Shown: positions 1-64,000 of the stretch, one piece after another
Layout of the letters: the number at the start of each line of letters is the position of its first letter
Position numbering within the stretch: position 1 is the stretch's first letter
Assembly: GCA_030432635.1 (NCBI GenBank)
Contig: JAUIMB010000003.1
Location: 1-64,000 of the forward strand
Direction of reading: 5' to 3'
Length of the DNA: 64,000 bases
Source: Bacteroidia bacterium
GTDB taxonomy: Bacteria > Bacteroidota > Bacteroidia > Flavobacteriales > Flavobacteriaceae
Notes under the pieces: model-generated
What the model saw: only the letters and a program-made list of their open reading frames with translations
What the model was told of the DNA's origin: nothing
The model's database searches: none
Translations under genes and position numbers: made by a program

Positions 1-125
1 GCATTGCCTTAACTTATGAAGATCCTAAACTATCTGATGGCACTGAACAACAAACAGAAACCTATATCAATCGCAGTCTGCAAATCGCCACAGAAATGAA
101 ATTTGTATTTTCCAGTCTATCCTAG
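1..125 (+). CDS. C-terminal end of an unidentified protein (truncated by window edge)
   Basis: Reading from base 3, about 40 codons are open up to a TAG at 123-125. The visible tail begins IALTYEDPKLSDGT and ends KFVFSSLS. The other two plus frames stop within the first 20 bases, so this frame is the only coding candidate. It converges on the minus-strand gene that follows, with only 13 bases between the stop codons. I do not recognise the family from so short a tail. Confidence 0.5.
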   Translation, partial: IALTYEDPKLSDGTEQQTETYINRSLQIATEMKFVFSSLS

Positions 126-138
126 ACAAACCTCTGGC

Positions 139-1275
139 TTATTCCGTTGGCACGTAATCCAATGGCAATGTGTCTCCAATTCGAAACTGTGACATATACC
201 CAATGAAATTCAAAGCTTCAATCGGACTATAATTTCCAAAGCCATCTATGACAATCGTCGTGTTGAAATACGGCTGATTATTTGAAGGTAAGGTTTTCGA
301 ATTTGATGTAGTGGCTTCCGTTTGATCATGAGTTTGATCCTTGTGTTTTGAAGCAGCATGAGCCAATCTCATTTGTTTTAATATATGATTATTCATCAAG
401 TCCGATTGGTGTTTTCGTTTATAGAGTACAGAAAGCGGCAACCGAAACTTAACTTCAACAGAATCTGATGATTTAATTGGTTGTACCGAAATATACTTTT
501 CTGGATCGACCTTAAATCCGTCACTTAAAATCATATAGCGCTCATCTTCCAACTCCTGTTTTGCCAAGGACCTCATAAAATGCAACACCGAACCTTTATA
601 GGCTTGGTTTCGCTTTTTGATGATCGAGTTTCTATCATCAAGAGACGCATAAAACGAGGTTCCAGAGTAAAATAGGGACTCTACATAAAACGATTTGGTA
701 TCTAGGTTTACGTAGCCAAATTGCAGTGTAAAATTCTTGATTTCGTATTGAATTTCGTATGCTAGGTTTCTATTTTTGATGATCAAGGGCACTTTGGAAC
801 TTGCAGTCAGCTGTTTGGTTTTTTTATTAAAACGCAATATCAAATCCTTTTCATTTAAAATCACACAAGACTTTGCATTTTTTGATTCGCCCAAGAACTG
901 AGACCTAAAATAATTTAGTTTTAATGCTCTAGGCATGCCATCATCAGCAACAATGACCACTTCATCCAAAACATCATTCTGCTCTTCCAACAACACATTA
1001 TAATAGGTGTTTGGATCGTACTCAAAAAGCGTTAATTTTTGATACCCTAAAAAAGAAATGATCAAAGGCGAACGAATATCCACATTATATGCAATCTGAA
1101 ATTCGCCTTTATGATTTGTAGAGGTGCCAATGGTTGTATTGTCAAAATATACTGCAGCACTTTCAATAGGTTCTTGGGTTTTGGCATCCACGACTTTTCC
1201 TTTCAGCGTTTGAGAGAAAGTAAAAACTGAACATAAAAGCGTTAAGACAAAAAGGCTATTCCTCATTGTTTCCAT
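139..1275 (-). CDS. Secreted CarbopepD_reg-like (carboxypeptidase regulatory domain) protein
   Basis: A 378-residue protein with an N-terminal signal peptide (hydrophobic stretch NSLFVLTLLCSVFTFSQ). The next ~75 residues have the pattern of a CarboxypepD_reg-like beta-sandwich (KGKVVDAKTQEPIESAAVYF, then GTSTNHKGEF). The remaining ~270 residues are a family I cannot name. Such proteins in Bacteroidota are exported to the periplasm or outer membrane, but their substrate is unknown. It overlaps the 3' end of the upstream acyltransferase gene by 20 bases, so the two are probably co-transcribed and translationally coupled. A second ATG at 1266 (MRNSLF) is an equally good start. There is no TonB plug or barrel, so it is not a receptor. 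Confidence 0.75.
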   Translation of the reverse strand: METMRNSLFVLTLLCSVFTFSQTLKGKVVDAKTQEPIESAAVYFDNTTIGTSTNHKGEFQIAYNVDIRSPLIISFLGYQKLTLFEYDPNTYYNVLLEEQNDVLDEVVIVADDGMPRALKLNYFRSQFLGESKNAKSCVILNEKDLILRFNKKTKQLTASSKVPLIIKNRNLAYEIQYEIKNFTLQFGYVNLDTKSFYVESLFYSGTSFYASLDDRNSIIKKRNQAYKGSVLHFMRSLAKQELEDERYMILSDGFKVDPEKYISVQPIKSSDSVEVKFRLPLSVLYKRKHQSDLMNNHILKQMRLAHAASKHKDQTHDQTEATTSNSKTLPSNNQPYFNTTIVIDGFGNYSPIEALNFIGYMSQFRIGDTLPLDYVPTE

Positions 1276-3091
1276 TAGAAAACTTGCGTTCCAACTCAGC
1301 TTGAAACTCCTCCATTACGGGACGAACTGTACTTTCAGGCAAGTCTGCAATCTTGATATACATAAGTCCGTCAACCGCATTATTAAACAAAGGGTCAACA
1401 TTAAAGGCCACAAGTTTGGCGTTCTGCTTAATATATTTTTTGAGTAACACAGGTAAACGCAATGCTCCTGGTTCGACTTCATCGATGATTTTATCAAACT
1501 TATTGAGATCGGCTTCTGCTTCATCAAAAACAAAATCCTTGTCTGCATCCTTCAGTTTCACCTTAAACTCCTTTTTTGGATGTACATATTGGGCGACATA
1601 CGGATCGTAATAATGGGATTTCATGAACTCAATCATGAGGGATTTTGAGAAATTTGAAAATTGATTGCTAATACTCACACCACCAATTAAATACTTATGT
1701 TCTGGATAGCGAAGTGTTGTGTGGACAATACCTTTCCAAAGTAAGAATAAAGGCATTGGTTTTTGCTGAAACTCCTTAATAATGAAAGCTCTGCCCATTT
1801 CAATCGATTCGCTCATCATTTTATAGAGTTCAGGTTCAAACCGAAACAAATCCTGAAGATAAAAGCCGTCAATACCATAACGCGCATAAATTTTAGATCC
1901 TAATCCCATTCGATAAGCACCTGCAATGCTTTTAGAATCAGTATCCCATAAAAACATATGATGATAATACGTGTCAAAACTATCCAAATCAATGGCTTCA
2001 TTGGTGCCTTCACCAATTTCACGAAAGGTAATTTCACGTAAACGTCCAATTTCGTGTAGGATATTCGGAATCTTATCGGCAGGTGTCAAATATACTTCAT
2101 AGTTCTTGCTTTCCAACAACCTATAATCCCCTTCCCTTAAGGCCTCAACTTCGTTGGCCATTTTTTCTGCACTTACCGAACCCACAATCCGTTTTGGAGG
2201 TTTGGCTGGTGGTTTTAAGGTATTGGAAAGGTTATCTAAAATCTTCGGTTTTGGTTCAAAAGCATTGGATAGCATGTAAGTCTTTCGTCTTAAAAACTCT
2301 GAAAACTCTGGGATGGTAGTCTGTTCTTTCTGATCGCTTACAGAAATTGGCCTCCCAATTCTAACCTTGATGGTACGATGCTTTTGTGTGAGTAACTCTG
2401 AAGGCAATTTTGCCGTTCGGAAGGTATCACTAATCTTGGATAACTTGTAAAATAGTTTAGAGTTCTTAGCATGAAAATACACAGGAACTACGGGAACTTC
2501 TGCTTTTTTTATAAGTTTTATGGCAGCCTCTTCCCAAGGCTTATCCACTACCAATTTACCATCCTTGTAAGTTGACACTTCTCCTGCTGGAAATATGCCT
2601 AATGGGTGACCTTCCTGTAAATGTAGGATAGCATTCTTAAAACCTGCAATGCTAGATTTCACGTCCTTTCTATCCTCAAAAGGATTCACTGGCATGATAT
2701 ACGGTTTCAAAGGCTCGATGCGATGTAAAAGAAAATTCGCTATAATCTTAAAGTCAGAACGTTGTTCTATCATGAGCTTCAGTAACAAAATACCATCAAT
2801 GCCTCCAAGAGGGTGGTTAGACACTGTTATATATGCACCATCTTTAGGCAGACGCTTAATATCTTCCTCAGGAATTTCAAACTTAATCTGAAAATCATCT
2901 AAAATGGCATCCAAAAAATCAACATTATTTAAATGCTTATGTCGTTTATAAATCTTATTGAGGGTAGAAATTTTCAGCACTTTCATCAACAACCATCCGA
3001 AAAAAGTTCCAACAAAGCCGTATTTATCAACCTTGATTGCCTTGGCAACTTCTTTAGCGGTAACTAATCCTATATCTTGTTGTTTACTCAT
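1256..3091 (-). CDS. olsF: OlsF-like bifunctional acyltransferase (ornithine/glycine-type aminolipid synthesis)
   Basis: A 611-residue two-domain protein. Residues ~75-260 form a PlsC-like lysophospholipid acyltransferase with the acceptor motif SNHPLGGID (His93, Asp99; spacing H-x5-D rather than the usual x4) and a later FPAGE motif. Residues ~310-500 resemble the OlsB-type acyl-ACP N-acyltransferase (GNAT) fold, with GRAFI and LLWKGI segments. This O-acyltransferase plus N-acyltransferase order matches OlsF, described in Serratia and Flavobacterium, which makes ornithine lipid from an amino acid and two acyl chains. The assignment to ornithine rather than glycine lipid is inference. It lies 40 bases downstream of aspartate kinase on the same strand and overlaps the next gene by 20 bases. 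It acts at the inner membrane. Confidence 0.72.
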   Translation of the reverse strand: MSKQQDIGLVTAKEVAKAIKVDKYGFVGTFFGWLLMKVLKISTLNKIYKRHKHLNNVDFLDAILDDFQIKFEIPEEDIKRLPKDGAYITVSNHPLGGIDGILLLKLMIEQRSDFKIIANFLLHRIEPLKPYIMPVNPFEDRKDVKSSIAGFKNAILHLQEGHPLGIFPAGEVSTYKDGKLVVDKPWEEAAIKLIKKAEVPVVPVYFHAKNSKLFYKLSKISDTFRTAKLPSELLTQKHRTIKVRIGRPISVSDQKEQTTIPEFSEFLRRKTYMLSNAFEPKPKILDNLSNTLKPPAKPPKRIVGSVSAEKMANEVEALREGDYRLLESKNYEVYLTPADKIPNILHEIGRLREITFREIGEGTNEAIDLDSFDTYYHHMFLWDTDSKSIAGAYRMGLGSKIYARYGIDGFYLQDLFRFEPELYKMMSESIEMGRAFIIKEFQQKPMPLFLLWKGIVHTTLRYPEHKYLIGGVSISNQFSNFSKSLMIEFMKSHYYDPYVAQYVHPKKEFKVKLKDADKDFVFDEAEADLNKFDKIIDEVEPGALRLPVLLKKYIKQNAKLVAFNVDPLFNNAVDGLMYIKIADLPESTVRPVMEEFQAELERKFSNGNNEE

Positions 3092-3131
3092 GAATGTAAA
3101 TGTACTAATACCTATTTAAATCAGTGTCATT

Positions 3132-4382
3132 TTAAATGGTAACCATTTGAACGGTTTCCTGGGTGAGCTGTTTTAGCAATACATTTTTGTCTTTTTCAAT
3201 TGAACGGATATCCTGTTCCTTATAGTGTCTCACCGTATATAGACTCACATTCTCGTGGCATGTTACTTTAAATTTAGATTTTAGATGCTGAAGCAAGCGT
3301 TCAAGGTTATCATAAGTATTTTCAAAACACACTGAAAAACTAATTGCTGAATTTTGAATTACGTCGACTTTCATTTTGTATAGATGCAATAGCTTAAAAA
3401 TCTCACTGATGTTCTCCTCGACGATATAACTAAAATCCAAGGAGGACAATGAGACCAATACTTGGTTTTTCTTTACAATAAAACAAGGCACCTCTGGCGA
3501 AAGGCCAACACCTTTACCTACCTTGGTTCCTGCATTCTTAGGGTTTACAAATGACTTTACATACAAGGGTATTTCCTTTTTTTGAAGTGGTTGTAGTGTT
3601 TTAGGATGAATCACTGAAGCGCCATAAAATGCCAATTCTATGGCTTCTCGATATGAAATATGATCCAGTAATTGTGCCTTCTCAAAATGACGTGGATCTG
3701 CATTTAAGACACCTGGCACATCTTTCCAAATGGTAACATTTTCAGCATTAAGACAGTAACCAAAAATCGCAGCTGAATAATCACTGCCTTCTCTTCCTAA
3801 AGTTGTGGTAAAATTGTTAGTGTCACTTCCTAAAAACCCTTGTGTTATGTTTAAGCTATTTTGATCGAAGTTAGATTTTATGCGTTTTTGGGTTAGGTCC
3901 CAATTGACATTTGCTCTTCGATAATAATCATCTGTTTTGATAAATTCGCGCACGTCGAGCCAATTGTTTTTTATTCCAACATCATTTAAGTACGTTGAAA
4001 CAATCGTTGTTGATATTAGCTCACCGAACCCAATGACCTGATCATAAACAAAGTTATAGTCAGGGGATTTGTTGTGGCGCAAAACATCTTCCATATCGCG
4101 AAAAATAAGACTGATGGTCTTATAAACATCATGCTGGGTATTAACAAACAGATCTAAAAGGATTTCATTGTGAAACTTTTTGACATCCTGTATTGAACTT
4201 TGCAATTCGGCCGATTTGTCCAAATAATTTTTAACGACAATTTCAAGGGCATTTGTGGTTTTTCCCATAGCAGATACGACAACCAAAGTTTGATCATAAC
4301 CAACTTGCTTAAGAACAGAAGCTAGATTTTTAACACCTTCAGCATTTTTTATTGATGCTCCTCCAAATTTAAATACACGCAT
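3132..4382 (-). CDS. lysC: Monofunctional aspartate kinase
   Basis: A 416-residue amino-acid kinase. The N-terminus carries the KFGGAS nucleotide/substrate motif (residues 5-10), and later come TLGREGSDYSAAI and GVLNADPR, characteristic of aspartokinases. The C-terminal ~130 residues are ACT-like regulatory sequence. It phosphorylates aspartate, the first step toward lysine, threonine, methionine and diaminopimelate for peptidoglycan. The length fits a stand-alone kinase without a homoserine dehydrogenase domain. It begins one base after the stop of the upstream GNAT gene, so the two form a tight operon. Which end product inhibits it cannot be read from the sequence. Confidence 0.9.
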   Translation of the reverse strand: MRVFKFGGASIKNAEGVKNLASVLKQVGYDQTLVVVSAMGKTTNALEIVVKNYLDKSAELQSSIQDVKKFHNEILLDLFVNTQHDVYKTISLIFRDMEDVLRHNKSPDYNFVYDQVIGFGELISTTIVSTYLNDVGIKNNWLDVREFIKTDDYYRRANVNWDLTQKRIKSNFDQNSLNITQGFLGSDTNNFTTTLGREGSDYSAAIFGYCLNAENVTIWKDVPGVLNADPRHFEKAQLLDHISYREAIELAFYGASVIHPKTLQPLQKKEIPLYVKSFVNPKNAGTKVGKGVGLSPEVPCFIVKKNQVLVSLSSLDFSYIVEENISEIFKLLHLYKMKVDVIQNSAISFSVCFENTYDNLERLLQHLKSKFKVTCHENVSLYTVRHYKEQDIRSIEKDKNVLLKQLTQETVQMVTI

Positions 4383-4383
4383 A

Positions 4384-4863
4384 TTAATTATTCGCTATAT
4401 ACTGTTGCATGGCAACTTCATCCAATTGTACGAGGTACCAATCTTTTAGAATCTTGGCGCCTTTGTTTTCATAGAATGCAATTGCAGAACTATTCCAGTC
4501 AAGTACTTCCCAACTCACACGTTTTACCTTGGTTTCGATACCGTGTTTTACCACTTCCTTCAAGAGTGCAGAGCCCATCCCTGAACCTCTCATTTCCTGA
4601 CTTACCACTAAATCCTCTAGGTGAAGTACACGACCCTTCCAAGTTGAAAAACGCTGATACACTAAAGCAATTCCTTCGATGCGATCATTGTGTTCAGCAA
4701 CAAAACACGTGAACTGTACAGGTGTTTCAAACCCATTTTTTATGAGGTCTTCCACAGTGATTTTAACAGCATAAGGTTCCTTTTCATAAACTGCCAATTC
4801 GACAATGAGTTCTAGAACCCTAGCCATATCTTTTTTGGTCGCTTTTCGAATGGAAAATGTCAT
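4384..4863 (-). CDS. GNAT family N-acetyltransferase (diamine/thialysine acetyltransferase-like)
   Basis: A 159-residue GNAT protein. I start it at the ATG at 4861-4863 (MTFSIRKATKKDM), because the upstream extension has no domain similarity. Visible GNAT signatures are the acetyl-CoA loop VVSQEMRGSGMGSALL (Q/RxxGxG/A) and the C-terminal DWNSSAIAFYENKGA segment. The latter is close to spermidine/spermine and thialysine acetyltransferases. The true substrate is not determined; a small amine or lysine-like molecule is a reasonable guess given the adjoining aspartate kinase. It is divergent from fbp, separated by 115 bases. Confidence 0.8.
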   Translation of the reverse strand: MTFSIRKATKKDMARVLELIVELAVYEKEPYAVKITVEDLIKNGFETPVQFTCFVAEHNDRIEGIALVYQRFSTWKGRVLHLEDLVVSQEMRGSGMGSALLKEVVKHGIETKVKRVSWEVLDWNSSAIAFYENKGAKILKDWYLVQLDEVAMQQYIANN

Positions 4864-4978
4864 TGGTATTGTTTCGTTCAAATATAATTCAATCTTAAAG
4901 ATATGTTCATACAATTATCCTACGAAATCGATATAGTTGCATAAAAAATTAGATATTTGCAAAAAACAACCATACTTC

Positions 4979-5986
4979 ATGTCGGAAAAAAATCAAACAC
5001 TTGGTGAATTTATCATCGAAAATCAATCGTCGTTTAAATACACTTCAGGAGAGTTATCCCGTTTAATCAATTCCATCCGTTTAGCTGCAAAAGTGGTCAA
5101 TCACGAAGTTAACAAAGCAGGTTTGGTTGATATTATTGGAGCTGCTGGCGACACCAATATTCAAGGTGAAGACCAACAGAAACTGGATGTTTTTGCCAAT
5201 AACCTCTTCATTAATGCCATGACTAGACGTAATATTGTTTGTGGTATTGCGAGTGAGGAAGAAGACGATTATATAGCCATTAACAGTCAGGATGAAAATC
5301 ATCAAAATAAATATGTGGTATTGATCGATCCATTGGATGGTTCATCAAATATTGATGTGAATGTTTCGGTTGGTACTATTTTTTCAATTTACAGACGTGT
5401 TACACCAATTGGTACACCTGTGACCATAGATGACTTCTTACAAAAAGGAAATCAGCAAGTGGCAGCAGGCTATGTGGTTTACGGTACATCAACCATGATT
5501 GTTTATACCACTGGAGCTGGTGTAAATGGCTTTACACTAAATCCTGCTATAGGGACATTTTATCTGTCGCATCCTAACATGGAATTCCCTGAAGACGGGA
5601 AAATCTATTCGGTAAATGAAGGTAATTATATTCACTTTCCACAAGGCATAAAAAACTACATCAAGTATTGCCAAATGGAAGAAGGTGATCGTCCATACAC
5701 AAGTCGCTACATTGGGTCTTTGGTGTCCGATTTCCATCGTAACATGATAAAAGGAGGTATTTACATGTATCCTAAAAGCTCAAAGAATTCGAACGGAAAA
5801 CTTCGTTTGCTCTATGAATGTAACCCGATGGCATTTTTGGCTGAGCAAGCCAATGGCAAGGCTAGTGATGGATTCAATAGAATCATGGAAATTCAACCTA
5901 CCGAATTACACCAACGTGTACCATTTATTTGCGGAAGTAAGAACATGGTAGAAAAAGCGGAAGAGTTTATGCGTAATGCACAATAA
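4979..5986 (+). CDS. fbp: Fructose-1,6-bisphosphatase class I
   Basis: A 335-residue class I FBPase starting at [11 protein letters not shown]; an in-frame upstream TTG at 4937 is unlikely. The metal and catalytic residues are present: the acidic SEEED loop, [10 protein letters not shown] (about residues 116-125) and the substrate-binding segments [13 protein letters not shown] and [19 protein letters not shown]. It hydrolyses fructose-1,6-bisphosphate to fructose-6-phosphate in cytosolic gluconeogenesis. It is a single gene followed at once by a strong terminator, so it is probably monocistronic. A canonical -7/-33 promoter is not obvious in the 115-base divergent gap. The length and motifs are ordinary. 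Confidence 0.95.
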
Positions 5987-5988
5987 AA

Positions 5989-6022
5989 AATCCGTTCAAA
6001 ACAGTGTAAATTTGAACGGATT
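5989..6022. terminator. Terminator hairpin between fbp and the TerB-like gene
   Basis: A perfect 12-bp stem (AATCCGTTCAAA with TTTGAACGGATT) and a 10-base loop begin three bases after the fbp stop. It lies between two convergent genes and could serve both. Confidence 0.8.
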
Positions 6023-6056
6023 CGTTATTGAATAACTTTATATAAATGCAGTACGA

Positions 6057-6488
6057 CTACTGATTCATCTTTTTCATTTTCTCTATAAATTCATCGGCAT
6101 CAACTTCATGATGTACCAACGCAAGTGCTTTATCTGTGATATACTTCACGTTATCAGGATTGAACCCGAGTCCGATACATAATTTTTGCAACAATTTAAC
6201 TTGGTCCTCTCCTTCAATATGGTCAACCCATACCATTCTGGCCAAATCAAATAAACGCTCCAAACGATTATCATATGAGGTAGGAGGATTAATGGGATGA
6301 CTTGCATAATCCTTTAAAATAGCTTTATAATCGGCTTCTGTGATATCCAAACGAGTTGCCAATCGATCCAAAAATGCACGTTCTGCTTCATTGATGATGC
6401 CATCACTCATGGCAACTCTTACTATAGCTGCAAAATGATCTTCATTACGCTTTTTAAATCCGCTTTCGAATAATTCTGAAAATGACAT
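6057..6488 (-). CDS. TerB-family (tellurite-resistance-like) protein
   Basis: A 143-residue, mostly helical, soluble protein. I start it at the ATG at 6486-6488 (MSFSELFES), which lies downstream of a good -7 promoter motif; a GTG at 6512 would overlap that promoter. The pattern VAMSDGIINEAERAFL followed by a second acidic helix pair is the metal-binding-like core of the TerB/DjlA N-terminal family. The molecular role of these proteins is poorly defined, and tellurite resistance is not implied. It stands alone, divergent from mfd. Confidence 0.75.
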   Translation of the reverse strand: MSFSELFESGFKKRNEDHFAAIVRVAMSDGIINEAERAFLDRLATRLDITEADYKAILKDYASHPINPPTSYDNRLERLFDLARMVWVDHIEGEDQVKLLQKLCIGLGFNPDNVKYITDKALALVHHEVDADEFIEKMKKMNQ

Positions 6489-6511
6489 ATGTTTTGTTCT
6501 TTTTAGTGGCA

Positions 6512-6519
6512 CAAAGATA
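6512..6519 (-). promoter_or_regulatory. Bacteroidota -7 promoter motif for the TerB-like gene
   Basis: On the minus strand this reads TATCTTTG, an exact TAnnTTTG match 24 bases upstream of the ATG at 6488. No clear TTG -33 element is visible. Confidence 0.5.
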
Positions 6520-6562
6520 GTTTTATTAATACATTATTCCATACGTCAAAGCACAAAAATTT

Positions 6563-6570
6563 TATATTTG
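6563..6570 (+). promoter_or_regulatory. Bacteroidota -7 promoter motif for mfd
   Basis: TATATTTG matches TAnnTTTG exactly and lies 16 bases before the TTG start of mfd, implying a very short leader. This supports the chosen start. A -33 TTG is not evident. Confidence 0.5.
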
Positions 6571-6586
6571 CACAAATTAAAATACC

Positions 6587-9500
6587 TTGAGTAAATCCAG
6601 TCTCTCTCAATCGTATGCACAGGCTTTGCAAACGCAAAATCTGCAGACTGCCATTACCTCTTCTCAAGTAAAATGTCATTTAAAAGGTCTCGTCGGATCT
6701 TCACTTTCATTGGTGATTTCAGAAGTTTTTAAAGCTTCGGAACTACCATTCTTACTCATATTTAATGACAAGGAAGAAGCCGCTTTTTATCTTAATGATC
6801 TCGAAATATTACTTAATGACAAAGATGTTCTTTTCTATCCAGGAAGTTACAGACGACCCTATCAAATTGAAGAAACCGACAATGCCAATGTGCTCCTAAG
6901 AGCTGAAGTGTTAAACCGGATTAATTCTCGTAAAAAACCTGCCATCGTCGTTACGTATCCTGATGCGCTTTTTGAAAAAGTGGTGACACGTCGTGAATTG
7001 GAAAAGAACACCTTGAAAATCTCTGTTGGTGATGAATTGTCTATTGATTTTGTCAACGAAGTCTTGTTTGAATATAAGTTCAAACGTGTCGATTTTGTGA
7101 CTGAGCCTGGTGAATTTTCAGTACGAGGTGGTATTGTTGATGTGTTTTCATTTTCGCATGACGAACCCTATCGCATTGAGTTTTTTGGCGATGAAGTCGA
7201 TAGTGTCCGAACCTTTGATGTAGAAACACAACTGTCTACCGATCAAATTAAAAAAATTGGGATCATTCCAAATGTTGCCAATAAGTTTTTAGAGGAAAGC
7301 AGGCAAAGCTTCCTTAAATATATTGCCCAAAAAACAGTTGTGTTTTCAAAAAACACCGATTTACTATTTTCTAGGATAGATGAATTCTTCGGAAAGGCAG
7401 AAGAGACTTTTAAAACCTTGTCTTCCGAATTAAAACACTCAAAACCTGATGAATTATTCTGTAATTCCCAATTACTGAAACGTCAGTTATTGGATTTCCG
7501 TATGGTCGAGTTTGGTGCATCGGCTTACTTTGGTCATTCGGAGCATCTCATTCAATTTAACACGATACCTCAACCGTCATTCAATAAGCAGTTTAACTTA
7601 TTGATTGAAAGCCTCAACAGCAACCATAGTAAAGGTTACACGAATTATATTGCTTGTATTAGCGAACAACAGGCTAAACGTTTCCATGACATTTTTGAGG
7701 ATTCCCAGTTAGAGGTTGCTCCTTACAAGGCTATTGTATTACCGTTATATCAAGGTTTTATTGATCATGATCAAAAAATCGTATGCTATACCGATCATCA
7801 AATTTTTGAGCGTTACCATAAATTCCATCTAAAAAATGGTTATGCCAAAAAGCAGGCGATTACTTTGAAAGAACTCACCAATTTAGATGTTGGCGACTAT
7901 GTGACACACATCGACCATGGTATTGGAAAGTTTGGCGGACTCCAAAAAATAGATGTTGAGGGCAAAAAGCAAGAGGCCATAAAATTAGTTTATGGCGAAC
8001 GTGATGTACTGTATTTAAGCATTCACTCGTTACATAAAATAACCAAGTTCAATGGTAAGGACGGAAAACCTCCAAAAGTCTACAAGCTAGGAAGCAAAGC
8101 CTGGAAAACCCTAAAACAAAAAACAAAGACCAAGGTTAAGGAAATTGCTTTCAATTTAATTAAGGTTTACGCCAAACGCAAACTCAAAAAAGGGTTTCAA
8201 TATCAACCTGATAGTTACCTACAGCATGAACTCGAAGCCTCCTTCATTTATGAAGACACTCCAGATCAAATCAGCTCAACTGCCGACATTAAAGCCGATA
8301 TGGAAAGTGAGCGACCAATGGATCGCCTTGTTTGTGGTGATGTCGGTTTTGGTAAAACTGAAGTGGCTATTCGTGCAGCATTCAAAGCTGTTGACAATGG
8401 TAAACAAGTAGCTGTTTTGGTTCCAACGACCATACTCGCCTATCAGCACAATAAAACCTTTGCCGAACGTCTCAAGGATTTTCCTGTAACTGTAGATTAT
8501 CTCAATCGGTTCCGAACCACAAAGGAAAAACGCATCACCTTGGAAAAGCTTGAAAAGGGACATGTCGATATTATTATTGGTACGCATCAACTGGTGAATA
8601 AAAATGTAAAGTTTAAAGATCTTGGCTTGCTCATTGTTGATGAGGAACAAAAATTTGGTGTTGCCGTTAAAGATAAACTGAAGACCATCAAGGAGAATGT
8701 AGACGTGCTCACATTGACCGCAACTCCTATTCCTAGAACGCTTCAGTTTAGTTTAATGGCTGCGCGCGATCTTTCAGTAATTACAACACCACCTCCAAAT
8801 CGATACCCTATTGAAAGCCAGGTAATTCGATTTAATGAAGAGACAATTCGCGATGCTATTTCTTATGAAATCCAAAGAGGTGGCCAAGTATTTTTTGTCC
8901 ATAATCGGATTGAGAACATCAAGGAAGTCGCTGGAATGATTCAGCGTTTGGTACCAGATGCGAAGATTGCCATTGGTCACGGACAAATGGAAGGTAAAAA
9001 ACTAGAACGTCTCATGCTGGCCTTTATGAACGGTGAATTTGATGTCCTTGTAAGCACAACCATTATCGAAAGCGGATTGGATGTACCCAATGCCAATACT
9101 ATTTTTATCAATAATGCTAATAATTTCGGTCTTAGCGATTTACATCAGATGCGAGGTCGCGTTGGGCGTAGCAATAAAAAAGCATTCTGCTATTTTATCA
9201 CACCAGAGTATTCAGCCATGACAACTGATGCAAGAAAACGTATTACTGCATTAGAACAGTTTACAGCGTTGGGAAGTGGATTTAACATTGCCATGAAAGA
9301 CCTGGAAATTCGTGGAGCAGGCGACTTGCTTGGCGGAGAACAAAGTGGTTTTATCAATGAAATTGGATTTGACACCTATCAAAAAATCCTGAATGAAGCC
9401 ATTGAAGAACTTAAAGAAAATGAGTTTAAGGAGTTATACAAAGACGACGGAAAAGAAAAAACATTCGTCAAGGACATTACCATTGATACCGATTTTGAAC

Positions 9501-9934
9501 TACTTTTCCCAGACGATTATGTCAATAATATTACAGAACGATTAAATCTCTATACGACGTTAAACTCCCTAAAAACTGAAGAAGCGCTTAAAACATTCGA
9601 AGCTGAAATCATTGATCGTTTTGGCGAATTGCCTAATCAGGTTGTCGATTTGTTCGACAGTGTTCGAATCAAATGGATGGCGACCAAAATTGGATTGGAG
9701 AAAGTGCTCATGAAAAAAGGGAAGCTCGTAGGTTATTTTATCAATGACCAGCAAAGTGCTTTCTACCAAAGCAACGGATTTTCAAAGGTTTTACAGTATG
9801 TTCAAACGCATCCCAAAGCTTGTAAAATGAAAGAAAAAGAAACCCGAAACGGTTTGCGATTGCTGCTCACTTTTGAGCGTATTAAATCGGTAAAGGATGC
9901 AATTACAGTTTTAGAGGCCGTAACAAATCAATAG
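6587..9934 (+). CDS. mfd: Transcription-repair coupling factor
   Basis: A 1115-residue superfamily 2 translocase with the full Mfd layout. It has an N-terminal UvrB-like damage-coupling region (to ~residue 350), a CarD-like RNA-polymerase-interacting domain at ~428-510 (LDVGDYVTHIDHGIGKF), Walker A GDVGFGKTE at ~584, the DEEQ box at ~684, helicase motif III LTATPIPRTLQ, the QMRGRVGRS motif VI, and a C-terminal TRCF domain. It displaces stalled RNA polymerase and recruits UvrA. Translation appears to start at TTG (6587): the promoter motif lies 16 bases upstream and leaves no room for an earlier start. The length matches the family. Confidence 0.95.
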   Translation: MSKSSLSQSYAQALQTQNLQTAITSSQVKCHLKGLVGSSLSLVISEVFKASELPFLLIFNDKEEAAFYLNDLEILLNDKDVLFYPGSYRRPYQIEETDNANVLLRAEVLNRINSRKKPAIVVTYPDALFEKVVTRRELEKNTLKISVGDELSIDFVNEVLFEYKFKRVDFVTEPGEFSVRGGIVDVFSFSHDEPYRIEFFGDEVDSVRTFDVETQLSTDQIKKIGIIPNVANKFLEESRQSFLKYIAQKTVVFSKNTDLLFSRIDEFFGKAEETFKTLSSELKHSKPDELFCNSQLLKRQLLDFRMVEFGASAYFGHSEHLIQFNTIPQPSFNKQFNLLIESLNSNHSKGYTNYIACISEQQAKRFHDIFEDSQLEVAPYKAIVLPLYQGFIDHDQKIVCYTDHQIFERYHKFHLKNGYAKKQAITLKELTNLDVGDYVTHIDHGIGKFGGLQKIDVEGKKQEAIKLVYGERDVLYLSIHSLHKITKFNGKDGKPPKVYKLGSKAWKTLKQKTKTKVKEIAFNLIKVYAKRKLKKGFQYQPDSYLQHELEASFIYEDTPDQISSTADIKADMESERPMDRLVCGDVGFGKTEVAIRAAFKAVDNGKQVAVLVPTTILAYQHNKTFAERLKDFPVTVDYLNRFRTTKEKRITLEKLEKGHVDIIIGTHQLVNKNVKFKDLGLLIVDEEQKFGVAVKDKLKTIKENVDVLTLTATPIPRTLQFSLMAARDLSVITTPPPNRYPIESQVIRFNEETIRDAISYEIQRGGQVFFVHNRIENIKEVAGMIQRLVPDAKIAIGHGQMEGKKLERLMLAFMNGEFDVLVSTTIIESGLDVPNANTIFINNANNFGLSDLHQMRGRVGRSNKKAFCYFITPEYSAMTTDARKRITALEQFTALGSGFNIAMKDLEIRGAGDLLGGEQSGFINEIGFDTYQKILNEAIEELKENEFKELYKDDGKEKTFVKDITIDTDFELLFPDDYVNNITERLNLYTTLNSLKTEEALKTFEAEIIDRFGELPNQVVDLFDSVRIKWMATKIGLEKVLMKKGKLVGYFINDQQSAFYQSNGFSKVLQYVQTHPKACKMKEKETRNGLRLLLTFERIKSVKDAITVLEAVTNQ

Positions 9935-9993
9935 TATAAATAAAAAACATATTGGCGCAATATTTGAGAGTCATCACCTAAACAAATACTTCA

Positions 9994-11307
9994 ATGATGA
10001 AAACAATTAGTCTTATCATTACCCTTATTTCAGCCTTGAGCTTTGGGCAACAGAACGTAAGTGGCACATTTTCTCCTCCAGAAGAATTCACCTATGCGTT
10101 TTTGTACAAAGCCACGCTTGATGGTGCAGATTATATTGATCGCGCTGAAATTTCTAAAGATGGTAGTTTTACAATTCCTTTTGATTCGACAGCTACTCAA
10201 GGTGTCTATAAAATTGTTTATGCCATTCCTCCTGAAGAGAACAATTTTGACTTTATATACAACGGTAAAGCGTCTGTGGCATTTACCTTCAGTTTGGAAA
10301 AAGGACTTGATTTTACTCAAGGTGAAGACAACAAATTATGGGCATCGTACTCCAAAAGTATGGAAATGGCGAATATCACCTTAAGTAATTTTTACACCAA
10401 GAAAAGTGAAGATAAATCAGCTTATATGTCTATCATAAACACCATTCGAGACACGCAAACAGCTTATGAAGTTGCTTCTAAAGGCACATTAGCTTCTGTA
10501 TTTATCAAGGCAAATACACCTTATATCCCCAAATCCTATGAGGATTTATCTACTTACTCCGGAAATCTAAAACGCAATTATCTTAGCCACACCGATTTCA
10601 GTAATCCTTTGCTTCAAAGTTCTGATTTTTTGGTTGACCGAGTTATGGCCTATATCTTCGGAATGACTGCAAACACATCTAATGATATCTACAAACAAGA
10701 TGTTGACCAATTAATGGCTAGTATTGGTGAAGGAAACAACAAAATCAAAACTATATTGTTTGAAATGATTTGGCGTCGTTTTAAGTCAATGGAAAATTCA
10801 GAATTAACAAATTATATCGCAGACACCTATCTTATGGAATTGGCTGAGCTCACAAAATATGAAGAACTAATTCAAGAAATGACTGCATACAAAAACAACA
10901 CTATTGGCAAGAAAGCTGCGAATTTTGACCTAGCCATAATCAAAAATGGAGAGACCGTAACCACAACACTTCATGATTTGGATATTGCCGAGAACTACCT
11001 TCTCATTTTTTGGAGCAGTACTTGCGGACATTGTTTAGACGAATTACCAAAAGTAAACGAACTTCTTGCTGCTCAAAACAACTTAAAGGTGATTGCATTC
11101 GGATTAGAAGAAGACGCTGAAAATTGGCAAACCAAGATTTCAGAGTTCCCAGATTTTATTCATGTATTGGGTTTAGGAAAGTGGGACAACCCAACATCGA
11201 ATGTGTATGGTATAGAATCAACTCCTTCTTATTTTCTATTGGACAAAGACAAAACTATTATAGCAAAACCTTATGATGTTGAGGCTTTAAAAGCGGTTTT
11301 GGAATAA
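9994..11307 (+). CDS. Secreted TlpA/thioredoxin-like disulfide oxidoreductase
   Basis: A 437-residue exported protein. It has a signal peptide (MKTISLIITLISALSFGQ), an N-terminal beta-rich region resembling DUF4369-type domains, a helical middle, and a C-terminal thioredoxin fold (~residues 300-437). The redox motif is WSSTCGHC (Cys344, Cys347), and a cis-Pro-like STPSYFLLD segment follows. It probably reduces periplasmic disulfides, as in cytochrome c maturation or envelope protein repair, but no partner is nearby. It follows mfd by 59 bases in the same direction. An ATG one codon later (9997) is equally possible. Confidence 0.8.
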   Translation: MMKTISLIITLISALSFGQQNVSGTFSPPEEFTYAFLYKATLDGADYIDRAEISKDGSFTIPFDSTATQGVYKIVYAIPPEENNFDFIYNGKASVAFTFSLEKGLDFTQGEDNKLWASYSKSMEMANITLSNFYTKKSEDKSAYMSIINTIRDTQTAYEVASKGTLASVFIKANTPYIPKSYEDLSTYSGNLKRNYLSHTDFSNPLLQSSDFLVDRVMAYIFGMTANTSNDIYKQDVDQLMASIGEGNNKIKTILFEMIWRRFKSMENSELTNYIADTYLMELAELTKYEELIQEMTAYKNNTIGKKAANFDLAIIKNGETVTTTLHDLDIAENYLLIFWSSTCGHCLDELPKVNELLAAQNNLKVIAFGLEEDAENWQTKISEFPDFIHVLGLGKWDNPTSNVYGIESTPSYFLLDKDKTIIAKPYDVEALKAVLE

Positions 11308-11343
11308 CTTAGAAATACTGCATTTGACTTCAAGTAAGCTTTT

Positions 11344-11385
11344 GAGATCTCTCGAAAAACTCAAAATGACAAAGGTTTCACCACT
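11344..11385. repeat. Possible degenerate flavobacterial intergenic repeat
   Basis: The stretch GAGATCTCTCG...TCAAAATGACAAAGG resembles, from memory, short repeats scattered between genes in Bacteroidota genomes (GAGATTTCTCG...TCGAAATGACA type). Only one copy is seen here, so its repeat nature cannot be shown within this window. Confidence 0.3.
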
Positions 11386-11443
11386 CTAAACATATTGCTA
11401 AAAAGTCTCCTAAAACCAAAACACGAAGACACTTTACAAATAA

Positions 11444-11472
11444 AAAAAGCGCAACATGTAGTTACGCTTTTT
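11444..11472. terminator. Bidirectional terminator between the TlpA-like gene and kbp
   Basis: The stem AAAAAGCGcAAC / GTTaCGCTTTTT has one mismatch, a 5-base loop, and A/T runs on both flanks. It sits between convergent genes. Confidence 0.75.
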
Positions 11473-11495
11473 CTTTTTCTTAATCCGTTTCTTCC

Positions 11496-12005
11496 TTAGT
11501 CTAGGTTAGGAATACGTAAAACTTGTCCTGGATAAATTTTATCAGGATCAGTTAACATTGGTTTGTTAGCTTCAAAAATTTCAGGGTATTTCATAGCGTT
11601 TCCATAATACTCCTTAGCAATTTTTCCTAAGGTATCACCACTTACAACCGTATGGAAACGTGCTTCAGGCTCGGTATGCTCAACGGTCATTTGATCATCA
11701 ACTGTTGCTATTCCAGCTGTATTTCCAACAACTAAAATTACTTTTTCTCTTGTGGCTTGGTCATATGCCATTCCAGAAACTCTTGCCATATCATCATCTA
11801 CAAATACGTTAAGTCCTTCAACTTGTAATTGCAAATCATTAATGGTTTCCTCTAAGTTTCTAGCAGCTGCTTCCTCAATTCTTAATTCTTCAGCATCTGC
11901 CTCTCGTTTAGCCTTTGCTCTTGCCTCTGCAGCTTCTTCTTCAGTGGTTTTTCCTATTCCGAATACTTTAGCTCCAGCGTTTTTAATAAATGAAAATAAA
12001 CCCAT
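11496..12005 (-). CDS. kbp: BON and LysM domain protein (Kbp/YgaU-like)
   Basis: A 169-residue cytosolic protein starting MGLFSFIKNAGAKVFG. An Ala/Glu-rich helical segment (~20-55) precedes a BON domain (~56-112) and a C-terminal LysM domain (~115-168; HTVVSGDTLGKIAKEYYG and YPGQVLRIP). The BON-LysM order and length match E. coli Kbp/YgaU, a potassium-binding protein. Potassium sensing here is inferred from homology only. There is no signal peptide, so the LysM domain is unlikely to face peptidoglycan. It is monocistronic, bounded by the terminator at its 3' side. Confidence 0.8.
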   Translation of the reverse strand: MGLFSFIKNAGAKVFGIGKTTEEEAAEARAKAKREADAEELRIEEAAARNLEETINDLQLQVEGLNVFVDDDMARVSGMAYDQATREKVILVVGNTAGIATVDDQMTVEHTEPEARFHTVVSGDTLGKIAKEYYGNAMKYPEIFEANKPMLTDPDKIYPGQVLRIPNLD

Positions 12006-12193
12006 AATTGTTTTTTAGTTTTAGTGTTAATGTTAAATATGAACAGTGTTATTTCTTAACTCACTGTTGTTTTGTAAAGTTGGCAAAAATTGTAGTCAAT
12101 TGCAAAGTTTTGTCCAATTTCATCAATAGGACACATTTATAAATATAAAGTCACTTTCTAAAGATGTAGCCTACGATCAAACAATACAAAAGA

Positions 12194-12226
12194 AAACGTC
12201 CAGCTCAAAGAAATGAGTGGACGTTT
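12194..12226 (-). terminator. Terminator downstream of the lipoprotein gene
   Basis: The stem AAACGTCCA(g)CTCA / TGAGTGGACGTTT has one bulged base, a 6-base loop and a U-rich run on the minus strand. It begins 27 bases after the stop at 12253. Confidence 0.7.
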
Positions 12227-12252
12227 CTCGAAACTAAATAACCAACCAAAAT

Positions 12253-13203
12253 CTAGCTTCTTGTGTTTACCCTAGGGTTATCTTTTTTAGCAGTTTTCTG
12301 CTTGCGTTTTTTTAATTGTTTTGAGCCTTCAATGCGTTTTCCGTTTGAATCTGTTTCTCTTAGGAATTGTATGTAACCTCGACCTGTAAACTGATAAATG
12401 GTTTCTGAGGAAGGATGGTACAATTCAACCCTTTGATCATTAATAACGCTCAACTCGAAGTATTCATTGTCAAAGAAATCATAATCTAGTGTTAATGTTT
12501 TCAAATACATATTATTACTAATGTCTCCAACACCATAAACACCTGTGTAATCCCAATAGATATTATCTGGATCGGCAATATTCACATCTTGGGAACTTCT
12601 AAATTCTGAATCGTTACCACCAGCCAAAAACTGAAGGTAATTTTCGTTATCAAACTCATTTAACACTCCCATTTCACTGGTATATGTCTTTTCCCAAGCT
12701 TCATACTCTTGCAAGAAATAATGAATATTATCATAAAACACGTAGTCATAGTCGAAAGTGGTTCTTTGATAACCGTTCAAAAAATACGACGTGTCATTAA
12801 ATGGATTATATAACTCAATTGTATTATTATCTATTTGATATACATCGAAGGTTTCATAACCGTCGATGTCATGGTACACATCCAAAATCATATCATAGGC
12901 ATCATAAACCCCAACATCAATACCAAAACCATTTCCTTGACTACCAAAACCTACCAAATTATTATTAGCATATAGCACTCCGTTTCTAAACGAGACTGTA
13001 AAAGCGATTTGTAAGAATGGTGTTTCACCAGGACCCAAGGTTTGATTGATATCTACATACCATAATTCGTAAGAATTGAGCAATTGATTCAAGGTAATTC
13101 CAGGTTGATTATTAAAATCGTTGATATACACCTCTTCTCTATAACAGGAGGTCAATAGTAATGCTGATAAAGCAAAGCCAAAAAGTAGTTTCATCGTTTT
13201 CAT
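12253..13203 (-). CDS. Lipoprotein of unknown function, Asp/Tyr-rich
   Basis: A 316-residue protein starting MKTMKLLFGFALSALLLTSCYRE, with a type II signal peptide and lipobox LLTSC. A longer start at 13260 would bury the signal peptide, and an ATG at 13194 is also usable. Mature sequence is rich in Asp, Tyr, Asn and Phe, with repeated patterns such as VYDAYDMILDVYHDIDGYE and a second half with similar strands, suggesting two related beta domains. A basic, Lys/Arg-rich tail (SKQLKKRKQKTAKK) ends the protein. I do not recognise the family. It is divergent from gpsA. Confidence 0.7.
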   Translation of the reverse strand: MKTMKLLFGFALSALLLTSCYREEVYINDFNNQPGITLNQLLNSYELWYVDINQTLGPGETPFLQIAFTVSFRNGVLYANNNLVGFGSQGNGFGIDVGVYDAYDMILDVYHDIDGYETFDVYQIDNNTIELYNPFNDTSYFLNGYQRTTFDYDYVFYDNIHYFLQEYEAWEKTYTSEMGVLNEFDNENYLQFLAGGNDSEFRSSQDVNIADPDNIYWDYTGVYGVGDISNNMYLKTLTLDYDFFDNEYFELSVINDQRVELYHPSSETIYQFTGRGYIQFLRETDSNGKRIEGSKQLKKRKQKTAKKDNPRVNTRS

Positions 13204-13437
13204 AATCTTCGGTTTTTTGATTTCTATCAAAGGAGATTCAAAACACGTGCCAAAAACCAAAGTCTATGCCCTTCTCTTCGGAAAAGTGTATAATTTGCTT
13301 ATTTTTGATTTTATAATTGAACCCATCCTGACGTTTTGTTTGTAACCGAAAATGTGTTGACATTTGTTATAAAACAGAAAAAACCAAGATAAGTTCATTC
13401 TATCTTTCAGAAGAAACCGTAAAGAATCTATAAATTA

Positions 13438-14439
13438 ATGAGTCAATCTTTAAAATATGCTGTGTTTGGTGCAGGAAGTTGGGCTACTGCCATCGTGAAG
13501 ATGCTTAGCGAAAACCTAGATCAAGTGGGTTGGTATATGCGAAGTGTCTATACAAAGGAACATCTGTTGAAGGAACAACACAACCCAAGTTATTTAAGCT
13601 CAGTGGAGTTTAAGATTGAACAACTCAAATTGAGTAACGACATTAATGAGATGGCAGATTGGGCTGATATATTGATTTTTGTGATTCCTTCTGCGTTTAT
13701 GCATTCTGAGTTAGAGAAATTATCGACCGATATTTCTGAAAAAACCATAGTTTCTGCCGTAAAGGGCATTATTCCCGAATCTGGACTATTAGTTGGTGAG
13801 CACTTTCACGACATTTACCATATTCCTTTTGAGAATATTGCAGTAATCGCTGGGCCATGCCATGCCGAAGAAGTCGCACTCGAGCGGCTATCTTATTTAA
13901 CCATTTCTTGTGCAGATGCAAAAAAAGCGCAAACCATTGCCAATGCCTTATCCAGTGACTATATCAAAACCAAAATCAGTGATGATATCATTGGTACTGA
14001 GTATGCTGTAATGCTCAAGAACATTTATGCTATTGCTGCCGGAATTGCCCATGGATTGGGTTATGGTGATAACTTTCAAAGTGTTTTAATGAGTAATGCC
14101 ATTCGAGAAATGAAACGTTTTATCAAAAAAATGCACAAGATGAAACGTAACATAAATAATTCGGCTTATTTGGGTGATTTATTGGTGACAGGTTACTCAA
14201 CCTTTTCCAGAAATAGAATGTTTGGAAATATGATTGGCAAAGGGTATACGGTAAAATCGGCTCAAATGGAAATGAATATGGTAGCTGAAGGTTATTATGC
14301 TGCAAAAAGTGCCCATGAACTCAATCTAAAGAACACGAAGAAAACGCGCTTGCCTATAATAGATGCGGTTTATGCCGTTCTCTATGAGAATAAGAATCCG
14401 AAGAAAGTATTTAATAAATTGACCGATAAATTGGATTGA
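13438..14439 (+). CDS. gpsA: NAD(P)H-dependent glycerol-3-phosphate dehydrogenase
   Basis: A 333-residue GpsA. The Rossmann motif FGAGSWATAI is at residues 10-19. IAGPCHAEEV and EYAVMLKNIYAIAAGIAHGLGYGDN carry the family signature and the catalytic Lys. It reduces dihydroxyacetone phosphate to sn-glycerol-3-phosphate, the backbone for phospholipids, in the cytosol. An FkbM methyltransferase follows 36 bases downstream in the same direction. The length and motifs are normal. Confidence 0.93.
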   Translation: MSQSLKYAVFGAGSWATAIVKMLSENLDQVGWYMRSVYTKEHLLKEQHNPSYLSSVEFKIEQLKLSNDINEMADWADILIFVIPSAFMHSELEKLSTDISEKTIVSAVKGIIPESGLLVGEHFHDIYHIPFENIAVIAGPCHAEEVALERLSYLTISCADAKKAQTIANALSSDYIKTKISDDIIGTEYAVMLKNIYAIAAGIAHGLGYGDNFQSVLMSNAIREMKRFIKKMHKMKRNINNSAYLGDLLVTGYSTFSRNRMFGNMIGKGYTVKSAQMEMNMVAEGYYAAKSAHELNLKNTKKTRLPIIDAVYAVLYENKNPKKVFNKLTDKLD

Positions 14440-14475
14440 TTAGATATATTTTGACATTTCTAAAATTAGGATATT

Positions 14476-15270
14476 ATGATAAAGGTTATTAAAAGCATGA
14501 TTCCAAAAGGCATCAAAAACCTTTTTCGTTCAAAAGAATTGGTGACCCATCCAAAAAGGAATAAGCCTTTAAATACTAAGGATAGTACTTTAGGTGTAAT
14601 GGTTGCTTATAATAAATATGGTGGCTATTGCACGCCTATATCTTCACAACACACTCCAGCTGTACAAAAAATTTTAAAGGGCTCTATCTATGAACCCGAC
14701 ACTATAGAATTCATCGCCAACAACTGTGGCGATGGTGATATAATCCATGCTGGAACATTTTTTGGCGATTTTCTGCCTGGATTATCACAAGGCTTAAAAA
14801 AGAATGCCAAAATTTGGGCTTTTGAACCCAATATCGAAAACTACAAATGTGCTCAGATCACCTGTTTGATAAACAACCTTAAAGATGTAGAACTTTTTAA
14901 TGTTGGTTTAGGGTCTAGCCCATATAAAGCCTCAATGCTTGTTGGGACTGAATCAGGAAAACGATTAGGAGGTAGGAGTAAGATAATTTCAGCACCAAAA
15001 CCAGGAATAATCAATGAAGTCAAAATTGAAACCATAGACAATATGGTTCCAGAGAATAGAGTAGTTTCAATAATTCAATTGGATGTTGAGGGTTTCGAAA
15101 AAGATGCACTCACAGGTGCACTTAAAACCATTGAAAGGTGTAAACCAATGATCATTCTAGAGGATAACGATAAGGTTGTAGAAACAAAATGGTTTACTGA
15201 CACCTTTTCAAGACTTGGTTATAAAGTGAAGAAAAAGATTCATCATAATACTTTGCTTACGGTCGATTAA
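14476..15270 (+). CDS. FkbM family methyltransferase
   Basis: A 264-residue class I SAM-dependent methyltransferase. Residues ~75-250 form the Rossmann-like core: GDGDIIHAGTFFGDFLPGL (motif I), WAFEPN (motif II), and IIQLDVEGFEKDALTGA, the hallmark of FkbM-type O-methyltransferases. These modify sugars or polyketide-like hydroxyls; the substrate here is unknown. The N-terminal ~50 residues are basic and not conserved in the fold. It is probably co-transcribed with gpsA, though a functional link is not evident. Confidence 0.8.
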   Translation: MIKVIKSMIPKGIKNLFRSKELVTHPKRNKPLNTKDSTLGVMVAYNKYGGYCTPISSQHTPAVQKILKGSIYEPDTIEFIANNCGDGDIIHAGTFFGDFLPGLSQGLKKNAKIWAFEPNIENYKCAQITCLINNLKDVELFNVGLGSSPYKASMLVGTESGKRLGGRSKIISAPKPGIINEVKIETIDNMVPENRVVSIIQLDVEGFEKDALTGALKTIERCKPMIILEDNDKVVETKWFTDTFSRLGYKVKKKIHHNTLLTVD

Positions 15271-15346
15271 ATAACGAACACTTTTTAATCGCACCCTTTC
15301 TTTCCTTAAATTAGATTAAAATTAATGTATTAGAGCAGCAAAGGGT

Positions 15347-15742
15347 CTATTTTTTTAGGACTCCTTTCACCTTCATCAGTGGAATAGCTTGCAATGCACG
15401 TTCATTAATTGTATTCTTCCTGAACAGATAGGTTTTTTCAAACATGGTATTGCCTTGAAAAAAGGAAACCTTGAACTGGTTATTAAGCGCAAAAAGTGCT
15501 TCTTGCATCAGCTCTATTTTCGCATAGCTCTTAGCCGGAAGTTTGTCTATTTTCTTTCGGAATGTAGAGGTGATGTTTTGGTCAGAATAGCCACTGGTCA
15601 CAATTAATACAACCTCAAGATCCTGTGTCTTGTCGTTTATGATATACGCGTTCCAGTCGTCAGTTTCGTAGATGTCGTTATATTCCTTTACCACAGCAAT
15701 ATATACGCCTTCTACATTTGGAATATGGATGTCTTTTTTCAA
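15347..15742 (-). CDS. Conserved hypothetical protein downstream of pheS
   Basis: A 131-residue soluble protein with no signal peptide or membrane segment. Its start MKKDIHIPNVEGVYIAVVKEYND lies 3 bases after the pheS stop, so it is probably translated from the same transcript. The alternating strands and helices suggest a small alpha/beta domain. I recall similar proteins beside pheS in flavobacteria, but no function is known. Confidence 0.7.
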   Translation of the reverse strand: MKKDIHIPNVEGVYIAVVKEYNDIYETDDWNAYIINDKTQDLEVVLIVTSGYSDQNITSTFRKKIDKLPAKSYAKIELMQEALFALNNQFKVSFFQGNTMFEKTYLFRKNTINERALQAIPLMKVKGVLKK

Positions 15743-15745
15743 ACC

Positions 15746-16765
15746 CTAAAGTGCACTCTTAAACTGTTCTAAAAAGCGCACATCATTTTCACTGAGCAGT
15801 CGTATATCACTAATTTGGTGCAACAATAACGCAATACGATCGATTCCCATACCAAAGGCAAAACCAGAATAGGTTTTAGAATCTATCCCACAGTTCTCCA
15901 ATACATTTGGATCGACCATTCCACAACCCATGATTTCCAACCAACCTGTTCCCTTGGTCATTTTGTAATCGGTTTCGGTTTCCAAGCCCCAATACACATC
16001 CACCTCTGCACTTGGTTCGGTAAATGGAAAGTATGATGGTCGCAAACGTATTTTACTCTTTCCAAACATTTCGGTGGTGAAGTATTGCAAGGTTTGCTTT
16101 AAATCGGCAAAACTCACATCCCTATCAATATACAACCCTTCTACTTGATGGAAGAAACAGTGTGATCGTGCAGAAATCGCTTCGTTTCGATACACACGAC
16201 CTGGTGATATGGTACGAATTGGAGGTTTGTTGTTTTCCATATATCGAACTTGTACTGAACTGGTATGTGTTCGCAACAGAATATCGGGATCGGTTTGGAT
16301 AAAAAAGGTGTCCTGCATATCGCGAGCTGGATGATATTCTGGCAAGTTTAACGCTGTAAAATTATGCCAATCATCTTCAATCTCTGGACCTTCACTCACA
16401 TTGAACCCTATTCGTGAAAAGATATCGATAATTTGATTTTTCACTATGGAAATAGGGTGTCTTGCGCCAATGTCTATTGGTTCACCAGGACGCGACAAAT
16501 CTCCATAAACGCCTTTGACATCGTCATTGTTTTCTAGTTCTTCCTTTAGGGTATTGACTTTGTCTTCCGCTATTTTTTTAAGTTGGTTGATGGTTTGGCC
16601 AAATTCCTTTTTCTGTTCATTCGCCACATTCTTAAACTCAGCAAAATACTGCTTTAGCAATCCTTTAGACCCTAAATACTTGATACGGAAAGCTTCAACC
16701 TCTTCCTTGGATTGGGTTGTAAAAGCTTCGGCTTCGGAAATTAGTTCTTTTAATTTGTCAATCAT
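15746..16765 (-). CDS. pheS: Phenylalanine--tRNA ligase alpha subunit
   Basis: A 339-residue PheS. It has an N-terminal coiled-coil tRNA-binding arm (~1-85) and a class II catalytic core with motif 2 GRVYRNEAISARSHCFFHQVEG and motif 3 SGFAFGMGIDRIALLLHQI. HPARDMQDTFF and LLRTHTSSVQVRYM are family signatures. It charges tRNA-Phe in an alpha2-beta2 complex; pheT is not in this window, as is common in Bacteroidota, where the subunit genes are separated. It is followed immediately by the small conserved gene at 15347. Confidence 0.95.
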   Translation of the reverse strand: MIDKLKELISEAEAFTTQSKEEVEAFRIKYLGSKGLLKQYFAEFKNVANEQKKEFGQTINQLKKIAEDKVNTLKEELENNDDVKGVYGDLSRPGEPIDIGARHPISIVKNQIIDIFSRIGFNVSEGPEIEDDWHNFTALNLPEYHPARDMQDTFFIQTDPDILLRTHTSSVQVRYMENNKPPIRTISPGRVYRNEAISARSHCFFHQVEGLYIDRDVSFADLKQTLQYFTTEMFGKSKIRLRPSYFPFTEPSAEVDVYWGLETETDYKMTKGTGWLEIMGCGMVDPNVLENCGIDSKTYSGFAFGMGIDRIALLLHQISDIRLLSENDVRFLEQFKSAL

Positions 16766-16803
16766 ATCAACTTAAAATGAGTGGCAAATTTAAAAATTTT
16801 ATA

Positions 16804-16955
16804 GGAATTGCGTTAGCGATTGAAGCATTTGTTGAAGCTCGCCTCCATCGCGCTCTGAGCTATGGAGGAAGCGACTGCTGAAAGCGCGACCCACTTTGAT
16901 GTTATTCGTATGTTTATATTGTATGGTATGGCATTCACCAAAGTGGGTAACGCCC
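16804..16955. repeat. Structured intergenic element with closing stem and two hairpins
   Basis: A ~150-base, locally GC-richer element. GCGTTA at 16810-16815 can pair with TAACGC at 16948-16953, closing the whole element. Inside are CCTCCAT (16842-16848) with ATGGAGG (16862-16868), and ACCCACTTTGaTG (16889-16901) with CACCAAAGTGGGT (16936-16948). From memory, intergenic elements with GCGTTAGCGATTGAAGC and GCGCGACCC...GGGTAACGCCC ends are widespread in Flavobacteriaceae. Only this copy lies in the window. It separates pheS from the 118-residue gene. Confidence 0.55.
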
Positions 16956-16963
16956 AAATACAT

Positions 16964-17320
16964 TTACTCAATAAATGCTGTTTCGAGAAAATAATTGACA
17001 ATGGCGTCTTTCATTAAGACACTTTGCTCTCCAGCTTTTAATGGTGGCAGCTGCTCCTTGACGCTATAATGTGGCCAACCATCATCATCGACAAAGTCAA
17101 ATTCGTAGTAACCATAAGGTGCCAACAACTTACAGATAGCGATATGCATTAGGTCTATCTTATGGTCTTTTTTAAATTTTCGATCTAACTGTCCGAGTTC
17201 CTGAACACCAATTAGGTAGATTATGGCATCCAAATCTAAGGGATCACCATCTGAAAATTGTGCAGAGAGTTTCTCTACGACCAAGTCCCATCGTTGTTTT
17301 AATTGTTCGTCTCTAGCCAT
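16964..17320 (-). CDS. Conserved hypothetical protein (118 aa)
   Basis: A soluble helical protein starting MARDEQLKQRWDLVVEKLSAQF, with a motif-like stretch LDAIIYLIGVQELGQLDRKFKKDHKIDLMHIAI and a C-terminal acidic segment. There is no signal peptide or membrane segment. I recognise it only as a conserved flavobacterial unknown found near pheS. It is upstream of pheS on the same strand, but the folded repeat element lies between them. Confidence 0.65.
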   Translation of the reverse strand: MARDEQLKQRWDLVVEKLSAQFSDGDPLDLDAIIYLIGVQELGQLDRKFKKDHKIDLMHIAICKLLAPYGYYEFDFVDDDGWPHYSVKEQLPPLKAGEQSVLMKDAIVNYFLETAFIE

Positions 17321-17402
17321 GCTTAGGAAGAAATTATAATGGCAAAGTTACTAAACTATTGCTCTGCATGAAGGATATAGGATTAAAATCACAAAAATTA
17401 CG

Positions 17403-17410
17403 TAGGTTTG
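17403..17410 (+). promoter_or_regulatory. Bacteroidota -7 promoter motif for cvpA
   Basis: TAGGTTTG matches TAnnTTTG exactly and lies 15 bases upstream of the ATG at 17425. This supports that start over an in-frame TTG at 17359. No -33 element is clear. Confidence 0.45.
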
Positions 17411-17424
17411 TTAAAACGAAAGGC

Positions 17425-17952
17425 ATGGCTTTAATCGATATTATCTTAGGAGCGCTTTTACTATTTGGACTCATTCGTGGGTTGATGAAAGGGCTTTTTG
17501 TGGAAGTGGCTTCTTTGGTCGCCTTAATTGCTGGTGTGTATGGTGCTATTCACTTTAGTAATTTTGCTGCTGAATTTTTGGACAGCAAACTCGATTGGGA
17601 TGAAAAGTACATCAACATCGTTGCCTTTGCCATCACTTTTGTCATTATCGTCCTGATGATTGCACTTGCTGGAAAAGCCTTGACCAAACTCGCTGATTTT
17701 GCGGCTTTAGGGATTTTAAACAAACTTCTTGGTGGTGTTTTTGGCGCCTTGAAGATAGGATTGATCTTGAGTGTTTTGCTCATAGTCTTTGACAACATGA
17801 ACAACAGTATCCCTTTTGCTGATAAGGAAGACTTGGATGCTTCCATTCTTTATAAACCTGTTAAAGGTTTAGCGCCTATGATTTTTCCAAGCATTTTGAA
17901 TAAGGGGAAAGCGGATGCCGATTCGCAGGATGATTCCAATTCTGAATCTTGA
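17425..17952 (+). CDS. cvpA: CvpA family inner-membrane protein
   Basis: A 175-residue protein starting MALIDIILGALLLFGLIRGLMKGLFVE, the characteristic CvpA N-terminus. About four membrane segments are visible: residues ~5-20, 28-45, 62-85 and 105-125. An acidic, Ser-rich tail (DADSQDDSNSES) follows. E. coli CvpA is needed for colicin V production and bile/deoxycholate tolerance; the biochemical role remains unclear. It is a single gene converging on carbonic anhydrase. Confidence 0.85.
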   Translation: MALIDIILGALLLFGLIRGLMKGLFVEVASLVALIAGVYGAIHFSNFAAEFLDSKLDWDEKYINIVAFAITFVIIVLMIALAGKALTKLADFAALGILNKLLGGVFGALKIGLILSVLLIVFDNMNNSIPFADKEDLDASILYKPVKGLAPMIFPSILNKGKADADSQDDSNSES

Positions 17953-18024
17953 TAATACATCTATACCTCTCTACTGATAATCAATTAGCCAACTTTTGTT
18001 ACAATTGGTACAATAGGACATAAG

Positions 18025-18069
18025 ACACCTTCCCTATTTTAGGCTTTGTACTAAGGTTAGGGAAGGTGT
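18025..18069. terminator. Long inverted repeat between convergent genes
   Basis: A perfect 12-bp stem (ACACCTTCCCTA with TAGGGAAGGTGT) with a 21-base loop. It lies between cvpA and the carbonic anhydrase gene, where a bidirectional terminator is expected. No T run follows on either strand, so factor-independent termination is uncertain. Confidence 0.5.
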
Positions 18070-18079
18070 TGTAATGATT

Positions 18080-18709
18080 CTATAACATATTTACTTTTCC
18101 TGTTTGAAGGCTATAAACACCTCCAACAATTTGGATTTCTCCGTTGTCTTCCATTTCTGTTAAGATTTGACTGTTCTCACGGATTCTTTCAATAGTTAAT
18201 CTCACGTTATTTTCAACCGTTCTTGCCACAAATTCCTTGTTTGAGGAATTGGCTTCACCATCGATTTCCTCAGCAGATTTTCTTACCGCAGGCATGATGT
18301 TTTCCAACATAGCAGTAATATTCCCCAATTCGACGCCATCACAAGCTGCTTTAACTGCACCACAGCTCTCATGACCTAAAACCAGGATTAGTTTACTGCC
18401 AGCTACATTACACGAATACTCTAAGCTTCCTAAAATATCTGTGTTTTCAAAATTTCCTGCAACACGAGCAACGAAAATATCACCAATGGCTTGATCCAAT
18501 ACCGTTTCGACAGGTACTCTAGAATCGATACAGGACAATACGACCGCTTTTGGAAACTGACCTGTAGTGGTCTGATTGATTAAGGCTGAATTATCTGTGG
18601 CTTGTGAATTTCCGCTTGTAAAACGCTTGTTTCCTTCCATTAGATCCTGTAGCACACTACTTGGCGTTAATGTATTTTGAACTTCTTTGGTTATAGCTAT
18701 GTTTTTCAT
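18080..18709 (-). CDS. Beta-class carbonic anhydrase
   Basis: A 209-residue beta-carbonic anhydrase. The zinc and catalytic residues are visible: Cys60, Asp62 and Arg64 in SCIDSRVP, and His113 and Cys116 in GHESCGAVKAA. It interconverts CO2 and bicarbonate. There is no obvious signal peptide, so it is probably cytosolic. It lies 29 bases downstream of a SulP-family transporter, an arrangement that suggests bicarbonate imported or exported by SulP is equilibrated here. Confidence 0.92.
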   Translation of the reverse strand: MKNIAITKEVQNTLTPSSVLQDLMEGNKRFTSGNSQATDNSALINQTTTGQFPKAVVLSCIDSRVPVETVLDQAIGDIFVARVAGNFENTDILGSLEYSCNVAGSKLILVLGHESCGAVKAACDGVELGNITAMLENIMPAVRKSAEEIDGEANSSNKEFVARTVENNVRLTIERIRENSQILTEMEDNGEIQIVGGVYSLQTGKVNML

Positions 18710-18738
18710 GATTCTTTATATTTTTTATTTAATTGTAT

Positions 18739-20316
18739 TTAGGATTTTTTTTCAAGTTTAAAAAATTCTATAAAACTTTCTGGATTCTCAACAATGCCTC
18801 GCTCTGAAATCAATTTTATATTGATGTTTCTTTCTTTTGCCTTGAATGCAAAATCATCTAATATTTCTATGATATCATTATCCAAGTATTTGGTCTTTCT
18901 AACATCAAGTTCTAGTGATGAATTTACTGGTAAGTTATCCAGTTCTTTCAATATAGCACCTTTATTGAAAAAGGTTACTTCTTCGGCAAGTGTCATTTTA
19001 ATTTTTCCATCGTCAACATCTTCCCCTTCCTTATGAAGGAAATGTGAATTTTGAAAACTCTTGATCAGAATAACAAATATACCTACTGCCAATCCCATTC
19101 CTATACCTTTCAGCAGGTCAGTAAATACAATTCCCAATATCGTCACTATAAATGGCACAAATTGCTTCCAGCCTAAATTATACATTTTCTTAAACAATTC
19201 TGGTTTGGCCAGTTTATAGCCTACAATAAATAATATGGCAGCCAACACCGACAATGGTATCATATTTAATATTTTCGGGATTATGATTACCGAAATCAAC
19301 AGGAAGAATCCATGGATAATTGCCGACATTTTGCTTCGGGCTCCTGATTGGATATTTGCTGAACTTCTTACGATTACTTGCGTAATTGGCAATCCACCAA
19401 TCATACCTGAAATAAAGTTACCAGTACCTTGAGCCAATAGCTCTCGGTTTGTTGGCGTGACATTTTTATGAGGATCCAATTTATCTGTAGCCTCAACACA
19501 CAGTAAGGTTTCCAAACTTGCGACTAAGGCTATGGTGAATGCCACAACCCATACTTCAGGATTTGAAATAGCTGCAAAATTTGGCATGCTAAATTGTGCC
19601 AAGAAAGAGGCGGCATCTTCAGGAATCGGAACACTTACTAAATGCGATTGTTCAATACCTAAAGTCTCGTTGGATTTGGTAATGACATAAAAAATCACTC
19701 CGACAACAACAGCCACTAAAGGCCCTTGAATAAGTTGGAAAATTTTAGCCTTTTTTGACAATACTTTATCCCATAACAATAAAATTGCCAATGCTATAAT
19801 ACCTATGACCATTGAACCAATAGTTACGTTATCGACAATTTGCAAAAGTGCAGAGAACGTGTTCTCACCCGATGCTTCAATAAAACTATCTGCACCTTCA
19901 GGTTCGGCATCATATCCAAAAAAGTGTGGGATTTGTTTCAGTATAATGATGATCCCGATACCTGTTAGCATTCCTTTAATTACAGAAGATGGAAAGTAAT
20001 AACCAATGATTCCAGCTTTGAGTAGGCCAAAAATAAATTGGATTAAACCTCCTAATACGACAGCTACAAGGAAATTCTCATAGCCTCCTAATGTACCTAT
20101 TGCAGTTAATACGATTGCAGCTAAACCTGCTGCTGGACCACTAACGCCAATTTTGGAGCCACTAATGGCACCAACTACGATACCTCCTATAATACCTGCA
20201 ATTAATCCGGAGAACAAAGGTGCTCCACTGGCTAAAGCAATACCTAAACATAGTGGCAATGCAACGAAAAATACGACTATACTCGCTGGCAAGTCATTTT
20301 TGAGTGTTTTAAACAT
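18739..20316 (-). CDS. SulP family anion transporter (putative bicarbonate permease)
   Basis: A 525-residue SulP (SLC26-like) protein. About 10-14 hydrophobic segments span residues ~1-410, with the family signature GSKIGVSGPAAGLAAIV near residue 55 and GMIGGLPITQVIVRSSANIQSGA near 310. A C-terminal STAS domain occupies ~430-515. Members carry sulfate, bicarbonate or other anions. The adjacent carbonic anhydrase, 29 bases downstream, favours bicarbonate (BicA-like) as substrate, but that is inference. Confidence 0.88.
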   Translation of the reverse strand: MFKTLKNDLPASIVVFFVALPLCLGIALASGAPLFSGLIAGIIGGIVVGAISGSKIGVSGPAAGLAAIVLTAIGTLGGYENFLVAVVLGGLIQFIFGLLKAGIIGYYFPSSVIKGMLTGIGIIIILKQIPHFFGYDAEPEGADSFIEASGENTFSALLQIVDNVTIGSMVIGIIALAILLLWDKVLSKKAKIFQLIQGPLVAVVVGVIFYVITKSNETLGIEQSHLVSVPIPEDAASFLAQFSMPNFAAISNPEVWVVAFTIALVASLETLLCVEATDKLDPHKNVTPTNRELLAQGTGNFISGMIGGLPITQVIVRSSANIQSGARSKMSAIIHGFFLLISVIIIPKILNMIPLSVLAAILFIVGYKLAKPELFKKMYNLGWKQFVPFIVTILGIVFTDLLKGIGMGLAVGIFVILIKSFQNSHFLHKEGEDVDDGKIKMTLAEEVTFFNKGAILKELDNLPVNSSLELDVRKTKYLDNDIIEILDDFAFKAKERNINIKLISERGIVENPESFIEFFKLEKKS

Positions 20317-20408
20317 AAATATGTGTTTTGTCTTAGGAAGAAAAGGTTCCGAAGACTGATTTTTTATTAATTAATAAGGACTTTGATAGATCCTGAACAA
20401 CTTAAGGT

Positions 20409-20711
20409 CTAGGATTCTAATTCAGGAGGAGGAGAAACTAAGTTGAGATGCGGTTTCGTATAATTTTTGAAATAATAGGCGAATTGCCCATCTTTCTCGA
20501 AGCCCTTTACATAATTCAACATGCTCGTTAATTCAAAATAAAACATTTTGCCTTCCTTGGAAATTTGATGACCAGACTCTTCCTCTTCTTCAGTTATGGT
20601 ATAAAAACATGTAATATCGAAAGAATCATCAATAGCCACAATAATAGAAGGCGCTGTGATAAGAGCTGAAAATATCAGTAAGAAAAAAATAGCTGATAAT
20701 TTTGATTTCAT
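20409..20711 (-). CDS. Small exported/membrane-anchored hypothetical protein (100 aa)
   Basis: It has an N-terminal hydrophobic helix (LSAIFFLLIFSALITAPSIIVAI) that may be a signal peptide or anchor, followed by a short domain with an acidic EEEEES run. An exact TAnnTTTG motif on the minus strand lies 17 bases upstream of the start. It is upstream of the SulP gene by 92 bases on the same strand, so it could lead that transcript. The family is not recognised. Confidence 0.6.
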   Translation of the reverse strand: MKSKLSAIFFLLIFSALITAPSIIVAIDDSFDITCFYTITEEEEESGHQISKEGKMFYFELTSMLNYVKGFEKDGQFAYYFKNYTKPHLNLVSPPPELES

Positions 20712-20727
20712 AATTGGGCTTATTCTG

Positions 20728-20735
20728 CAAAGATA
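20728..20735 (-). promoter_or_regulatory. Bacteroidota -7 promoter motif for the 100-residue gene
   Basis: On the minus strand the sequence is TATCTTTG, an exact TAnnTTTG match just upstream of the ATG at 20711. No -33 TTG is visible. Confidence 0.45.
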
Positions 20736-20767
20736 CGATTTGGGCAGTAATTTTTGTTAAAATAACT

Positions 20768-21529
20768 TTAAAAGGTTTTTAGCGCCTTAATGTCATCGCT
20801 AATAATCCAACCCGTCTTACCATCGGCAATCTTGATTTCTTTCCAATTATTAACCGTATCGATGATTTGAACCTTTGTCCCTTCATGGAGTTTGAATGCC
20901 TCAACACTTCGAAGGTTGGGTTCGCTTTTAACCTGTGCCTCTTGTGCAAACACTATTGCTGGCTGATGGTTTTCATCCAATTCATACTTATGAAACGCAA
21001 ACACTATTGCCATAATTGAAAACCCTAGGGCAAAAGTACTGCTTACAAATGCCAAACGCTTTTTTGCTGTGCCATGAGAAAAATAGTATCCCAGGAACAA
21101 CATCACGAACAATAACATTAATCCAACGGCAACTCTGGCCCAATTATCAAAACTTAAGGTATGGGTCGCTGTATTTAGCAGTTTTGAAAACCCAACATCA
21201 GGTACTTCCTCAATGGCATCTATGGTCATATTCCTCGCATAAGCAATATTGTTCAAGATGTCCTTATCGTTTGGTTTCAACAACAAGGCTTTCTCAAAAT
21301 AGTAGATGCTGGGTGCAATATGGTTCATTTTGTAATGCGCATTGGCGATGTTATAATAGAGTGCTGCAGAGTGTTCTCCTGAATCTAAAATGGACTTGTA
21401 AACATCTATTGCTTCGGCATAATTACCTTCGTTGTATAAGGTGTTAGCCTTTTCGAAGGTCGTATTATTTTGAGCTATTGCCAATATGCTCGAAAGAAAT
21501 GTGATAAGGTAAATCGCTTGCTTTATCAT
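20768..21529 (-). CDS. batE: BatE: TPR and SH3-domain membrane protein of the Bat operon
   Basis: A 253-residue protein. It has a signal peptide, then two to three tetratricopeptide repeats (~20-105; ANTLYNEGNYAEAIDVYKSIL, YYNIANAHYKMNHIAPSIYYFEKAL), two membrane helices (~133-150 and 158-180) and a C-terminal bacterial SH3-like domain (~195-250; VKSEPNLRS and WKEIKIADGKTGWI). This matches BatE, the last gene of the Bacteroides aerotolerance operon. Its start overlaps the batD stop by 4 bases. Its role is assumed to be envelope stress or motility support, as for the whole Bat complex. Confidence 0.85.
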   Translation of the reverse strand: MIKQAIYLITFLSSILAIAQNNTTFEKANTLYNEGNYAEAIDVYKSILDSGEHSAALYYNIANAHYKMNHIAPSIYYFEKALLLKPNDKDILNNIAYARNMTIDAIEEVPDVGFSKLLNTATHTLSFDNWARVAVGLMLLFVMLFLGYYFSHGTAKKRLAFVSSTFALGFSIMAIVFAFHKYELDENHQPAIVFAQEAQVKSEPNLRSVEAFKLHEGTKVQIIDTVNNWKEIKIADGKTGWIISDDIKALKTF

Positions 21530-23307
21530 GATCGTATTTCTTTGTCAATAATAGAGATGGTCGCAGCAGATTTTTCATAATCCTGCTTCATTTCCACATT
21601 TGTAATTGGTGTATACCTTGCCAGCTCACAATGCTCTAAAATACTTATGAAATCACTGATTGCTTTGCTATTCACTTGTTTCTCGGTTAATAAGTTTTCT
21701 ATTTTTTCCTTACTAAAGTCGGTGGTTTCAATATGCAGCTTTGCCTTGAGATAATTGTGTAATGCTTTTTCGAGTGCTATATAAAAGGCTTCTTTATCAC
21801 CCAATGATTTTTTAGCTTCACTTAAATAACGCTTGGCCAAACGGTCTGCTTTCCTGATTCTATTTCCGAAGACATCTGCATGACGCTCTTCTTTCTTTTT
21901 ACGATAAATCAATGCCAAGGGAATAGCCAGTAAAGGCAATAAAAGTGAACTCCAAAATGCAGTGGATTTAAAGAAATTTTGAGAGGAAGTAGGTTTTAGG
22001 TTTGCATCTGTTTTAATAAATGCAAATTGATCGGTATTCAGTACAACTTCTTTTTTGTTGCCATTTGAAGCTGCCAAATTATCATCTCCTGAAGAGTTGT
22101 TGACTGGTCCATCAATAACATCAATAACGATTTCTCCTGAAGATATGCGTTTGTAGGTTTCACTTTCAAGGTCAAAATAGGAAAACGATACACTCGGAAT
22201 TGGATACTTGCCCTTATACTGTGGAACAATGGTATAATTATCTGAAATAGACCCTTGCATTCCGCCGAGATTTGTTCTAATGTTTTCGTTATGCTCTGGT
22301 TCGTACACTTCCAAGGAGCTTGGTAATGACAATTTTGGTAATTCAAAAAGTTTTAAGTTTCCTTTACCTGTTACTTCCACTCTTGCCTGTAGGGATTCGG
22401 AAGCATTGAGTTCAGATTTTGAAGTGATCACATTAAACTTGAAATCTCCTACAGCTCCTGTAAAATCATCGGGTCTGCCTTCGATTGGCAATGGTTTTAC
22501 ATTAATCGATCTACTTCCTGCTGAAATTGTTCGATTGATCTGCGCCATGTGTCTTCCTCCAAAAATATCACGTCTGTTGGTTGGCACTTCAACGGTGACA
22601 TCGAGCGTTAAAGGCTCAATCTCAAGCTTTCCGGTTTTTTGAGGATAAAGGACTGTTTTCCTTAATACAACATAACGATAATCCTCTCCTTTGTATTTTC
22701 CGTTCTTGATCCTAAGGCCTTTGGTTTCAATTTTCTGACTCCAAAAATCGTTGTACCTCGGATTTTCAACTTCCCTCCAATTACTCACACCAGTTGTCGT
22801 AGATACATAAAGTTTGTAGACCACTGTAATTGCCTCATTGAGATATGGATCGGATTTGGACACTTCTGCAACCAAATGGATGTTCTCTTCGGCTACACCT
22901 TCAACGTTATAAGGATCATTGGGACGTTTAACAGATTTCGTCACCTGAACAGAGACAGGTTTGGTTTTGTATGTCACTCCCTTTATTTCGATACTAGCCG
23001 AATTGATTTTAAAGGTTCCCTTGGTTTTAGGAGATAAAAAATAGCTATAGGTTTTGGTATAACTGTGTTTACCATTAAGCCATGAATTACTTACCGAAGT
23101 GTTTGGCCCTCCAACAACATCAAATTCGGCAAAGTTAGGCGGATTGAAATTATCGCCATCCTCATTCATCACAAAATCAACACGCAACCGTTCGTTAATG
23201 CCTAGCTTTTTTTTACTGAGCTTTGCTTCGAAGGTTACTTGCGCAGAAGCAATGTTTGCAATAAGCGCAATACATATTAATGCTATTTGTTTTGCAACAG
23301 TCTTCAT
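21526..23307 (-). CDS. batD: BatD: oxygen-tolerance protein with periplasmic beta domains
   Basis: A 593-residue protein. It has a signal peptide, a long periplasmic part made of repeated Ig-like strands (~25-420; LSKKKLGINERLRVDFVMNEDGDN at the start is typical of BatD), one membrane helix (~440-462; FWSSLLLPLLAIPLALIY), and a helical cytosolic tail. It belongs to the BatD family, which is thought to work with the VWA proteins BatA and BatB in the inner membrane. Four-base overlap with batE implies translational coupling; batC lies 54 bases upstream. Confidence 0.88.
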   Translation of the reverse strand: MKTVAKQIALICIALIANIASAQVTFEAKLSKKKLGINERLRVDFVMNEDGDNFNPPNFAEFDVVGGPNTSVSNSWLNGKHSYTKTYSYFLSPKTKGTFKINSASIEIKGVTYKTKPVSVQVTKSVKRPNDPYNVEGVAEENIHLVAEVSKSDPYLNEAITVVYKLYVSTTTGVSNWREVENPRYNDFWSQKIETKGLRIKNGKYKGEDYRYVVLRKTVLYPQKTGKLEIEPLTLDVTVEVPTNRRDIFGGRHMAQINRTISAGSRSINVKPLPIEGRPDDFTGAVGDFKFNVITSKSELNASESLQARVEVTGKGNLKLFELPKLSLPSSLEVYEPEHNENIRTNLGGMQGSISDNYTIVPQYKGKYPIPSVSFSYFDLESETYKRISSGEIVIDVIDGPVNNSSGDDNLAASNGNKKEVVLNTDQFAFIKTDANLKPTSSQNFFKSTAFWSSLLLPLLAIPLALIYRKKKEERHADVFGNRIRKADRLAKRYLSEAKKSLGDKEAFYIALEKALHNYLKAKLHIETTDFSKEKIENLLTEKQVNSKAISDFISILEHCELARYTPITNVEMKQDYEKSAATISIIDKEIRS

Positions 23308-23361
23308 TTTTTTGTCCCTTTTTTTACCTACAAGGCTTTAAAATCTTGTAGGAGTTGGGGT

Positions 23362-24192
23362 TTACCAATCTTTTTCAGGTTTTACCTTAACACCCTTTTG
23401 CTTTTCCGCATTTATTTTTTCCTGAACCTTTTGTTCTTGGTTGTTCATGGCTTCCAAGAGGTTCTTTATTTGCTGAGGTGATAGTTGTCCAGGCTGCGGC
23501 TTTGGTTTTCCTTGTTCTTTTTTATCCTCTTTTTTATCACCTTTACCTTGATCTTGTTCATCTTTTGGCTTGCCCTCTTCATCCTTTTTATCATCCCCTT
23601 CTTTTTTATCTTGATCACCTTCGTCCTTTGGATCCTCCTTTTTTTGATCGTCTTCCTTCTTGTCCTCTTTTTTGTTTTCGTTCTCTTTATCCTCGTCTTT
23701 CTTATCTTCTTCCTGATCTTGACCTTGTTTATTTTGCTCTTCAGCGCATTGTTTGGCTATGGCCAAATTGTAACGTGTTTCATCATCGCTTGGGTCATTC
23801 CGTAAGGCATTTTTGTAGGCTTCAACTGCTTCCTTACACAAATCCTCTTTCATTAAAATGTTACCTATGTTATGAAAAGCGTTATGTTTTTCTGCCTTAG
23901 TAACTGCTTGCTCTGCTGCTTGCGTGTGACGATATAAGGCTTCATCATAATTGCCTTTGTCATAGTATGAGTTCCCGAGATTATACGACCCAGCAACCAC
24001 AGAAGGTGCTTTTGAAATAGCTTTGCGATACTCCTTTTCGGCAGAAACGAAATTATCGGCATCAACCAATTCATTGCCTTCAAAAATATAGCTCTTAGCG
24101 GTTTCTAACTTTAATTGTTCCTCTTTGGCTTTATCTTGAGCGTAGGTCAGGCTTGAGATTAAAAAAACAACAGAAAGGATATAATATTTCAT
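23362..24192 (-). CDS. batC: BatC: secreted TPR protein with a highly charged region
   Basis: A 276-residue exported protein with signal peptide, then three TPR-like units (~25-150; AEKEYRKAISKAPSVVAGSYNLGNSYYDKGNYDEA...). A strongly charged, Lys/Glu/Asp-rich stretch of about 85 residues (~153-240) follows and is likely disordered. The C-terminus returns to helix (SPQQIKNLLEAMNNQEQKVQEKI). TPR plus charged region fits BatC. Normally it directly follows batB, but here it is separated from it by 2.2 kb carrying opposite-strand genes, so it may need its own promoter. Confidence 0.85.
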   Translation of the reverse strand: MKYYILSVVFLISSLTYAQDKAKEEQLKLETAKSYIFEGNELVDADNFVSAEKEYRKAISKAPSVVAGSYNLGNSYYDKGNYDEALYRHTQAAEQAVTKAEKHNAFHNIGNILMKEDLCKEAVEAYKNALRNDPSDDETRYNLAIAKQCAEEQNKQGQDQEEDKKDEDKENENKKEDKKEDDQKKEDPKDEGDQDKKEGDDKKDEEGKPKDEQDQGKGDKKEDKKEQGKPKPQPGQLSPQQIKNLLEAMNNQEQKVQEKINAEKQKGVKVKPEKDW

Positions 24193-24403
24193 AAGTTTTC
24201 ACAATCGTAATGAAGATGCAAGATATAAAACAACAATTCTTCAGATAGTTAAAGAATTTATAAAATATTCTTATTAGAATATGCTCAATACTCCCTAAAA
24301 TATCAAGGTTTAGCCCATTGATTACTATCCATATTAACGACTTTCCTCAACAATCCAATAAAAAAACGTAGAATATTTACTATTATTTATGTAGATTATT
24401 TTC

Positions 24404-24411
24404 TATATTTG
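24404..24411 (+). promoter_or_regulatory. Bacteroidota -7 promoter motif for the intruding lipoprotein gene
   Basis: TATATTTG is an exact TAnnTTTG match, giving a leader of about 45-50 bases before the ATG at 24466. No clear -33 TTG is present. Confidence 0.45.
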
Positions 24412-24465
24412 ATATAAATAAGTAATCACTTTTTAACATTAACCATTTTATTAAATACTATTATT

Positions 24466-25827
24466 ATGAAAAACTATCTCAAAAAACTGACCATAATGGG
24501 ACTCCTATTATCTGGGATCCTATTAGTTGTGACAAATTGCGAAAGCGAATCTGTCATAGTACAAGACGCTCCTAATTCAGTTCTCTCAGAACAAGGCAAA
24601 AACGACCATATTTCGACCGGAAAACTCTCAGATTTTAAAAAACTGAACTCATTTGTTACTCGAATACAAAATGAATATCACAACGACGTGAATAGGCTTT
24701 CTATAGAAGACGATAATGGTTTCACTATCCTCGAAGACAGGGAAATTTACGTATATACCGACACGACTTCAACGGCCTATACCATGGCAATTGAAAAAGA
24801 CAACCATAATACATTAGGCTTCAGCAATCTTGTTGTGAAATTTTCCAATGATGGCTCAACTACTGCATTTATACTCAATTATGTACCTTCACAAGAGTAT
24901 TTGAATGCCTACGTTCTAAACGACCAAATCCCCTTTCAAGGCACAATTAATTATGAATCCATTAACTATGATGGAAGTTTGGATAATCTAAATGATCGTA
25001 TTAAATGTAATACTATCACTTTGACATATTGCAATTATGGTGGCGAAGTACATTCTGCAGGAGAAAATTGTTCTCCAGAGTACATGTTCGATGTAACTTA
25101 TGAAATTTGTTATGAAACCACAGGCAATGCGCCTCTTAACGAATCGATTGATCCTCCATCAGGTCCAGGAGGAGGAGGTGGAAGTAACGGAAAGTCTAAT
25201 GCGACAAACCCCTTAACTACTGATACTTGTGAAGACTCATCAGGAAATATCGGACTAACTGGAAGCAATGGTGATTGCTATACAAGTGAAGCCATTAACT
25301 TTGTGGAAGAACTTGAAGCCATTGTTGGTGAAAACAACTATGAATTCGACAACACTTTGTCTGATTATGAAGTGATTAGCTTTGACACTCTAGATGAGTT
25401 TGAGTCATTTCATAACAGCATATTCAATGATCTGACGATTGAACCGCAAGACATACAAAATGAAAATGGAATTACTGAAACCAAAGTTTTTAACCATATG
25501 TTCAATCTCTATGTGTTTTCCTATAACATGCAAGTTGAAGTCGACGTAACAATGCCATCTGAAAGCTCTTGTGAGTGCATTGAAATTGAGGATGTGAATA
25601 CAATATTATACGGAAACACAACAATTGTTGATTGGGAAGAGATTGGTGAGCATACAACACAAATTTCTGCTGATGGTGATAACATTAGTGTTTTTACAAG
25701 AGGGAAAATGACTATTGGAGTAAAAATCCTTGGATATCCTGTCGAGATCACTTATTTAGTTACATTTGTACAAGTCTTTAAATATTCAACTGGCATCGTA
25801 TCAGATTATTACATGATAAAAGAATAA
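24466..25827 (+). CDS. Lipoprotein of unknown function inserted in the bat locus
   Basis: A 453-residue protein with a type II signal peptide and lipobox-like VVTNC (Cys25). The mature protein has an N-terminal domain (~40-225) containing four cysteines (CNTITLTYC...CSPEYMFDVTYEIC), a Gly-rich linker (GPGGGGGSNG, ~230-240), and a C-terminal domain (~255-453) rich in beta strands. I do not recognise a family. It runs opposite to the surrounding bat genes, with its own promoter motif and terminator. A decayed paralogue of its C-terminal domain lies 289 bases downstream. These traits suggest an acquired or duplicated accessory unit. Confidence 0.75.
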   Translation: MKNYLKKLTIMGLLLSGILLVVTNCESESVIVQDAPNSVLSEQGKNDHISTGKLSDFKKLNSFVTRIQNEYHNDVNRLSIEDDNGFTILEDREIYVYTDTTSTAYTMAIEKDNHNTLGFSNLVVKFSNDGSTTAFILNYVPSQEYLNAYVLNDQIPFQGTINYESINYDGSLDNLNDRIKCNTITLTYCNYGGEVHSAGENCSPEYMFDVTYEICYETTGNAPLNESIDPPSGPGGGGGSNGKSNATNPLTTDTCEDSSGNIGLTGSNGDCYTSEAINFVEELEAIVGENNYEFDNTLSDYEVISFDTLDEFESFHNSIFNDLTIEPQDIQNENGITETKVFNHMFNLYVFSYNMQVEVDVTMPSESSCECIEIEDVNTILYGNTTIVDWEEIGEHTTQISADGDNISVFTRGKMTIGVKILGYPVEITYLVTFVQVFKYSTGIVSDYYMIKE

Positions 25828-25844
25828 ACTTAAAACCCAAAAAT

Positions 25845-26054
25845 ATGAGTCTATTACTAACAATTCAGGAAAAAGAACATTACTATTCTGAATATAGCTT
25901 GATGAATGAGTTTCCAGTAAACGTCATGATAGTTCTTAATATATTATCCATTGTTTTATTCGTAATTGGTATTATCTATTTATACATTCTCGTTGTAAAG
26001 TATTTAAGACTGAAAATCAAACAACTTCAAGACAAAACAAAATCTGACACATAA
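25845..26054 (+). CDS. Small single-helix membrane protein (69 aa)
   Basis: It follows the lipoprotein gene by 17 bases and starts MSLLLTIQEKEHYYSEYSL. One membrane helix is visible (~25-50; VNVMIVLNILSIVLFVIGIIYLYILVV), followed by a basic, Lys/Gln-rich cytosolic tail (LRLKIKQLQDKTKSD). The family is unknown. It probably shares a transcript with the lipoprotein. A small hydrophobic open frame in AT-rich DNA could be chance, but the clean topology and tight spacing favour a real gene. Confidence 0.5.
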   Translation: MSLLLTIQEKEHYYSEYSLMNEFPVNVMIVLNILSIVLFVIGIIYLYILVVKYLRLKIKQLQDKTKSDT

Positions 26055-26115
26055 TGAGCTAACAGTAAATAAGCTAAAGAAGTATTCTAAAGTCCAAAGT
26101 GAAAATCAAATTGGC

Positions 26116-26250
26116 GATTCTGCCACTTAAATTTCTCGTGACAGTAATCACATTTCCGTATTTGCAAGAGACACAATGACCATAGTCGTGGACTTTCATG
26201 ATGGTAAATATTTGAAACTAAAAATAAGTGCACTTAAAAAGGGCTTGTAA
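26116..26250 (+). pseudogene. Decayed paralogue of the C-terminal domain of the 24466 lipoprotein
   Basis: Read from GAT at 26116, the translation is DSAT-stop-ISRDSNHISVFARDTMTIVV and ends at TAA 26248-26250. It aligns without gaps to about residues 394-419 of the upstream lipoprotein (EHTTQISADGDNISVFTRGKMTIGV), with about 14 of 26 positions identical. The stop at 26128-26130 is TAA where the intact gene has CAA, a single C-to-T change. No start codon or N-terminal domain is present, so this is a non-coding remnant. Confidence 0.7.
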
Positions 26251-26302
26251 ATTTTAATAAAGCATTACAATTCCTGATTGCATATGATTTTACTTGTTAG
26301 CA

Positions 26303-26338
26303 AAAAAGCAGTATAGGATTATATCTATACTGCTTTTT
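26303..26338. terminator. Bidirectional terminator downstream of batB and the intruding genes
   Basis: A perfect 14-bp stem (AAAAAGCAGTATAG with CTATACTGCTTTTT), an 8-base loop and T runs on both strands. It lies between convergent transcripts, just before the batB stop at 26359, so transcription coming from batB would stop before batC. Confidence 0.85.
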
Positions 26339-26358
26339 GTTTTATCAATTAAGTCACT

Positions 26359-27402
26359 TTACAAATTCTCATTAAAGAGATTTAAGCGTTTAAGCCATGC
26401 TGTTTTTCGTTCCAGAAAGAAAATATCAATAAATAGAAAAACTATTGCAAAGCCCAAAAACCATTGGAACTGATCCTTAAAATCGGCAAATTCCTTGGCT
26501 TCAAATTCTGTCTTATCCATACGGTTTAAAATATCCTTAATCTCATCAATGACTTTTGCAGTATTGTTTCCGTTAATGTAAGCGCCATTGGCTTCATTTG
26601 CAATTTCCTTAAGGGTTTCCTCGTTGAGTTTGGTGACTACCGTTTCACCTTGACTGTCCTTTTTGTAATTCAATAAAACACCATTTCTTTTAATGGGAAT
26701 GGGTCCACCTTTAACATCACCTACGCCAATGGTAAAAATTCGGATACCTTCATCACTAGCTTCCTCAGCAACATTGGTAGCAATTTCACTATGATCTTCA
26801 CCATCAGAAATAATTATAAGAACGCGATTGGTTTGTTCTTCATCATCAAAATACGTCTTGGCCAGCTCAATAGCTTCATTGATTGCAGTTCCTTGAGAGG
26901 AAAGCATATCTGTATTCATACTTTGCAAAAACATTTTGGCTGATGAAAAATCTGTGGTAATTGGTAGCTGCGGAAAGGCTTTACCAGCATAGGCTATTAT
27001 TCCCACACGATCACTAGCTAGATTATTGATAATTTGAGTTACAAGTTGTTTTGATTTCTCCAATCGGTTAGGCGCAATATCTTCGGCCAACATACTTTTG
27101 GAAACATCGACCGCGAAAACAATATCAACACCTTGACGTTTTACGGTTTCTAACTTTGTCCCGATTTTAGGATTGACCAAAGCCATAGCTAGACATGCAA
27201 AAGCCAAGCATAATACCAAAATCTTTAGAATCGACTTAAACAAGGACTGGTTTGGGCTCAATCGTTTCAAAAGCTTACTGTTCGCAAATCGCTTTTGAGT
27301 TCTACGCTTCCAAAGTTGAAGAATGCCAAACAGCAGTATCACTACTGGTATGACCAATAGTACCCAAAACCAAACTTTTTCTTCTAATTGAAAATCAAAC
27401 AT
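26359..27402 (-). CDS. batB: BatB: von Willebrand factor A domain membrane protein
   Basis: A 347-residue inner-membrane protein. It has two N-terminal membrane helices (~10-30 and 55-76), a VWA domain (~90-290) with an intact MIDAS (Asp99, Ser101 and Ser103 in DVSKS; IISDGED later), and a C-terminal helix (~315-335). It is the second VWA protein of the Bat operon. It lies 68 bases downstream of batA, with a small hairpin between. The genes that normally follow (batC-D-E) are displaced by an opposite-strand unit. Confidence 0.88.
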   Translation of the reverse strand: MFDFQLEEKVWFWVLLVIPVVILLFGILQLWKRRTQKRFANSKLLKRLSPNQSLFKSILKILVLCLAFACLAMALVNPKIGTKLETVKRQGVDIVFAVDVSKSMLAEDIAPNRLEKSKQLVTQIINNLASDRVGIIAYAGKAFPQLPITTDFSSAKMFLQSMNTDMLSSQGTAINEAIELAKTYFDDEEQTNRVLIIISDGEDHSEIATNVAEEASDEGIRIFTIGVGDVKGGPIPIKRNGVLLNYKKDSQGETVVTKLNEETLKEIANEANGAYINGNNTAKVIDEIKDILNRMDKTEFEAKEFADFKDQFQWFLGFAIVFLFIDIFFLERKTAWLKRLNLFNENL

Positions 27403-27439
27403 TCTTTATATTGTTGAATTCTTTTTTCTTTATCCTGAA

Positions 27440-27462
27440 AGACATTAACACTCCTAATGTCT
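27440..27462 (-). other. Intercistronic hairpin between batA and batB
   Basis: An 8-bp stem (AGACATTA / TAATGTCT) with a 7-base loop in the batA-batB gap. No U run follows, so it is more likely an mRNA stability or processing element than a terminator. The evidence is structural only. Confidence 0.3.
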
Positions 27463-27470
27463 ATGGCACA

Positions 27471-28475
27471 TTAAACAAAGCTCCTGAAAACCGTCAACCT
27501 TAATATGACTTCCAAAAGCAAAAAACCTAAGGCAATCAAGACAAGAGGACGATATTTTTCATCATAAGTTGTGAACTTAATTTCTTCAATTTCGGTGCGC
27601 TCGAGTTTATTGATCTCGTTATAAATTTCTTTCAGTTTCTTATTGTTTGTTGCCCTAAAATATTTTCCGCCTGTTACATCTGCAATTTCATTGAGTAAAG
27701 TTTCATCAATTTCTACTTGAATTCTTCTATACTGAAAGTTTCCGTTAGGTAAAATCGAATACGGTGACAATGCCATACCATTGGTTCCCAAGCCTATAGT
27801 ATACACCTTGATCCCATACTCTACGGCAAGTTCACTCGCAATTTTTGGGTCTATAAATCCCGAATTATTGACACCATCGGTCAACAATATAATTACTTTA
27901 CTCTTAGCCTTGCTGTCCTTTAAACGGTTGACAGCTGTAGCCAAGCCCATGCCGATTGCCGTACCACCTTCTATAATCGTATTATACTTAATGTCTCGCA
28001 ATGAGCGTAACACAATAGCCTTATCACTTGTAATTGGTGTTTTGGTGTAACTTTCTCCTGCATATTCCACAAGTCCGATTCGGTCATTAGGTCGGCCATT
28101 TATAAATTCGGAAGCCACCTTTTTGAGTGCTTCTAATCGGTTAGGCAATAAATCTTTTGCCAACATACTTGCAGATACATCAATAGCCATGACAATATCA
28201 ATTCCTTTGGTGGTCTTGGTTTTTGTATTTTCATCGGAAGTTCTTGGTCTAGCCAAAGCGGTAATCAATAAGGCCAAAGCTAACAAGCGGAATACAAATA
28301 GCAACGGTCTCAATCTTGGCCAGAAGGATCCACCAGTCTTAAATCCCTTGATACTGGAAATCTTGAGTTCTGCCGTTTGGTACTTTCGTTTCAGTATATA
28401 CCACAGTATGGCAATTGGCAATAATACTAACAGCCAAAAAAATTCCTTGTTCAAAAACTCTATTCCTTCAAACAT
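27471..28475 (-). CDS. batA: BatA: von Willebrand factor A domain membrane protein
   Basis: A 334-residue protein with the same plan as BatB. It has N-terminal membrane helices (~12-28 and 58-76), a VWA domain with MIDAS Asp99, Ser101 and Ser103 (DVSAS) and LLTDGVNNSG, and a C-terminal hydrophobic helix (~312-332). BatA and BatB form part of an envelope complex first linked to aerotolerance in Bacteroides. Its start codon shares one base with the upstream gene's stop (TAATG), implying translational coupling. Confidence 0.9.
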   Translation of the reverse strand: MFEGIEFLNKEFFWLLVLLPIAILWYILKRKYQTAELKISSIKGFKTGGSFWPRLRPLLFVFRLLALALLITALARPRTSDENTKTKTTKGIDIVMAIDVSASMLAKDLLPNRLEALKKVASEFINGRPNDRIGLVEYAGESYTKTPITSDKAIVLRSLRDIKYNTIIEGGTAIGMGLATAVNRLKDSKAKSKVIILLTDGVNNSGFIDPKIASELAVEYGIKVYTIGLGTNGMALSPYSILPNGNFQYRRIQVEIDETLLNEIADVTGGKYFRATNNKKLKEIYNEINKLERTEIEEIKFTTYDEKYRPLVLIALGFLLLEVILRLTVFRSFV

Positions 28476-30133
28476 TACTCTTCCTCTACTTGTTTTAGTT
28501 CTACCGAGTTCAGGACACGATCCATTATTTGATCGGCATATTCGTCTTGATTATCCCAGATCAAGGCGATTTTTTGCATGACTGACTCGTCATCAGAAAT
28601 AAAAATAAGGATGACATATTCACCTGTTGTGAATTCGTCTTTCTTACCTATTGGGAAATCTCCAGTACCATATACCTTGATGCCTTCGGCCGCATTAGGC
28701 GTAATAAACTGTTCTTGCTTTACCAGAATGTTCATGGCACCATTATTTTCAATTGAAGCTATGGTTTCCTCAATGGCACCTTGCACATCAATGTCCTCGC
28801 CTTCCTGTAAATTATAGCGTGTTGTTCCAACTGAAATGTTAAAAATATCTTCCAAGCTTCCGTAAGTAAAATCGGTTCGCTTTGTATGTTGGGTACTATC
28901 TATAGCTTGCGATGCTATTCGTTCTAAAACCACTGGCGTAGAAATGGTAATAGGCGGAATACCATAGTCACTTTGCACCCATTCACCTTCCAGAAGTTCT
29001 TTGGCTTCATCACCAACAATAGTGTCGTTAATGTATTTAAAACCATATTTAAGTCCGAAACCAACATAAATCCCAATAAGAATCAAAGCACTAGCAGCAA
29101 CAGTCAACCAAATTTTTCTGCGTTTTTTCTTTCGTTCTTGTTCCTCTTTATATTGTTGGTCTAATAGCTTTTCTTCCTCGGATGGTTCTGGCAAGGCTTC
29201 ACGAACCTGATCGATTTCTAGGTCGATGGTATTTCTATCGAGTTTGGCTAGCTCGATATCTGGCGCTGATTTAGCAAATTTCACTAAATCGGCACGTTTG
29301 AGAATGGTTTTAATATTGTTGATATCATCGTTGCTCAATTCAATTTGATTGGCATCACGCAACAAGTTGAGTCGATCGACAAGTTCATCCGTCGTACTTT
29401 CAAGGGCACGATCGTACACTTTCTCGTCGAGATATTTACGAATGATGAAGGTTAATTCTGAATAATAGTCTTTTAAGGCGTCCTTCTGAAGGTAATCGCT
29501 TTCATCTAGCTTTTTCAAAGCCAATTTCGCTCTATCATAAGGAGGCAATAACGCAATTTCCTCTTCCTCTGTTAGTGGTTTTTTTCGCCATATCAACCAA
29601 TACAATACAAAAGCGATCAAGGCTACAACCAATACAGCAATTAACAAGTATTTCCACCAATCGCTTGAAGCTTTTTCAACCTCAATCATAGGTTTGATAT
29701 CATAAAGCTTCTGTTTGGTCGTATCTACAGCGACATTGTATACATCAATCTTGAGTGAATCGGTATAAACCGTTTTGTCTCCTATAACAATTTTTTGTCT
29801 TGGAATTGTATATGCGCCAGAATCAAACTGAGTCAATCCGTAGGCTTTTATCAGCTTAAGTTTGACCTCTAACTTTGTCGTGTCGACCTTATAAGACTCG
29901 ATCATTTCCAAGGGAGCAAAGGTTTGTCCTTCAGGAAACACCACCAAATCTGTAGTATCAGCTTCCACTTCTATTTTATAGGTAATTTGTTCACCTATTT
30001 TGATTTTTGTGGTATCTATGGAAGACGTTACTTGAGCAGATCCACCAATAGGCATTAAAAAAAAGACAACAGCAATACACCCAATAACTCTTGGATTGCA
30101 CAACCTCTTTTTTATGTTAAAGAATTTTTTCAC
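28475..30133 (-). CDS. BatD-like membrane protein of the MoxR/Bat operon (DUF4381-type region)
   Basis: A 552-residue protein. It has a signal peptide (~15-33), a periplasmic Ig-like domain resembling the BatD N-terminus (~35-145; DTTKIKIGEQITYKIEV), a membrane helix (~160-183), a cytosolic helical region (~190-335) similar to DUF4381, a second helix (~343-365), and a C-terminal alpha/beta domain (~375-545) outside the cytosol. It sits between the DUF58 protein and batA, the usual position in flavobacterial Bat operons. Its exact role is unknown. It is joined to batA by TAATG coupling. Confidence 0.75.
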   Translation of the reverse strand: MKKFFNIKKRLCNPRVIGCIAVVFFLMPIGGSAQVTSSIDTTKIKIGEQITYKIEVEADTTDLVVFPEGQTFAPLEMIESYKVDTTKLEVKLKLIKAYGLTQFDSGAYTIPRQKIVIGDKTVYTDSLKIDVYNVAVDTTKQKLYDIKPMIEVEKASSDWWKYLLIAVLVVALIAFVLYWLIWRKKPLTEEEEIALLPPYDRAKLALKKLDESDYLQKDALKDYYSELTFIIRKYLDEKVYDRALESTTDELVDRLNLLRDANQIELSNDDINNIKTILKRADLVKFAKSAPDIELAKLDRNTIDLEIDQVREALPEPSEEEKLLDQQYKEEQERKKKRRKIWLTVAASALILIGIYVGFGLKYGFKYINDTIVGDEAKELLEGEWVQSDYGIPPITISTPVVLERIASQAIDSTQHTKRTDFTYGSLEDIFNISVGTTRYNLQEGEDIDVQGAIEETIASIENNGAMNILVKQEQFITPNAAEGIKVYGTGDFPIGKKDEFTTGEYVILIFISDDESVMQKIALIWDNQDEYADQIMDRVLNSVELKQVEEE

Positions 30134-30152
30134 TTTTAATTCTTACTTATGA

Positions 30153-31022
30153 CTATCCTCGCCTTTTAAAATACCCTAATAATTTTTTAACATAGCTTTC
30201 ATCTACACGACAATCGATGGTTCCAGCACCAGATTTTGTAAATGTATCTTTATAAAAATCCACCTTTGTCTTATAGTAATTGCTGTAGTTTCTTCTCACC
30301 GACTTTGATGCCGTGTTGACCAGGACCAATTCGCCCGATTCTTCATCCTGCATTTGTACCATTCCTAAACTCGGAATCGTTTCCTCATGTTTATCATAGA
30401 CTCTAATTCCGGTAATATCGTGTCGTCCTGAAGCAATTTTCAGGTTTTGTTTATAATCGTCGTCTGTAATAAAATCACTTAGCATGAATACGATAGCCTT
30501 TTTCTTCATGACGTTAGACAGGAATTTAAGTGCCTCGGAAATATCTGTCAACTTACTTTTAGGCTTAAACTCGATGAGTTCGCGAATGATTCTCAGAACA
30601 TGGGAACGCCCTTTTTTGGGTGGAATGTAAAGCTCGATAACATCAGAAAACAAGATAAGACCGATTTTGTCATTATTCTGTGTCGCTGAAAAAGCCAAAG
30701 TTGCTGCAATTTCAGTTACGACTTCATTTTTGAATTGTTCTTCTGTCCCGAAAAGTTCTGAACCTGAAATATCAACCATGAGCATCATTGTAAGTTCCCG
30801 TTCTTCCTCGAAAACCTTAACAAAGGGCTCATTATAACGCGCTGTTACATTCCAATCTATATTACGAACATCGTCACCGAATTGGTATTGTCTAACCTCA
30901 GAAAAGGTCATACCACGACCTTTGAACGTCGAATGATATTCACCTCCAAAAATATGATCAGACAAGCGACGTGTCTTGATCTCAATCTTTCGAACTTTTT
31001 TTAGTAATTCCTTGGTATCCAT
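30153..31022 (-). CDS. DUF58 domain protein (MoxR-associated)
   Basis: A 289-residue soluble protein. The DUF58 signature GDDVRNIDWNVTARYNEPFVK is at ~50-70, followed by a VWA-like segment (MLMVDISGSELFG). DUF58 proteins are paired with MoxR AAA+ ATPases and are thought to help assemble or activate the VWA partners. It is 75 bases downstream of moxR and 19 bases upstream of the BatD-like gene, consistent with a single operon. Confidence 0.9.
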   Translation of the reverse strand: MDTKELLKKVRKIEIKTRRLSDHIFGGEYHSTFKGRGMTFSEVRQYQFGDDVRNIDWNVTARYNEPFVKVFEEERELTMMLMVDISGSELFGTEEQFKNEVVTEIAATLAFSATQNNDKIGLILFSDVIELYIPPKKGRSHVLRIIRELIEFKPKSKLTDISEALKFLSNVMKKKAIVFMLSDFITDDDYKQNLKIASGRHDITGIRVYDKHEETIPSLGMVQMQDEESGELVLVNTASKSVRRNYSNYYKTKVDFYKDTFTKSGAGTIDCRVDESYVKKLLGYFKRRG

Positions 31023-31097
31023 TTTTTCAGTATGCAGTAGGCAGTAAATAGTTGGTAGTTGCAGATAATTAACTGCAAACTATAGACTTAATACTGA

Positions 31098-32102
31098 TTA
31101 AGGGACTTCTATTTCGTTTACAATTTTGTTGATGATATCTTCGGAAGTTACGTTCTCGGCCTCTGCTTCATAGGTAATACCAATACGATGGCGCAGTACA
31201 TCATGAACAACTGCTCGAACATCTTCAGGAATTACATAACCACGACGTTTAATAAAGGCATAGCATTTGGCAGCAGTTGCCAAATTGATACTACCTCTTG
31301 GCGAGGCTCCAAATGAAATCAATGGTTTGAGGTTTGGCAGCTTGTATTTTTCGGGATAACGAGTAGCGAAAATGATATCAAGGATATATTTTTCAATCTT
31401 CTCATCCATATAAACTTCACGAACAACATCTTGTGCTTTTATGATTTGCGAGACAGAAACCACAGGGTTCACCTTATCCCAATCCCCTTTTAGGTTAGCT
31501 CTCATGATAAGCTGTTCTTCGGCTTGTTTAGGGTAATCAATGACTGTCTTAAGCATAAAACGGTCAACTTGTGCCTCAGGAAGTGGATAAGTTCCCTCTT
31601 GTTCCACTGGGTTTTGCGTTGCCATAACCAAGAATGGCTTGTCTAACACAAAGGTTTCATCTCCAATTGTAACTTGCTTTTCCTGCATGGCTTCAAGCAA
31701 AGCCGACTGTACCTTGGCTGGAGCCCTATTGATCTCATCAGCCAAAACAAAATTGGCAAATATTGGTCCTTTTTTAATAGAAAAATCGTTCTCTTTCATA
31801 TTATAGATCAAGGTTCCAACAACATCGGCAGGAAGTAAATCTGGTGTAAATTGTATACGACTAAAACTACCATCGACAGCTTGAGACAAAGTATTGATTG
31901 CTAGAGTTTTTGCTAGCCCAGGAACACCTTCCAAAAGAATATGTCCTCGTCCCAACAATCCAATAAGCAGGCGTTCGACCATATGCTTTTGACCAACAAT
32001 GACCTTATTCATTTCCATCATCAAGAGATCGACAAAAGCACTTTCCTTTTCTATTTTCTCATTAATGCTCTTAATATCTATTGTTCCTGTTTCTTCCATC
32101 AT
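31098..32102 (-). CDS. MoxR family AAA+ ATPase
   Basis: A 334-residue AAA_3 ATPase with Walker A GVPGLAKT (59-66), Walker B and the following LADEINRAPAK, sensor 1 MATQNP, and a C-terminal lid domain. MoxR proteins are chaperone-like ATPases acting on VWA-domain clients, here BatA and BatB. It is the first gene of the Bat operon. An ATG one codon in (32099) is an alternative start. No confident promoter was found in the upstream 84 bases. Confidence 0.93.
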   Translation of the reverse strand: MMEETGTIDIKSINEKIEKESAFVDLLMMEMNKVIVGQKHMVERLLIGLLGRGHILLEGVPGLAKTLAINTLSQAVDGSFSRIQFTPDLLPADVVGTLIYNMKENDFSIKKGPIFANFVLADEINRAPAKVQSALLEAMQEKQVTIGDETFVLDKPFLVMATQNPVEQEGTYPLPEAQVDRFMLKTVIDYPKQAEEQLIMRANLKGDWDKVNPVVSVSQIIKAQDVVREVYMDEKIEKYILDIIFATRYPEKYKLPNLKPLISFGASPRGSINLATAAKCYAFIKRRGYVIPEDVRAVVHDVLRHRIGITYEAEAENVTSEDIINKIVNEIEVP

Positions 32103-32186
32103 GTATAACGTTTTTGACGCGATTAATTAAGAATCGCAAATTGTTAAATTTTTTGCTGTGTTGCTGTTAATAATTGGTTAAAAATT

Positions 32187-32214
32187 AAGGGCATCACGAT
32201 ATCGTGATGCCCTT
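32187..32214 (-). terminator. Perfect 28-bp palindromic terminator
   Basis: A 28-bp perfect palindrome with half-site AAGGGCATCACGAT. On the minus strand it follows the DUF4382 gene stop by about 30 bases and is followed by a T-rich run. It separates that gene from moxR. Confidence 0.8.
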
Positions 32215-32246
32215 TAAATTCAGTTATAAAATTTATTAGGGAATAA

Positions 32247-32819
32247 CTAAAACAAATTAAAAAGTCGCAACATTGTGTTCATTTTTGGATGGAGTTCAGC
32301 TTCACCTTGACTATTGACTTCAATAGAGTTGTCTACATCGAACTCTATCACAAACTCATAAAGTTTGTTGGACACTAATTGCTTTTCTACAACATTCACC
32401 GAGTTATGTTCACTAGTTGGAGACATCTCTAAATCATATAAAATACCGTCCTTAACTACCGAATTTTCTTCTCCATAAACCAATCGAATGTTGTGGACAA
32501 ACTTTGATGGTACTTCATCGAAATTTACCAAGACAACTATTTGACCACTGGAAAATTGGGTTATATCGTGTACTCCTGTGTTTACAGCATTTAAACTAAC
32601 CCAAGCATTTGGATTGTTTTCATCTTCCAGTATTCGAAACTGAACATCCTGGATATCAATGTTAACATTACTGAAGGTACTAGGTGCAGCCTGTAACTTT
32701 ACACTTACCAATGCACTGTTCTCGTACGTTTCAGTATCAAACTCATCTGAGCAACTGGTAAAAAAAAGTATCAGGATTAAGCTATAAAAAGCGGTTTTGT
32801 AGGATTTTAAGAATTTCAT
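32247..32819 (-). CDS. DUF4382 lipoprotein
   Basis: A 190-residue protein with a type II signal peptide and lipobox FFTSC (Cys23). The mature part has the DUF4382 pattern SVKLQAAPSTFSNVNIDIQDVQFRI, a beta-rich Ig-like domain. These lipoproteins are common in Bacteroidota, and their function is unknown. It is a single gene with its own palindromic terminator, upstream of the Bat operon and divergent from the aldo/keto reductase gene. Confidence 0.82.
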   Translation of the reverse strand: MKFLKSYKTAFYSLILILFFTSCSDEFDTETYENSALVSVKLQAAPSTFSNVNIDIQDVQFRILEDENNPNAWVSLNAVNTGVHDITQFSSGQIVVLVNFDEVPSKFVHNIRLVYGEENSVVKDGILYDLEMSPTSEHNSVNVVEKQLVSNKLYEFVIEFDVDNSIEVNSQGEAELHPKMNTMLRLFNLF

Positions 32820-32921
32820 ATTTGGGACTATTAATAATTAGTATCGAATGTATTTATATCCTTTTGAATTACCTATTTTTATACATGAATTGCATAAAAA
32901 CCTATATAAACTGAAAAAAAA

Positions 32922-33785
32922 GTGACATATTCTCGATTAATTGCAGGTACAATGACTTGGGGAATTTGGGGCAAACAATTAAACAAGACCCAAATGATTG
33001 ATCTCATGAATCATTGTCTAGATTTGGGCATAAGTACCTTTGACCATGCCGATATTTATGGTGCCTATACGACCGAAGCTGATTTTGGAAAAGCCTTCGC
33101 TGAAAGTAACATTTCACGAGATCGCATCCAACTCATCAGTAAATGCGGCATTCAATACATGAGCGAAAACAGGAACAATACTGTTAAGCATTATGATTAC
33201 AGTAAGGCATATATCATTTGGTCTGCTGAAAATTCCTTGAAGCTTTTAAAAACCGACTATCTAGATTTGCTATTATTACATCGACCAAGTCCTTTAATGC
33301 AAGCAGATGAAATCAATGAAGCTGTTGAAAACCTAAAAAAAAGAGGTTTGATAAAACAATTTGGTGTATCAAACTTCACCAGATCACAAATGGAACTTGT
33401 TGCAACTGAAACACCTATTTCGGTAAATCAAATTGAATTTTCGCTAACCCATCATTCGGCCATACATGACGGCACATTGGATTATTTGATGGCTCAAAAC
33501 GTCTTACCGATGTCATGGTCTCCTTTAGGTACTGTATTTAAGGAGGATACTGAGCAAACACGACGTATTCATCGTCAACTTGGTGAATTGACCGAGAAGT
33601 ATAATGCGACTGAAGATCAATTACTTCTGGCCTGGATTTTAAGGCATCCTTCTCATATTCATCCCGTAATAGGCACGACTACAATTTCCAGAGTTTCAGA
33701 TGCAATTAAGGCCTTGGACATAACACTTGAACTCGAGGATTGGTTTAAGATTTTAGTGGCTAGCCAAGGTCATAAAGTGCCTTAG
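32922..33785 (+). CDS. Aldo/keto reductase
   Basis: A 287-residue TIM-barrel oxidoreductase. It carries the AKR signatures DHADIYGAYTTEADFGKA (Asp and Tyr of the tetrad), the Lys-containing ISKCGIQ, LLLHRPSP with the catalytic His, GVSNFTRSQ, and the C-terminal NADPH-binding WSPLGT and GTTTISRV. It reduces carbonyl compounds with NADPH; the substrate is unknown. It starts at GTG (32922). It heads a five-gene plus-strand run, 65 bases before the SDR gene. Confidence 0.88.
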   Translation: MTYSRLIAGTMTWGIWGKQLNKTQMIDLMNHCLDLGISTFDHADIYGAYTTEADFGKAFAESNISRDRIQLISKCGIQYMSENRNNTVKHYDYSKAYIIWSAENSLKLLKTDYLDLLLLHRPSPLMQADEINEAVENLKKRGLIKQFGVSNFTRSQMELVATETPISVNQIEFSLTHHSAIHDGTLDYLMAQNVLPMSWSPLGTVFKEDTEQTRRIHRQLGELTEKYNATEDQLLLAWILRHPSHIHPVIGTTTISRVSDAIKALDITLELEDWFKILVASQGHKVP

Positions 33786-33850
33786 TTACGTTTGTTGTAG
33801 TCTCTGCAACAATCCCATTGTTGAATTATTTATAAACCCTTATCATACAT

Positions 33851-34600
33851 ATGACACCAACTGCATTAATTACTGGAGCAACAAGCGGAATAGGTAAAGC
33901 CACAGCTTACGAATTTGCAAAACACGGGATTCATTTGATTTTATGTGGCCGACGACAAAAGCGCCTCGACACTATAAAAAAAGAGCTCAGTGAGCAAACC
34001 AACGTACATATACTAAACTTTGACGTTCGTGATAAAGACGAAACCTTCAATGCTATTTCTTCACTACCAAATGACTTCAAGGCCATTGATATTTTAATCA
34101 ATAACGCAGGAAACGCACACGGCCTTGACCCAATTCATACTGGGAATTTGGAGGATTGGGATGCCATGATGGATATTAACGTAAAAGGATTACTTTATGT
34201 GAGTAAGGCCATTATTCCTCAAATGACCAAACGACAAACTGGTCATATTATCAATATTGGATCTTCCGCAGGTAAGGAAGTCTACCCAAAAGGAAATGTT
34301 TATTGTGCCAGTAAACATGCCGTTTTGGCTATTACGGAAGGTATGCGTATCGATTTAAATCCGTTTGGCATTAAAGTCACTGCAATTAATCCTGGCTTGG
34401 TGGAAACTGAATTTTCGCAAGTTCGATTTAAAGGCGAGGCCATTGCCGATAATGTCTATAAAGGTTATAAGGCGTTACAAGCTGAAGACGTTGCGGAAGT
34501 CATTTATTTTGCTGTTTCACGTCCTGCCCATGTGAATATTGCCGACGTGCTCATGTTTTGTACTGCTCAAGCAAGCTCGACTATTGTAAAGAAAAGCTAA
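33851..34600 (+). CDS. Short-chain dehydrogenase (YdfG-like)
   Basis: A 249-residue classical SDR with cofactor motif GATSGIGKA (residues 8-16), NNAG (~88-91), the Ser of GSSAG, and the catalytic Tyr and Lys in YCASKHAV. It resembles NADP-dependent 3-hydroxy acid (serine) dehydrogenases. Its stop overlaps the start of the next gene by one base (TAATG), so the two are translationally coupled. It is cytosolic. Confidence 0.88.
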   Translation: MTPTALITGATSGIGKATAYEFAKHGIHLILCGRRQKRLDTIKKELSEQTNVHILNFDVRDKDETFNAISSLPNDFKAIDILINNAGNAHGLDPIHTGNLEDWDAMMDINVKGLLYVSKAIIPQMTKRQTGHIINIGSSAGKEVYPKGNVYCASKHAVLAITEGMRIDLNPFGIKVTAINPGLVETEFSQVRFKGEAIADNVYKGYKALQAEDVAEVIYFAVSRPAHVNIADVLMFCTAQASSTIVKKS

Positions 34601-35229
34601 TGAAAACGTGGTTAAAAAATGAATGGCACTTTTTGACTTCAAACTATACTGAAGACAAGGATCTCATCTTCGAACTTTGGACTGAAATTGAACATCAATA
34701 TTCTTCCAAAGGGAGACATTACCACAATCTGTCCCATATTTATCATATGCTAAAACAGGCTGAAAGCATAAAGCATTCGATATTAGATTATGATAATTTT
34801 AGGTATGCAATCTGGTATCATGATATCATATACAAACCTACTTCAAAAAGCAATGAAACCAAAAGTGCTGAATTGGCTAAAAAACGCTTAAAACAATTTA
34901 AAATTGATAAAAATCGATTAAAAACGATTGAAAATTTGATAATTTCGACTCAAAAGCACGAAGTCATCATTGGTTCAAATAAGGATAATGCCTATCTATT
35001 GGATATCGACTTGTCCATTTTAGGAAGTAACTGGAAAGTTTATGAAAACTATATCTCATTAATAAGACAAGAATACGCCATTTACCCTGACTTTCTTTAT
35101 AACAAAGGCCGTAAAAAGGCAATGCTTAAATTCTTAAACAGAAAACACATCTTCTTTTCTGATGACTACTTCCACAATTATGAGGTGCAGGCTCGTGAAA
35201 ATATAAAAAAGGAACTTGAGAACTATTAA
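34600..35229 (+). CDS. HD-domain-like metal-dependent phosphohydrolase (COG4339-type)
   Basis: A 209-residue soluble protein, started at the ATG overlapping the SDR stop (MKTWLKNEWHF); a longer frame from 34558 lies inside the SDR gene. Metal-ligand motifs are visible: RHYHNLSHI, AIWYHDIIYK (HD pair) and LLDIDLSILG. This combination is that of predicted HD phosphohydrolases of unknown substrate. It is coupled to the SDR gene and is followed one base later by the glycosidase-family gene. Confidence 0.8.
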   Translation: MKTWLKNEWHFLTSNYTEDKDLIFELWTEIEHQYSSKGRHYHNLSHIYHMLKQAESIKHSILDYDNFRYAIWYHDIIYKPTSKSNETKSAELAKKRLKQFKIDKNRLKTIENLIISTQKHEVIIGSNKDNAYLLDIDLSILGSNWKVYENYISLIRQEYAIYPDFLYNKGRKKAMLKFLNRKHIFFSDDYFHNYEVQARENIKKELENY

Positions 35230-35230
35230 T

Positions 35231-35971
35231 ATGAAAACGTCAGGAATTTTTGGTTTAGGTGTAGTTGGCATTGGTATTGTCTTATTTTTGTTCGCCTTTA
35301 AAAAACAGCAAGGTCTTGACGACCCAAGGTTTGTTGTTCACACTGTCGATCTTAAAACCCAACAATTGAAGCTATATTGGCAAAATAAGGATAGTATCAA
35401 TTATAGAAATCACTACCATCTTAAAAAGGCTCTAGAGTCGCAAAACGAAAAACTCGTTTTTGCCATGAATGGTGGTATGTATTTAAGGGATGGTTCGCCT
35501 CAAGGCCTTTATATTGAAAACGGTATCGTAAAGGCACCTTTGGATACCATAAAAAAAGGTTACGGTAATTTTTATCTGCAACCAAATGGTATTTTCTACT
35601 TAACTAATGATCAAAAGGGTGTTGTTTGCCAAACTTCGGAATACCAATACAGTCCAAACATTAATTATGCCACACAATCTGGACCAATGTTGGTCATCAA
35701 CAATCGAATCCATCCCATTTTTGTTAAGGATTCTAAACATTTCAACATTAGAAATGGTGTTGGTGTATTACCTAACGGTGAGCTTTTATTTGCCATGTCT
35801 AAAGATACCATCACATTGTATGATTTTGCCAATTTCTTTAAAAGTAATGGTTGTAAGAATGCCTTGTACCTTGATGGTGCAATTTCAAAAACCTATCTTC
35901 CGGAAAAAAACTGGGAACAATTAGATGGTAACTTCGGAGTTATAATTGCTGAAACTGAAACTATGAATTAA
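35231..35971 (+). CDS. Phosphodiester glycosidase family protein (NAGPA/DUF2233-like), membrane-anchored or secreted
   Basis: A 246-residue protein started at MKTSGIFGLG, one base after the previous stop. An N-terminal hydrophobic helix (~5-23) serves as signal or anchor. The domain shows MNGGMYLRDGSPQGLYIENG, ATQSGPMLVINN and the C-terminal NALYLDGAISKTY, which are hallmarks of the NAGPA family named after the uncovering enzyme that cleaves phosphodiester-linked GlcNAc. Bacterial members are often extracytoplasmic and of unknown substrate. Confidence 0.8.
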   Translation: MKTSGIFGLGVVGIGIVLFLFAFKKQQGLDDPRFVVHTVDLKTQQLKLYWQNKDSINYRNHYHLKKALESQNEKLVFAMNGGMYLRDGSPQGLYIENGIVKAPLDTIKKGYGNFYLQPNGIFYLTNDQKGVVCQTSEYQYSPNINYATQSGPMLVINNRIHPIFVKDSKHFNIRNGVGVLPNGELLFAMSKDTITLYDFANFFKSNGCKNALYLDGAISKTYLPEKNWEQLDGNFGVIIAETETMN

Positions 35972-35998
35972 AAGAGCTTCCTATCTTGGAATGTAAAC

Positions 35999-37132
35999 AT
36001 GATCAATAAACGATTACTTATTAAAAACCTTTTGGCTCATAATGACGAGAATAGCTTTTATGACAAAAAGCGAAAAATCGATATTACCCATAAGGAAGGT
36101 AAAGCCAAATTTTTGAAGCATATATGTGCACTTTCCAATAGTAATCCAAAAAACAATTCATACATCGTAATTGGTGTCGATGATGAAGACAACAAAATTG
36201 TAGGTGTTCACTTTTTTGATGATAGTAAAATCCAAAACCTCATCAACGCCTATCTTTCCAATCCTCCAATAGTACAATATGAGAATATTCCTTTTCCGCA
36301 TTTACCCGATGACAAAGTGGTTGGTTTGGTTACCATAAGACCTATCGATGAGATAACCTCACTTCGGAAGAATATTTGGAAATACTATGGTGGTTCGGTA
36401 TTTTTTAGGGATGGTAGCATGAGCATGCCCAAAATATTCGACATTGAAATCAAGGATGTGAACTCTAAAATTGTCAATGCCATTGAATCGCATGCACAAA
36501 ACAATATCCAATATACTTTGGACGGTGTTTTTGATTTCATGAACAAACGCAAGGATTACAATCCGCAATATATGGTCTTCAAGGAATATTTTGTACTCTG
36601 TTGGTCTGGGCAGAAAAAGGTCGTAAAGGACAACATCTACTATTCTCGCGTTGACATTGAGCTCATTAATGAGCAAGTCCGTTTGTTTTTTTCAACATTG
36701 GATGAAGTCTCGATAACTTATGATAATAATTCGTTTAAAATCATTGAGTATGTGAGTTTAGGACTCCAAAACTCATTTAAATATTATACGTTGGAAGAAA
36801 CTACTATTCTCTTTGAAGACAATGCGCATTATACAATTGAGACCAATTTACTGTTCGAGCCACCACAATTTGACAAGAAGGTGCTACATCATATTTATAA
36901 CGCCAACAATGCCTTGATTGAAAAACTAAAAAAGGGAATTTCATTAACCAAGCATGAAACCCATGATCTTAACAATCTTCCGGCTACATACTTAATATGT
37001 TATCTAAATGAATTCCCTAATGCTATTGATCGATTAACAGAAGCTAAACCCTTATTAAAGAGACACAACAAGGTTGTTTATAATGCTTATCAGGATGCTG
37101 CTCGCATTTTAAGAAAAGTAAAATATAGTTAG
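35999..37132 (+). CDS. AlbA_2 (Schlafen-type) ATP-binding domain protein
   Basis: A 377-residue soluble protein. Residues ~10-130 have the AlbA_2 pattern: ITHKEGKAKFLKHICALSNSNPKNNSYIVIGVDDEDNKIVGV. The C-terminal ~240 residues are a family I recall only as a flavobacterial DUF (DUF5929-like). Its function is unknown; AlbA_2 domains occur in regulators and Schlafen-like nucleases. It is the last gene in the five-gene run. There is no terminator of its own; the small-RNA units begin 30 bases downstream. Confidence 0.7.
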   Translation: MINKRLLIKNLLAHNDENSFYDKKRKIDITHKEGKAKFLKHICALSNSNPKNNSYIVIGVDDEDNKIVGVHFFDDSKIQNLINAYLSNPPIVQYENIPFPHLPDDKVVGLVTIRPIDEITSLRKNIWKYYGGSVFFRDGSMSMPKIFDIEIKDVNSKIVNAIESHAQNNIQYTLDGVFDFMNKRKDYNPQYMVFKEYFVLCWSGQKKVVKDNIYYSRVDIELINEQVRLFFSTLDEVSITYDNNSFKIIEYVSLGLQNSFKYYTLEETTILFEDNAHYTIETNLLFEPPQFDKKVLHHIYNANNALIEKLKKGISLTKHETHDLNNLPATYLICYLNEFPNAIDRLTEAKPLLKRHNKVVYNAYQDAARILRKVKYS

Positions 37133-37161
37133 CTGTTTATCCAAGAAATTTTCAAATCCTT

Positions 37162-37191
37162 TCCGTTTGTGGTGATTTTTTTACCATTTGT
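37162..37191 (+). promoter_or_regulatory. LytTR-type direct-repeat operator upstream of small RNA 1
   Basis: Two boxes, TCCGTTTGT (37162-37170) and ACCATTTGT (37183-37191), are spaced exactly 21 bp start to start. Against the LytTR consensus [TA][AC][CA]GTTN[AG][TG], the first matches 9 of 9 and the second 8 of 9. Each is followed by a T tract. A promoter-like TAGCCTTG lies at 37229-37236. Confidence 0.65.
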
Positions 37192-37242
37192 AGTTTTTTT
37201 CAAGAGCATTTTATTTTTTTTTAGAATTTAGCCTTGCTATTA

Positions 37243-37310
37243 ATCAATTAATTAAGCCTCGTTTCAACATCGATTAACCTCGAAAACGAAATGAGGTTTT
37301 TTTGTTTTTT
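37243..37310 (+). ncRNA. Putative small RNA 1 of a tandem pair
   Basis: The predicted start is ~7 bases after TAGCCTTG, within the 17-base segment TTGCTATTAATCAATTA (37234-37250) shared with unit 2. The transcript would be ~65 nt: an AU-rich 5' end, then a terminator stem GCCTCGTTTC (37256-37265) with GAAATGAGG (37288-37296), a 22-base loop and a long T run to 37310. The loop contains ATCG and TCGAAAA, also found in unit 2. There is no open reading frame. Confidence 0.65.
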
Positions 37311-37373
37311 GCCATTTGATGTTCTTAAACATTCTACCGCAAGGAATTGGCACATTAAAAGGAAAGGAAATTT

Positions 37374-37403
37374 ACCATTCATACAGTTTTTTTGACCACT
37401 CAT
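37374..37403 (+). promoter_or_regulatory. LytTR-type direct-repeat operator upstream of small RNA 2
   Basis: Boxes ACCATTCAT (37374-37382) and ACCACTCAT (37395-37403) are again exactly 21 bp apart and followed by T tracts. They match the LytTR consensus at 8 and 7 of 9 positions. The second box lies 51 bp before the conserved TTGCTATTAATC segment, the same distance as in unit 1. Confidence 0.65.
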
Positions 37404-37454
37404 AGTTTTTTTTATCAAACCAATCTAATTTTACCGATGTTTGTATTGCTATTA

Positions 37455-37519
37455 ATCAATTACAAACAGCCTTGTTTCTGAATCGCTTGTCGAAAATGAA
37501 GCAAGGTTTTTGTTTTTTT
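37455..37519 (+). ncRNA. Putative small RNA 2 of a tandem pair
   Basis: Its layout equals unit 1: TTGCTATTAATCAATTA at 37446-37462, then stem GCCTTGTTTC (37469-37478) with GAAGCAAGG (37498-37506), a 19-base loop with ATCG and TCGAAAA, and a T run to 37519. Relative to unit 1, one stem pair changes from C-G to T-A on both sides, and two more change through G-T wobbles, which supports RNA folding. It ends 4 bases before the stop of the convergent DUF1501 gene. Confidence 0.65.
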
Positions 37520-37523
37520 GCAA

Positions 37524-38714
37524 CTAGATAAACTTCAAATGCGAGAATGATTGATTCAAGATGCGACTATGATCAACAGATAACCATTTATCCAATAACG
37601 TTGCGTAAATCGACCTAAAATCGATCGTATACTTTAAATCTCCATTATCATCTAAATCTGATAAACTTGCCAACTCGTTATAAAAACCAAGTTGCTTTAA
37701 TTGGTTTCCAATAATAAAGACATTATTGGCCGCACCATGGTCTGTACCATGAGCTGCATTTTGTTTCACGCGTCGGCCAAATTCAGAAAAAGTAACAATT
37801 AAGGTATCATTAAACGTTCCTTGTTGTTTTAAATCGGAAACAAAGGCATCAATGCTTTCTGCATAAATATCCAATAACCGTTTTTGACTTTGTACCTGAC
37901 CTGCATGTGTGTCAAAACCACCAAGGGAAGCATAGAAAATTCTTGTGTCGATACCAGAACTGATAAGCTTTGCCGTAGTCTTCATTTGTTGAGCAAAAGC
38001 ATTTTTTGGATAGTCTTTAGAATTGCTTCCAGTTTTATGTTTTTCAAAAATATATTTAGCAGAAGATTCCGCAGCGATCATCGTTTTGTACAAATATCCC
38101 AAATTGTGTTCACTCAAATGTTCATCATCATAATGTTTGAGTACATTCTTAAAGTATGGATCTTGTGAGGTTCTGAACAATGCTTGAGGATTCTTGGCTG
38201 CTATGCCGTACATGTGTTGGCCTTTCATGGCAAGCGAGAGACTATCATCAATTTCAATTGCATTGAACGGCTCATCACCATAGTTATCCAAAAAACGACC
38301 TATCCAACCTGTCGTTAGATATTGATCGGAACGGCTTCCAGTATGCCAAATATCAGTAGCGCGAAAATGCGAACGATTAGGGTTTGGATAACCCACATTA
38401 TTTAGAATCGTCATATAACCCTCATCATAGAGTTTTTTCAACGGAAGCATACTTTCATGAAATCCAAGTTCATTTGTTGCTTTGATGACTTCAGCTTTTG
38501 GAATAGCTATATTTGGCCTGTTCCGATAATAATCATCGTTATTGAACGGGATGATCGTATTCAACCCGTCATTTCCACCAGAAAGTTGGATTAACACCAA
38601 GCGCCTATACCCTAATTGTTTTGGTGAGATGAGCTCTAAAGCCTTTATAAAACTAGGCACAAAAAACAGACTGCTTGCTAAGCTTGATTGCTTTAAAAAA
38701 TCTCTTCTGTCCAT
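37524..38714 (-). CDS. DUF1501 domain protein with Tat-type signal
   Basis: A 396-residue protein started at MDRRDFLKQSSLASSLFF, which carries a twin-arginine signal (RRDFLK). The DUF1501 hallmarks are LVLIQLSGGNDGLNTIIP, SHFRATDIWHTG, LGGFDTHAGQ, TFSEFGRR and GTDHGAANNVF, consistent with an alkaline-phosphatase-like fold with metal ligands. It starts 2 bases after the DUF1800 stop, forming the conserved DUF1800-DUF1501 pair seen in Bacteroidota and Planctomycetes. The pair's function is unknown. Confidence 0.88.
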   Translation of the reverse strand: MDRRDFLKQSSLASSLFFVPSFIKALELISPKQLGYRRLVLIQLSGGNDGLNTIIPFNNDDYYRNRPNIAIPKAEVIKATNELGFHESMLPLKKLYDEGYMTILNNVGYPNPNRSHFRATDIWHTGSRSDQYLTTGWIGRFLDNYGDEPFNAIEIDDSLSLAMKGQHMYGIAAKNPQALFRTSQDPYFKNVLKHYDDEHLSEHNLGYLYKTMIAAESSAKYIFEKHKTGSNSKDYPKNAFAQQMKTTAKLISSGIDTRIFYASLGGFDTHAGQVQSQKRLLDIYAESIDAFVSDLKQQGTFNDTLIVTFSEFGRRVKQNAAHGTDHGAANNVFIIGNQLKQLGFYNELASLSDLDDNGDLKYTIDFRSIYATLLDKWLSVDHSRILNQSFSHLKFI

Positions 38715-38716
38715 AA

Positions 38717-40084
38717 TTAACACATTTGATATTCCGGTAACGACATCAACTGAACACAAACATCGCGTTTGGAGGTTTTGCTCAACCCTTCAAAATAAGA
38801 TTTAGTGCCATTATTTAATTTTGTAGTAATAAGGATTGATTTTAAATCATTGGTCGAAACCTTATCAAATTGATCTTCAAAAGCTACCCAATCAACTTCT
38901 ACTTTTACAAAATCATTTGATCGTTGTTTATAATATTTTTTAAATGAATCTTCAAATTCACCTTTTTCGGTTAATGAAATCTTAGCGTTTGACAATAAAA
39001 CTGAAGGCAGTTTTAGACGCATCATTATGGTATTGCTGTCTATCCAACTTCGACCACCTTCCCATCCTGCCACATTTGGAGGATACAATAGGACTTGTCC
39101 TAAAAGTTTCTGGATTTTTATGATATCCTTTGCGTTTTTAAATTCCATGGGAACCATTTTTAAGATTCCCACTAAAAATTCAATAGGTGACTTTATCTTG
39201 ACTCCTATGTTTTTACCATCATAAAACCAATCTGCCATCAGTAAAAAACGCATAAGGGTCTCTATATTATAATCTTTATAAAATACATCAGTAAGTTCAT
39301 TAACTCTCGCTTCATCAAGATTTTCATTAACAAAATACCTATAGATTTTCTCACAGATAAAGCGAGCGCATTGTCTTTGTTTTAAAATAATATCGATGAT
39401 ATCATCACCGTCATAACGCCCTGTATGTCCAAAAAAAGTTTTAAACCCATTGTCATGCTGTTGTTGCCAAAGCTTGAACTCACCTTCATAATTATGGCTA
39501 TATCCTGTAAATGCTCGAGCACTTTCCTTGATATCTTCTTCAGTATAATGTCCTTCGCCAAGCATAAATAACTCCATAAGTTCGCGGGCAAAATTCTCGT
39601 TAGGTTTGGATTTTCGATTTTGCTTATTATTTAAGTACTTTAGCATGGCTGCTTCTTTTGAAATCGCCTTCACAAAATCACCAAAATCTCCTAACGCATG
39701 AGACCGTAAGGTATTATTGTACTGCTGAACGTGAAGGATGTGATTGTCACGACATACAAAATGGTTTGCCCAAAACAAAGTCATTTTCTCCCTTAACAAA
39801 GCATTAGAAGTCACTAGTCGATTAACCCAAAGCGTATTAAACGCCTTTAGTTTTTTTGTACTGACATCCCTGAACAATTTACGGTTACTTTTAGTCTTCA
39901 AATCGTATTGGGTAAGATGGTCAATTTCTGAAGTGTCAGTTTCTAAAACAGTCAAATTTGTAGCATTCTGAAAGAGCATGTCCACGACTTGATGTCGATC
40001 GAATTGAGATAGCACCTCTAGTTGTGTTGGCGTTGCTCCAAAACCTGTTCTCCAATATAAATGCTGAATGTGCTGCTTCTTCAT
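38717..40084 (-). CDS. DUF1800 domain protein
   Basis: A 455-residue protein started at MKKQHIQHLYWRTGFG; a TTG five codons upstream is less likely. The DUF1800 signatures are seen: WRTGFGAT, MTLFWANHFVC, KPNENFARELMELFMLGEGHYTEEDIKESARAFTGY and a C-terminal YPPNVAGWEGGRSWIDS. It is predicted helical and has no evident signal peptide. It works, as far as known, with the adjoining DUF1501 protein, 2 bases downstream. Confidence 0.88.
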   Translation of the reverse strand: MKKQHIQHLYWRTGFGATPTQLEVLSQFDRHQVVDMLFQNATNLTVLETDTSEIDHLTQYDLKTKSNRKLFRDVSTKKLKAFNTLWVNRLVTSNALLREKMTLFWANHFVCRDNHILHVQQYNNTLRSHALGDFGDFVKAISKEAAMLKYLNNKQNRKSKPNENFARELMELFMLGEGHYTEEDIKESARAFTGYSHNYEGEFKLWQQQHDNGFKTFFGHTGRYDGDDIIDIILKQRQCARFICEKIYRYFVNENLDEARVNELTDVFYKDYNIETLMRFLLMADWFYDGKNIGVKIKSPIEFLVGILKMVPMEFKNAKDIIKIQKLLGQVLLYPPNVAGWEGGRSWIDSNTIMMRLKLPSVLLSNAKISLTEKGEFEDSFKKYYKQRSNDFVKVEVDWVAFEDQFDKVSTNDLKSILITTKLNNGTKSYFEGLSKTSKRDVCVQLMSLPEYQMC

Positions 40085-40164
40085 AACTATTTGACCCAAA
40101 TGGGTTCGTTTAGTTTAATCCTCTCAAAAATGATTCCAAGATAATTCCCTAAAGAAGATACTAA

Positions 40165-40194
40165 AAAAACCGCTTCATTTTAGAAACGGTTTGT
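40165..40194 (-). terminator. Terminator downstream of the 66-residue gene
   Basis: The stem AAACCGcTT / AAaCGGTTT has one mismatch and an 8-base loop, followed on the minus strand by T-rich sequence. It separates the small gene at 40247 from the DUF1800 gene. Confidence 0.6.
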
Positions 40195-40246
40195 TAACAA
40201 TTAAGTGTGGGCTATAAAACTCGTAGTACTTCGAACATCCAGTTGG

Positions 40247-40447
40247 TCAAATCAACTGTTTTAATGTCTTTAATTCTTTATCTACCTTAAATTTGGCTTG
40301 CTTTGATTGTTCAAGACTGCTCTCTAACCGTTTGATTCGATCATTGCATGTATCGTGATTGTTACCAGTGAAACGCTTGCCAATAAAAAAGCCTAGGAGA
40401 CCACATAAGAGGCTAGCACTTACAGAAATGAATATACAGGAAATCAT
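40247..40447 (-). CDS. Small one-helix membrane protein with coiled-coil tail
   Basis: A 66-residue protein. Residues ~2-24 form a membrane helix with small residues (SASLLCGLLGFFIGKRF), and ~35-64 form a likely coiled coil (RIKRLESSLEQSKQAKFKVDKELKTL). The arrangement resembles the N-terminal anchor of flavobacterial OmpA-type proteins, but no OmpA domain follows; the frame ends at LKQLI. It could be a free-standing anchor or a truncated relic. It has its own terminator. Confidence 0.5.
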   Translation of the reverse strand: MISCIFISVSASLLCGLLGFFIGKRFTGNNHDTCNDRIKRLESSLEQSKQAKFKVDKELKTLKQLI

Positions 40448-40600
40448 TGCTTAATTTTGTTTCGATTTCGGTTTAGATCCATGGTTTGAGACTAGGTTCA
40501 AAGAATAATTAACATTTAATTATCAATAGTTTAGACACGATTTTTTTCGATATGTCACATTTGATGCTAAACCAAACGACCTTTTGACCCTAAAAGTGAA

Positions 40601-40624
40601 AAGCCACATCAAATGATGTGGCTT
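40601..40624 (-). terminator. Terminator downstream of the RDD gene
   Basis: A perfect 11-bp stem (AAGCCACATCA / TGATGTGGCTT) with a 2-base loop. On the minus strand it follows the RDD stop by 30 bases and leads into a T-rich run. Confidence 0.75.
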
Positions 40625-40654
40625 CTTAATTGCTTATTAACTAATGTATGGAGT

Positions 40655-41026
40655 TCATTCTAAATATACTGATTCATTTTTGTCCTCCAATAAATCATGA
40701 ATAATTTTGCCTTTTATTAGATACACTAAAATCGTTATTGGAAAGACGACTATACTCATTGTTTTTAAAAAACTGTGACTAATTCTATTTTTTAATTCTC
40801 TTTTTGTAGGTGTTATTTTAGTCAATATCATACCTAATGTTTGACCATCATTTCTGAGATCAAAAACTATAAAATAAAGAAGTAAACAGAACACCTCAAA
40901 ACTATGAATTCTCGTTGACAACGAAGTGTTTACAACAAAATTGAACAGAAAGCTGGAGATAAAGCTTACAAATAATGAGTCAATTAAAAGAGCAAGCAAT
41001 CTCAAAAAATCGTTTCGTTTAGTCAT
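40655..41026 (-). CDS. RDD family membrane protein
   Basis: A 123-residue protein with three membrane segments (~8-32, 42-55, 86-105). RDD-type residues are seen: an Arg and Asp in LLRLLALLIDSLF-like helix 1 (RLLALLID), Asp in YFIVFDLRNDGQTLGMIL, and the GQTLGM loop. The function of RDD proteins is not settled; some act in ion exchange. It starts 3 bases after the stop of the Cys-rich lipoprotein gene, so the two form a small operon. Confidence 0.75.
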   Translation of the reverse strand: MTKRNDFLRLLALLIDSLFVSFISSFLFNFVVNTSLSTRIHSFEVFCLLLYFIVFDLRNDGQTLGMILTKITPTKRELKNRISHSFLKTMSIVVFPITILVYLIKGKIIHDLLEDKNESVYLE

Positions 41027-41029
41027 TTT

Positions 41030-41512
41030 TTATATTTTTAATAATTCAAGAGTAATATAACCATTTTTATCGACTTCATAGTCTTTACAATTCACTATGA
41101 ACTCTGCACCATCTATCACTAGCGAACTTGAATATGATATATTTAAGGTTTCTTGATCATAACCAAGTATAAACTCGTCGACATGGATCCTACTTGTAAA
41201 ATGATTATCAAGCTTTGCTTCTGTTATGTCATTATAAGTTGATTCACTGACAAATCCACAAAAGCAACCAGACAGTGGAGCACCGCCACACAACGTTTCG
41301 CCGACGCAACAATAATACATGGTTGTACTTATTCCAAGTAAAGTCGATCCAACTGTGAAAGAGTGGCAAGTAAATGTTCTACGCTCACTGTTTAAAAAAC
41401 TAGGCACCTCTCTTTGTTCTACGTTTTGTTCCTCTGGTTGAGAGCAATTGTTAAAATTGAAAGACATAATCAGCACAGCCAACAAGCTGATAGTTTTTTT
41501 TAAATTTTTCAT
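41030..41512 (-). CDS. Cys-rich exported protein of unknown function, probably a lipoprotein
   Basis: A 160-residue protein with a hydrophobic leader (ISLLAVLIMSFNF) and a possible but non-canonical lipobox FNNC (Cys23). The mature part is unusual: seven more cysteines, six of them clustered at residues 49-85 (FTCHSF, YYCCVGETLCGG, GCFCGF), then a beta-rich C-terminal region. The family is not recognised. It shares an operon with an RDD membrane protein and is divergent from an XRE regulator, which suggests a regulated envelope function. Bacteriocin or toxin roles are speculative. Confidence 0.6.
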   Translation of the reverse strand: MKNLKKTISLLAVLIMSFNFNNCSQPEEQNVEQREVPSFLNSERRTFTCHSFTVGSTLLGISTTMYYCCVGETLCGGAPLSGCFCGFVSESTYNDITEAKLDNHFTSRIHVDEFILGYDQETLNISYSSSLVIDGAEFIVNCKDYEVDKNGYITLELLKI

Positions 41513-41563
41513 ATTAATAAATTTTTAAATTATATTCTCAAGTAAATAATTTTTTTTAAATTT

Positions 41564-41593
41564 AGAAAATTTTCTATAGTATAAATTATACTT
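41564..41593. promoter_or_regulatory. Palindromic operator candidates in the XRE/lipoprotein divergent region
   Basis: Two adjacent palindromes: a perfect 14-mer TAGAAAATTTTCTA (41564-41577) and AGTATAaatTATACT (41579-41593). They are followed by a weak -7 motif TTAATTTG (41593-41600) upstream of the XRE gene. AT-rich sequence makes chance palindromes likely, but two in a row beside a repressor gene are suggestive. Confidence 0.4.
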
Positions 41594-41639
41594 AATTTGA
41601 TTCATTTAGATTAGACATCTCCCTAAAAAAAGTAGTGTA

Positions 41640-41972
41640 ATGTTAATAGGAGAAAAAATTCGAAAAGTACGAGATTTGAAAGGATACTCTCAAGAGTATA
41701 TTGCCAAGGAATTAGGTATTAGTCAAAAAACCTTTAGCAAAATTGAGTCCAATCAATCGAGGTTGGATTTTACCACACTGGACAACATAGCAACTATACT
41801 TGGCGTTGAACTGATGCAACTCTTACTTTTCAATGATAAGGAATTCTTTGAGCAGAAGCATCTCTGTATAGAAAGAAATCAATCGTGTCTCAAATATTTC
41901 AAACAACTTGAAGCGGAAAACAAATTTCTAAAACACCAAATAAATAAGTTAATTGAAAACCAAAAAAAATAA
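41640..41972 (+). CDS. XRE-type HTH regulator with coiled-coil tail
   Basis: A 110-residue protein. The N-terminal 60 residues form a helix-turn-helix domain (IRKVRDLKGYSQEYIAKELGISQKTFSKIE), with a likely helical/coiled-coil tail (~75-108; YFKQLEAENKFLKHQINKLIEN). It probably binds the palindromes just upstream and regulates itself or the divergent Cys-rich lipoprotein-RDD pair. It is a single gene overlapping its terminator. Confidence 0.8.
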   Translation: MLIGEKIRKVRDLKGYSQEYIAKELGISQKTFSKIESNQSRLDFTTLDNIATILGVELMQLLLFNDKEFFEQKHLCIERNQSCLKYFKQLEAENKFLKHQINKLIENQKK

Positions 41973-42003
41973 AAAACCACTTCTTTTCATGAAGTGGTTT
42001 TTT
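41971..42003. terminator. Bidirectional terminator between XRE and aldehyde dehydrogenase genes
   Basis: A perfect 13-bp stem (AAAAAACCACTTC / GAAGTGGTTTTTT) with a 7-base loop. It overlaps the XRE stop codon and lies between convergent genes. Confidence 0.85.
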
Positions 42004-42022
42004 ATTTTGTCTTTAAATCGGA

Positions 42023-43576
42023 TTACAAATCAAATTTTATCCCTTGAGCCAATGGCAATTCATCAGAATAGTTAATGGTATTGGTTTGTCTTCTCATGTA
42101 GACTTTCCATGCATCAGATCCAGACTCTCGTCCACCACCAGTTTCCTTTTCACCTCCAAAAGCACCTCCAATTTCAGCTCCAGATGTTCCAATATTTACA
42201 TTTGCAATACCACAATCTGAACCAGCATAAGACAAGAATTTTTCAGCTTCCTTCATTTCATTGGTCATGATAGAAGACGATAGCCCTTGAGCAACACCAT
42301 TTTGAAGTGCGATTGCACTTTCAACATCACCAGTATATTTCATAAGGTATAGAATTGGTGCAAAGGTCTCGTGTTGTACAATTTCATAGTGATTTTCAGC
42401 TTCGATGATGGCTGGTTTTACATAACATCCAGATTCATAACCTTCACCTTCTAAAACTCCTCCTTCAACCAATACATTTCCACCTTCAGACTTAGCCTTT
42501 TCGATCGCGGCCAAATACGTATCAACCGAATCTTTATCAATTAAAGGACCAATATGATTCTTTTCATCCAACGGATTCCCAATCACTAATTGTCCATAAG
42601 CACCTACAATAGCATCGCGTACCTTATCGTAAACCGATTCATGAATAATCAATCGTCTAGTTGATGTACAACGTTGTCCACAAGTTCCAACAGCACCAAA
42701 CACAGCACCAGGAACCACAACTTTTAAATCTGCTGAAGGCGTAATAATGATCGCATTATTACCACCTAGTTCAAGCAATGATTTTCCGAAACGCTCGGCA
42801 ACGGTTTTACCAACGATGCGTCCCATACGTGTTGAGCCTGTTGCAGAAACCAAAGGAATTCTGGCATCTGTTGTTAACATTTCACCGACTTTATAGTCTC
42901 CTGTGATAATACAAGAAATACCTTCTGGCATATTGTTTTCTCTCAATATTTCGGCGATAATATTTTGGCAAGCCACTGCACATAATGGCGCTTTTTCCGA
43001 AGCCTTCCAAACACAAACATCACCACAAATCCAAGCCAATGCAGTATTCCAAGACCATACCGCAACTGGAAAATTAAATGCAGAAATAATTCCAACAACA
43101 CCAATAGGATGCCATTGCTCTCTCATGACGTGACCAGGACGTTCAGACGGAATGGTTTGTCCGTTTAATTGTCGAGATAATCCAACTGCAAAATCACAGA
43201 TATCAATCATTTCCTGAACTTCACCATAGCCTTCTTGCAAGGATTTTCCCATTTCGTAAGAGACCAGTTTTCCTAGAGGTTCTTTAAGTTCCCTTAATTT
43301 ATTACCAAACTGGCGAACAATCTCTCCTCGTTGCGGTGCAGGCACATCTCTCCAGTCTAAAAATGCTTTAGTAGCAGCATTCATAACCTTTTCATAATCG
43401 TCTCGCGTCGTAGACCTTACCTTTCCTATTAATTGTCCGTCAACAGGAGAGTAGGATTCAATGATTTCTCCATTGGCAAAATTATTAGAACCTGTTGAAG
43501 TGCCATCATTGACCGCTTTAACACCCAATTGTTGTAAGGCTTCTTTTATTCCGAAATCGGTAGCAATCGCTTCCAT
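42023..43576 (-). CDS. Aldehyde dehydrogenase, ALDH7/antiquitin type (probable aminoadipate-semialdehyde dehydrogenase)
   Basis: A 517-residue NAD(P)-dependent aldehyde dehydrogenase. Catalytic residues are intact: Glu269 in SLLELGGNN and Cys303 in GTCGQRCTSTRR. The motif GTCGQRCTSTRR and the overall sequence are typical of ALDH7, the class that oxidises alpha-aminoadipate semialdehyde (piperideine-6-carboxylate) in lysine breakdown. That substrate is inferred from the family. It is a single gene, divergent from the asparaginase gene. Confidence 0.85.
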   Translation of the reverse strand: MEAIATDFGIKEALQQLGVKAVNDGTSTGSNNFANGEIIESYSPVDGQLIGKVRSTTRDDYEKVMNAATKAFLDWRDVPAPQRGEIVRQFGNKLRELKEPLGKLVSYEMGKSLQEGYGEVQEMIDICDFAVGLSRQLNGQTIPSERPGHVMREQWHPIGVVGIISAFNFPVAVWSWNTALAWICGDVCVWKASEKAPLCAVACQNIIAEILRENNMPEGISCIITGDYKVGEMLTTDARIPLVSATGSTRMGRIVGKTVAERFGKSLLELGGNNAIIITPSADLKVVVPGAVFGAVGTCGQRCTSTRRLIIHESVYDKVRDAIVGAYGQLVIGNPLDEKNHIGPLIDKDSVDTYLAAIEKAKSEGGNVLVEGGVLEGEGYESGCYVKPAIIEAENHYEIVQHETFAPILYLMKYTGDVESAIALQNGVAQGLSSSIMTNEMKEAEKFLSYAGSDCGIANVNIGTSGAEIGGAFGGEKETGGGRESGSDAWKVYMRRQTNTINYSDELPLAQGIKFDL

Positions 43577-43641
43577 ATACTTGTGTTTTTTATTAATTAT
43601 TGAATTTGGACGCGAAGTTACTAATAAAATGTCAGTTTCAC

Positions 43642-43672
43642 TTGATGGAGCAACGTTAATAATGTAACTTTA
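43642..43672 (+). promoter_or_regulatory. Promoter candidate for the asparaginase gene
   Basis: TTG at 43642-43644 and TAACTTTA (43665-43672; 7 of 8 to TAnnTTTG) are 20 bases apart, within the known spacing for flavobacterial -33/-7 elements. It lies 26 bases before the ATG at 43699. Confidence 0.4.
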
Positions 43673-43698
43673 AAGCGCTTGCAAAACCATCTATAACT

Positions 43699-44775
43699 AT
43701 GAAGCATTTCGTTTTATTTATAACCCTTATTTTTATGTTTTTTGGTTGTGTTGACCAAACCAAAACCTCTGAACAAAAGAACAATACCGAACTTTCTTCG
43801 GAAATAAAAAAAGCGGAGTTTGCCATCATCATTCATGGAGGCGCAGGAACCATCCTAAAACAAAACATGACACCTGAAAAAGAGGCTGTGTACGAGGCAA
43901 CATTGGAAGCTGCCATACAAGTAGGCTATACGATCTTGAAAAATGGCGGAACCAGTCTTGATGCTGTTCAAAAAACCATTAACGTCATGGAAGACTCACC
44001 GCTATTCAATGCTGGAAAAGGGGCAGTTTTTACCAATGCCGAAACCAATGAGCTTGACGCATCTATCATGGACGGAAAGACCTTAAATGCAGGTGCTTCT
44101 GCAGGAACGACAACCGTTAAAAATCCGATTGACTTGGCTAGAGCGATAATGGATAATTCACCGCATGTGATGATGGCTGGAGTTGGTGCAGAAACCTTTG
44201 CCAAAGAACAAGGATTGACCCTTGTAGACCCTTCGTATTTCTATACTGAAAATCGTTTAAACAGTTTACAACGGGTTAAAGCAAAGGAAGCTGAAAAGAA
44301 GGGTAAAGTAGATACTGAATCTGCTTTGTTAGAGTTCTATGATTTTGACATCCAAAACGCCAAATTCGGAACCGTTGGTTGTGCTGCACTTGACAAAAAT
44401 GGAAATCTTGCTGCTGGAACCTCAACAGGAGGTATGACCAATAAGCGTTACGGACGCGTTGGTGATGCGCCAATTATTGGCTCTGGTACTTATGCAAATA
44501 ATGCCACCTGTGCCATTTCTAGTACAGGTTGGGGCGAATATTTTATTCGAGCACAAGTGGCTCATGACATTTCTGCCTTGATGGATTACAAAGGACTTGA
44601 TCTCAAGGAGGCTTCAAAAGTCGTTCTAGACAAGGTTGCTAAACTTGGAGGTGATGGAGGTATTGTTGCTGTAGATAAACACGGGAAAATGGTAGCTGAG
44701 TTTAATACTTCAGGCATGTATCGCGCAAGCATGAATGATAAAGGAGAGCTAACCATTGGCATTTATAACGATTAA
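43699..44775 (+). CDS. Isoaspartyl peptidase/L-asparaginase (Ntn-hydrolase), lipoprotein
   Basis: A 358-residue Ntn-type enzyme. It has a type II signal peptide with lipobox FFGC (Cys17). The chain then shows GGAG near the start, a predicted autocleavage site before Thr225 in FGTVGCAAL, and the substrate loop GGMTNKRYGRVGDAPIIGSGTYA. These enzymes cleave isoaspartyl dipeptides and asparagine after self-processing. The lipid anchor places it in the periplasm or on the outer membrane. DUF6090 follows 22 bases later. Confidence 0.88.
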   Translation: MKHFVLFITLIFMFFGCVDQTKTSEQKNNTELSSEIKKAEFAIIIHGGAGTILKQNMTPEKEAVYEATLEAAIQVGYTILKNGGTSLDAVQKTINVMEDSPLFNAGKGAVFTNAETNELDASIMDGKTLNAGASAGTTTVKNPIDLARAIMDNSPHVMMAGVGAETFAKEQGLTLVDPSYFYTENRLNSLQRVKAKEAEKKGKVDTESALLEFYDFDIQNAKFGTVGCAALDKNGNLAAGTSTGGMTNKRYGRVGDAPIIGSGTYANNATCAISSTGWGEYFIRAQVAHDISALMDYKGLDLKEASKVVLDKVAKLGGDGGIVAVDKHGKMVAEFNTSGMYRASMNDKGELTIGIYND

Positions 44776-44797
44776 CTATTGCGTATTTATATCCTAT

Positions 44798-45439
44798 ATG
44801 ATTTCATACTTCCATAAAATTAGACGACAAATGCTTAAGAAGAATAAATTTTTGAACTACATAGCCTATGCTGCCGGAGAGGTTTTATTGATCGTAATTG
44901 GTATTTTATTGGCTTTACATCTTCAAAACAAAAACGAAAACAAAAAAATCGAACAATCCATTCAAACCACCTTGACCTTATTAAAGGATGAAATCAATAC
45001 AAATAAAAAATCAATTGAAGATGTAAAGGATTACCATATCATGGTCAAGGACACCTTAAAGAAAATAAATCTTCCTAAAACCGAGCATGACATCAATCAA
45101 TCCCTTGGGTTTTGGCGTGGTATGCAAACACGACGATTACAAAACGCTGCCTTTCAAACTAGCATTCAATCGGGTATTAATAAGGAATTCAATCCAGAAC
45201 TCTTACGTGCTTTAAATAACCTTTATACATATCAAGATAGCTATAACGCGTTTAATACATCCTCATCCCAAATTTTTTTCAATGCAGACTTTTCTGATGT
45301 AAAATCCTTCGGAAAAATAATGAGTTCCATACAAATCACTATGACAGATATTTATTACTATGAAACTGAACTTCTTGAAATGCTGAATTACACTCTAGCA
45401 TTATTGGAAAATTCACAAAACAAAGCATCATATCCATAG
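44798..45439 (+). CDS. DUF6090 family membrane protein
   Basis: A 213-residue protein started at MISYFHKIRRQMLKKNKFLNYIAYAAGEVLLIVIGILLALHL; a longer frame would overlap the asparaginase gene. One membrane helix (~25-45) follows a basic N-terminus, and the remainder is helical with a coiled-coil appearance. This N-terminus (F-kIR...Y-GE--LIVIGILIAL) is the hallmark of DUF6090, very common in Flavobacteriaceae and of unknown function. The next 183 bases contain no gene. Confidence 0.82.
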   Translation: MISYFHKIRRQMLKKNKFLNYIAYAAGEVLLIVIGILLALHLQNKNENKKIEQSIQTTLTLLKDEINTNKKSIEDVKDYHIMVKDTLKKINLPKTEHDINQSLGFWRGMQTRRLQNAAFQTSIQSGINKEFNPELLRALNNLYTYQDSYNAFNTSSSQIFFNADFSDVKSFGKIMSSIQITMTDIYYYETELLEMLNYTLALLENSQNKASYP

Positions 45440-45622
45440 CATCTTGGTCAGCATAATAAGATAGCGATTGCGTTACGAATACTCCCTTATTTTCAACGAA
45501 TACTATTTTGTGTATAACAAATAGTGCTTACTGTACATAACTACGCTTTAGATGCTGTAATTTTATTGAAGTAAAAGAAATATCCCGTCAACAAGAATTG
45601 ACTGTAAATACGTTCAGAAATT

Positions 45623-48600
45623 ATGAAACTCAAGCATCTTTCTACTCTCACACTATGTTTTGTAATGCTATGGTCCTGCAAAAAAAAGGACAACATTACC
45701 CATGAAACTGACAACCTTTTTAAGTTCAGAAACTATATTAGCTTCACAACTTCTGGGATTCAATCTGTAACCGAACCCATTATTATTAATCTCACAACAG
45801 ATGTCAATGAATGGGAAATGGACCAAATCATCACAAACGACATTATTAGTATCTCACCTCATGTTGAAGGCAGCTTAAAAGTATCAAACAAACACACTTT
45901 GGTCTTCATACCTAACGAGCATCTTGAGCCTGCTACCGAATACACAGTCGACGTTAAACTTGATAAGATTTACAAGGATATGCCTAAAGATTATGAGAAC
46001 TATGTCTTTCAATTTAAAACCATAACACCAAATTTTACAGTGCTTACAAATGCGCTACAATCTTACAGTAAACACTGGCAATATCAAGAAGCTGTTATAA
46101 AATCGGCAGATGTTATTTCGTTGGATGACGCTAAAAAACTGGTTCAGGCAACGCAAAACGGAAAACCTCTCAAACTTGAGTTTGATGAATTCAATACACA
46201 TTCCAAATATTTTGAATTCAAAATTGATAGCATCAAACGTGAGATCGATGATTCTAAAATTGTTGTCGAATGGAACGGTAAATCTATTGGCGCAGAAAAC
46301 AAAGGCGAAAACAATATCAACATTCCTGGTATTAACAACTTCAAAATCATCAATATCGAAGCATACAAAACACCTGAACAATTCCTTCACATAAACTTTT
46401 CAGACCCAATAAAAACCCAGCAAAATTTTGATGGTTTGGTTACCATACAAAATGTAAAAGATCCAAAGTTTGTTGTTGTTGGCAATGTTCTGAAAGTATA
46501 TCCAGACATCAAATTAGTTGGTAATATTCAAGTTGATGTCTTTCAAGGCATTAAAAATGAGGAAGGCTACAAACTGAAGCAACCGTTTTCTGAAGCGATT
46601 TCCTTTGAGGAGATAAAACCACAGGTTCGCCTCGTCAGTAGCGGAACCATTTTGCCAAATTCCAACAACCTTAAGTTCAATTTTGAAGCAGTAAACCTGA
46701 ATGCTGTTGATGTTCGAATCATTAAAATCTATGAAAATAATGTGTTGCAGTTCCTTCAAGACAATCCAATCGACAGCAATAACCAAAATGAAATTAAACG
46801 TGTTGGTCGTCGTATTGCCAAACAAACCATTCAGCTACAAACAGCGGCAGAAAACTCAGGAAAATGGAAAGCCTACAGTATAGATCTTTCCGAGTTTTTT
46901 AATGCTGAAATCGGAGCGATTTACAGGGTTGAACTGAGTTACAACAAAAATTATTCGTTATATGATTGTGAGGCAAATCCGAACGACACAGTAAACGAAG
47001 GTGATGACTATGATGACTATTACTATGAAGAGGACTATTATTATGATGATTATGGTGAATCAAGTAGTGAAGACGACGATCTAAGAGAACAAGATTATTG
47101 GGACAATCGTACATATGGTTATCGCAATTACACCTACAATTGGAGAGAACGTGACAATCCTTGTCACGATGCTTACTACAACGAAAGCAAAATCATTTCG
47201 CAAAATCTATTGGCTTCCAACATAGGTGTCATCGTAAAACAAGGCACGAACAACAACTACTATTTTGCAGTTACCAATATTTTAAACACCAATCCCGAAG
47301 CTGGAGCTACAATCACCTTATACAATTTTCAGCAACAGGAAATTGGCTCGACCAAAACCAATAGTGAGGGTCTAGCCGTTTATGAAGCTGATGGTTATGC
47401 TGCTTTTGCAATCGTTACCAAAGGGACTAGCACAAGCTATTTACGACTTACCGATGGAAATTCACTATCCTTAAGCAAATTTGATGTTTCTGGAAATCGC
47501 TTACAACGTGGACTAAAAGGTTATATCTATGGCGAACGCGGAGTTTGGCGACCAGGAGATTCGTTGTTTCTAACATTTATGCTGAATGATAAGGCCAATC
47601 CACTACCTGAAGGTCATCCCGTAAAAATGGAAATTACTGATCCCAATGGTAAATTAGTCTATAAAAACGTGAGTACCAATCACCTCAATAACACCTATAA
47701 GTTTATTGTTCCTACAACTTCCGAAGGAAAAACAGGTAACTACAATGCTAAGGTTTCGGTTGGTGGAGCCCAATTTTACAAAACCCTAAAAATTGAAACC
47801 GTAAAACCAAACCGACTTAAGATTAAGATTGATTTTGACAACGACATACTTTCAAATATAGAACCGCTAAATGGTACACTGGATGTAAAATGGTTGCATG
47901 GTGCTCCTGCAAAGCGCATCAAAGCTGAAGTAAAAGCAAAGTTTAGCACCTCTTATACCAGCTTCAAAAATTTCAAGGGATATATATTTACCGATCCTAC
48001 CAAGCAATTCAACACTGAAGAATTGAACGTTTATGAAGGCAACCTAAATGAAGAAGGCCTTGCGACGATCAATACCAAACTGGATATTGGCAAGAATGCA
48101 CCTGGAATGCTCAACGCTCAATTTCTGGTTAGAGCTTTTGAAAATGGAGGTGACTTTTCCTTGGACGCTTTCACTAAAACCTATTCACCTTATGAATCTT
48201 ATGTCGGACTAAAATCGCCTAAAGGAAATTACTACGGTTCGTATGTTACCGACACCAACCAAACCTTTGACTTAGCTGTGGTCGATAAAGATGGTAATCC
48301 TGTGCAACGGAAAGACTTAGAGATAAAGGTGTATAAAATTGAATGGCGTTGGTGGTGGAACTCCTCTTACGACAACCTATCGAGCTATGTCTCCAGCAAT
48401 TACCACAGACCCATTTACAATCAGAAAGCATCCACGGGAGCTAATGGAAAAACCACATTTACCATAAAAATTCCTGAAAACGAACGAGGTCGTTACCTGA
48501 TTAGAATTACCGACCCAGTGAGTGGCCATGCCACAGGACGTATCGCATATTTCTATAAAAACTGGTCAGGTATGTCTACAGGAAATGATAAGGAAGCCGC

Positions 48601-51208
48601 CAAAATGCTTGTTTTTGCTTCAGACAAAGACAAATACAATGTTGGCGAAACAGCCACAATCAAATTTCCATCAGGATCTGAAGGTCGTGCTTTGGTGAGT
48701 ATTGAAAACGGTTCGGATGTCATCGAACACCAATGGATAAAGACAACCAAAGGCGAAACTGAAGTGAAAATTCCGATTTCTTCGGAAATGGCTCCTAATA
48801 TATTCGTAAATATTTCCTTATTACAACCACATGCCATTACCAGTAACGATTTACCTATTCGGTTGTATGGTGTAATTCCGATTTTGGTTGAAGATCCTAA
48901 AACCATTCTAGAACCCAAATTGCAAATGGCAGATGTCTTGCGACCAGAACAAGAGTTTGAAATTAAAATTTCAGAGAAAAACAATAAACCAATGACCTAT
49001 ACTATTGCCATGGTCGAGGAAGGTTTATTGGATTTAACACGATTTAAAACACCTAATGCTTGGGACACCTTTTACGCTCGAGAAGCTCTTGGAGTCAAGA
49101 CTTGGGATGTATTTGATGATGTCATTGGAGCCTATTCAGGAAGTATCGACCAAGTATTTGCTATTGGTGGTGATGGCAGTGCTGCCAAAGGGAAGAACAA
49201 AAAGGCAAATCGCTTTAAACCAGTAGTAACCTATTTGGGTCCTTTCCAACTAAAGGCTGGTCAAGATCAAACGCACAAACTTAAACTTCCAAATTATATA
49301 GGAGCCGTTCGCACCATGGTTGTTGCTGGAAATCATACCACTGAAGCCTATGGAAGCACAGACAAATCGGTTGAAGTTAAAAAGCCATTGATGGTTTTGG
49401 CAAGCTTACCTAGAAAGTTAAGTCCTGGTGAAAAAGTCACTTTACCCATCACTGTATTTGCCATGGAACCAAAAGTGAAAGATGTAAATTTAAGCTTGAA
49501 GTTAAGTAATGGCATTTCTGTAATTGGGAACCATTCACAACAACTCAACTTCTCTAAACCTGATGAAAAAATGGCTTACTTCCATTTGGACGTCAGTAAG
49601 GCCAAAGGTATCAATACCGTTGAAGTCATTGCTACTGGTAATGGTGAACGTTCTTCCTATAAAGTTGAATTGGATGTTGTGAATCCGAATCCGATAACCT
49701 CATTATATGAATCTACAGAACTAGAAGCTAATGCTTCAGAAACCTTAAATTTTAAGACTTTTGGTGTACCTGGTAGCAATTCGGCAATTGTAGAGTTTTC
49801 AACCTTGCCTCCAATGGATTTCTCTAAGCGATTGCACTATTTGATCAAATATCCGCATGGTTGTGTAGAGCAAACCACTTCAGGCGTATTTCCTCAATTG
49901 TATTTAACTGATATTTTCGATTTGAACTATGAGAAAAGACAAGAGATACAATCCAATATTGAAAATGGCATCAAACGTCTTGGTAATTTCCAACGTCCCA
50001 ATGGAGGTATGAGCTATTGGATTGGTGAGCAAACGGCCAATGATTGGGGAACCAGCTATGCAGGACATTTTATGATTGAAGCCGAAAAGAAAGGTTATGT
50101 CCTTCCGTTGACCTTTAAAAGCAATTGGCTGCGTTACCAAAAGCAAGCTGCACGTGATTGGCGACCAAGTTATCGTAATTATAATTCCGATTTGGCACAA
50201 GCCTATCGGCTGTATACTTTGGCTTTAGCAGGTCATCCAGACTTGGCATCGATGAACCGATTGCGCGAATTCGAGGAAATTTCAAATGAAGCTAAATGGC
50301 GATTGGCAGCGGCTTATGCCTTAGCTGGACAACATGAAGCCAGTGAACAATTATCTAAAACTGCGAACATCAATTTTAAGCCACCACGATCTAACCACTA
50401 TACTTATGGTTCTGTGGATCGCAACAGAGCAATGGCATTGGAAACCATGGTTATCACCAAAAATCCAGAAGCTAGAACACTAGCTGAACAAATTGCCAAA
50501 GACCTATCTAGTGACCAATGGATGAGTACACAAACCACAGCCTATTGTCTGCTCGCCATGGCCAAGATGGTCGAGGCCAATGGTGGAAAGGACATGCACT
50601 TGAATTATACATTTGGCAACCAAACAGAAACCATTCAGACCAAAAGTACGATTGCGCAACGTCAATTGAACGTCGAGGATGGTAACAATGCACTCCTCTT
50701 AAAAAATGAAGCCAATAATTTGGTCTATGTTCGTATTTTGAATTCAGGCAAGCTACCTTTAGGTGAAGAACTTGCCGAACAACGAGGGTTGAGTGTATCT
50801 GTAATCTACACCGATTTACAAGGAAACCGGATAGATCCAACCAAATTACAGCAAGGTCAGGACATTATAGCAAGGATTAACGTAAGCAATAAAAATAACC
50901 GAAACATCCATGATGTGGCATTGACACAGATATTCCCTTCAGGATGGGAAATTGTCAATACACGTTTTACAAACTTTGGAGATACAACCACAAGTTCTGC
51001 CAGATATACCGATATAAGGGATGATCGTGTCAATTTCTATTTTGATCTTGGAGGTAGTGGAAGCAAGAATGGCACAAAAACATTTACCGTTATGCTAAAT
51101 GCCTCTTACTTAGGTTCTTACTATTTGCCAGGGACTCAGGTAGAAGCCATGTATGATAATGACTTCTTAGTGAGAAATAAAGGACAATGGATTGAAGTAA
51201 CAAAATAA
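45623..51208 (+). CDS. Bacterial alpha-2-macroglobulin with intact thioester (YfhM-like)
   Basis: A 1861-residue lipoprotein (lipobox LWSC, Cys19) of the type I bacterial A2M family. It has repeated macroglobulin beta domains through ~residue 1200. The thioester motif GCVEQT is intact (Cys1414, Gln1417), followed by the helical thioester domain (to ~1690) and a C-terminal receptor-like beta domain. It traps proteases in the periplasm. The partner PbpC is encoded in the same operon, the classic A2M-PbpC arrangement. A Tyr/Asp/Glu-rich insertion at about residues 461-514 (DDYDDYYYEEDYYYDDYGE) is unusual and probably disordered or metal-binding. The length is somewhat above that of E. coli YfhM. 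Confidence 0.9.
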   Translation: MKLKHLSTLTLCFVMLWSCKKKDNITHETDNLFKFRNYISFTTSGIQSVTEPIIINLTTDVNEWEMDQIITNDIISISPHVEGSLKVSNKHTLVFIPNEHLEPATEYTVDVKLDKIYKDMPKDYENYVFQFKTITPNFTVLTNALQSYSKHWQYQEAVIKSADVISLDDAKKLVQATQNGKPLKLEFDEFNTHSKYFEFKIDSIKREIDDSKIVVEWNGKSIGAENKGENNINIPGINNFKIINIEAYKTPEQFLHINFSDPIKTQQNFDGLVTIQNVKDPKFVVVGNVLKVYPDIKLVGNIQVDVFQGIKNEEGYKLKQPFSEAISFEEIKPQVRLVSSGTILPNSNNLKFNFEAVNLNAVDVRIIKIYENNVLQFLQDNPIDSNNQNEIKRVGRRIAKQTIQLQTAAENSGKWKAYSIDLSEFFNAEIGAIYRVELSYNKNYSLYDCEANPNDTVNEGDDYDDYYYEEDYYYDDYGESSSEDDDLREQDYWDNRTYGYRNYTYNWRERDNPCHDAYYNESKIISQNLLASNIGVIVKQGTNNNYYFAVTNILNTNPEAGATITLYNFQQQEIGSTKTNSEGLAVYEADGYAAFAIVTKGTSTSYLRLTDGNSLSLSKFDVSGNRLQRGLKGYIYGERGVWRPGDSLFLTFMLNDKANPLPEGHPVKMEITDPNGKLVYKNVSTNHLNNTYKFIVPTTSEGKTGNYNAKVSVGGAQFYKTLKIETVKPNRLKIKIDFDNDILSNIEPLNGTLDVKWLHGAPAKRIKAEVKAKFSTSYTSFKNFKGYIFTDPTKQFNTEELNVYEGNLNEEGLATINTKLDIGKNAPGMLNAQFLVRAFENGGDFSLDAFTKTYSPYESYVGLKSPKGNYYGSYVTDTNQTFDLAVVDKDGNPVQRKDLEIKVYKIEWRWWWNSSYDNLSSYVSSNYHRPIYNQKASTGANGKTTFTIKIPENERGRYLIRITDPVSGHATGRIAYFYKNWSGMSTGNDKEAAKMLVFASDKDKYNVGETATIKFPSGSEGRALVSIENGSDVIEHQWIKTTKGETEVKIPISSEMAPNIFVNISLLQPHAITSNDLPIRLYGVIPILVEDPKTILEPKLQMADVLRPEQEFEIKISEKNNKPMTYTIAMVEEGLLDLTRFKTPNAWDTFYAREALGVKTWDVFDDVIGAYSGSIDQVFAIGGDGSAAKGKNKKANRFKPVVTYLGPFQLKAGQDQTHKLKLPNYIGAVRTMVVAGNHTTEAYGSTDKSVEVKKPLMVLASLPRKLSPGEKVTLPITVFAMEPKVKDVNLSLKLSNGISVIGNHSQQLNFSKPDEKMAYFHLDVSKAKGINTVEVIATGNGERSSYKVELDVVNPNPITSLYESTELEANASETLNFKTFGVPGSNSAIVEFSTLPPMDFSKRLHYLIKYPHGCVEQTTSGVFPQLYLTDIFDLNYEKRQEIQSNIENGIKRLGNFQRPNGGMSYWIGEQTANDWGTSYAGHFMIEAEKKGYVLPLTFKSNWLRYQKQAARDWRPSYRNYNSDLAQAYRLYTLALAGHPDLASMNRLREFEEISNEAKWRLAAAYALAGQHEASEQLSKTANINFKPPRSNHYTYGSVDRNRAMALETMVITKNPEARTLAEQIAKDLSSDQWMSTQTTAYCLLAMAKMVEANGGKDMHLNYTFGNQTETIQTKSTIAQRQLNVEDGNNALLLKNEANNLVYVRILNSGKLPLGEELAEQRGLSVSVIYTDLQGNRIDPTKLQQGQDIIARINVSNKNNRNIHDVALTQIFPSGWEIVNTRFTNFGDTTTSSARYTDIRDDRVNFYFDLGGSGSKNGTKTFTVMLNASYLGSYYLPGTQVEAMYDNDFLVRNKGQWIEVTK

Positions 51209-51214
51209 AAAAAC

Positions 51215-51541
51215 ATGCACACCAACAAACCCTATTTCGCTGTCATTTTTACATCTAAACGTATTGACAATACACAAGGTTATTCAGAAATGGCGAAACA
51301 AATGGAGTCCTTGGCCAAGCAACAAGAAGGCTTTATCGATCTGGAGAGCGCTCGAGACACATTGGGAATTACTGTGAGTTATTGGCAATCATTGGAAGCC
51401 ATTCAAAACTGGAAGCAACAAACAGACCACCTAGTGGCACAACAAAAAGGAAGAACCGATTGGTACAGCTGGTATAAAGTACGGGTTTGTAAAGTGGAAC
51501 GCGATTATGAATTTAATAATGATGATCAAAACATGTTTTGA
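51215..51541 (+). CDS. Antibiotic biosynthesis monooxygenase (ABM) domain protein
   Basis: A 108-residue ferredoxin-like protein. YFAVIFTSKRIDNTQGYSEMAKQMESLAKQQEGFIDLESARD and ITVSYWQSLEAIQNWKQQTDH are typical of ABM-domain proteins (dimeric alpha/beta barrels, often with small aromatic or quinone substrates or no enzymatic role). It lies between the A2M and pbpC genes, 6 bases from the first and 20 bases from the second, so it is co-transcribed. Its link with them is unexplained. Confidence 0.78.
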   Translation: MHTNKPYFAVIFTSKRIDNTQGYSEMAKQMESLAKQQEGFIDLESARDTLGITVSYWQSLEAIQNWKQQTDHLVAQQKGRTDWYSWYKVRVCKVERDYEFNNDDQNMF

Positions 51542-51561
51542 TCTAATTCGGAATTAAAGCA

Positions 51562-53910
51562 ATGAAACTATTAAGTATCATTAAGCAACATAAAAAGAAA
51601 TCCTTTGTCTTGGCACTAGGACTTATCCTTTATGCGTTTTGTTTGCCAAAGGATTTATTTAAAGATCCAACAGCTACTGTAATTACGAGTCAACACAATG
51701 AGCTTTTAGGTGCACATATTGCTACCGATGGGCAATGGCGATTTCCTCATAACGATAGTGTTCCTGAAAAATTCAAAACCTGTATCGTTCAATATGAGGA
51801 TGAGTATTTTTATAACCATCCAGGCTTCAATCCCATTTCAATAATCAAGGCTTTACGAGATAACATCAGTGCAGGAGAAGTCAAACGAGGCGGAAGCACC
51901 TTAACCCAACAAGTCATTCGATTGTCGCGGAAAGGACAACGTCGCTCCTATATCGAAAAACTAAAGGAGCTCATATTGGCCACTCGCTTGGAGTTACGTG
52001 ATTCCAAATCAGAGATTCTGGCTTATTACAGTAGCAATGCACCTTTTGGTGGAAATATTGTTGGTCTTGATGCAGCATCCTGGCGCTATTTTAATCGAGA
52101 TCCACATCAACTATCATGGGCTGAAAGTGCGACATTAGCTGTGTTACCAAATGCACCAAGTTTAATATATCCAGGTAAAAACCAAGAGCGACTGCTAAAG
52201 AAACGCAACCGTTTACTGATCAAATTGCTGCAAAACAAAATCATTGATTCATTGACCTACGAACTTTCAATTGCTGAAGATTTGCCTCAAAAGCCTTACC
52301 CTTTACCACAAATCGCACCACATTTATTGCAAAAAATTGCTCAATCGCATCGAGGACATCGTATTCAGACTACAATTGATGACAAGTTTCAACAGCGTGT
52401 GAACCAAATCGTAACCAATCATTACAATCTGCTAAAGCAAAATGAAATTCACAATGCAGCAGTTTTGGTTTTGGATGTTCATACCCGTAAAGTTTTGGCG
52501 TATACAGGCAATACACCAACAGACAAAGCACACCAAAAAGATGTAGATATTATTGATAAGCCACGTAGTACAGGAAGTATTTTAAAACCGTTTCTCTATA
52601 CTGCTATGTTAGATGCAGGTGATATCTTGCCCAATACATTAGTTGCTGATATTCCAAGTCAGTTTGGTCATTACAATCCTGAAAACTTCAACAAGGAATT
52701 CGATGGCGTTGTACCAGCGAGTCGAGCCTTGTCACGTTCCTTGAATGTTCCTGCTGTTCGAATGCTTCAAGAGTTTGGGCTGGATCGTTTTCATCAATAC
52801 CTCAAACAACTCCAGCTTCAAGATTTAAAATACAATGCCAATCATTATGGACTATCCTTGATACTTGGAGGTGCTGAAAGTAATCTATGGGACTTATGTA
52901 AAAGTTATGCCGCACTATCTTCTACACTGAACCATTTTTCCGAAACATCCAGTGAATATTATTCCAATGAATTTGTTGAACCTACGTTTTTCGCTTCAGA
53001 AAAAGTAGACTTTGGAACCCTCTCGACCCAAAAAACACTTTTTGATGCCGCGTCTATTTATCTGACATACGAAAGTCTGAAAAAAGTCAACCGTCCTGAA
53101 GGTGATGAAAGCTGGGAGTTTTTTGATGATTCTAAGCAAATCGCATGGAAAACAGGAACGAGCTTTGGGTTTCGTGATGCTTGGGCAATTGGTACAACTA
53201 AAGACTACGTGGTTGGTGTTTGGGTTGGCAATGCCGATGGTGAAGGTCGACCAGGTCTTGTTGGTGTGCAAACAGCTGCGCCAATTCTATTTGATGTTTT
53301 TGATATTTTACCCAACAGTGATTGGTTTGACCAACCATATGATGAGATGAAAACAGTTTCAATTTGCACAAAAAGTGGCCATCGTGCCTCGTCCATTTGT
53401 GATGATATAGCACACGAATACATCCAAGTTAGTGGCTTGAAAACAGAACCTTGTCCGTATCATATTTTGGCGCATGTAGATACTTCTGAAACTTATCAGG
53501 TGAATTCATCCTGTGAAAACCTTGGTGATATTAAGCATAAGCCATGGTTTGTACTTTCACCCTTGAAAGCACATTACTACAAAACCAAGAACCCGTTTTA
53601 CAAACCTCTTCCGAAGTTGCGATTGGATTGTTATGGAGAAACGCAAGTAACCATGGATTTTATTTATCCGAAGGAAAATACGACCCTATTCCTTCCTAAG
53701 GATTTCGATGGAAAAACAAATGACATGATTTTAAAATTGGCACATTCCAAACCAGATGTAAGAGTGTTTTGGTACATAGACGACACTTATGTAGGTTCTA
53801 CGACAGACCTTCACGAATTGGCAATTCTACCGAAGCAAGGGACACATCGTATCACCGTAGTAGATGAGTTTGGAAATGAAGCGCAACAAGAAGTTTCTAT
53901 TGCAGAGTAG
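51562..53910 (+). CDS. pbpC: Penicillin-binding protein 1C
   Basis: A 782-residue class A PBP. It has an N-terminal membrane anchor (~12-30), a glycosyltransferase domain (~50-230) with GGSTLTQQVIRL (~109-120), and a transpeptidase domain (~285-570). The latter has Ser339-x-x-Lys342 (GSILKP), SRSLNVP (SxN) and Lys530-Thr-Gly (KTGTSFGFRDAW). A PBP1C-specific C-terminal domain follows (BiPBP_C, ~690-782). It polymerises and crosslinks peptidoglycan. Its operon with A2M fits repair after protease damage. Confidence 0.93.
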   Translation: MKLLSIIKQHKKKSFVLALGLILYAFCLPKDLFKDPTATVITSQHNELLGAHIATDGQWRFPHNDSVPEKFKTCIVQYEDEYFYNHPGFNPISIIKALRDNISAGEVKRGGSTLTQQVIRLSRKGQRRSYIEKLKELILATRLELRDSKSEILAYYSSNAPFGGNIVGLDAASWRYFNRDPHQLSWAESATLAVLPNAPSLIYPGKNQERLLKKRNRLLIKLLQNKIIDSLTYELSIAEDLPQKPYPLPQIAPHLLQKIAQSHRGHRIQTTIDDKFQQRVNQIVTNHYNLLKQNEIHNAAVLVLDVHTRKVLAYTGNTPTDKAHQKDVDIIDKPRSTGSILKPFLYTAMLDAGDILPNTLVADIPSQFGHYNPENFNKEFDGVVPASRALSRSLNVPAVRMLQEFGLDRFHQYLKQLQLQDLKYNANHYGLSLILGGAESNLWDLCKSYAALSSTLNHFSETSSEYYSNEFVEPTFFASEKVDFGTLSTQKTLFDAASIYLTYESLKKVNRPEGDESWEFFDDSKQIAWKTGTSFGFRDAWAIGTTKDYVVGVWVGNADGEGRPGLVGVQTAAPILFDVFDILPNSDWFDQPYDEMKTVSICTKSGHRASSICDDIAHEYIQVSGLKTEPCPYHILAHVDTSETYQVNSSCENLGDIKHKPWFVLSPLKAHYYKTKNPFYKPLPKLRLDCYGETQVTMDFIYPKENTTLFLPKDFDGKTNDMILKLAHSKPDVRVFWYIDDTYVGSTTDLHELAILPKQGTHRITVVDEFGNEAQQEVSIAE

Positions 53911-53956
53911 TTCTATTAATTATTACCTTTGTTTAACTAATCAAAAACACCATACC

Positions 53957-54391
53957 ATGTACGAAACCATTCAAATGCTTCATTCTTATTGGGCCTATCT
54001 TGCAGTATTAATGATTGTAATAGGATCATTTAATGCCTTGATTAAATTCTTCGGAAACAAAGAGTTCCAAGCCATTGATTTTCGAATTTCCTTGTTTACC
54101 TTGATTGTTATGCACATTCAATTGCTCATAGGTTTAGTGTTGTATTTCGTATCGCCTTTTGGATTGAAAAACATTCAAAACAATGGAATGGGTGGACTCG
54201 ATTCCTTTATGAGACTTCTTGCCGTAGAGCATCCCTTTGTTGGCATCTTGGCTGTAACCTTGATTACAATTGGGTACTCAAAACACAAAAAGAAATTAAC
54301 CTCTAAGCCAAAGTTTAAGATGCTGGCCATTTTTTACACCTTAGGTTTAATATTGGTGTTGTCAAGAATCCCATGGAACAATTGGTTTTAA
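53957..54391 (+). CDS. Four-helix membrane protein of unknown function
   Basis: A 144-residue protein started at MYETIQMLHSYWAYLAVLM; longer frames overlap pbpC. Four membrane segments are apparent (~9-30, 43-64, 88-105, 120-137). Histidines occur at helix ends (LHSYW, MHIQL, EHPF), somewhat like small cytochrome b-type membrane proteins, but heme binding is not established. It follows pbpC by 46 bases and may be transcribed with it. A strong terminator follows. Confidence 0.7.
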   Translation: MYETIQMLHSYWAYLAVLMIVIGSFNALIKFFGNKEFQAIDFRISLFTLIVMHIQLLIGLVLYFVSPFGLKNIQNNGMGGLDSFMRLLAVEHPFVGILAVTLITIGYSKHKKKLTSKPKFKMLAIFYTLGLILVLSRIPWNNWF

Positions 54392-54403
54392 CAACTGAAA
54401 AAT

Positions 54404-54441
54404 AAAAAAAGCGCTGTTCTCATTACAACAGCGCTTTTTTT
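54404..54441. terminator. Strong bidirectional terminator
   Basis: A 14-bp stem (AAAAAAAGCGCTGTT with AACAGCGCTTTTTTT), a ~9-base loop, and A/T runs on both sides. It lies between the membrane protein and the convergent endonuclease-family gene. Confidence 0.9.
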
Positions 54442-54459
54442 ACAATAGGTCGTTACAGT

Positions 54460-55536
54460 TTATTCTACATCAACTTGCTTGATAAGATAGACATAGACTG
54501 GGAAGTGATCGCTAAAGCCTCCTGAAAATCCACCATCTGAAAAACTTCTAAACGGATAACCTTTCCATCGACCTCTTTTGTTGGTAAGGTATTGCTTGTT
54601 GAAAATTCCAGCTTTATAAAATCGAAATGATGAGTAATCATCATTCTTGGAAATTAATGGCTCAGTAATCATGATTTGGTCAAACAAACTCCAAGCATCT
54701 CTCCAAGCTGTGGTTCCATAACCCTTTTTGACAAACATGTTTTCAAACGGATTGTATATCTCCTTCAGATCGATATCATCTTTATCGGCTTTGGCTTTTA
54801 AAACTTCTTTCACGCTGGCATTGGTAGGATCATCATTTAAATCGCCCATAATTAAAATCTTAGCGTTGGGATCCTTCGACTGAAGTGAATCTGCCAAATA
54901 CTTACTTACTTTGGCTGCCGCAACACGATTAGGTCTGCTTCGTGCTTCTCCACCACTACGTGATGGCCAGTGATTCACTATCACATGGATTAAGTCACCA
55001 TCCAATTCTCCGCTTACCAATAATTGATCTCTAGTTTGTTTACGTTTTCTAGTTCTATCGTCGTATATTTTAACTTCATGAGAACTATGGCTGATTGGTT
55101 TAAATAATTCCTTTTGATATAATAAGGCAACATCTATTCCTCTTGCATCAGGAGATTCATAGTGAATGATGCCATAGTTTTTGGCTAACAATAATGGATG
55201 ATTCACGACATCAACCAAAACATCTCTATTCTCAATCTCACAAACTCCAATTACAGCAGGTGTATTTCCCGTGACTTCTGAGCCTATATTGGAAATGACC
55301 CTAGCCATGTTATTGACTTTCTTTTTGTAGATCCCTTCTCTATCGGCATTAATTTCCATTATTGGACTATGCTCGTCTAACTTTGTAGTATCGTTTACGG
55401 TATCAAATAAGTTCTCTAGATTGTAAAATGCTACCGTGTGGATTTTAAATCGTTTTTCTTTTGCTTCCGCCTGGGAAAAGCCACTAAATGAGAGTAGAAA
55501 ACAAATAATGGCCAAAGAAAAATGTAATGGTTTCAT
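54460..55536 (-). CDS. Secreted endonuclease/exonuclease/phosphatase family protein
   Basis: A 358-residue protein with a signal peptide (MKPLHFSLAIICFLLSFSGFSQA). EEP-fold catalytic motifs are present: VAFYNLENLFDT near the start, VIGVCEIENRD (metal Glu), VNHWPSRSGG, MGDLNDDP and SDHFPVYV (catalytic His). Members include DNase I-like nucleases and phosphodiesterases; the signal peptide indicates activity outside the cytosol. It is divergent from a TonB receptor-DUF5689 pair, consistent with nucleic-acid or phosphodiester scavenging. Confidence 0.85.
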   Translation of the reverse strand: MKPLHFSLAIICFLLSFSGFSQAEAKEKRFKIHTVAFYNLENLFDTVNDTTKLDEHSPIMEINADREGIYKKKVNNMARVISNIGSEVTGNTPAVIGVCEIENRDVLVDVVNHPLLLAKNYGIIHYESPDARGIDVALLYQKELFKPISHSSHEVKIYDDRTRKRKQTRDQLLVSGELDGDLIHVIVNHWPSRSGGEARSRPNRVAAAKVSKYLADSLQSKDPNAKILIMGDLNDDPTNASVKEVLKAKADKDDIDLKEIYNPFENMFVKKGYGTTAWRDAWSLFDQIMITEPLISKNDDYSSFRFYKAGIFNKQYLTNKRGRWKGYPFRSFSDGGFSGGFSDHFPVYVYLIKQVDVE

Positions 55537-55581
55537 AGATCGTATATTATGTTTATGTTATGTTGTTTACAAATGTCGAGC

Positions 55582-55589
55582 CAAAAGTA
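55582..55589 (-). promoter_or_regulatory. -7 promoter motif for the secreted endonuclease-family gene
   Basis: On the minus strand this reads TACTTTTG, an exact TAnnTTTG match, giving a leader of about 40 bases. It is 20 bases from the oppositely directed motif of the TonB receptor gene. Confidence 0.45.
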
Positions 55590-55609
55590 TGTATTTATTA
55601 TAAATAATG

Positions 55610-55617
55610 TAAATTTG
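55610..55617 (+). promoter_or_regulatory. -7 promoter motif for the TonB receptor gene
   Basis: TAAATTTG is an exact TAnnTTTG match, giving a leader of about 55 bases to the ATG at 55680. No -33 TTG is evident. Confidence 0.5.
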
Positions 55618-55679
55618 CACGCTTTAAATAACTATTATTTAATGTATAAGAACTATTTAAATTAATCTTAAACTAAGGC

Positions 55680-58583
55680 ATGAAAAAAAGTTTTATTATT
55701 ATGTTATTTGGAATATTCTCCATGCTGATGTCATTCGCTCAGGATACTATCATAAAAGGTAGTGTTTTGGATGGCACTACAGGTGAACCTATTCCTGATG
55801 TAACCATCACTATTGAAGAAACCGGACAATCAGTAAAAACTGATGCTCAAGGTGTGTTTCAATTTCCTGGTACTGTTCCGTTAGGTGAACAAGTACTAAA
55901 GGTAGAAAAGGTTGGCTATGTCACAAAACGTTACCCAATTGTTGTGAACGAAGGGCAAACCGTTGATATTAGCGGTATGACACTTGACTTCGATACCAGC
56001 GACAAAAAGGATTTATTCATTATTTCAATTTCTGACGACAACCTAAACAGTGAGGATGATGGGCTAACCGACAACGTTTCTGGGTTATTACAATCTTCAA
56101 GAGATGTGTTTTTAAATGCTGCAGCTTTTGATTTTAGTGCAACATTCTTTAGACCAAGAGGTTTGGATAATGCTAACGGTAAGGTTCTTATCAATGGTGT
56201 TGAAATGAACAAACAATTTAACGGTAGACCACAATGGGGAAATTGGGGTGGACTTAATGATGTACAACGTAATCAGGAATTCACCATGGGTATGTCGGCA
56301 AACGACTATACTTTTGGAGATTTAGCTGGGACGAACAATATCATCATGCGAGCTTCCAAATACCGCAAAGGTGGTAGAATATCATATGCTTCAGCTAATA
56401 GAAGCTACACTGGTCGTTTCATGGCGAGTTACAACTCAGGTTTACTAAAAGGTGGTTGGTCATATTCGGTATTGGCTTCTCGTCGTTTTGGAGATGAAGG
56501 TTTCATCGATGGTACTTTGTACGACTCCAATTCATTCTTTGCTTCAGTTGAAAAGAAAATCAACGACAAGCATAGCCTTAACTTTACAGGTATTTATGCA
56601 CAAAACCGACGTGGTCGTTCTACTGCCATCACTGAAGAAGTGTATAACCTAAAAGGTAGAGAATACAACCCGTTTTGGGGTTACCAAAATGGCGATAAAC
56701 GCAACTCGAGAATCAGAGAAATAGACGAGCCGATTTTTATGTTAAACCACTTCTGGGAAATGTCTCCAAAAGTACGATTGAACACAAATATCGCTTACCA
56801 GTTTGGCGAAATTGCTAACTCTAGAATCGATAACAACGGTTCGCGTCTTGATGCTATAAACAATGGTGTTTATGGTGGTGCCCGAAACCCTACACCAGAG
56901 TACTATCAGAATCTACCAAGCTATTTTCTTGACGATCCAAACCCAACAGCATATGACTATCAATTAGCATATCAGGCGCAACAGGATTTCATCAATGATG
57001 GCCAATTGGACTGGAATAACCTATATGGAGCGAATGCTATTAATAGCTACTCGGTTTATGTTCTTCAATCTGATGTGGTAAAAGACAATCAATTATCCTT
57101 GAATACTATTCTTGATGCTAATTTAGCTGAGAACATCAGGTTAAATGCCAATATCAATTATAGATCCCTAAAAAGTGAAAACTTTGCACGTATTGAAGAT
57201 GTATTGGGAGGGTCAGGTTATTTAGACATTGATGCCTTCGCTGAAGATAATATCGGACAAGAATCGGAAGGTCAAGCACAAAGTGACTTGAACAATCCAA
57301 ATCGTGTGGTGACAGAAGGTGACCGCTACAAGTACAATTACGATATTAATTCGGATGTAATCAGCGGTTTTGCTCAAGCGCAATTTAAGTACAACAAAAT
57401 AGATTTTTATGTTGGTGCTAATGTTTCCAAAACTACATACCAAAGAGACGGTAAGTATAGAAACGGTTTCTTTGCTAACTCTGGAAATTTAAGTGGCTTC
57501 GGTGAAACAGGTTCATTTGGAGAGAGTGAAAAGTTAGACTTTTCAAATTATGGTGTCAAGGGTGGTTTCACGTACAAAATTACAGGAAAGCATATGATTG
57601 ATGTCAATGGTAGTTACTTTACCAAAGCACCAAGCATTCGTAATTCTTTCGGAAATGCTAGACAAAGTAATCAAACTGTTATTGGTTTGGAAAGTGAAAA
57701 GATACAGTCGGTTGACGCAAGTTACATCTATAGATCTCCAATTGTAAAAGCAAGGTTAACTGGTTTTTACTCAGGATTTCAAGACGGAACAGATATCGGT
57801 TTCTTCTTTACAGAAAACTCAAGTAATTTTGTACAGGAAGTACAAACTAATATTGAGAGACGTCATGTTGGTGCTGAACTTGGTATAGAAGCTCAAGTGA
57901 CGCCAACCATTAAATTAAAAGCTGCTGCTTCTGTTGGTCAATATGTATTTACTAACAATCCAAATTTATATTATACAGCTGCAGATTTCAAAGATGTAAA
58001 CGGTGACTACACCATTTTAACGTATGGTGATGGTACTACAGCCCTTGAAAACTTACATGTATCTGGTGGTCCTGAACGTGCCTTCCAAATAGGTTTTGAA
58101 TATCGCGATCCAGATTTCTGGAATATTGGTGTTACCAGCAACTTTTTCTCAAATGCTTATGTAGATGCCAGTGCTCTAAAACGATCTGCTTCGTTTTCTC
58201 AAGATGTCGATTTGTTACCGGTTGATACCGAAGGTAACTTGATCATTCCTGCTGGTGGTAATATTAGTGGATATACAATCAATGATTATGACGACAATGT
58301 CGCTAATGAACTGTTGAAACAAGAGCAATTTGATAGCTACATGTTAGTCAACGTAATAGGAGGTAAATCTTGGAAAATCAACGATTATTTCGTAGGTTTC
58401 TTTGCTACAATCAACAACGTGTTTAATCAAGATTACCGTACTGGTGGTTTTGAGCAGTCAAGACGAGTAGACTACAGAAGTCAAATTGAAGAGCAAAATA
58501 ACCCTAACGGTCCTGTTTTTGGGAATCGTTATTTCTACGGTAACGGTACAACGTATTACCTCAATGTATACGTAAGATTTTAA
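55680..58583 (+). CDS. TonB-dependent receptor with CarboxypepD_reg-like domain
   Basis: A 967-residue outer-membrane receptor. It has a signal peptide (1-20), a CarboxypepD_reg-like domain (~24-105; KGSVLDGTTGEPIPDVTITIEETG), a plug domain (~130-240) and a beta-barrel ending in an aromatic residue (YYLNVYVRF). It imports a ligand across the outer membrane using TonB. No SusD partner is present. Instead a DUF5689 lipoprotein follows, and a secreted endonuclease-family enzyme is divergent, so nucleic acids or a phosphate-containing ligand are likely cargo. Confidence 0.92.
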   Translation: MKKSFIIMLFGIFSMLMSFAQDTIIKGSVLDGTTGEPIPDVTITIEETGQSVKTDAQGVFQFPGTVPLGEQVLKVEKVGYVTKRYPIVVNEGQTVDISGMTLDFDTSDKKDLFIISISDDNLNSEDDGLTDNVSGLLQSSRDVFLNAAAFDFSATFFRPRGLDNANGKVLINGVEMNKQFNGRPQWGNWGGLNDVQRNQEFTMGMSANDYTFGDLAGTNNIIMRASKYRKGGRISYASANRSYTGRFMASYNSGLLKGGWSYSVLASRRFGDEGFIDGTLYDSNSFFASVEKKINDKHSLNFTGIYAQNRRGRSTAITEEVYNLKGREYNPFWGYQNGDKRNSRIREIDEPIFMLNHFWEMSPKVRLNTNIAYQFGEIANSRIDNNGSRLDAINNGVYGGARNPTPEYYQNLPSYFLDDPNPTAYDYQLAYQAQQDFINDGQLDWNNLYGANAINSYSVYVLQSDVVKDNQLSLNTILDANLAENIRLNANINYRSLKSENFARIEDVLGGSGYLDIDAFAEDNIGQESEGQAQSDLNNPNRVVTEGDRYKYNYDINSDVISGFAQAQFKYNKIDFYVGANVSKTTYQRDGKYRNGFFANSGNLSGFGETGSFGESEKLDFSNYGVKGGFTYKITGKHMIDVNGSYFTKAPSIRNSFGNARQSNQTVIGLESEKIQSVDASYIYRSPIVKARLTGFYSGFQDGTDIGFFFTENSSNFVQEVQTNIERRHVGAELGIEAQVTPTIKLKAAASVGQYVFTNNPNLYYTAADFKDVNGDYTILTYGDGTTALENLHVSGGPERAFQIGFEYRDPDFWNIGVTSNFFSNAYVDASALKRSASFSQDVDLLPVDTEGNLIIPAGGNISGYTINDYDDNVANELLKQEQFDSYMLVNVIGGKSWKINDYFVGFFATINNVFNQDYRTGGFEQSRRVDYRSQIEEQNNPNGPVFGNRYFYGNGTTYYLNVYVRF

Positions 58584-58618
58584 AAAAAGCTATTGAATAA
58601 CAAAATAAAACATTAAAA

Positions 58619-60103
58619 ATGAGAACTTTAAAAATTAACAAATTAATACTATTACTTATCGGTTTTGTAGTAGTTAGTAGTTGTGTTGAAGACGATGATT
58701 TTGACACTCCAAACTTATCATTTGATGAGCCAAATATCACAAACACCAGAGAGATGAGTTCTTTGGCAGGTGATTTGGCACAAGAACAAAGTGCTAATGA
58801 CGATATATTTGACCCACAGCCTTTAGATTATTCTAACGAATCTGATACGGTTTCTTATTTATTTAACGAAAATGACGAATATATTACAGGTTATGTCGTA
58901 TCGTCTGACGAAGCTGGTAACTTTTTTGAAGAAATCATCCTTCAAGATAAAGCTGAAAACCCGACTATCGGTATCAAGCTCCTAATTGATGTTAACCCAT
59001 TGTTTACCAAATATGAGGTAGGTAGAAAAGTTTATGTAAAAATAAACGGTTTATCTGTAGGTATCACCAATGGCGTACTTACGCTTGGTGTATTGAATGG
59101 AAGTGAAGTAGATAAAATTGCTTCAAGTCAAGAAACAGCATTTATCCAAAGATCTAATGAGGTTGCAACAATTGTACCGCTTCCGTTAGCGATTGCTGAT
59201 TTTGCAGAAGACAAAACAAACATGATGATTGCTTTGGGTGACGTTCAATTTAACAGAACCGAAGTGTTGGATGAAGACAGTGATTTTACCACCTATGCAT
59301 CGTCGCAATCAGATCAATTTGATGGCGAACGTACCCTTGAAAGCTGTGGTTCAAGTGCCTCTACTATTTTTAGCACTAGTACCTTTGCTGATTTTAAAGG
59401 TTTGGCCTTGCCTACAGGACGTGGAAGCATGAATGCGATTTTATCTAGAAACTTTGAAGGTGAAGCTTTTATTGTTTCAGTGAACACTCCTGAAGACATC
59501 ACCTTTGATTCTGGTGTGGATATGAGATGTGATCCTATTGAGGTTTCTTGTGGTTTGGCTGACAATGCTGGAGGTAACAACTTATTTGAAGATGATTTTG
59601 AATCTCAAACGGTTAACGCTTTAATTTCAGGAAATGGTTGGACCAACTATATTCAAGAAGGAACAGAAGGTTGGGTAGCATACACACAAGGCGGAACAAA
59701 TTCATCTCAGGGTGTATCAGCAAGAATTGATTCATTCACCTCTGGAGATGCCAGTTCTATAGCTTGGTTAATTACACCTCAAATTGATTTGGACGCTAAT
59801 AACGATGTAACGCTTCAATTTGAAACTTCTAATAGTTTCTCTGATGGAAGTACCATGGAAGTATTGATTTCTAACGATTGGGACGGTACTGAAGAAGGTA
59901 TTACATCTGCAACTTGGGGCATTCTTTCAGATGCCTATGTAACTCAAGACGATGATTTCTTTGGAGATTGGTTTGAATCTGGAATTGTAGATCTATCGTG
60001 TGCCTCTGGTCAAGTTTACATTGCTTTCAAATATGTAGGAAGTGGTAATGAAGACTTTGATGGGACTTATGAATTAGACTTCGTAAGCATTGATGCACAA
60101 TAG
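58619..60103 (+). CDS. DUF5689 lipoprotein with choice-of-anchor J domain
   Basis: A 494-residue lipoprotein (lipobox VSSC, Cys22). The N-terminal half (~60-300) fits DUF5689, with EYITGYVVSSDEAGNFFEEIILQD and GRKVYVKINGLSVG, which is OB-fold-like. The C-terminal half (~320-494) is a choice-of-anchor J/lectin-like domain (NLFEDDFESQTVN, WTNYIQEGTEGW, AWLITPQIDLDA, IAFKYVGSGNEDFDGTYELDFVSI). It lies 35 bases after the TonB receptor gene and is probably its surface partner. Confidence 0.85.
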   Translation: MRTLKINKLILLLIGFVVVSSCVEDDDFDTPNLSFDEPNITNTREMSSLAGDLAQEQSANDDIFDPQPLDYSNESDTVSYLFNENDEYITGYVVSSDEAGNFFEEIILQDKAENPTIGIKLLIDVNPLFTKYEVGRKVYVKINGLSVGITNGVLTLGVLNGSEVDKIASSQETAFIQRSNEVATIVPLPLAIADFAEDKTNMMIALGDVQFNRTEVLDEDSDFTTYASSQSDQFDGERTLESCGSSASTIFSTSTFADFKGLALPTGRGSMNAILSRNFEGEAFIVSVNTPEDITFDSGVDMRCDPIEVSCGLADNAGGNNLFEDDFESQTVNALISGNGWTNYIQEGTEGWVAYTQGGTNSSQGVSARIDSFTSGDASSIAWLITPQIDLDANNDVTLQFETSNSFSDGSTMEVLISNDWDGTEEGITSATWGILSDAYVTQDDDFFGDWFESGIVDLSCASGQVYIAFKYVGSGNEDFDGTYELDFVSIDAQ

Positions 60104-60124
60104 TATTTCAAAAAATCCTATATT

Positions 60125-60148
60125 AAAGCCACACAATTGTGTGGCTTT
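60125..60148 (+). terminator. Terminator downstream of the DUF5689 gene
   Basis: A perfect 24-bp palindrome (half-site AAAGCCACACAA) followed by TTTCTTTT, beginning 21 bases after the stop. Confidence 0.85.
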
Positions 60149-60166
60149 TCTTTTATCATACTATTT

Positions 60167-60547
60167 ATGACCATTTTTGACAGTCTATTTTTCAATGTAT
60201 TTCATCATTATAAACCGAAATACAAGCGCAAGGCAAATACCATTGCTTTATGCTATGTCTCAATGCTACAGATTAGTCTTTTGTTGTTCTCTGGCGTTGT
60301 ATTGGCTATCTTTCTCAATGAAATGAACACGACTACCATGTCTTCAGAAAAAGCCTGGAGTTTATTTATTATGGGAAGCATATTCATTCATTTTAGAAAC
60401 TGGATGCAATACACAGGAAAAAAGCGAAGTATCATCAATGCGAAGAGAAACCGTAAACAGCTACCTCAACACTACAATATTTGGATGCTTTGGGCCTTAT
60501 TGATTGGATGCCTCTTTCTATCTGTTAGCTTTCTGTTCGTAATGTAA
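60167..60547 (+). CDS. Small membrane protein of unknown function (126 aa)
   Basis: It is started at MTIFDSLFFNVFHHYKPKYKRKANTIALCYVS, since an earlier GTG (60137) lies inside the upstream terminator. Three membrane segments are seen (~27-47, 60-75, 100-124), with basic loops (KPKYKRKAN; KKRSIINAKRNRK). The family is not recognised. It stands alone between a terminator and about 220 bases without genes. Confidence 0.6.
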   Translation: MTIFDSLFFNVFHHYKPKYKRKANTIALCYVSMLQISLLLFSGVVLAIFLNEMNTTTMSSEKAWSLFIMGSIFIHFRNWMQYTGKKRSIINAKRNRKQLPQHYNIWMLWALLIGCLFLSVSFLFVM

Positions 60548-60770
60548 CCCTCATTCCCAGAACAAGTGTTTATACTCATAGCGAGATCGACATAAATACC
60601 TTTATGTCAGGTTTAACCCTTCAACTTCATTCAGGATAACATTCGTTATTTTTGGTTATAGTCGCTGTAACACATGATTCTTCAGTCGATTGTCGTGGTT
60701 TTGAAAGAGACCCTTCAACAAAGTATTCGTCGCCTTCTGAAAACATCTTAGAACATAAGCTTAAATCAAA
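60548..60770. other. Gene-free spacer with possible degenerate repeat sequence
   Basis: I find no gene. The stretch near 60617-60650 (CCCTTCAACTTCATTCAGGATAACA) resembles, from memory, a short intergenic repeat common in Bacteroidota (CCCTTCGAC...CTCAGGATAACA). This is a single copy with no other support. Confidence 0.25.
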
Positions 60771-60802
60771 AAAACCTCCAATGCAAAAGCATCAGAGGTT
60801 TT
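60771..60802 (-). terminator. Terminator downstream of the T9SS-sorted protein gene
   Basis: The stem AAAACCTC / GAGGTTTT, with an inner ATGC / GCAT stem and AAAA loop, is followed by a T-rich run on the minus strand. It lies 20 bases after the stop at 60822. Confidence 0.8.
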
Positions 60803-60821
60803 CGATTTATAAAATGATTGA

Positions 60822-63800
60822 TTAATTCTCTCTTTGGACGTAAACCCATCCTGTTACTGTACGTTGATCCTCAAACTCAATAGCATAAAAATATGTACCA
60901 ACCGGTAATTCATCACCTCCATTGGTTTGCCCAAACCATTCATCAACATAATCGGTTTTTTCATATACAGAATTTCCGTATCTATTGAATATCTCCAATC
61001 GTCTCACGTTAAATCCAGTCAAGTCAAATGTATCATTCTTTCCATCGTTATTTGGGGAAATCCCTTGAGGAATGACACAAGTATCAAGTGTTATGACCTC
61101 AATATCTTGGATAGATGCACATCCTGTATCATTGAAAGTTACTTCAATCGAATAAATTGCACCTTCAAGTACTGGCAAGGTCAATCCTGTTTCACCTGCA
61201 ATAGGATCAGCCTGATCATCTCTAAACCATCTTATGGTTACTTCAGACACATCATAGTTTTCTGGCGTAGCTTCAATAATTATTGGAACTGTTGCTCCTG
61301 GACAAACTTCATAATCGAAATCATCGGTAAAACTGGTTTGTGGCTCGAGACCAAATACCAAGTCAAAACTACCAACGACATAACAATCAAAATAATCAAC
61401 AGATTCCAATCGAACATATATGGTCTCACCTGAACTCTCATATGGTGACGCTAAATTTCCTGTTCCAACCATCGCATCAGCTTCAGATAAATGATAGGTT
61501 ACAATAAATTGTGAGGCATCCAGGTCACCCAATACATTACCTGTATTCGCATCTAAATCAAATTCACTTAACCCATCACCATCATTGTCACAACCAATGA
61601 TATCTACACTGGTCACCATGAAATCTGGTGCTGATGTCAGTAAATTGAAAGATGTATTCGCAACACAGCTTGTAGCATTATCAACAACACGCACAAAAAT
61701 CTCTTGAGGACTAGAAACACTGTTGTAAGGTGATGCTATAGGGTTAATTCCTAAAGTCGCATCGTCCTCTGTTAAGTGATAGCTAATCGTGTAATCCAAT
61801 GGATCAAGATCTCCCAAAATCGCACCATCATTATCGTTTAAATTGAAAATCGCTTGTTGATTAACAGAACATGCCACAAGGTCTTCAGGTGTAAAATCTA
61901 TTTCAGGAATTGGTAAGAATTCAATAACCACATCATCGGAAATGATACATTGTGGCGAAAAGATGATTTGAACAGTATAGGTTCCTGCTTCACTAACAAC
62001 CAACGTATTACTTGTTTCTCCAGGAATTGCAAAACCATCCTTAAACCATACATGGTCAACAGAATCTGCTTGCGTTTGTAAAATTATTTCTTCTCCTAAA
62101 CAAGTCGCTGTACCATTGGATACCAAGACATCTTCTCCAAGATCGATTTCACCAATGTCAAAACTACCCGCTTTTAAGAACACGCCCGAATCTAATTGCG
62201 TATCGGTTGCGTCAGCGATTACCAATTTAATGTGATAAGTCTCTCCAATGTTTACTTGTGAAAAAGCAGTAAATACTTCTGTTCTACCATCAAAGGACAT
62301 AGGCGGAAGGTTATCTGGCGTATAGCCTCCAAAATATTCTTCGTTTATTGCCGGACATCCAGGGTTTTCAGGATGAATATTTGTCACCAAGATTGGTGTA
62401 TTGGTTCCAGGTAAAACTGCAAGATTGGTCGTAACTCCATTTTGATCTGTTAACAAGAAGGCAAATGCATCAGAGAACGTACATTCGAATGTTCCTCCAG
62501 TATTTCCATTGTATTCTTCAGATGCCATCAAGAAATCAAAGCTTATTTCATCAGCAAGTGGTACGAAGTCAAATTCAACTATGGAAGCGTTATTGGAAGT
62601 AATACCAACCGCTGCATTCAATTCAGCGTCACCTGGCCAGCCTGTTCCACCTTCACTCATGGCATTGACATTTGGACCGGAAGCCAAACTCGCATCACCA
62701 GAGGTTAATATTAAGCCTTCTTCAAAAGGGAAACTGTTTGGATCGTCTGTAGAAAAGTATCCTATACCATTCACATCTCCAAAATTAGTACCTGTAGAAA
62801 ACGTAATGTTAGAAATTTCTGCACAAGGATTGGCAATCAAAACGTTCACTACTAATTCCTCAATGGTATACGTGGTTTGATCGACAGCGACATTTCCTGT
62901 ACCAGGACGTATACATAAATCAAAAGTAGCATCCACTCCTTCATCTCCATCTGAAAACACTCTGATATAATAGGTGTTTCCTACGGTTAGGGATGGCGTA
63001 AGACTTGCTGTATCTGGAGAACAATAAAGTTCAACAGGAGCATTACAAGTCCCTTCATAGAGCGCGTGGTCTAGATTTTGGAATCCTGTTCCACTTATAT
63101 TTCTAAGTTCAATTATTTGAAACTCATTTAAAGCTGTAAATTCAAACCAAACATCGTCATCTGGATTTCCTCCACAAGAACCAATAGGGATACCAGAATC
63201 TGTAGCTTCCAGTAGAGTACCTGAGGTTAGAAGTTCACAGTTAGGACCTGTATTCACTTGGGCAACTGTTGCGTCACAAGGATTGTCATTATCTGGTGGA
63301 CAATCTGCCAATTGTAATGCTGAGCTACTAATGACACAACTACCATCTTGATCATTCGTTAGGGTAATGATGACATCTACTAAGAAAGGGAATGGTCCGA
63401 CTTGATAAACACCTGTTGCCATGACGGTCTCTGTAGTAGCATCAATATTATTTGAGATTGTTAATGACATCGCATCTCCCAATGAAGTAACATTGACATC
63501 CACTAGGAATTGATCTCCAGTATCACAATCATCAATTATTTGATACGTTGCTGCTGGATTGATACATGTAGCGCATTCAACAGTATAATCAATTCCGTCA
63601 GAACAGCAGAAACTTCCCGCTTCACAACTTACAGAACCATCTGAAGTTACCTGGAAGGAAATGCTATCTCCTGTTGATTGGAAAGATAAACCAGAAATGT
63701 CACCATTATCACCTTCATCGTTGTAGAGTTCAGTGCCATCGGAATCAAATACGACCAAGAAGTCAAATGGTGCTCCTTCAACTTGACCCGAATTGAAGTC

Positions 63801-64000
63801 TAAGTTTAATGGGCTGCCATCTGAGCTTGTGTAGGTGATAACCAAAGAGTCTCCATTAGGATAACAAAAGGATTCTATTATTGGGCCTGCTCCACAATCA
63901 ACTGTAAAATTGGTTTGAATGGTTGTGGTAAAGGTTAAAGGTCCTACCCAAGTACTATATCCATCTGTTCCTCCACAGTCTGCTCGAACCCATACCTCAT
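60822..64000 (-). CDS. Large choice-of-anchor L protein with type B T9SS sorting domain (5' end beyond window)
   Basis: Open on the minus strand from the stop at 60822 to the window edge; the last visible residues (EVWVRADCGGTDGYSTWVGPL) look like the end of a fibronectin III-type domain, so the true start lies outside. From N to C: an Fn3-like end, a CUB-like Cys-containing region (~first 110 residues), repeat regions with Asp/Cys, a choice-of-anchor L domain (SNASIVEFDFVPLADEISFDFLMASEEYNG), PKD/Ig-like segments with repeated ...DLDA... patterns, and a C-terminal T9SS type B domain (VIPQGISPNNDGKNDTFDLTG... GTYFYAIEF). It is a cell-surface or secreted protein, probably adhesive, exported by the type IX system used in gliding flavobacteria. 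Confidence 0.88.
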   Translation of the reverse strand, partial: EVWVRADCGGTDGYSTWVGPLTFTTTIQTNFTVDCGAGPIIESFCYPNGDSLVITYTSSDGSPLNLDFNSGQVEGAPFDFLVVFDSDGTELYNDEGDNGDISGLSFQSTGDSISFQVTSDGSVSCEAGSFCCSDGIDYTVECATCINPAATYQIIDDCDTGDQFLVDVNVTSLGDAMSLTISNNIDATTETVMATGVYQVGPFPFLVDVIITLTNDQDGSCVISSSALQLADCPPDNDNPCDATVAQVNTGPNCELLTSGTLLEATDSGIPIGSCGGNPDDDVWFEFTALNEFQIIELRNISGTGFQNLDHALYEGTCNAPVELYCSPDTASLTPSLTVGNTYYIRVFSDGDEGVDATFDLCIRPGTGNVAVDQTTYTIEELVVNVLIANPCAEISNITFSTGTNFGDVNGIGYFSTDDPNSFPFEEGLILTSGDASLASGPNVNAMSEGGTGWPGDAELNAAVGITSNNASIVEFDFVPLADEISFDFLMASEEYNGNTGGTFECTFSDAFAFLLTDQNGVTTNLAVLPGTNTPILVTNIHPENPGCPAINEEYFGGYTPDNLPPMSFDGRTEVFTAFSQVNIGETYHIKLVIADATDTQLDSGVFLKAGSFDIGEIDLGEDVLVSNGTATCLGEEIILQTQADSVDHVWFKDGFAIPGETSNTLVVSEAGTYTVQIIFSPQCIISDDVVIEFLPIPEIDFTPEDLVACSVNQQAIFNLNDNDGAILGDLDPLDYTISYHLTEDDATLGINPIASPYNSVSSPQEIFVRVVDNATSCVANTSFNLLTSAPDFMVTSVDIIGCDNDGDGLSEFDLDANTGNVLGDLDASQFIVTYHLSEADAMVGTGNLASPYESSGETIYVRLESVDYFDCYVVGSFDLVFGLEPQTSFTDDFDYEVCPGATVPIIIEATPENYDVSEVTIRWFRDDQADPIAGETGLTLPVLEGAIYSIEVTFNDTGCASIQDIEVITLDTCVIPQGISPNNDGKNDTFDLTGFNVRRLEIFNRYGNSVYEKTDYVDEWFGQTNGGDELPVGTYFYAIEFEDQRTVTGWVYVQREN

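Follow-up and report, generated by a model that had tools for sequence, protein, structure and literature searches.

LhrC, Qrr, and OmrA/B are multi-copy sibling small RNAs (sRNAs) that share a pairing region, and some of them are arranged in tandem. GadY is encoded opposite its target and pairs with the 3′ part of the mRNA. VirR, a regulator of another sRNA, is a LytTR protein. The sRNAs described in PMC3673130 as being driven by regulators of this kind are RNAIII (AgrA), FasX (FasA), and VR-RNA (VirR), of which FasX binds the 5′UTR of an mRNA and raises the stability of that mRNA. According to the account given in PMC11347149, LytTR regulators canonically recognize two 9-bp direct repeats with 10–13 bp between them, and most such regulators bind upstream of the −35 region and activate transcription. 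In the Flavobacteriaceae, Rfp18 was the only functionally tested trans-acting sRNA in the open literature searched; its deletion lowers two protease mRNAs in Flavobacterium psychrophilum, as described in Guerin et al. (2021; PMC9723704). The sigma-A promoters of this species are described there as having a −7 box, TAnnTTTG, at −12 to −5 (PMC9723704).

The window analyzed here comprises 64,000 nucleotides of the genome of a marine member of the family Flavobacteriaceae (GCA_030432635.1, contig JAUIMB010000003.1). A sequence check placed in it a gene-free gap of 391 bp (37133–37523) holding two plus-strand units, the features of which are listed in Table 1. The gap lies between a 377-aa plus-strand gene, which ends at 37132, and a minus-strand DUF1501 gene, the stop codon of which ends at 37524; the ORFs overlapping the gap are only 20–56 aa long. 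The DUF1501 gene and a DUF1800 gene are adjacent at 37524–40099 and convergent with the units. The initial annotation had described the pair correctly in its local features: the two 9-bp boxes are 21 bp apart in both units, an identical 17-mer, TTGCTATTAATCAATTA, begins in each 51 bp downstream of the first base of box 2, and the stem arms (CCTCGTTTC/GAAATGAGG vs. CCTTGTTTC/GAAGCAAGG) differ by one compensatory change from C-G to T-A and two wobble changes. Its reading of the units as two short sRNA genes with two-box LytTR-like operators is well supported by conservation, covariation, and promoter register, with a predicted transcript size of approximately 64–72 nt. The transcript starts, which it had put near 37243 and 37455, are corrected by the promoter register to predicted positions 37236 and 37448. 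The initial annotation saw the local pair only; the larger finding is the shared 5′-terminal decamer, together with the other units that carry it and the occurrence of its complement in mRNA UTRs. In the folds of both predicted sRNAs, the 5′ end is unpaired and is followed by one main hairpin (fold z-scores −4.3 and −2.8). A generic scan of the gap, which admits loops of 3–8 nt only, found no terminator; it also found no plus-strand sigma-70 promoter, the TAnnTTTG type being outside its scope.

Table 1. Features of the two-unit locus and its upstream landmark (positions refer to the window; positions relative to the start count from the predicted +1)
Feature	Coordinates	Strand	Basis and remarks
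SLFN_AlbA_2/DUF5929 gene	35999..37132	+	Pfam domains; precedes the sRNA locus in several genera and so marks it by synteny; given as context, role not implied
Unit 1, LytTR-like box 1, TCCGTTTGT	37162–37170	+	−74; read from the sequence; position kept in further units
Unit 1, LytTR-like box 2, ACCATTTGT	37183–37191	+	−53; read from the sequence; position kept in further units
Unit 1, −7 box, weak TAnnTTTG, reads GAATTTAG	37224..37231	+	−12 to −5; F. psychrophilum register and 84 family rows
Unit 1, 17-mer	start 37234	+	Sequence
Predicted sRNA 1, ~68 nt	37236..37303	+	Promoter register, covarying terminator
Unit 1, seed GCTATTAATC, predicted +1 to +10	37236..37245	+	Synteny, family rows, site and count comparisons
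Unit 1, terminator	37257..37303; arms 37257–37265/37288–37296, T-run 37297–37303	+	Sequence, fold, covariation
Unit 2, LytTR-like box 1, ACCATTCAT	37374–37382	+	−74; sequence, aligned units, operator pattern
Unit 2, LytTR-like box 2, ACCACTCAT	37395–37403	+	−53; sequence, aligned units, operator pattern
Unit 2, −7 box, GATGTTTG	37436..37443	+	−12 to −5; sequence, F. psychrophilum register, family rows
Unit 2, 17-mer	start 37446	+	Sequence
Predicted sRNA 2, ~64–72 nt	37448 to about 37511–37519	+	Fold, covariation, promoter register
Unit 2, seed GCTATTAATC, predicted +1 to +10	37448..37457	+	Synteny, family rows, site and count comparisons
Unit 2, terminator	37470..37519; arms 37470–37478/37498–37506, then T-rich tail	+	Sequence, fold, covariation

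The likeness to LhrC, Qrr, and OmrA/B consists in several sRNAs with a common pairing region, some in tandem; unlike in those systems, the ten shared nucleotides are predicted to lie at the extreme 5′ end of dissimilar RNAs, and their complements are found mainly near 3′ ends. Predicted pairing in the 3′ part of an mRNA recalls GadY, but the site is carried here by many unlinked genes. With RNAIII, FasX, and VR-RNA, as far as these are described in PMC3673130, the units would share the arrangement of a short regulatory RNA gene under a LytTR-family regulator. Those RNAs are Gram-positive, whereas the present units occur in tandem copies, have a seed common to other units, and have sites mostly near 3′ ends; a sequence relation, checked through Rfam alone, was not found. 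The Rfp RNAs are likewise Flavobacteriaceae sRNAs in a host with TAnnTTTG sigma-A promoters (PMC9723704). However, the predicted pairing region of Rfp18 is its third stem-loop in the description given there, and the window's units, which fold into one main hairpin preceded by a single-stranded 5′ seed, do not provide for pairing of that kind. The comparison covers the description of Rfp18, and another Rfp RNA could be a member of the present family.

The 14-mer TTGCTATTAATCAA was present in 38 of 97 relatives, at up to nine copies per genome, compared with one copy of the reversed control in each of six; it was not found in two genomes of the same genus (G003 and G021), and one place (G075) was left out of the instances examined. 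Thirty-one units, chosen by the seed, could be aligned with the box pair, −7 region, seed, and hairpin in matching positions; in some of them, the boxes are degenerate. The architecture first noted in the window thus recurs in relatives beyond what chance would give. Tandem copies were seen in several genomes and three copies in one (L045). The hairpin covaries: in 28 rows, 94.6% of the cells are paired and 8 of 16 pairs are double-changed, and among 500 shuffles none reached four of the five measures and one reached the fifth. The covariance model matched 117 of 397 Flavobacteriaceae genomes in 81 of 237 genera (E ≤ 0.01); it was built from exact-seed rows, and the conservation of the seed in its matches is therefore partly by construction. 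In an alignment of 60 family-wide matches, 15 of the 16 pairs were double-changed, with 129 double-change cells vs. a shuffled mean of 37, counts that are biased by the fitting of this alignment to the model. For the box and start-site tallies and the look at the inner hairpin, 86 of 115 model matches, in 73 loci, were listed by hand; left out were four matches that are copies of the window's pair and a further 25 that were weaker and for the most part lay opposite a counted match, on the other strand. In wider family matches, for example L190, L192, and L199, the inner hairpin often reads TTTCTCCCGA..TCGGCATTGAA, an asymmetric internal loop common across genera and perhaps a protein contact.

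The initial annotation knew of no named family that fits, and Rfam 15 gave no match in the window at the gathering cut-off. Below the threshold, two matches were obtained for 37100–37600, both far below the cut-off. Nine further loci gave no Rfam match. The open literature searched held no description of the decamer motif, of such a Flavobacteriaceae sRNA family, or of its link to LytTR regulators. The units, with a promoter of their own, an intrinsic terminator, a covarying structure, and no clear coding potential, all as predicted, have the properties of stand-alone sRNA genes and apparently represent a widespread Flavobacteriaceae sRNA family undescribed so far.

The transcription start was predicted from the register of the −7 box. 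With the G of GCTATTAATC set as +1, the 84 family rows (the 86 hand-listed matches after de-duplication) have A at −11 in every case, T at −8 and at −7 in 83 each, and G at −5 in 66, while position −2 is variable. The exact decamer occupies +1 to +10 in 76 of the 84 rows; conservation rises at +1 and drops past +10. With the −7 box at −12 to −5 relative to this G, the decamer should therefore be nucleotides +1 to +10 of the transcript.

The same register was obtained in a synteny set. The gene with SLFN_AlbA_2 and DUF5929 domains was present in 100 of 120 family genomes, and in 70 of these 100 (one region being 446 nt long) the sequence downstream of it was searched, so that the places were not chosen by the seed. 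The exact decamer was found in the sense orientation within 520 nt of the gene in 29 of the 70 genomes and in the antisense orientation in none. The 32 syntenic units lie 66–321 nt past the end of the gene, and 30 of them have the −7 core in register (A at −11, TT at −8/−7), as in the 84 family rows. All 29 decamer-bearing genomes fall within the 45 best-scoring SLFN_AlbA_2 homologues of the 70, among which six more genomes have only a word with one mismatch; the decamer was absent from this place in the 25 genomes with the lowest-scoring homologues. The sRNA locus is therefore old, yet confined to a single large lineage.

The boxes of the window's pair are 9-bp repeats separated by 12 bp and located at −74 and −53, upstream of the promoter, which is the layout of a LytTR operator. 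Against a null of single-base shuffles, with box weights set by the analyst, the two-box score was above 99% of shuffled upstream regions in 31 of 86 family matches, in 30 of which the boxes are at the same place within 1 nt; the other 55 fell below the threshold. The boxes of unit 1 deviate most. A 39-nt operator pattern (up to three mismatches) was matched 18 times across 12 of 14 genomes from the same genus and not at all in nine genomes of other families, and its reversed control had no match. All 18 matches precede seed-bearing units (L379 being judged through L100), and the search led to no second kind of locus that could point to the regulator. LytTR control therefore appears to belong to a subset of the family, the window's pair included. 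The absence of a LytTR gene from the window, stated in the initial annotation, was borne out; the genome has 22 LytTR (PF04397) loci, all elsewhere, and a LytTR-type regulator encoded outside the window would switch on the pair.

The units might instead be repeat elements or copies of a terminator that are not themselves transcribed, which could also lie in tandem in a convergent gene gap. This explanation is extremely improbable, since promoter, seed, and hairpin keep a fixed layout in 31 units and in 84 family rows, the boxes hold the same place in 30 of the 31 matches that score, and the hairpin covaries, and a plain duplicated terminator was rejected on the conservation of promoter register, boxes, and covariation.

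The decamer is not confined to the tandem pair. The window's own genome contains 30 copies of GCTATTAATC vs. two of the reversed word. Three further copies (L265, L269, and L284) are accompanied by an in-register −7 box and by a terminator, but their upstream sequences and hairpins are different; units resembling L265 and L269 are found throughout the genus. Past its T-run, L265 continues directly into a long open frame with a likely start codon there, and it may be a leader instead of an sRNA. Three more sites in this genome are at probable mRNA starts, one in register (L255) and two one nucleotide out (L256 and L257). The sense motif at the start of some protein-coding leaders is not required by the sibling-sRNA model.

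Several further loci with the motif were noted. At L255, L067, and L483, in the window's genome and in relatives, the seed itself seems to form the 5′ end of mRNAs for a short protein that looks secreted (MKKLLLS..). At eight same-genus loci (L053 at 2987–3150, L029, L035, L048, L068, L075, L086, and L107), the sense motif is located in a conserved leader 124–136 nt before a large ORF; Pfam identifies the 684-aa product in L053 as a histidine kinase of the TPR-HisKA type. In distant genera, the decamer is followed by TTCAATTT.. and GGTGTAAATTTAG.AAT.GTTT in a conserved non-coding element (L320, L323, L324, L326, L327, L328, L330, L331, L333, L334, and L342), at which the script found no promoter or nearby ORF.

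Complementary sites were classified from the instances of the 14-mer in the window's genome and its relatives, of which there were 130 distinct ones and one too near a contig end, or 128 after stricter de-duplication. These 128 comprise 42 instances with a sense terminator, 38 antisense instances between a stop codon and a terminator, 18 antisense instances before a start codon, 8 in coding sequence, and 22 others; L027, with a weak terminator, was placed by hand among the others, and L123, included in the 42, is a gene end that lacks a −7 box. For sites located 2–50 nt past a stop codon and ahead of a terminator, the count was thus 38 antisense vs. 0 sense (n = 128). The −7 core was in register in 40 of the 42 sense-terminator instances vs. 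0 of the 38 stop-codon-to-terminator instances. The 38 antisense sites belong to 11 gene groups, which were assigned by Pfam on one member each, the other members being grouped by length and end sequences: CAP (16), YceI (8), fasciclin (3), an unassigned protein of 160–161 aa (3), RND pump (2), and single members for ferritin-like/Dps, pirin, DUF4437, a T9SS cargo, and two unassigned proteins. For 10 antisense sites of the window's genome, the predicted duplex energies were −13.6 to −18.8 kcal/mol. The predicted RNAs therefore combine an accessible conserved seed with complementary sites in mRNAs, as a base-pairing sRNA would.

Two explanations of the decamer that do without such pairing were weighed against this distribution. 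A site for a DNA-binding protein at promoters and near gene ends, with the RNAs incidental, would fit the AT-rich partial dyad of GCTATTAATC with its palindromic ATTAAT centre, as well as its occurrence at promoters and in intergenic regions; it should, however, show both strands at gene ends, and neither the confinement of the −7 core to one class nor the antisense bias agrees with it. This DNA-operator reading is disfavoured by the strand bias and we consider it quite unlikely, although the unselected sample described below is less clean in this respect. A cis-acting 5′-end signal, acting in start-site preference, RNA stability, or capping, would account for the sense motif at +1 of both sRNAs and of some mRNAs and would leave the antisense sites to another cause; it does not predict a complement near terminators, and we give it very little credence.

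The 14-mer is a selected word, and an unselected check was made on 90 decamer sites in three genomes (all 30 sites of the window's genome, 30 of 56 in G011, and 30 of 38 in G190). Support from this sample is weaker than from the 14-mer set. Of the 90 sites, 27 were coding and 63 non-coding, the latter compared with 215 of 1164 for shuffled words in the same loci. Among the non-coding sites, a −7 box was found at 11/63 vs. 3/215 (p = 8e-6), a sense terminator at 15/63 vs. 16/215 (p = 9e-4), and an antisense terminator at 19/63 vs. 9/215 (p = 7e-8). Under the strict stop-codon rule, the 90 sites gave 6 antisense vs. 2 sense, and the claim in the unselected sample therefore rests on the terminator measure. 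A site directly before the RND-pump terminator was found in the window's genome, in G011, and in G190, which is of another genus; in G190 it overlaps the stop codon, where coding constraint acts. In all three, a site at ftsZ (identified by Pfam in the window's genome) likewise overlaps the stop codon and may reflect coding constraint. Fourteen of the 18 pre-start sites lie 30–39 nt before the ATG, seven of them at one STAS-type gene of 92–93 aa; such sites are possibly upstream of the transcription start and are treated as suggestive only. In L448 and L484, near position 1500, an antisense decamer site is preceded by a small hydrophobic ORF (~22 aa, MKNI.RIVLLV..), possibly a membrane peptide, and near position 1500 of L281 the site and downstream sequence are similar to those of L448 and L484.

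The direction of regulation might be the reverse, with mRNA 3′-end fragments carrying GAUUAAUAGC before the terminator as the regulators and the 5′ ends beginning with GCUAUUAAUC, on sRNAs as well as some mRNA leaders, as targets or sponges. The position of the 38 antisense sites, shortly past stop codons and by terminators, is the layout of 3′UTR-derived sRNAs, and some protein-coding leaders also begin with the motif (L255, L256 and L257 with their one-nucleotide shift, and the kinase leader). Pairing by itself cannot fix the direction; however, the 5′ motif is carried by structured, covarying, often tandem genes with promoters of their own, and we regard the reversed direction as unlikely.

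The abundance of the decamer differs between genomes with and without the syntenic unit. The 28 genomes with a unit (of 29, the window's genome being omitted) contain 819 decamers (median 29) and the 25 without (of 41) contain 174 (median 6), a comparison that is confounded by phylogeny and omits 16 nearer genomes without the exact decamer at the syntenic place; per megabase, the two groups do not overlap. The reversed control word occurred 100 times in genomes with the unit vs. 90 times in those without (p = 0.78), and since it does not differ, base composition is argued against as the cause of the excess. The flanks of the target sites were compared in 20 genomes, in 18 of which the unit continues with T where the window has AATT, mostly as ATCTTTT. 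Allowing one mismatch, the matching 15-mer had 82 sites vs. 37 for the control, a modest excess, and the AATT form had 158 vs. 23. In these 20 genomes, the flanks beyond the ten-letter core did not follow the local unit; the seed core hardly varies, and no matching change of seed and target was seen in the flanks.

The window's pair are probably tandem sibling trans-acting sRNAs, driven by a LytTR regulator, whose common 5′-terminal seed pairs with sites in mRNA UTRs. The sequences themselves show the family with its covarying hairpin, the register of the promoter, the decamer held in common, and the strand bias of the complementary sites; transcription, LytTR control, pairing, and the outcome of pairing are predicted from them. 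A LytTR-family activator from elsewhere would bind the direct repeats at −74 and −53 of each start and help sigma-A RNA polymerase at the −7 box. Each transcript of approximately 64–72 nt would have an unpaired 5′ end, GCUAUUAAUCAAUUA, and one terminator hairpin at its end. Its first ten nucleotides would be the seed, pairing with GAUUAAUAGC sites in mRNA UTRs, mostly past the stop codon and close to the terminator, with a possible second location 30–39 nt before the start codon. Such pairing would change the decay or translation of the target mRNAs, several of which are predicted to encode envelope, secreted, or stress proteins (CAP, fasciclin, YceI, Dps/ferritin, pirin, RND pump, and T9SS cargo). 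Other sRNA-like units of the same genome have the seed behind different upstream regions, and several signals may feed one seed regulon.

More tentatively, and with slightly less than even confidence, we suggest that one large Flavobacteriaceae lineage uses a single ten-nucleotide code, in which many unrelated transcripts have GCUAUUAAUC as their 5′ end from +1 on and the complement is found by the terminators of dozens of mRNAs. If true, this would be a genome-wide RNA pairing network with a logic like that of a microRNA seed family, acting mainly on 3′ ends, and the transcripts that start with the code would be sRNAs under several regulators together with some mRNA leaders.

Post-transcriptional control in the Flavobacteriaceae is little explored. 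The finding adds an sRNA class known from many genera, for which the start is predicted to the nucleotide, the seed is defined, a type of regulator can be proposed, and recurrent target sites are listed. If the terminator-proximal sites work, sRNA targeting of 3′ ends would be the rule, not the exception, in this lineage.
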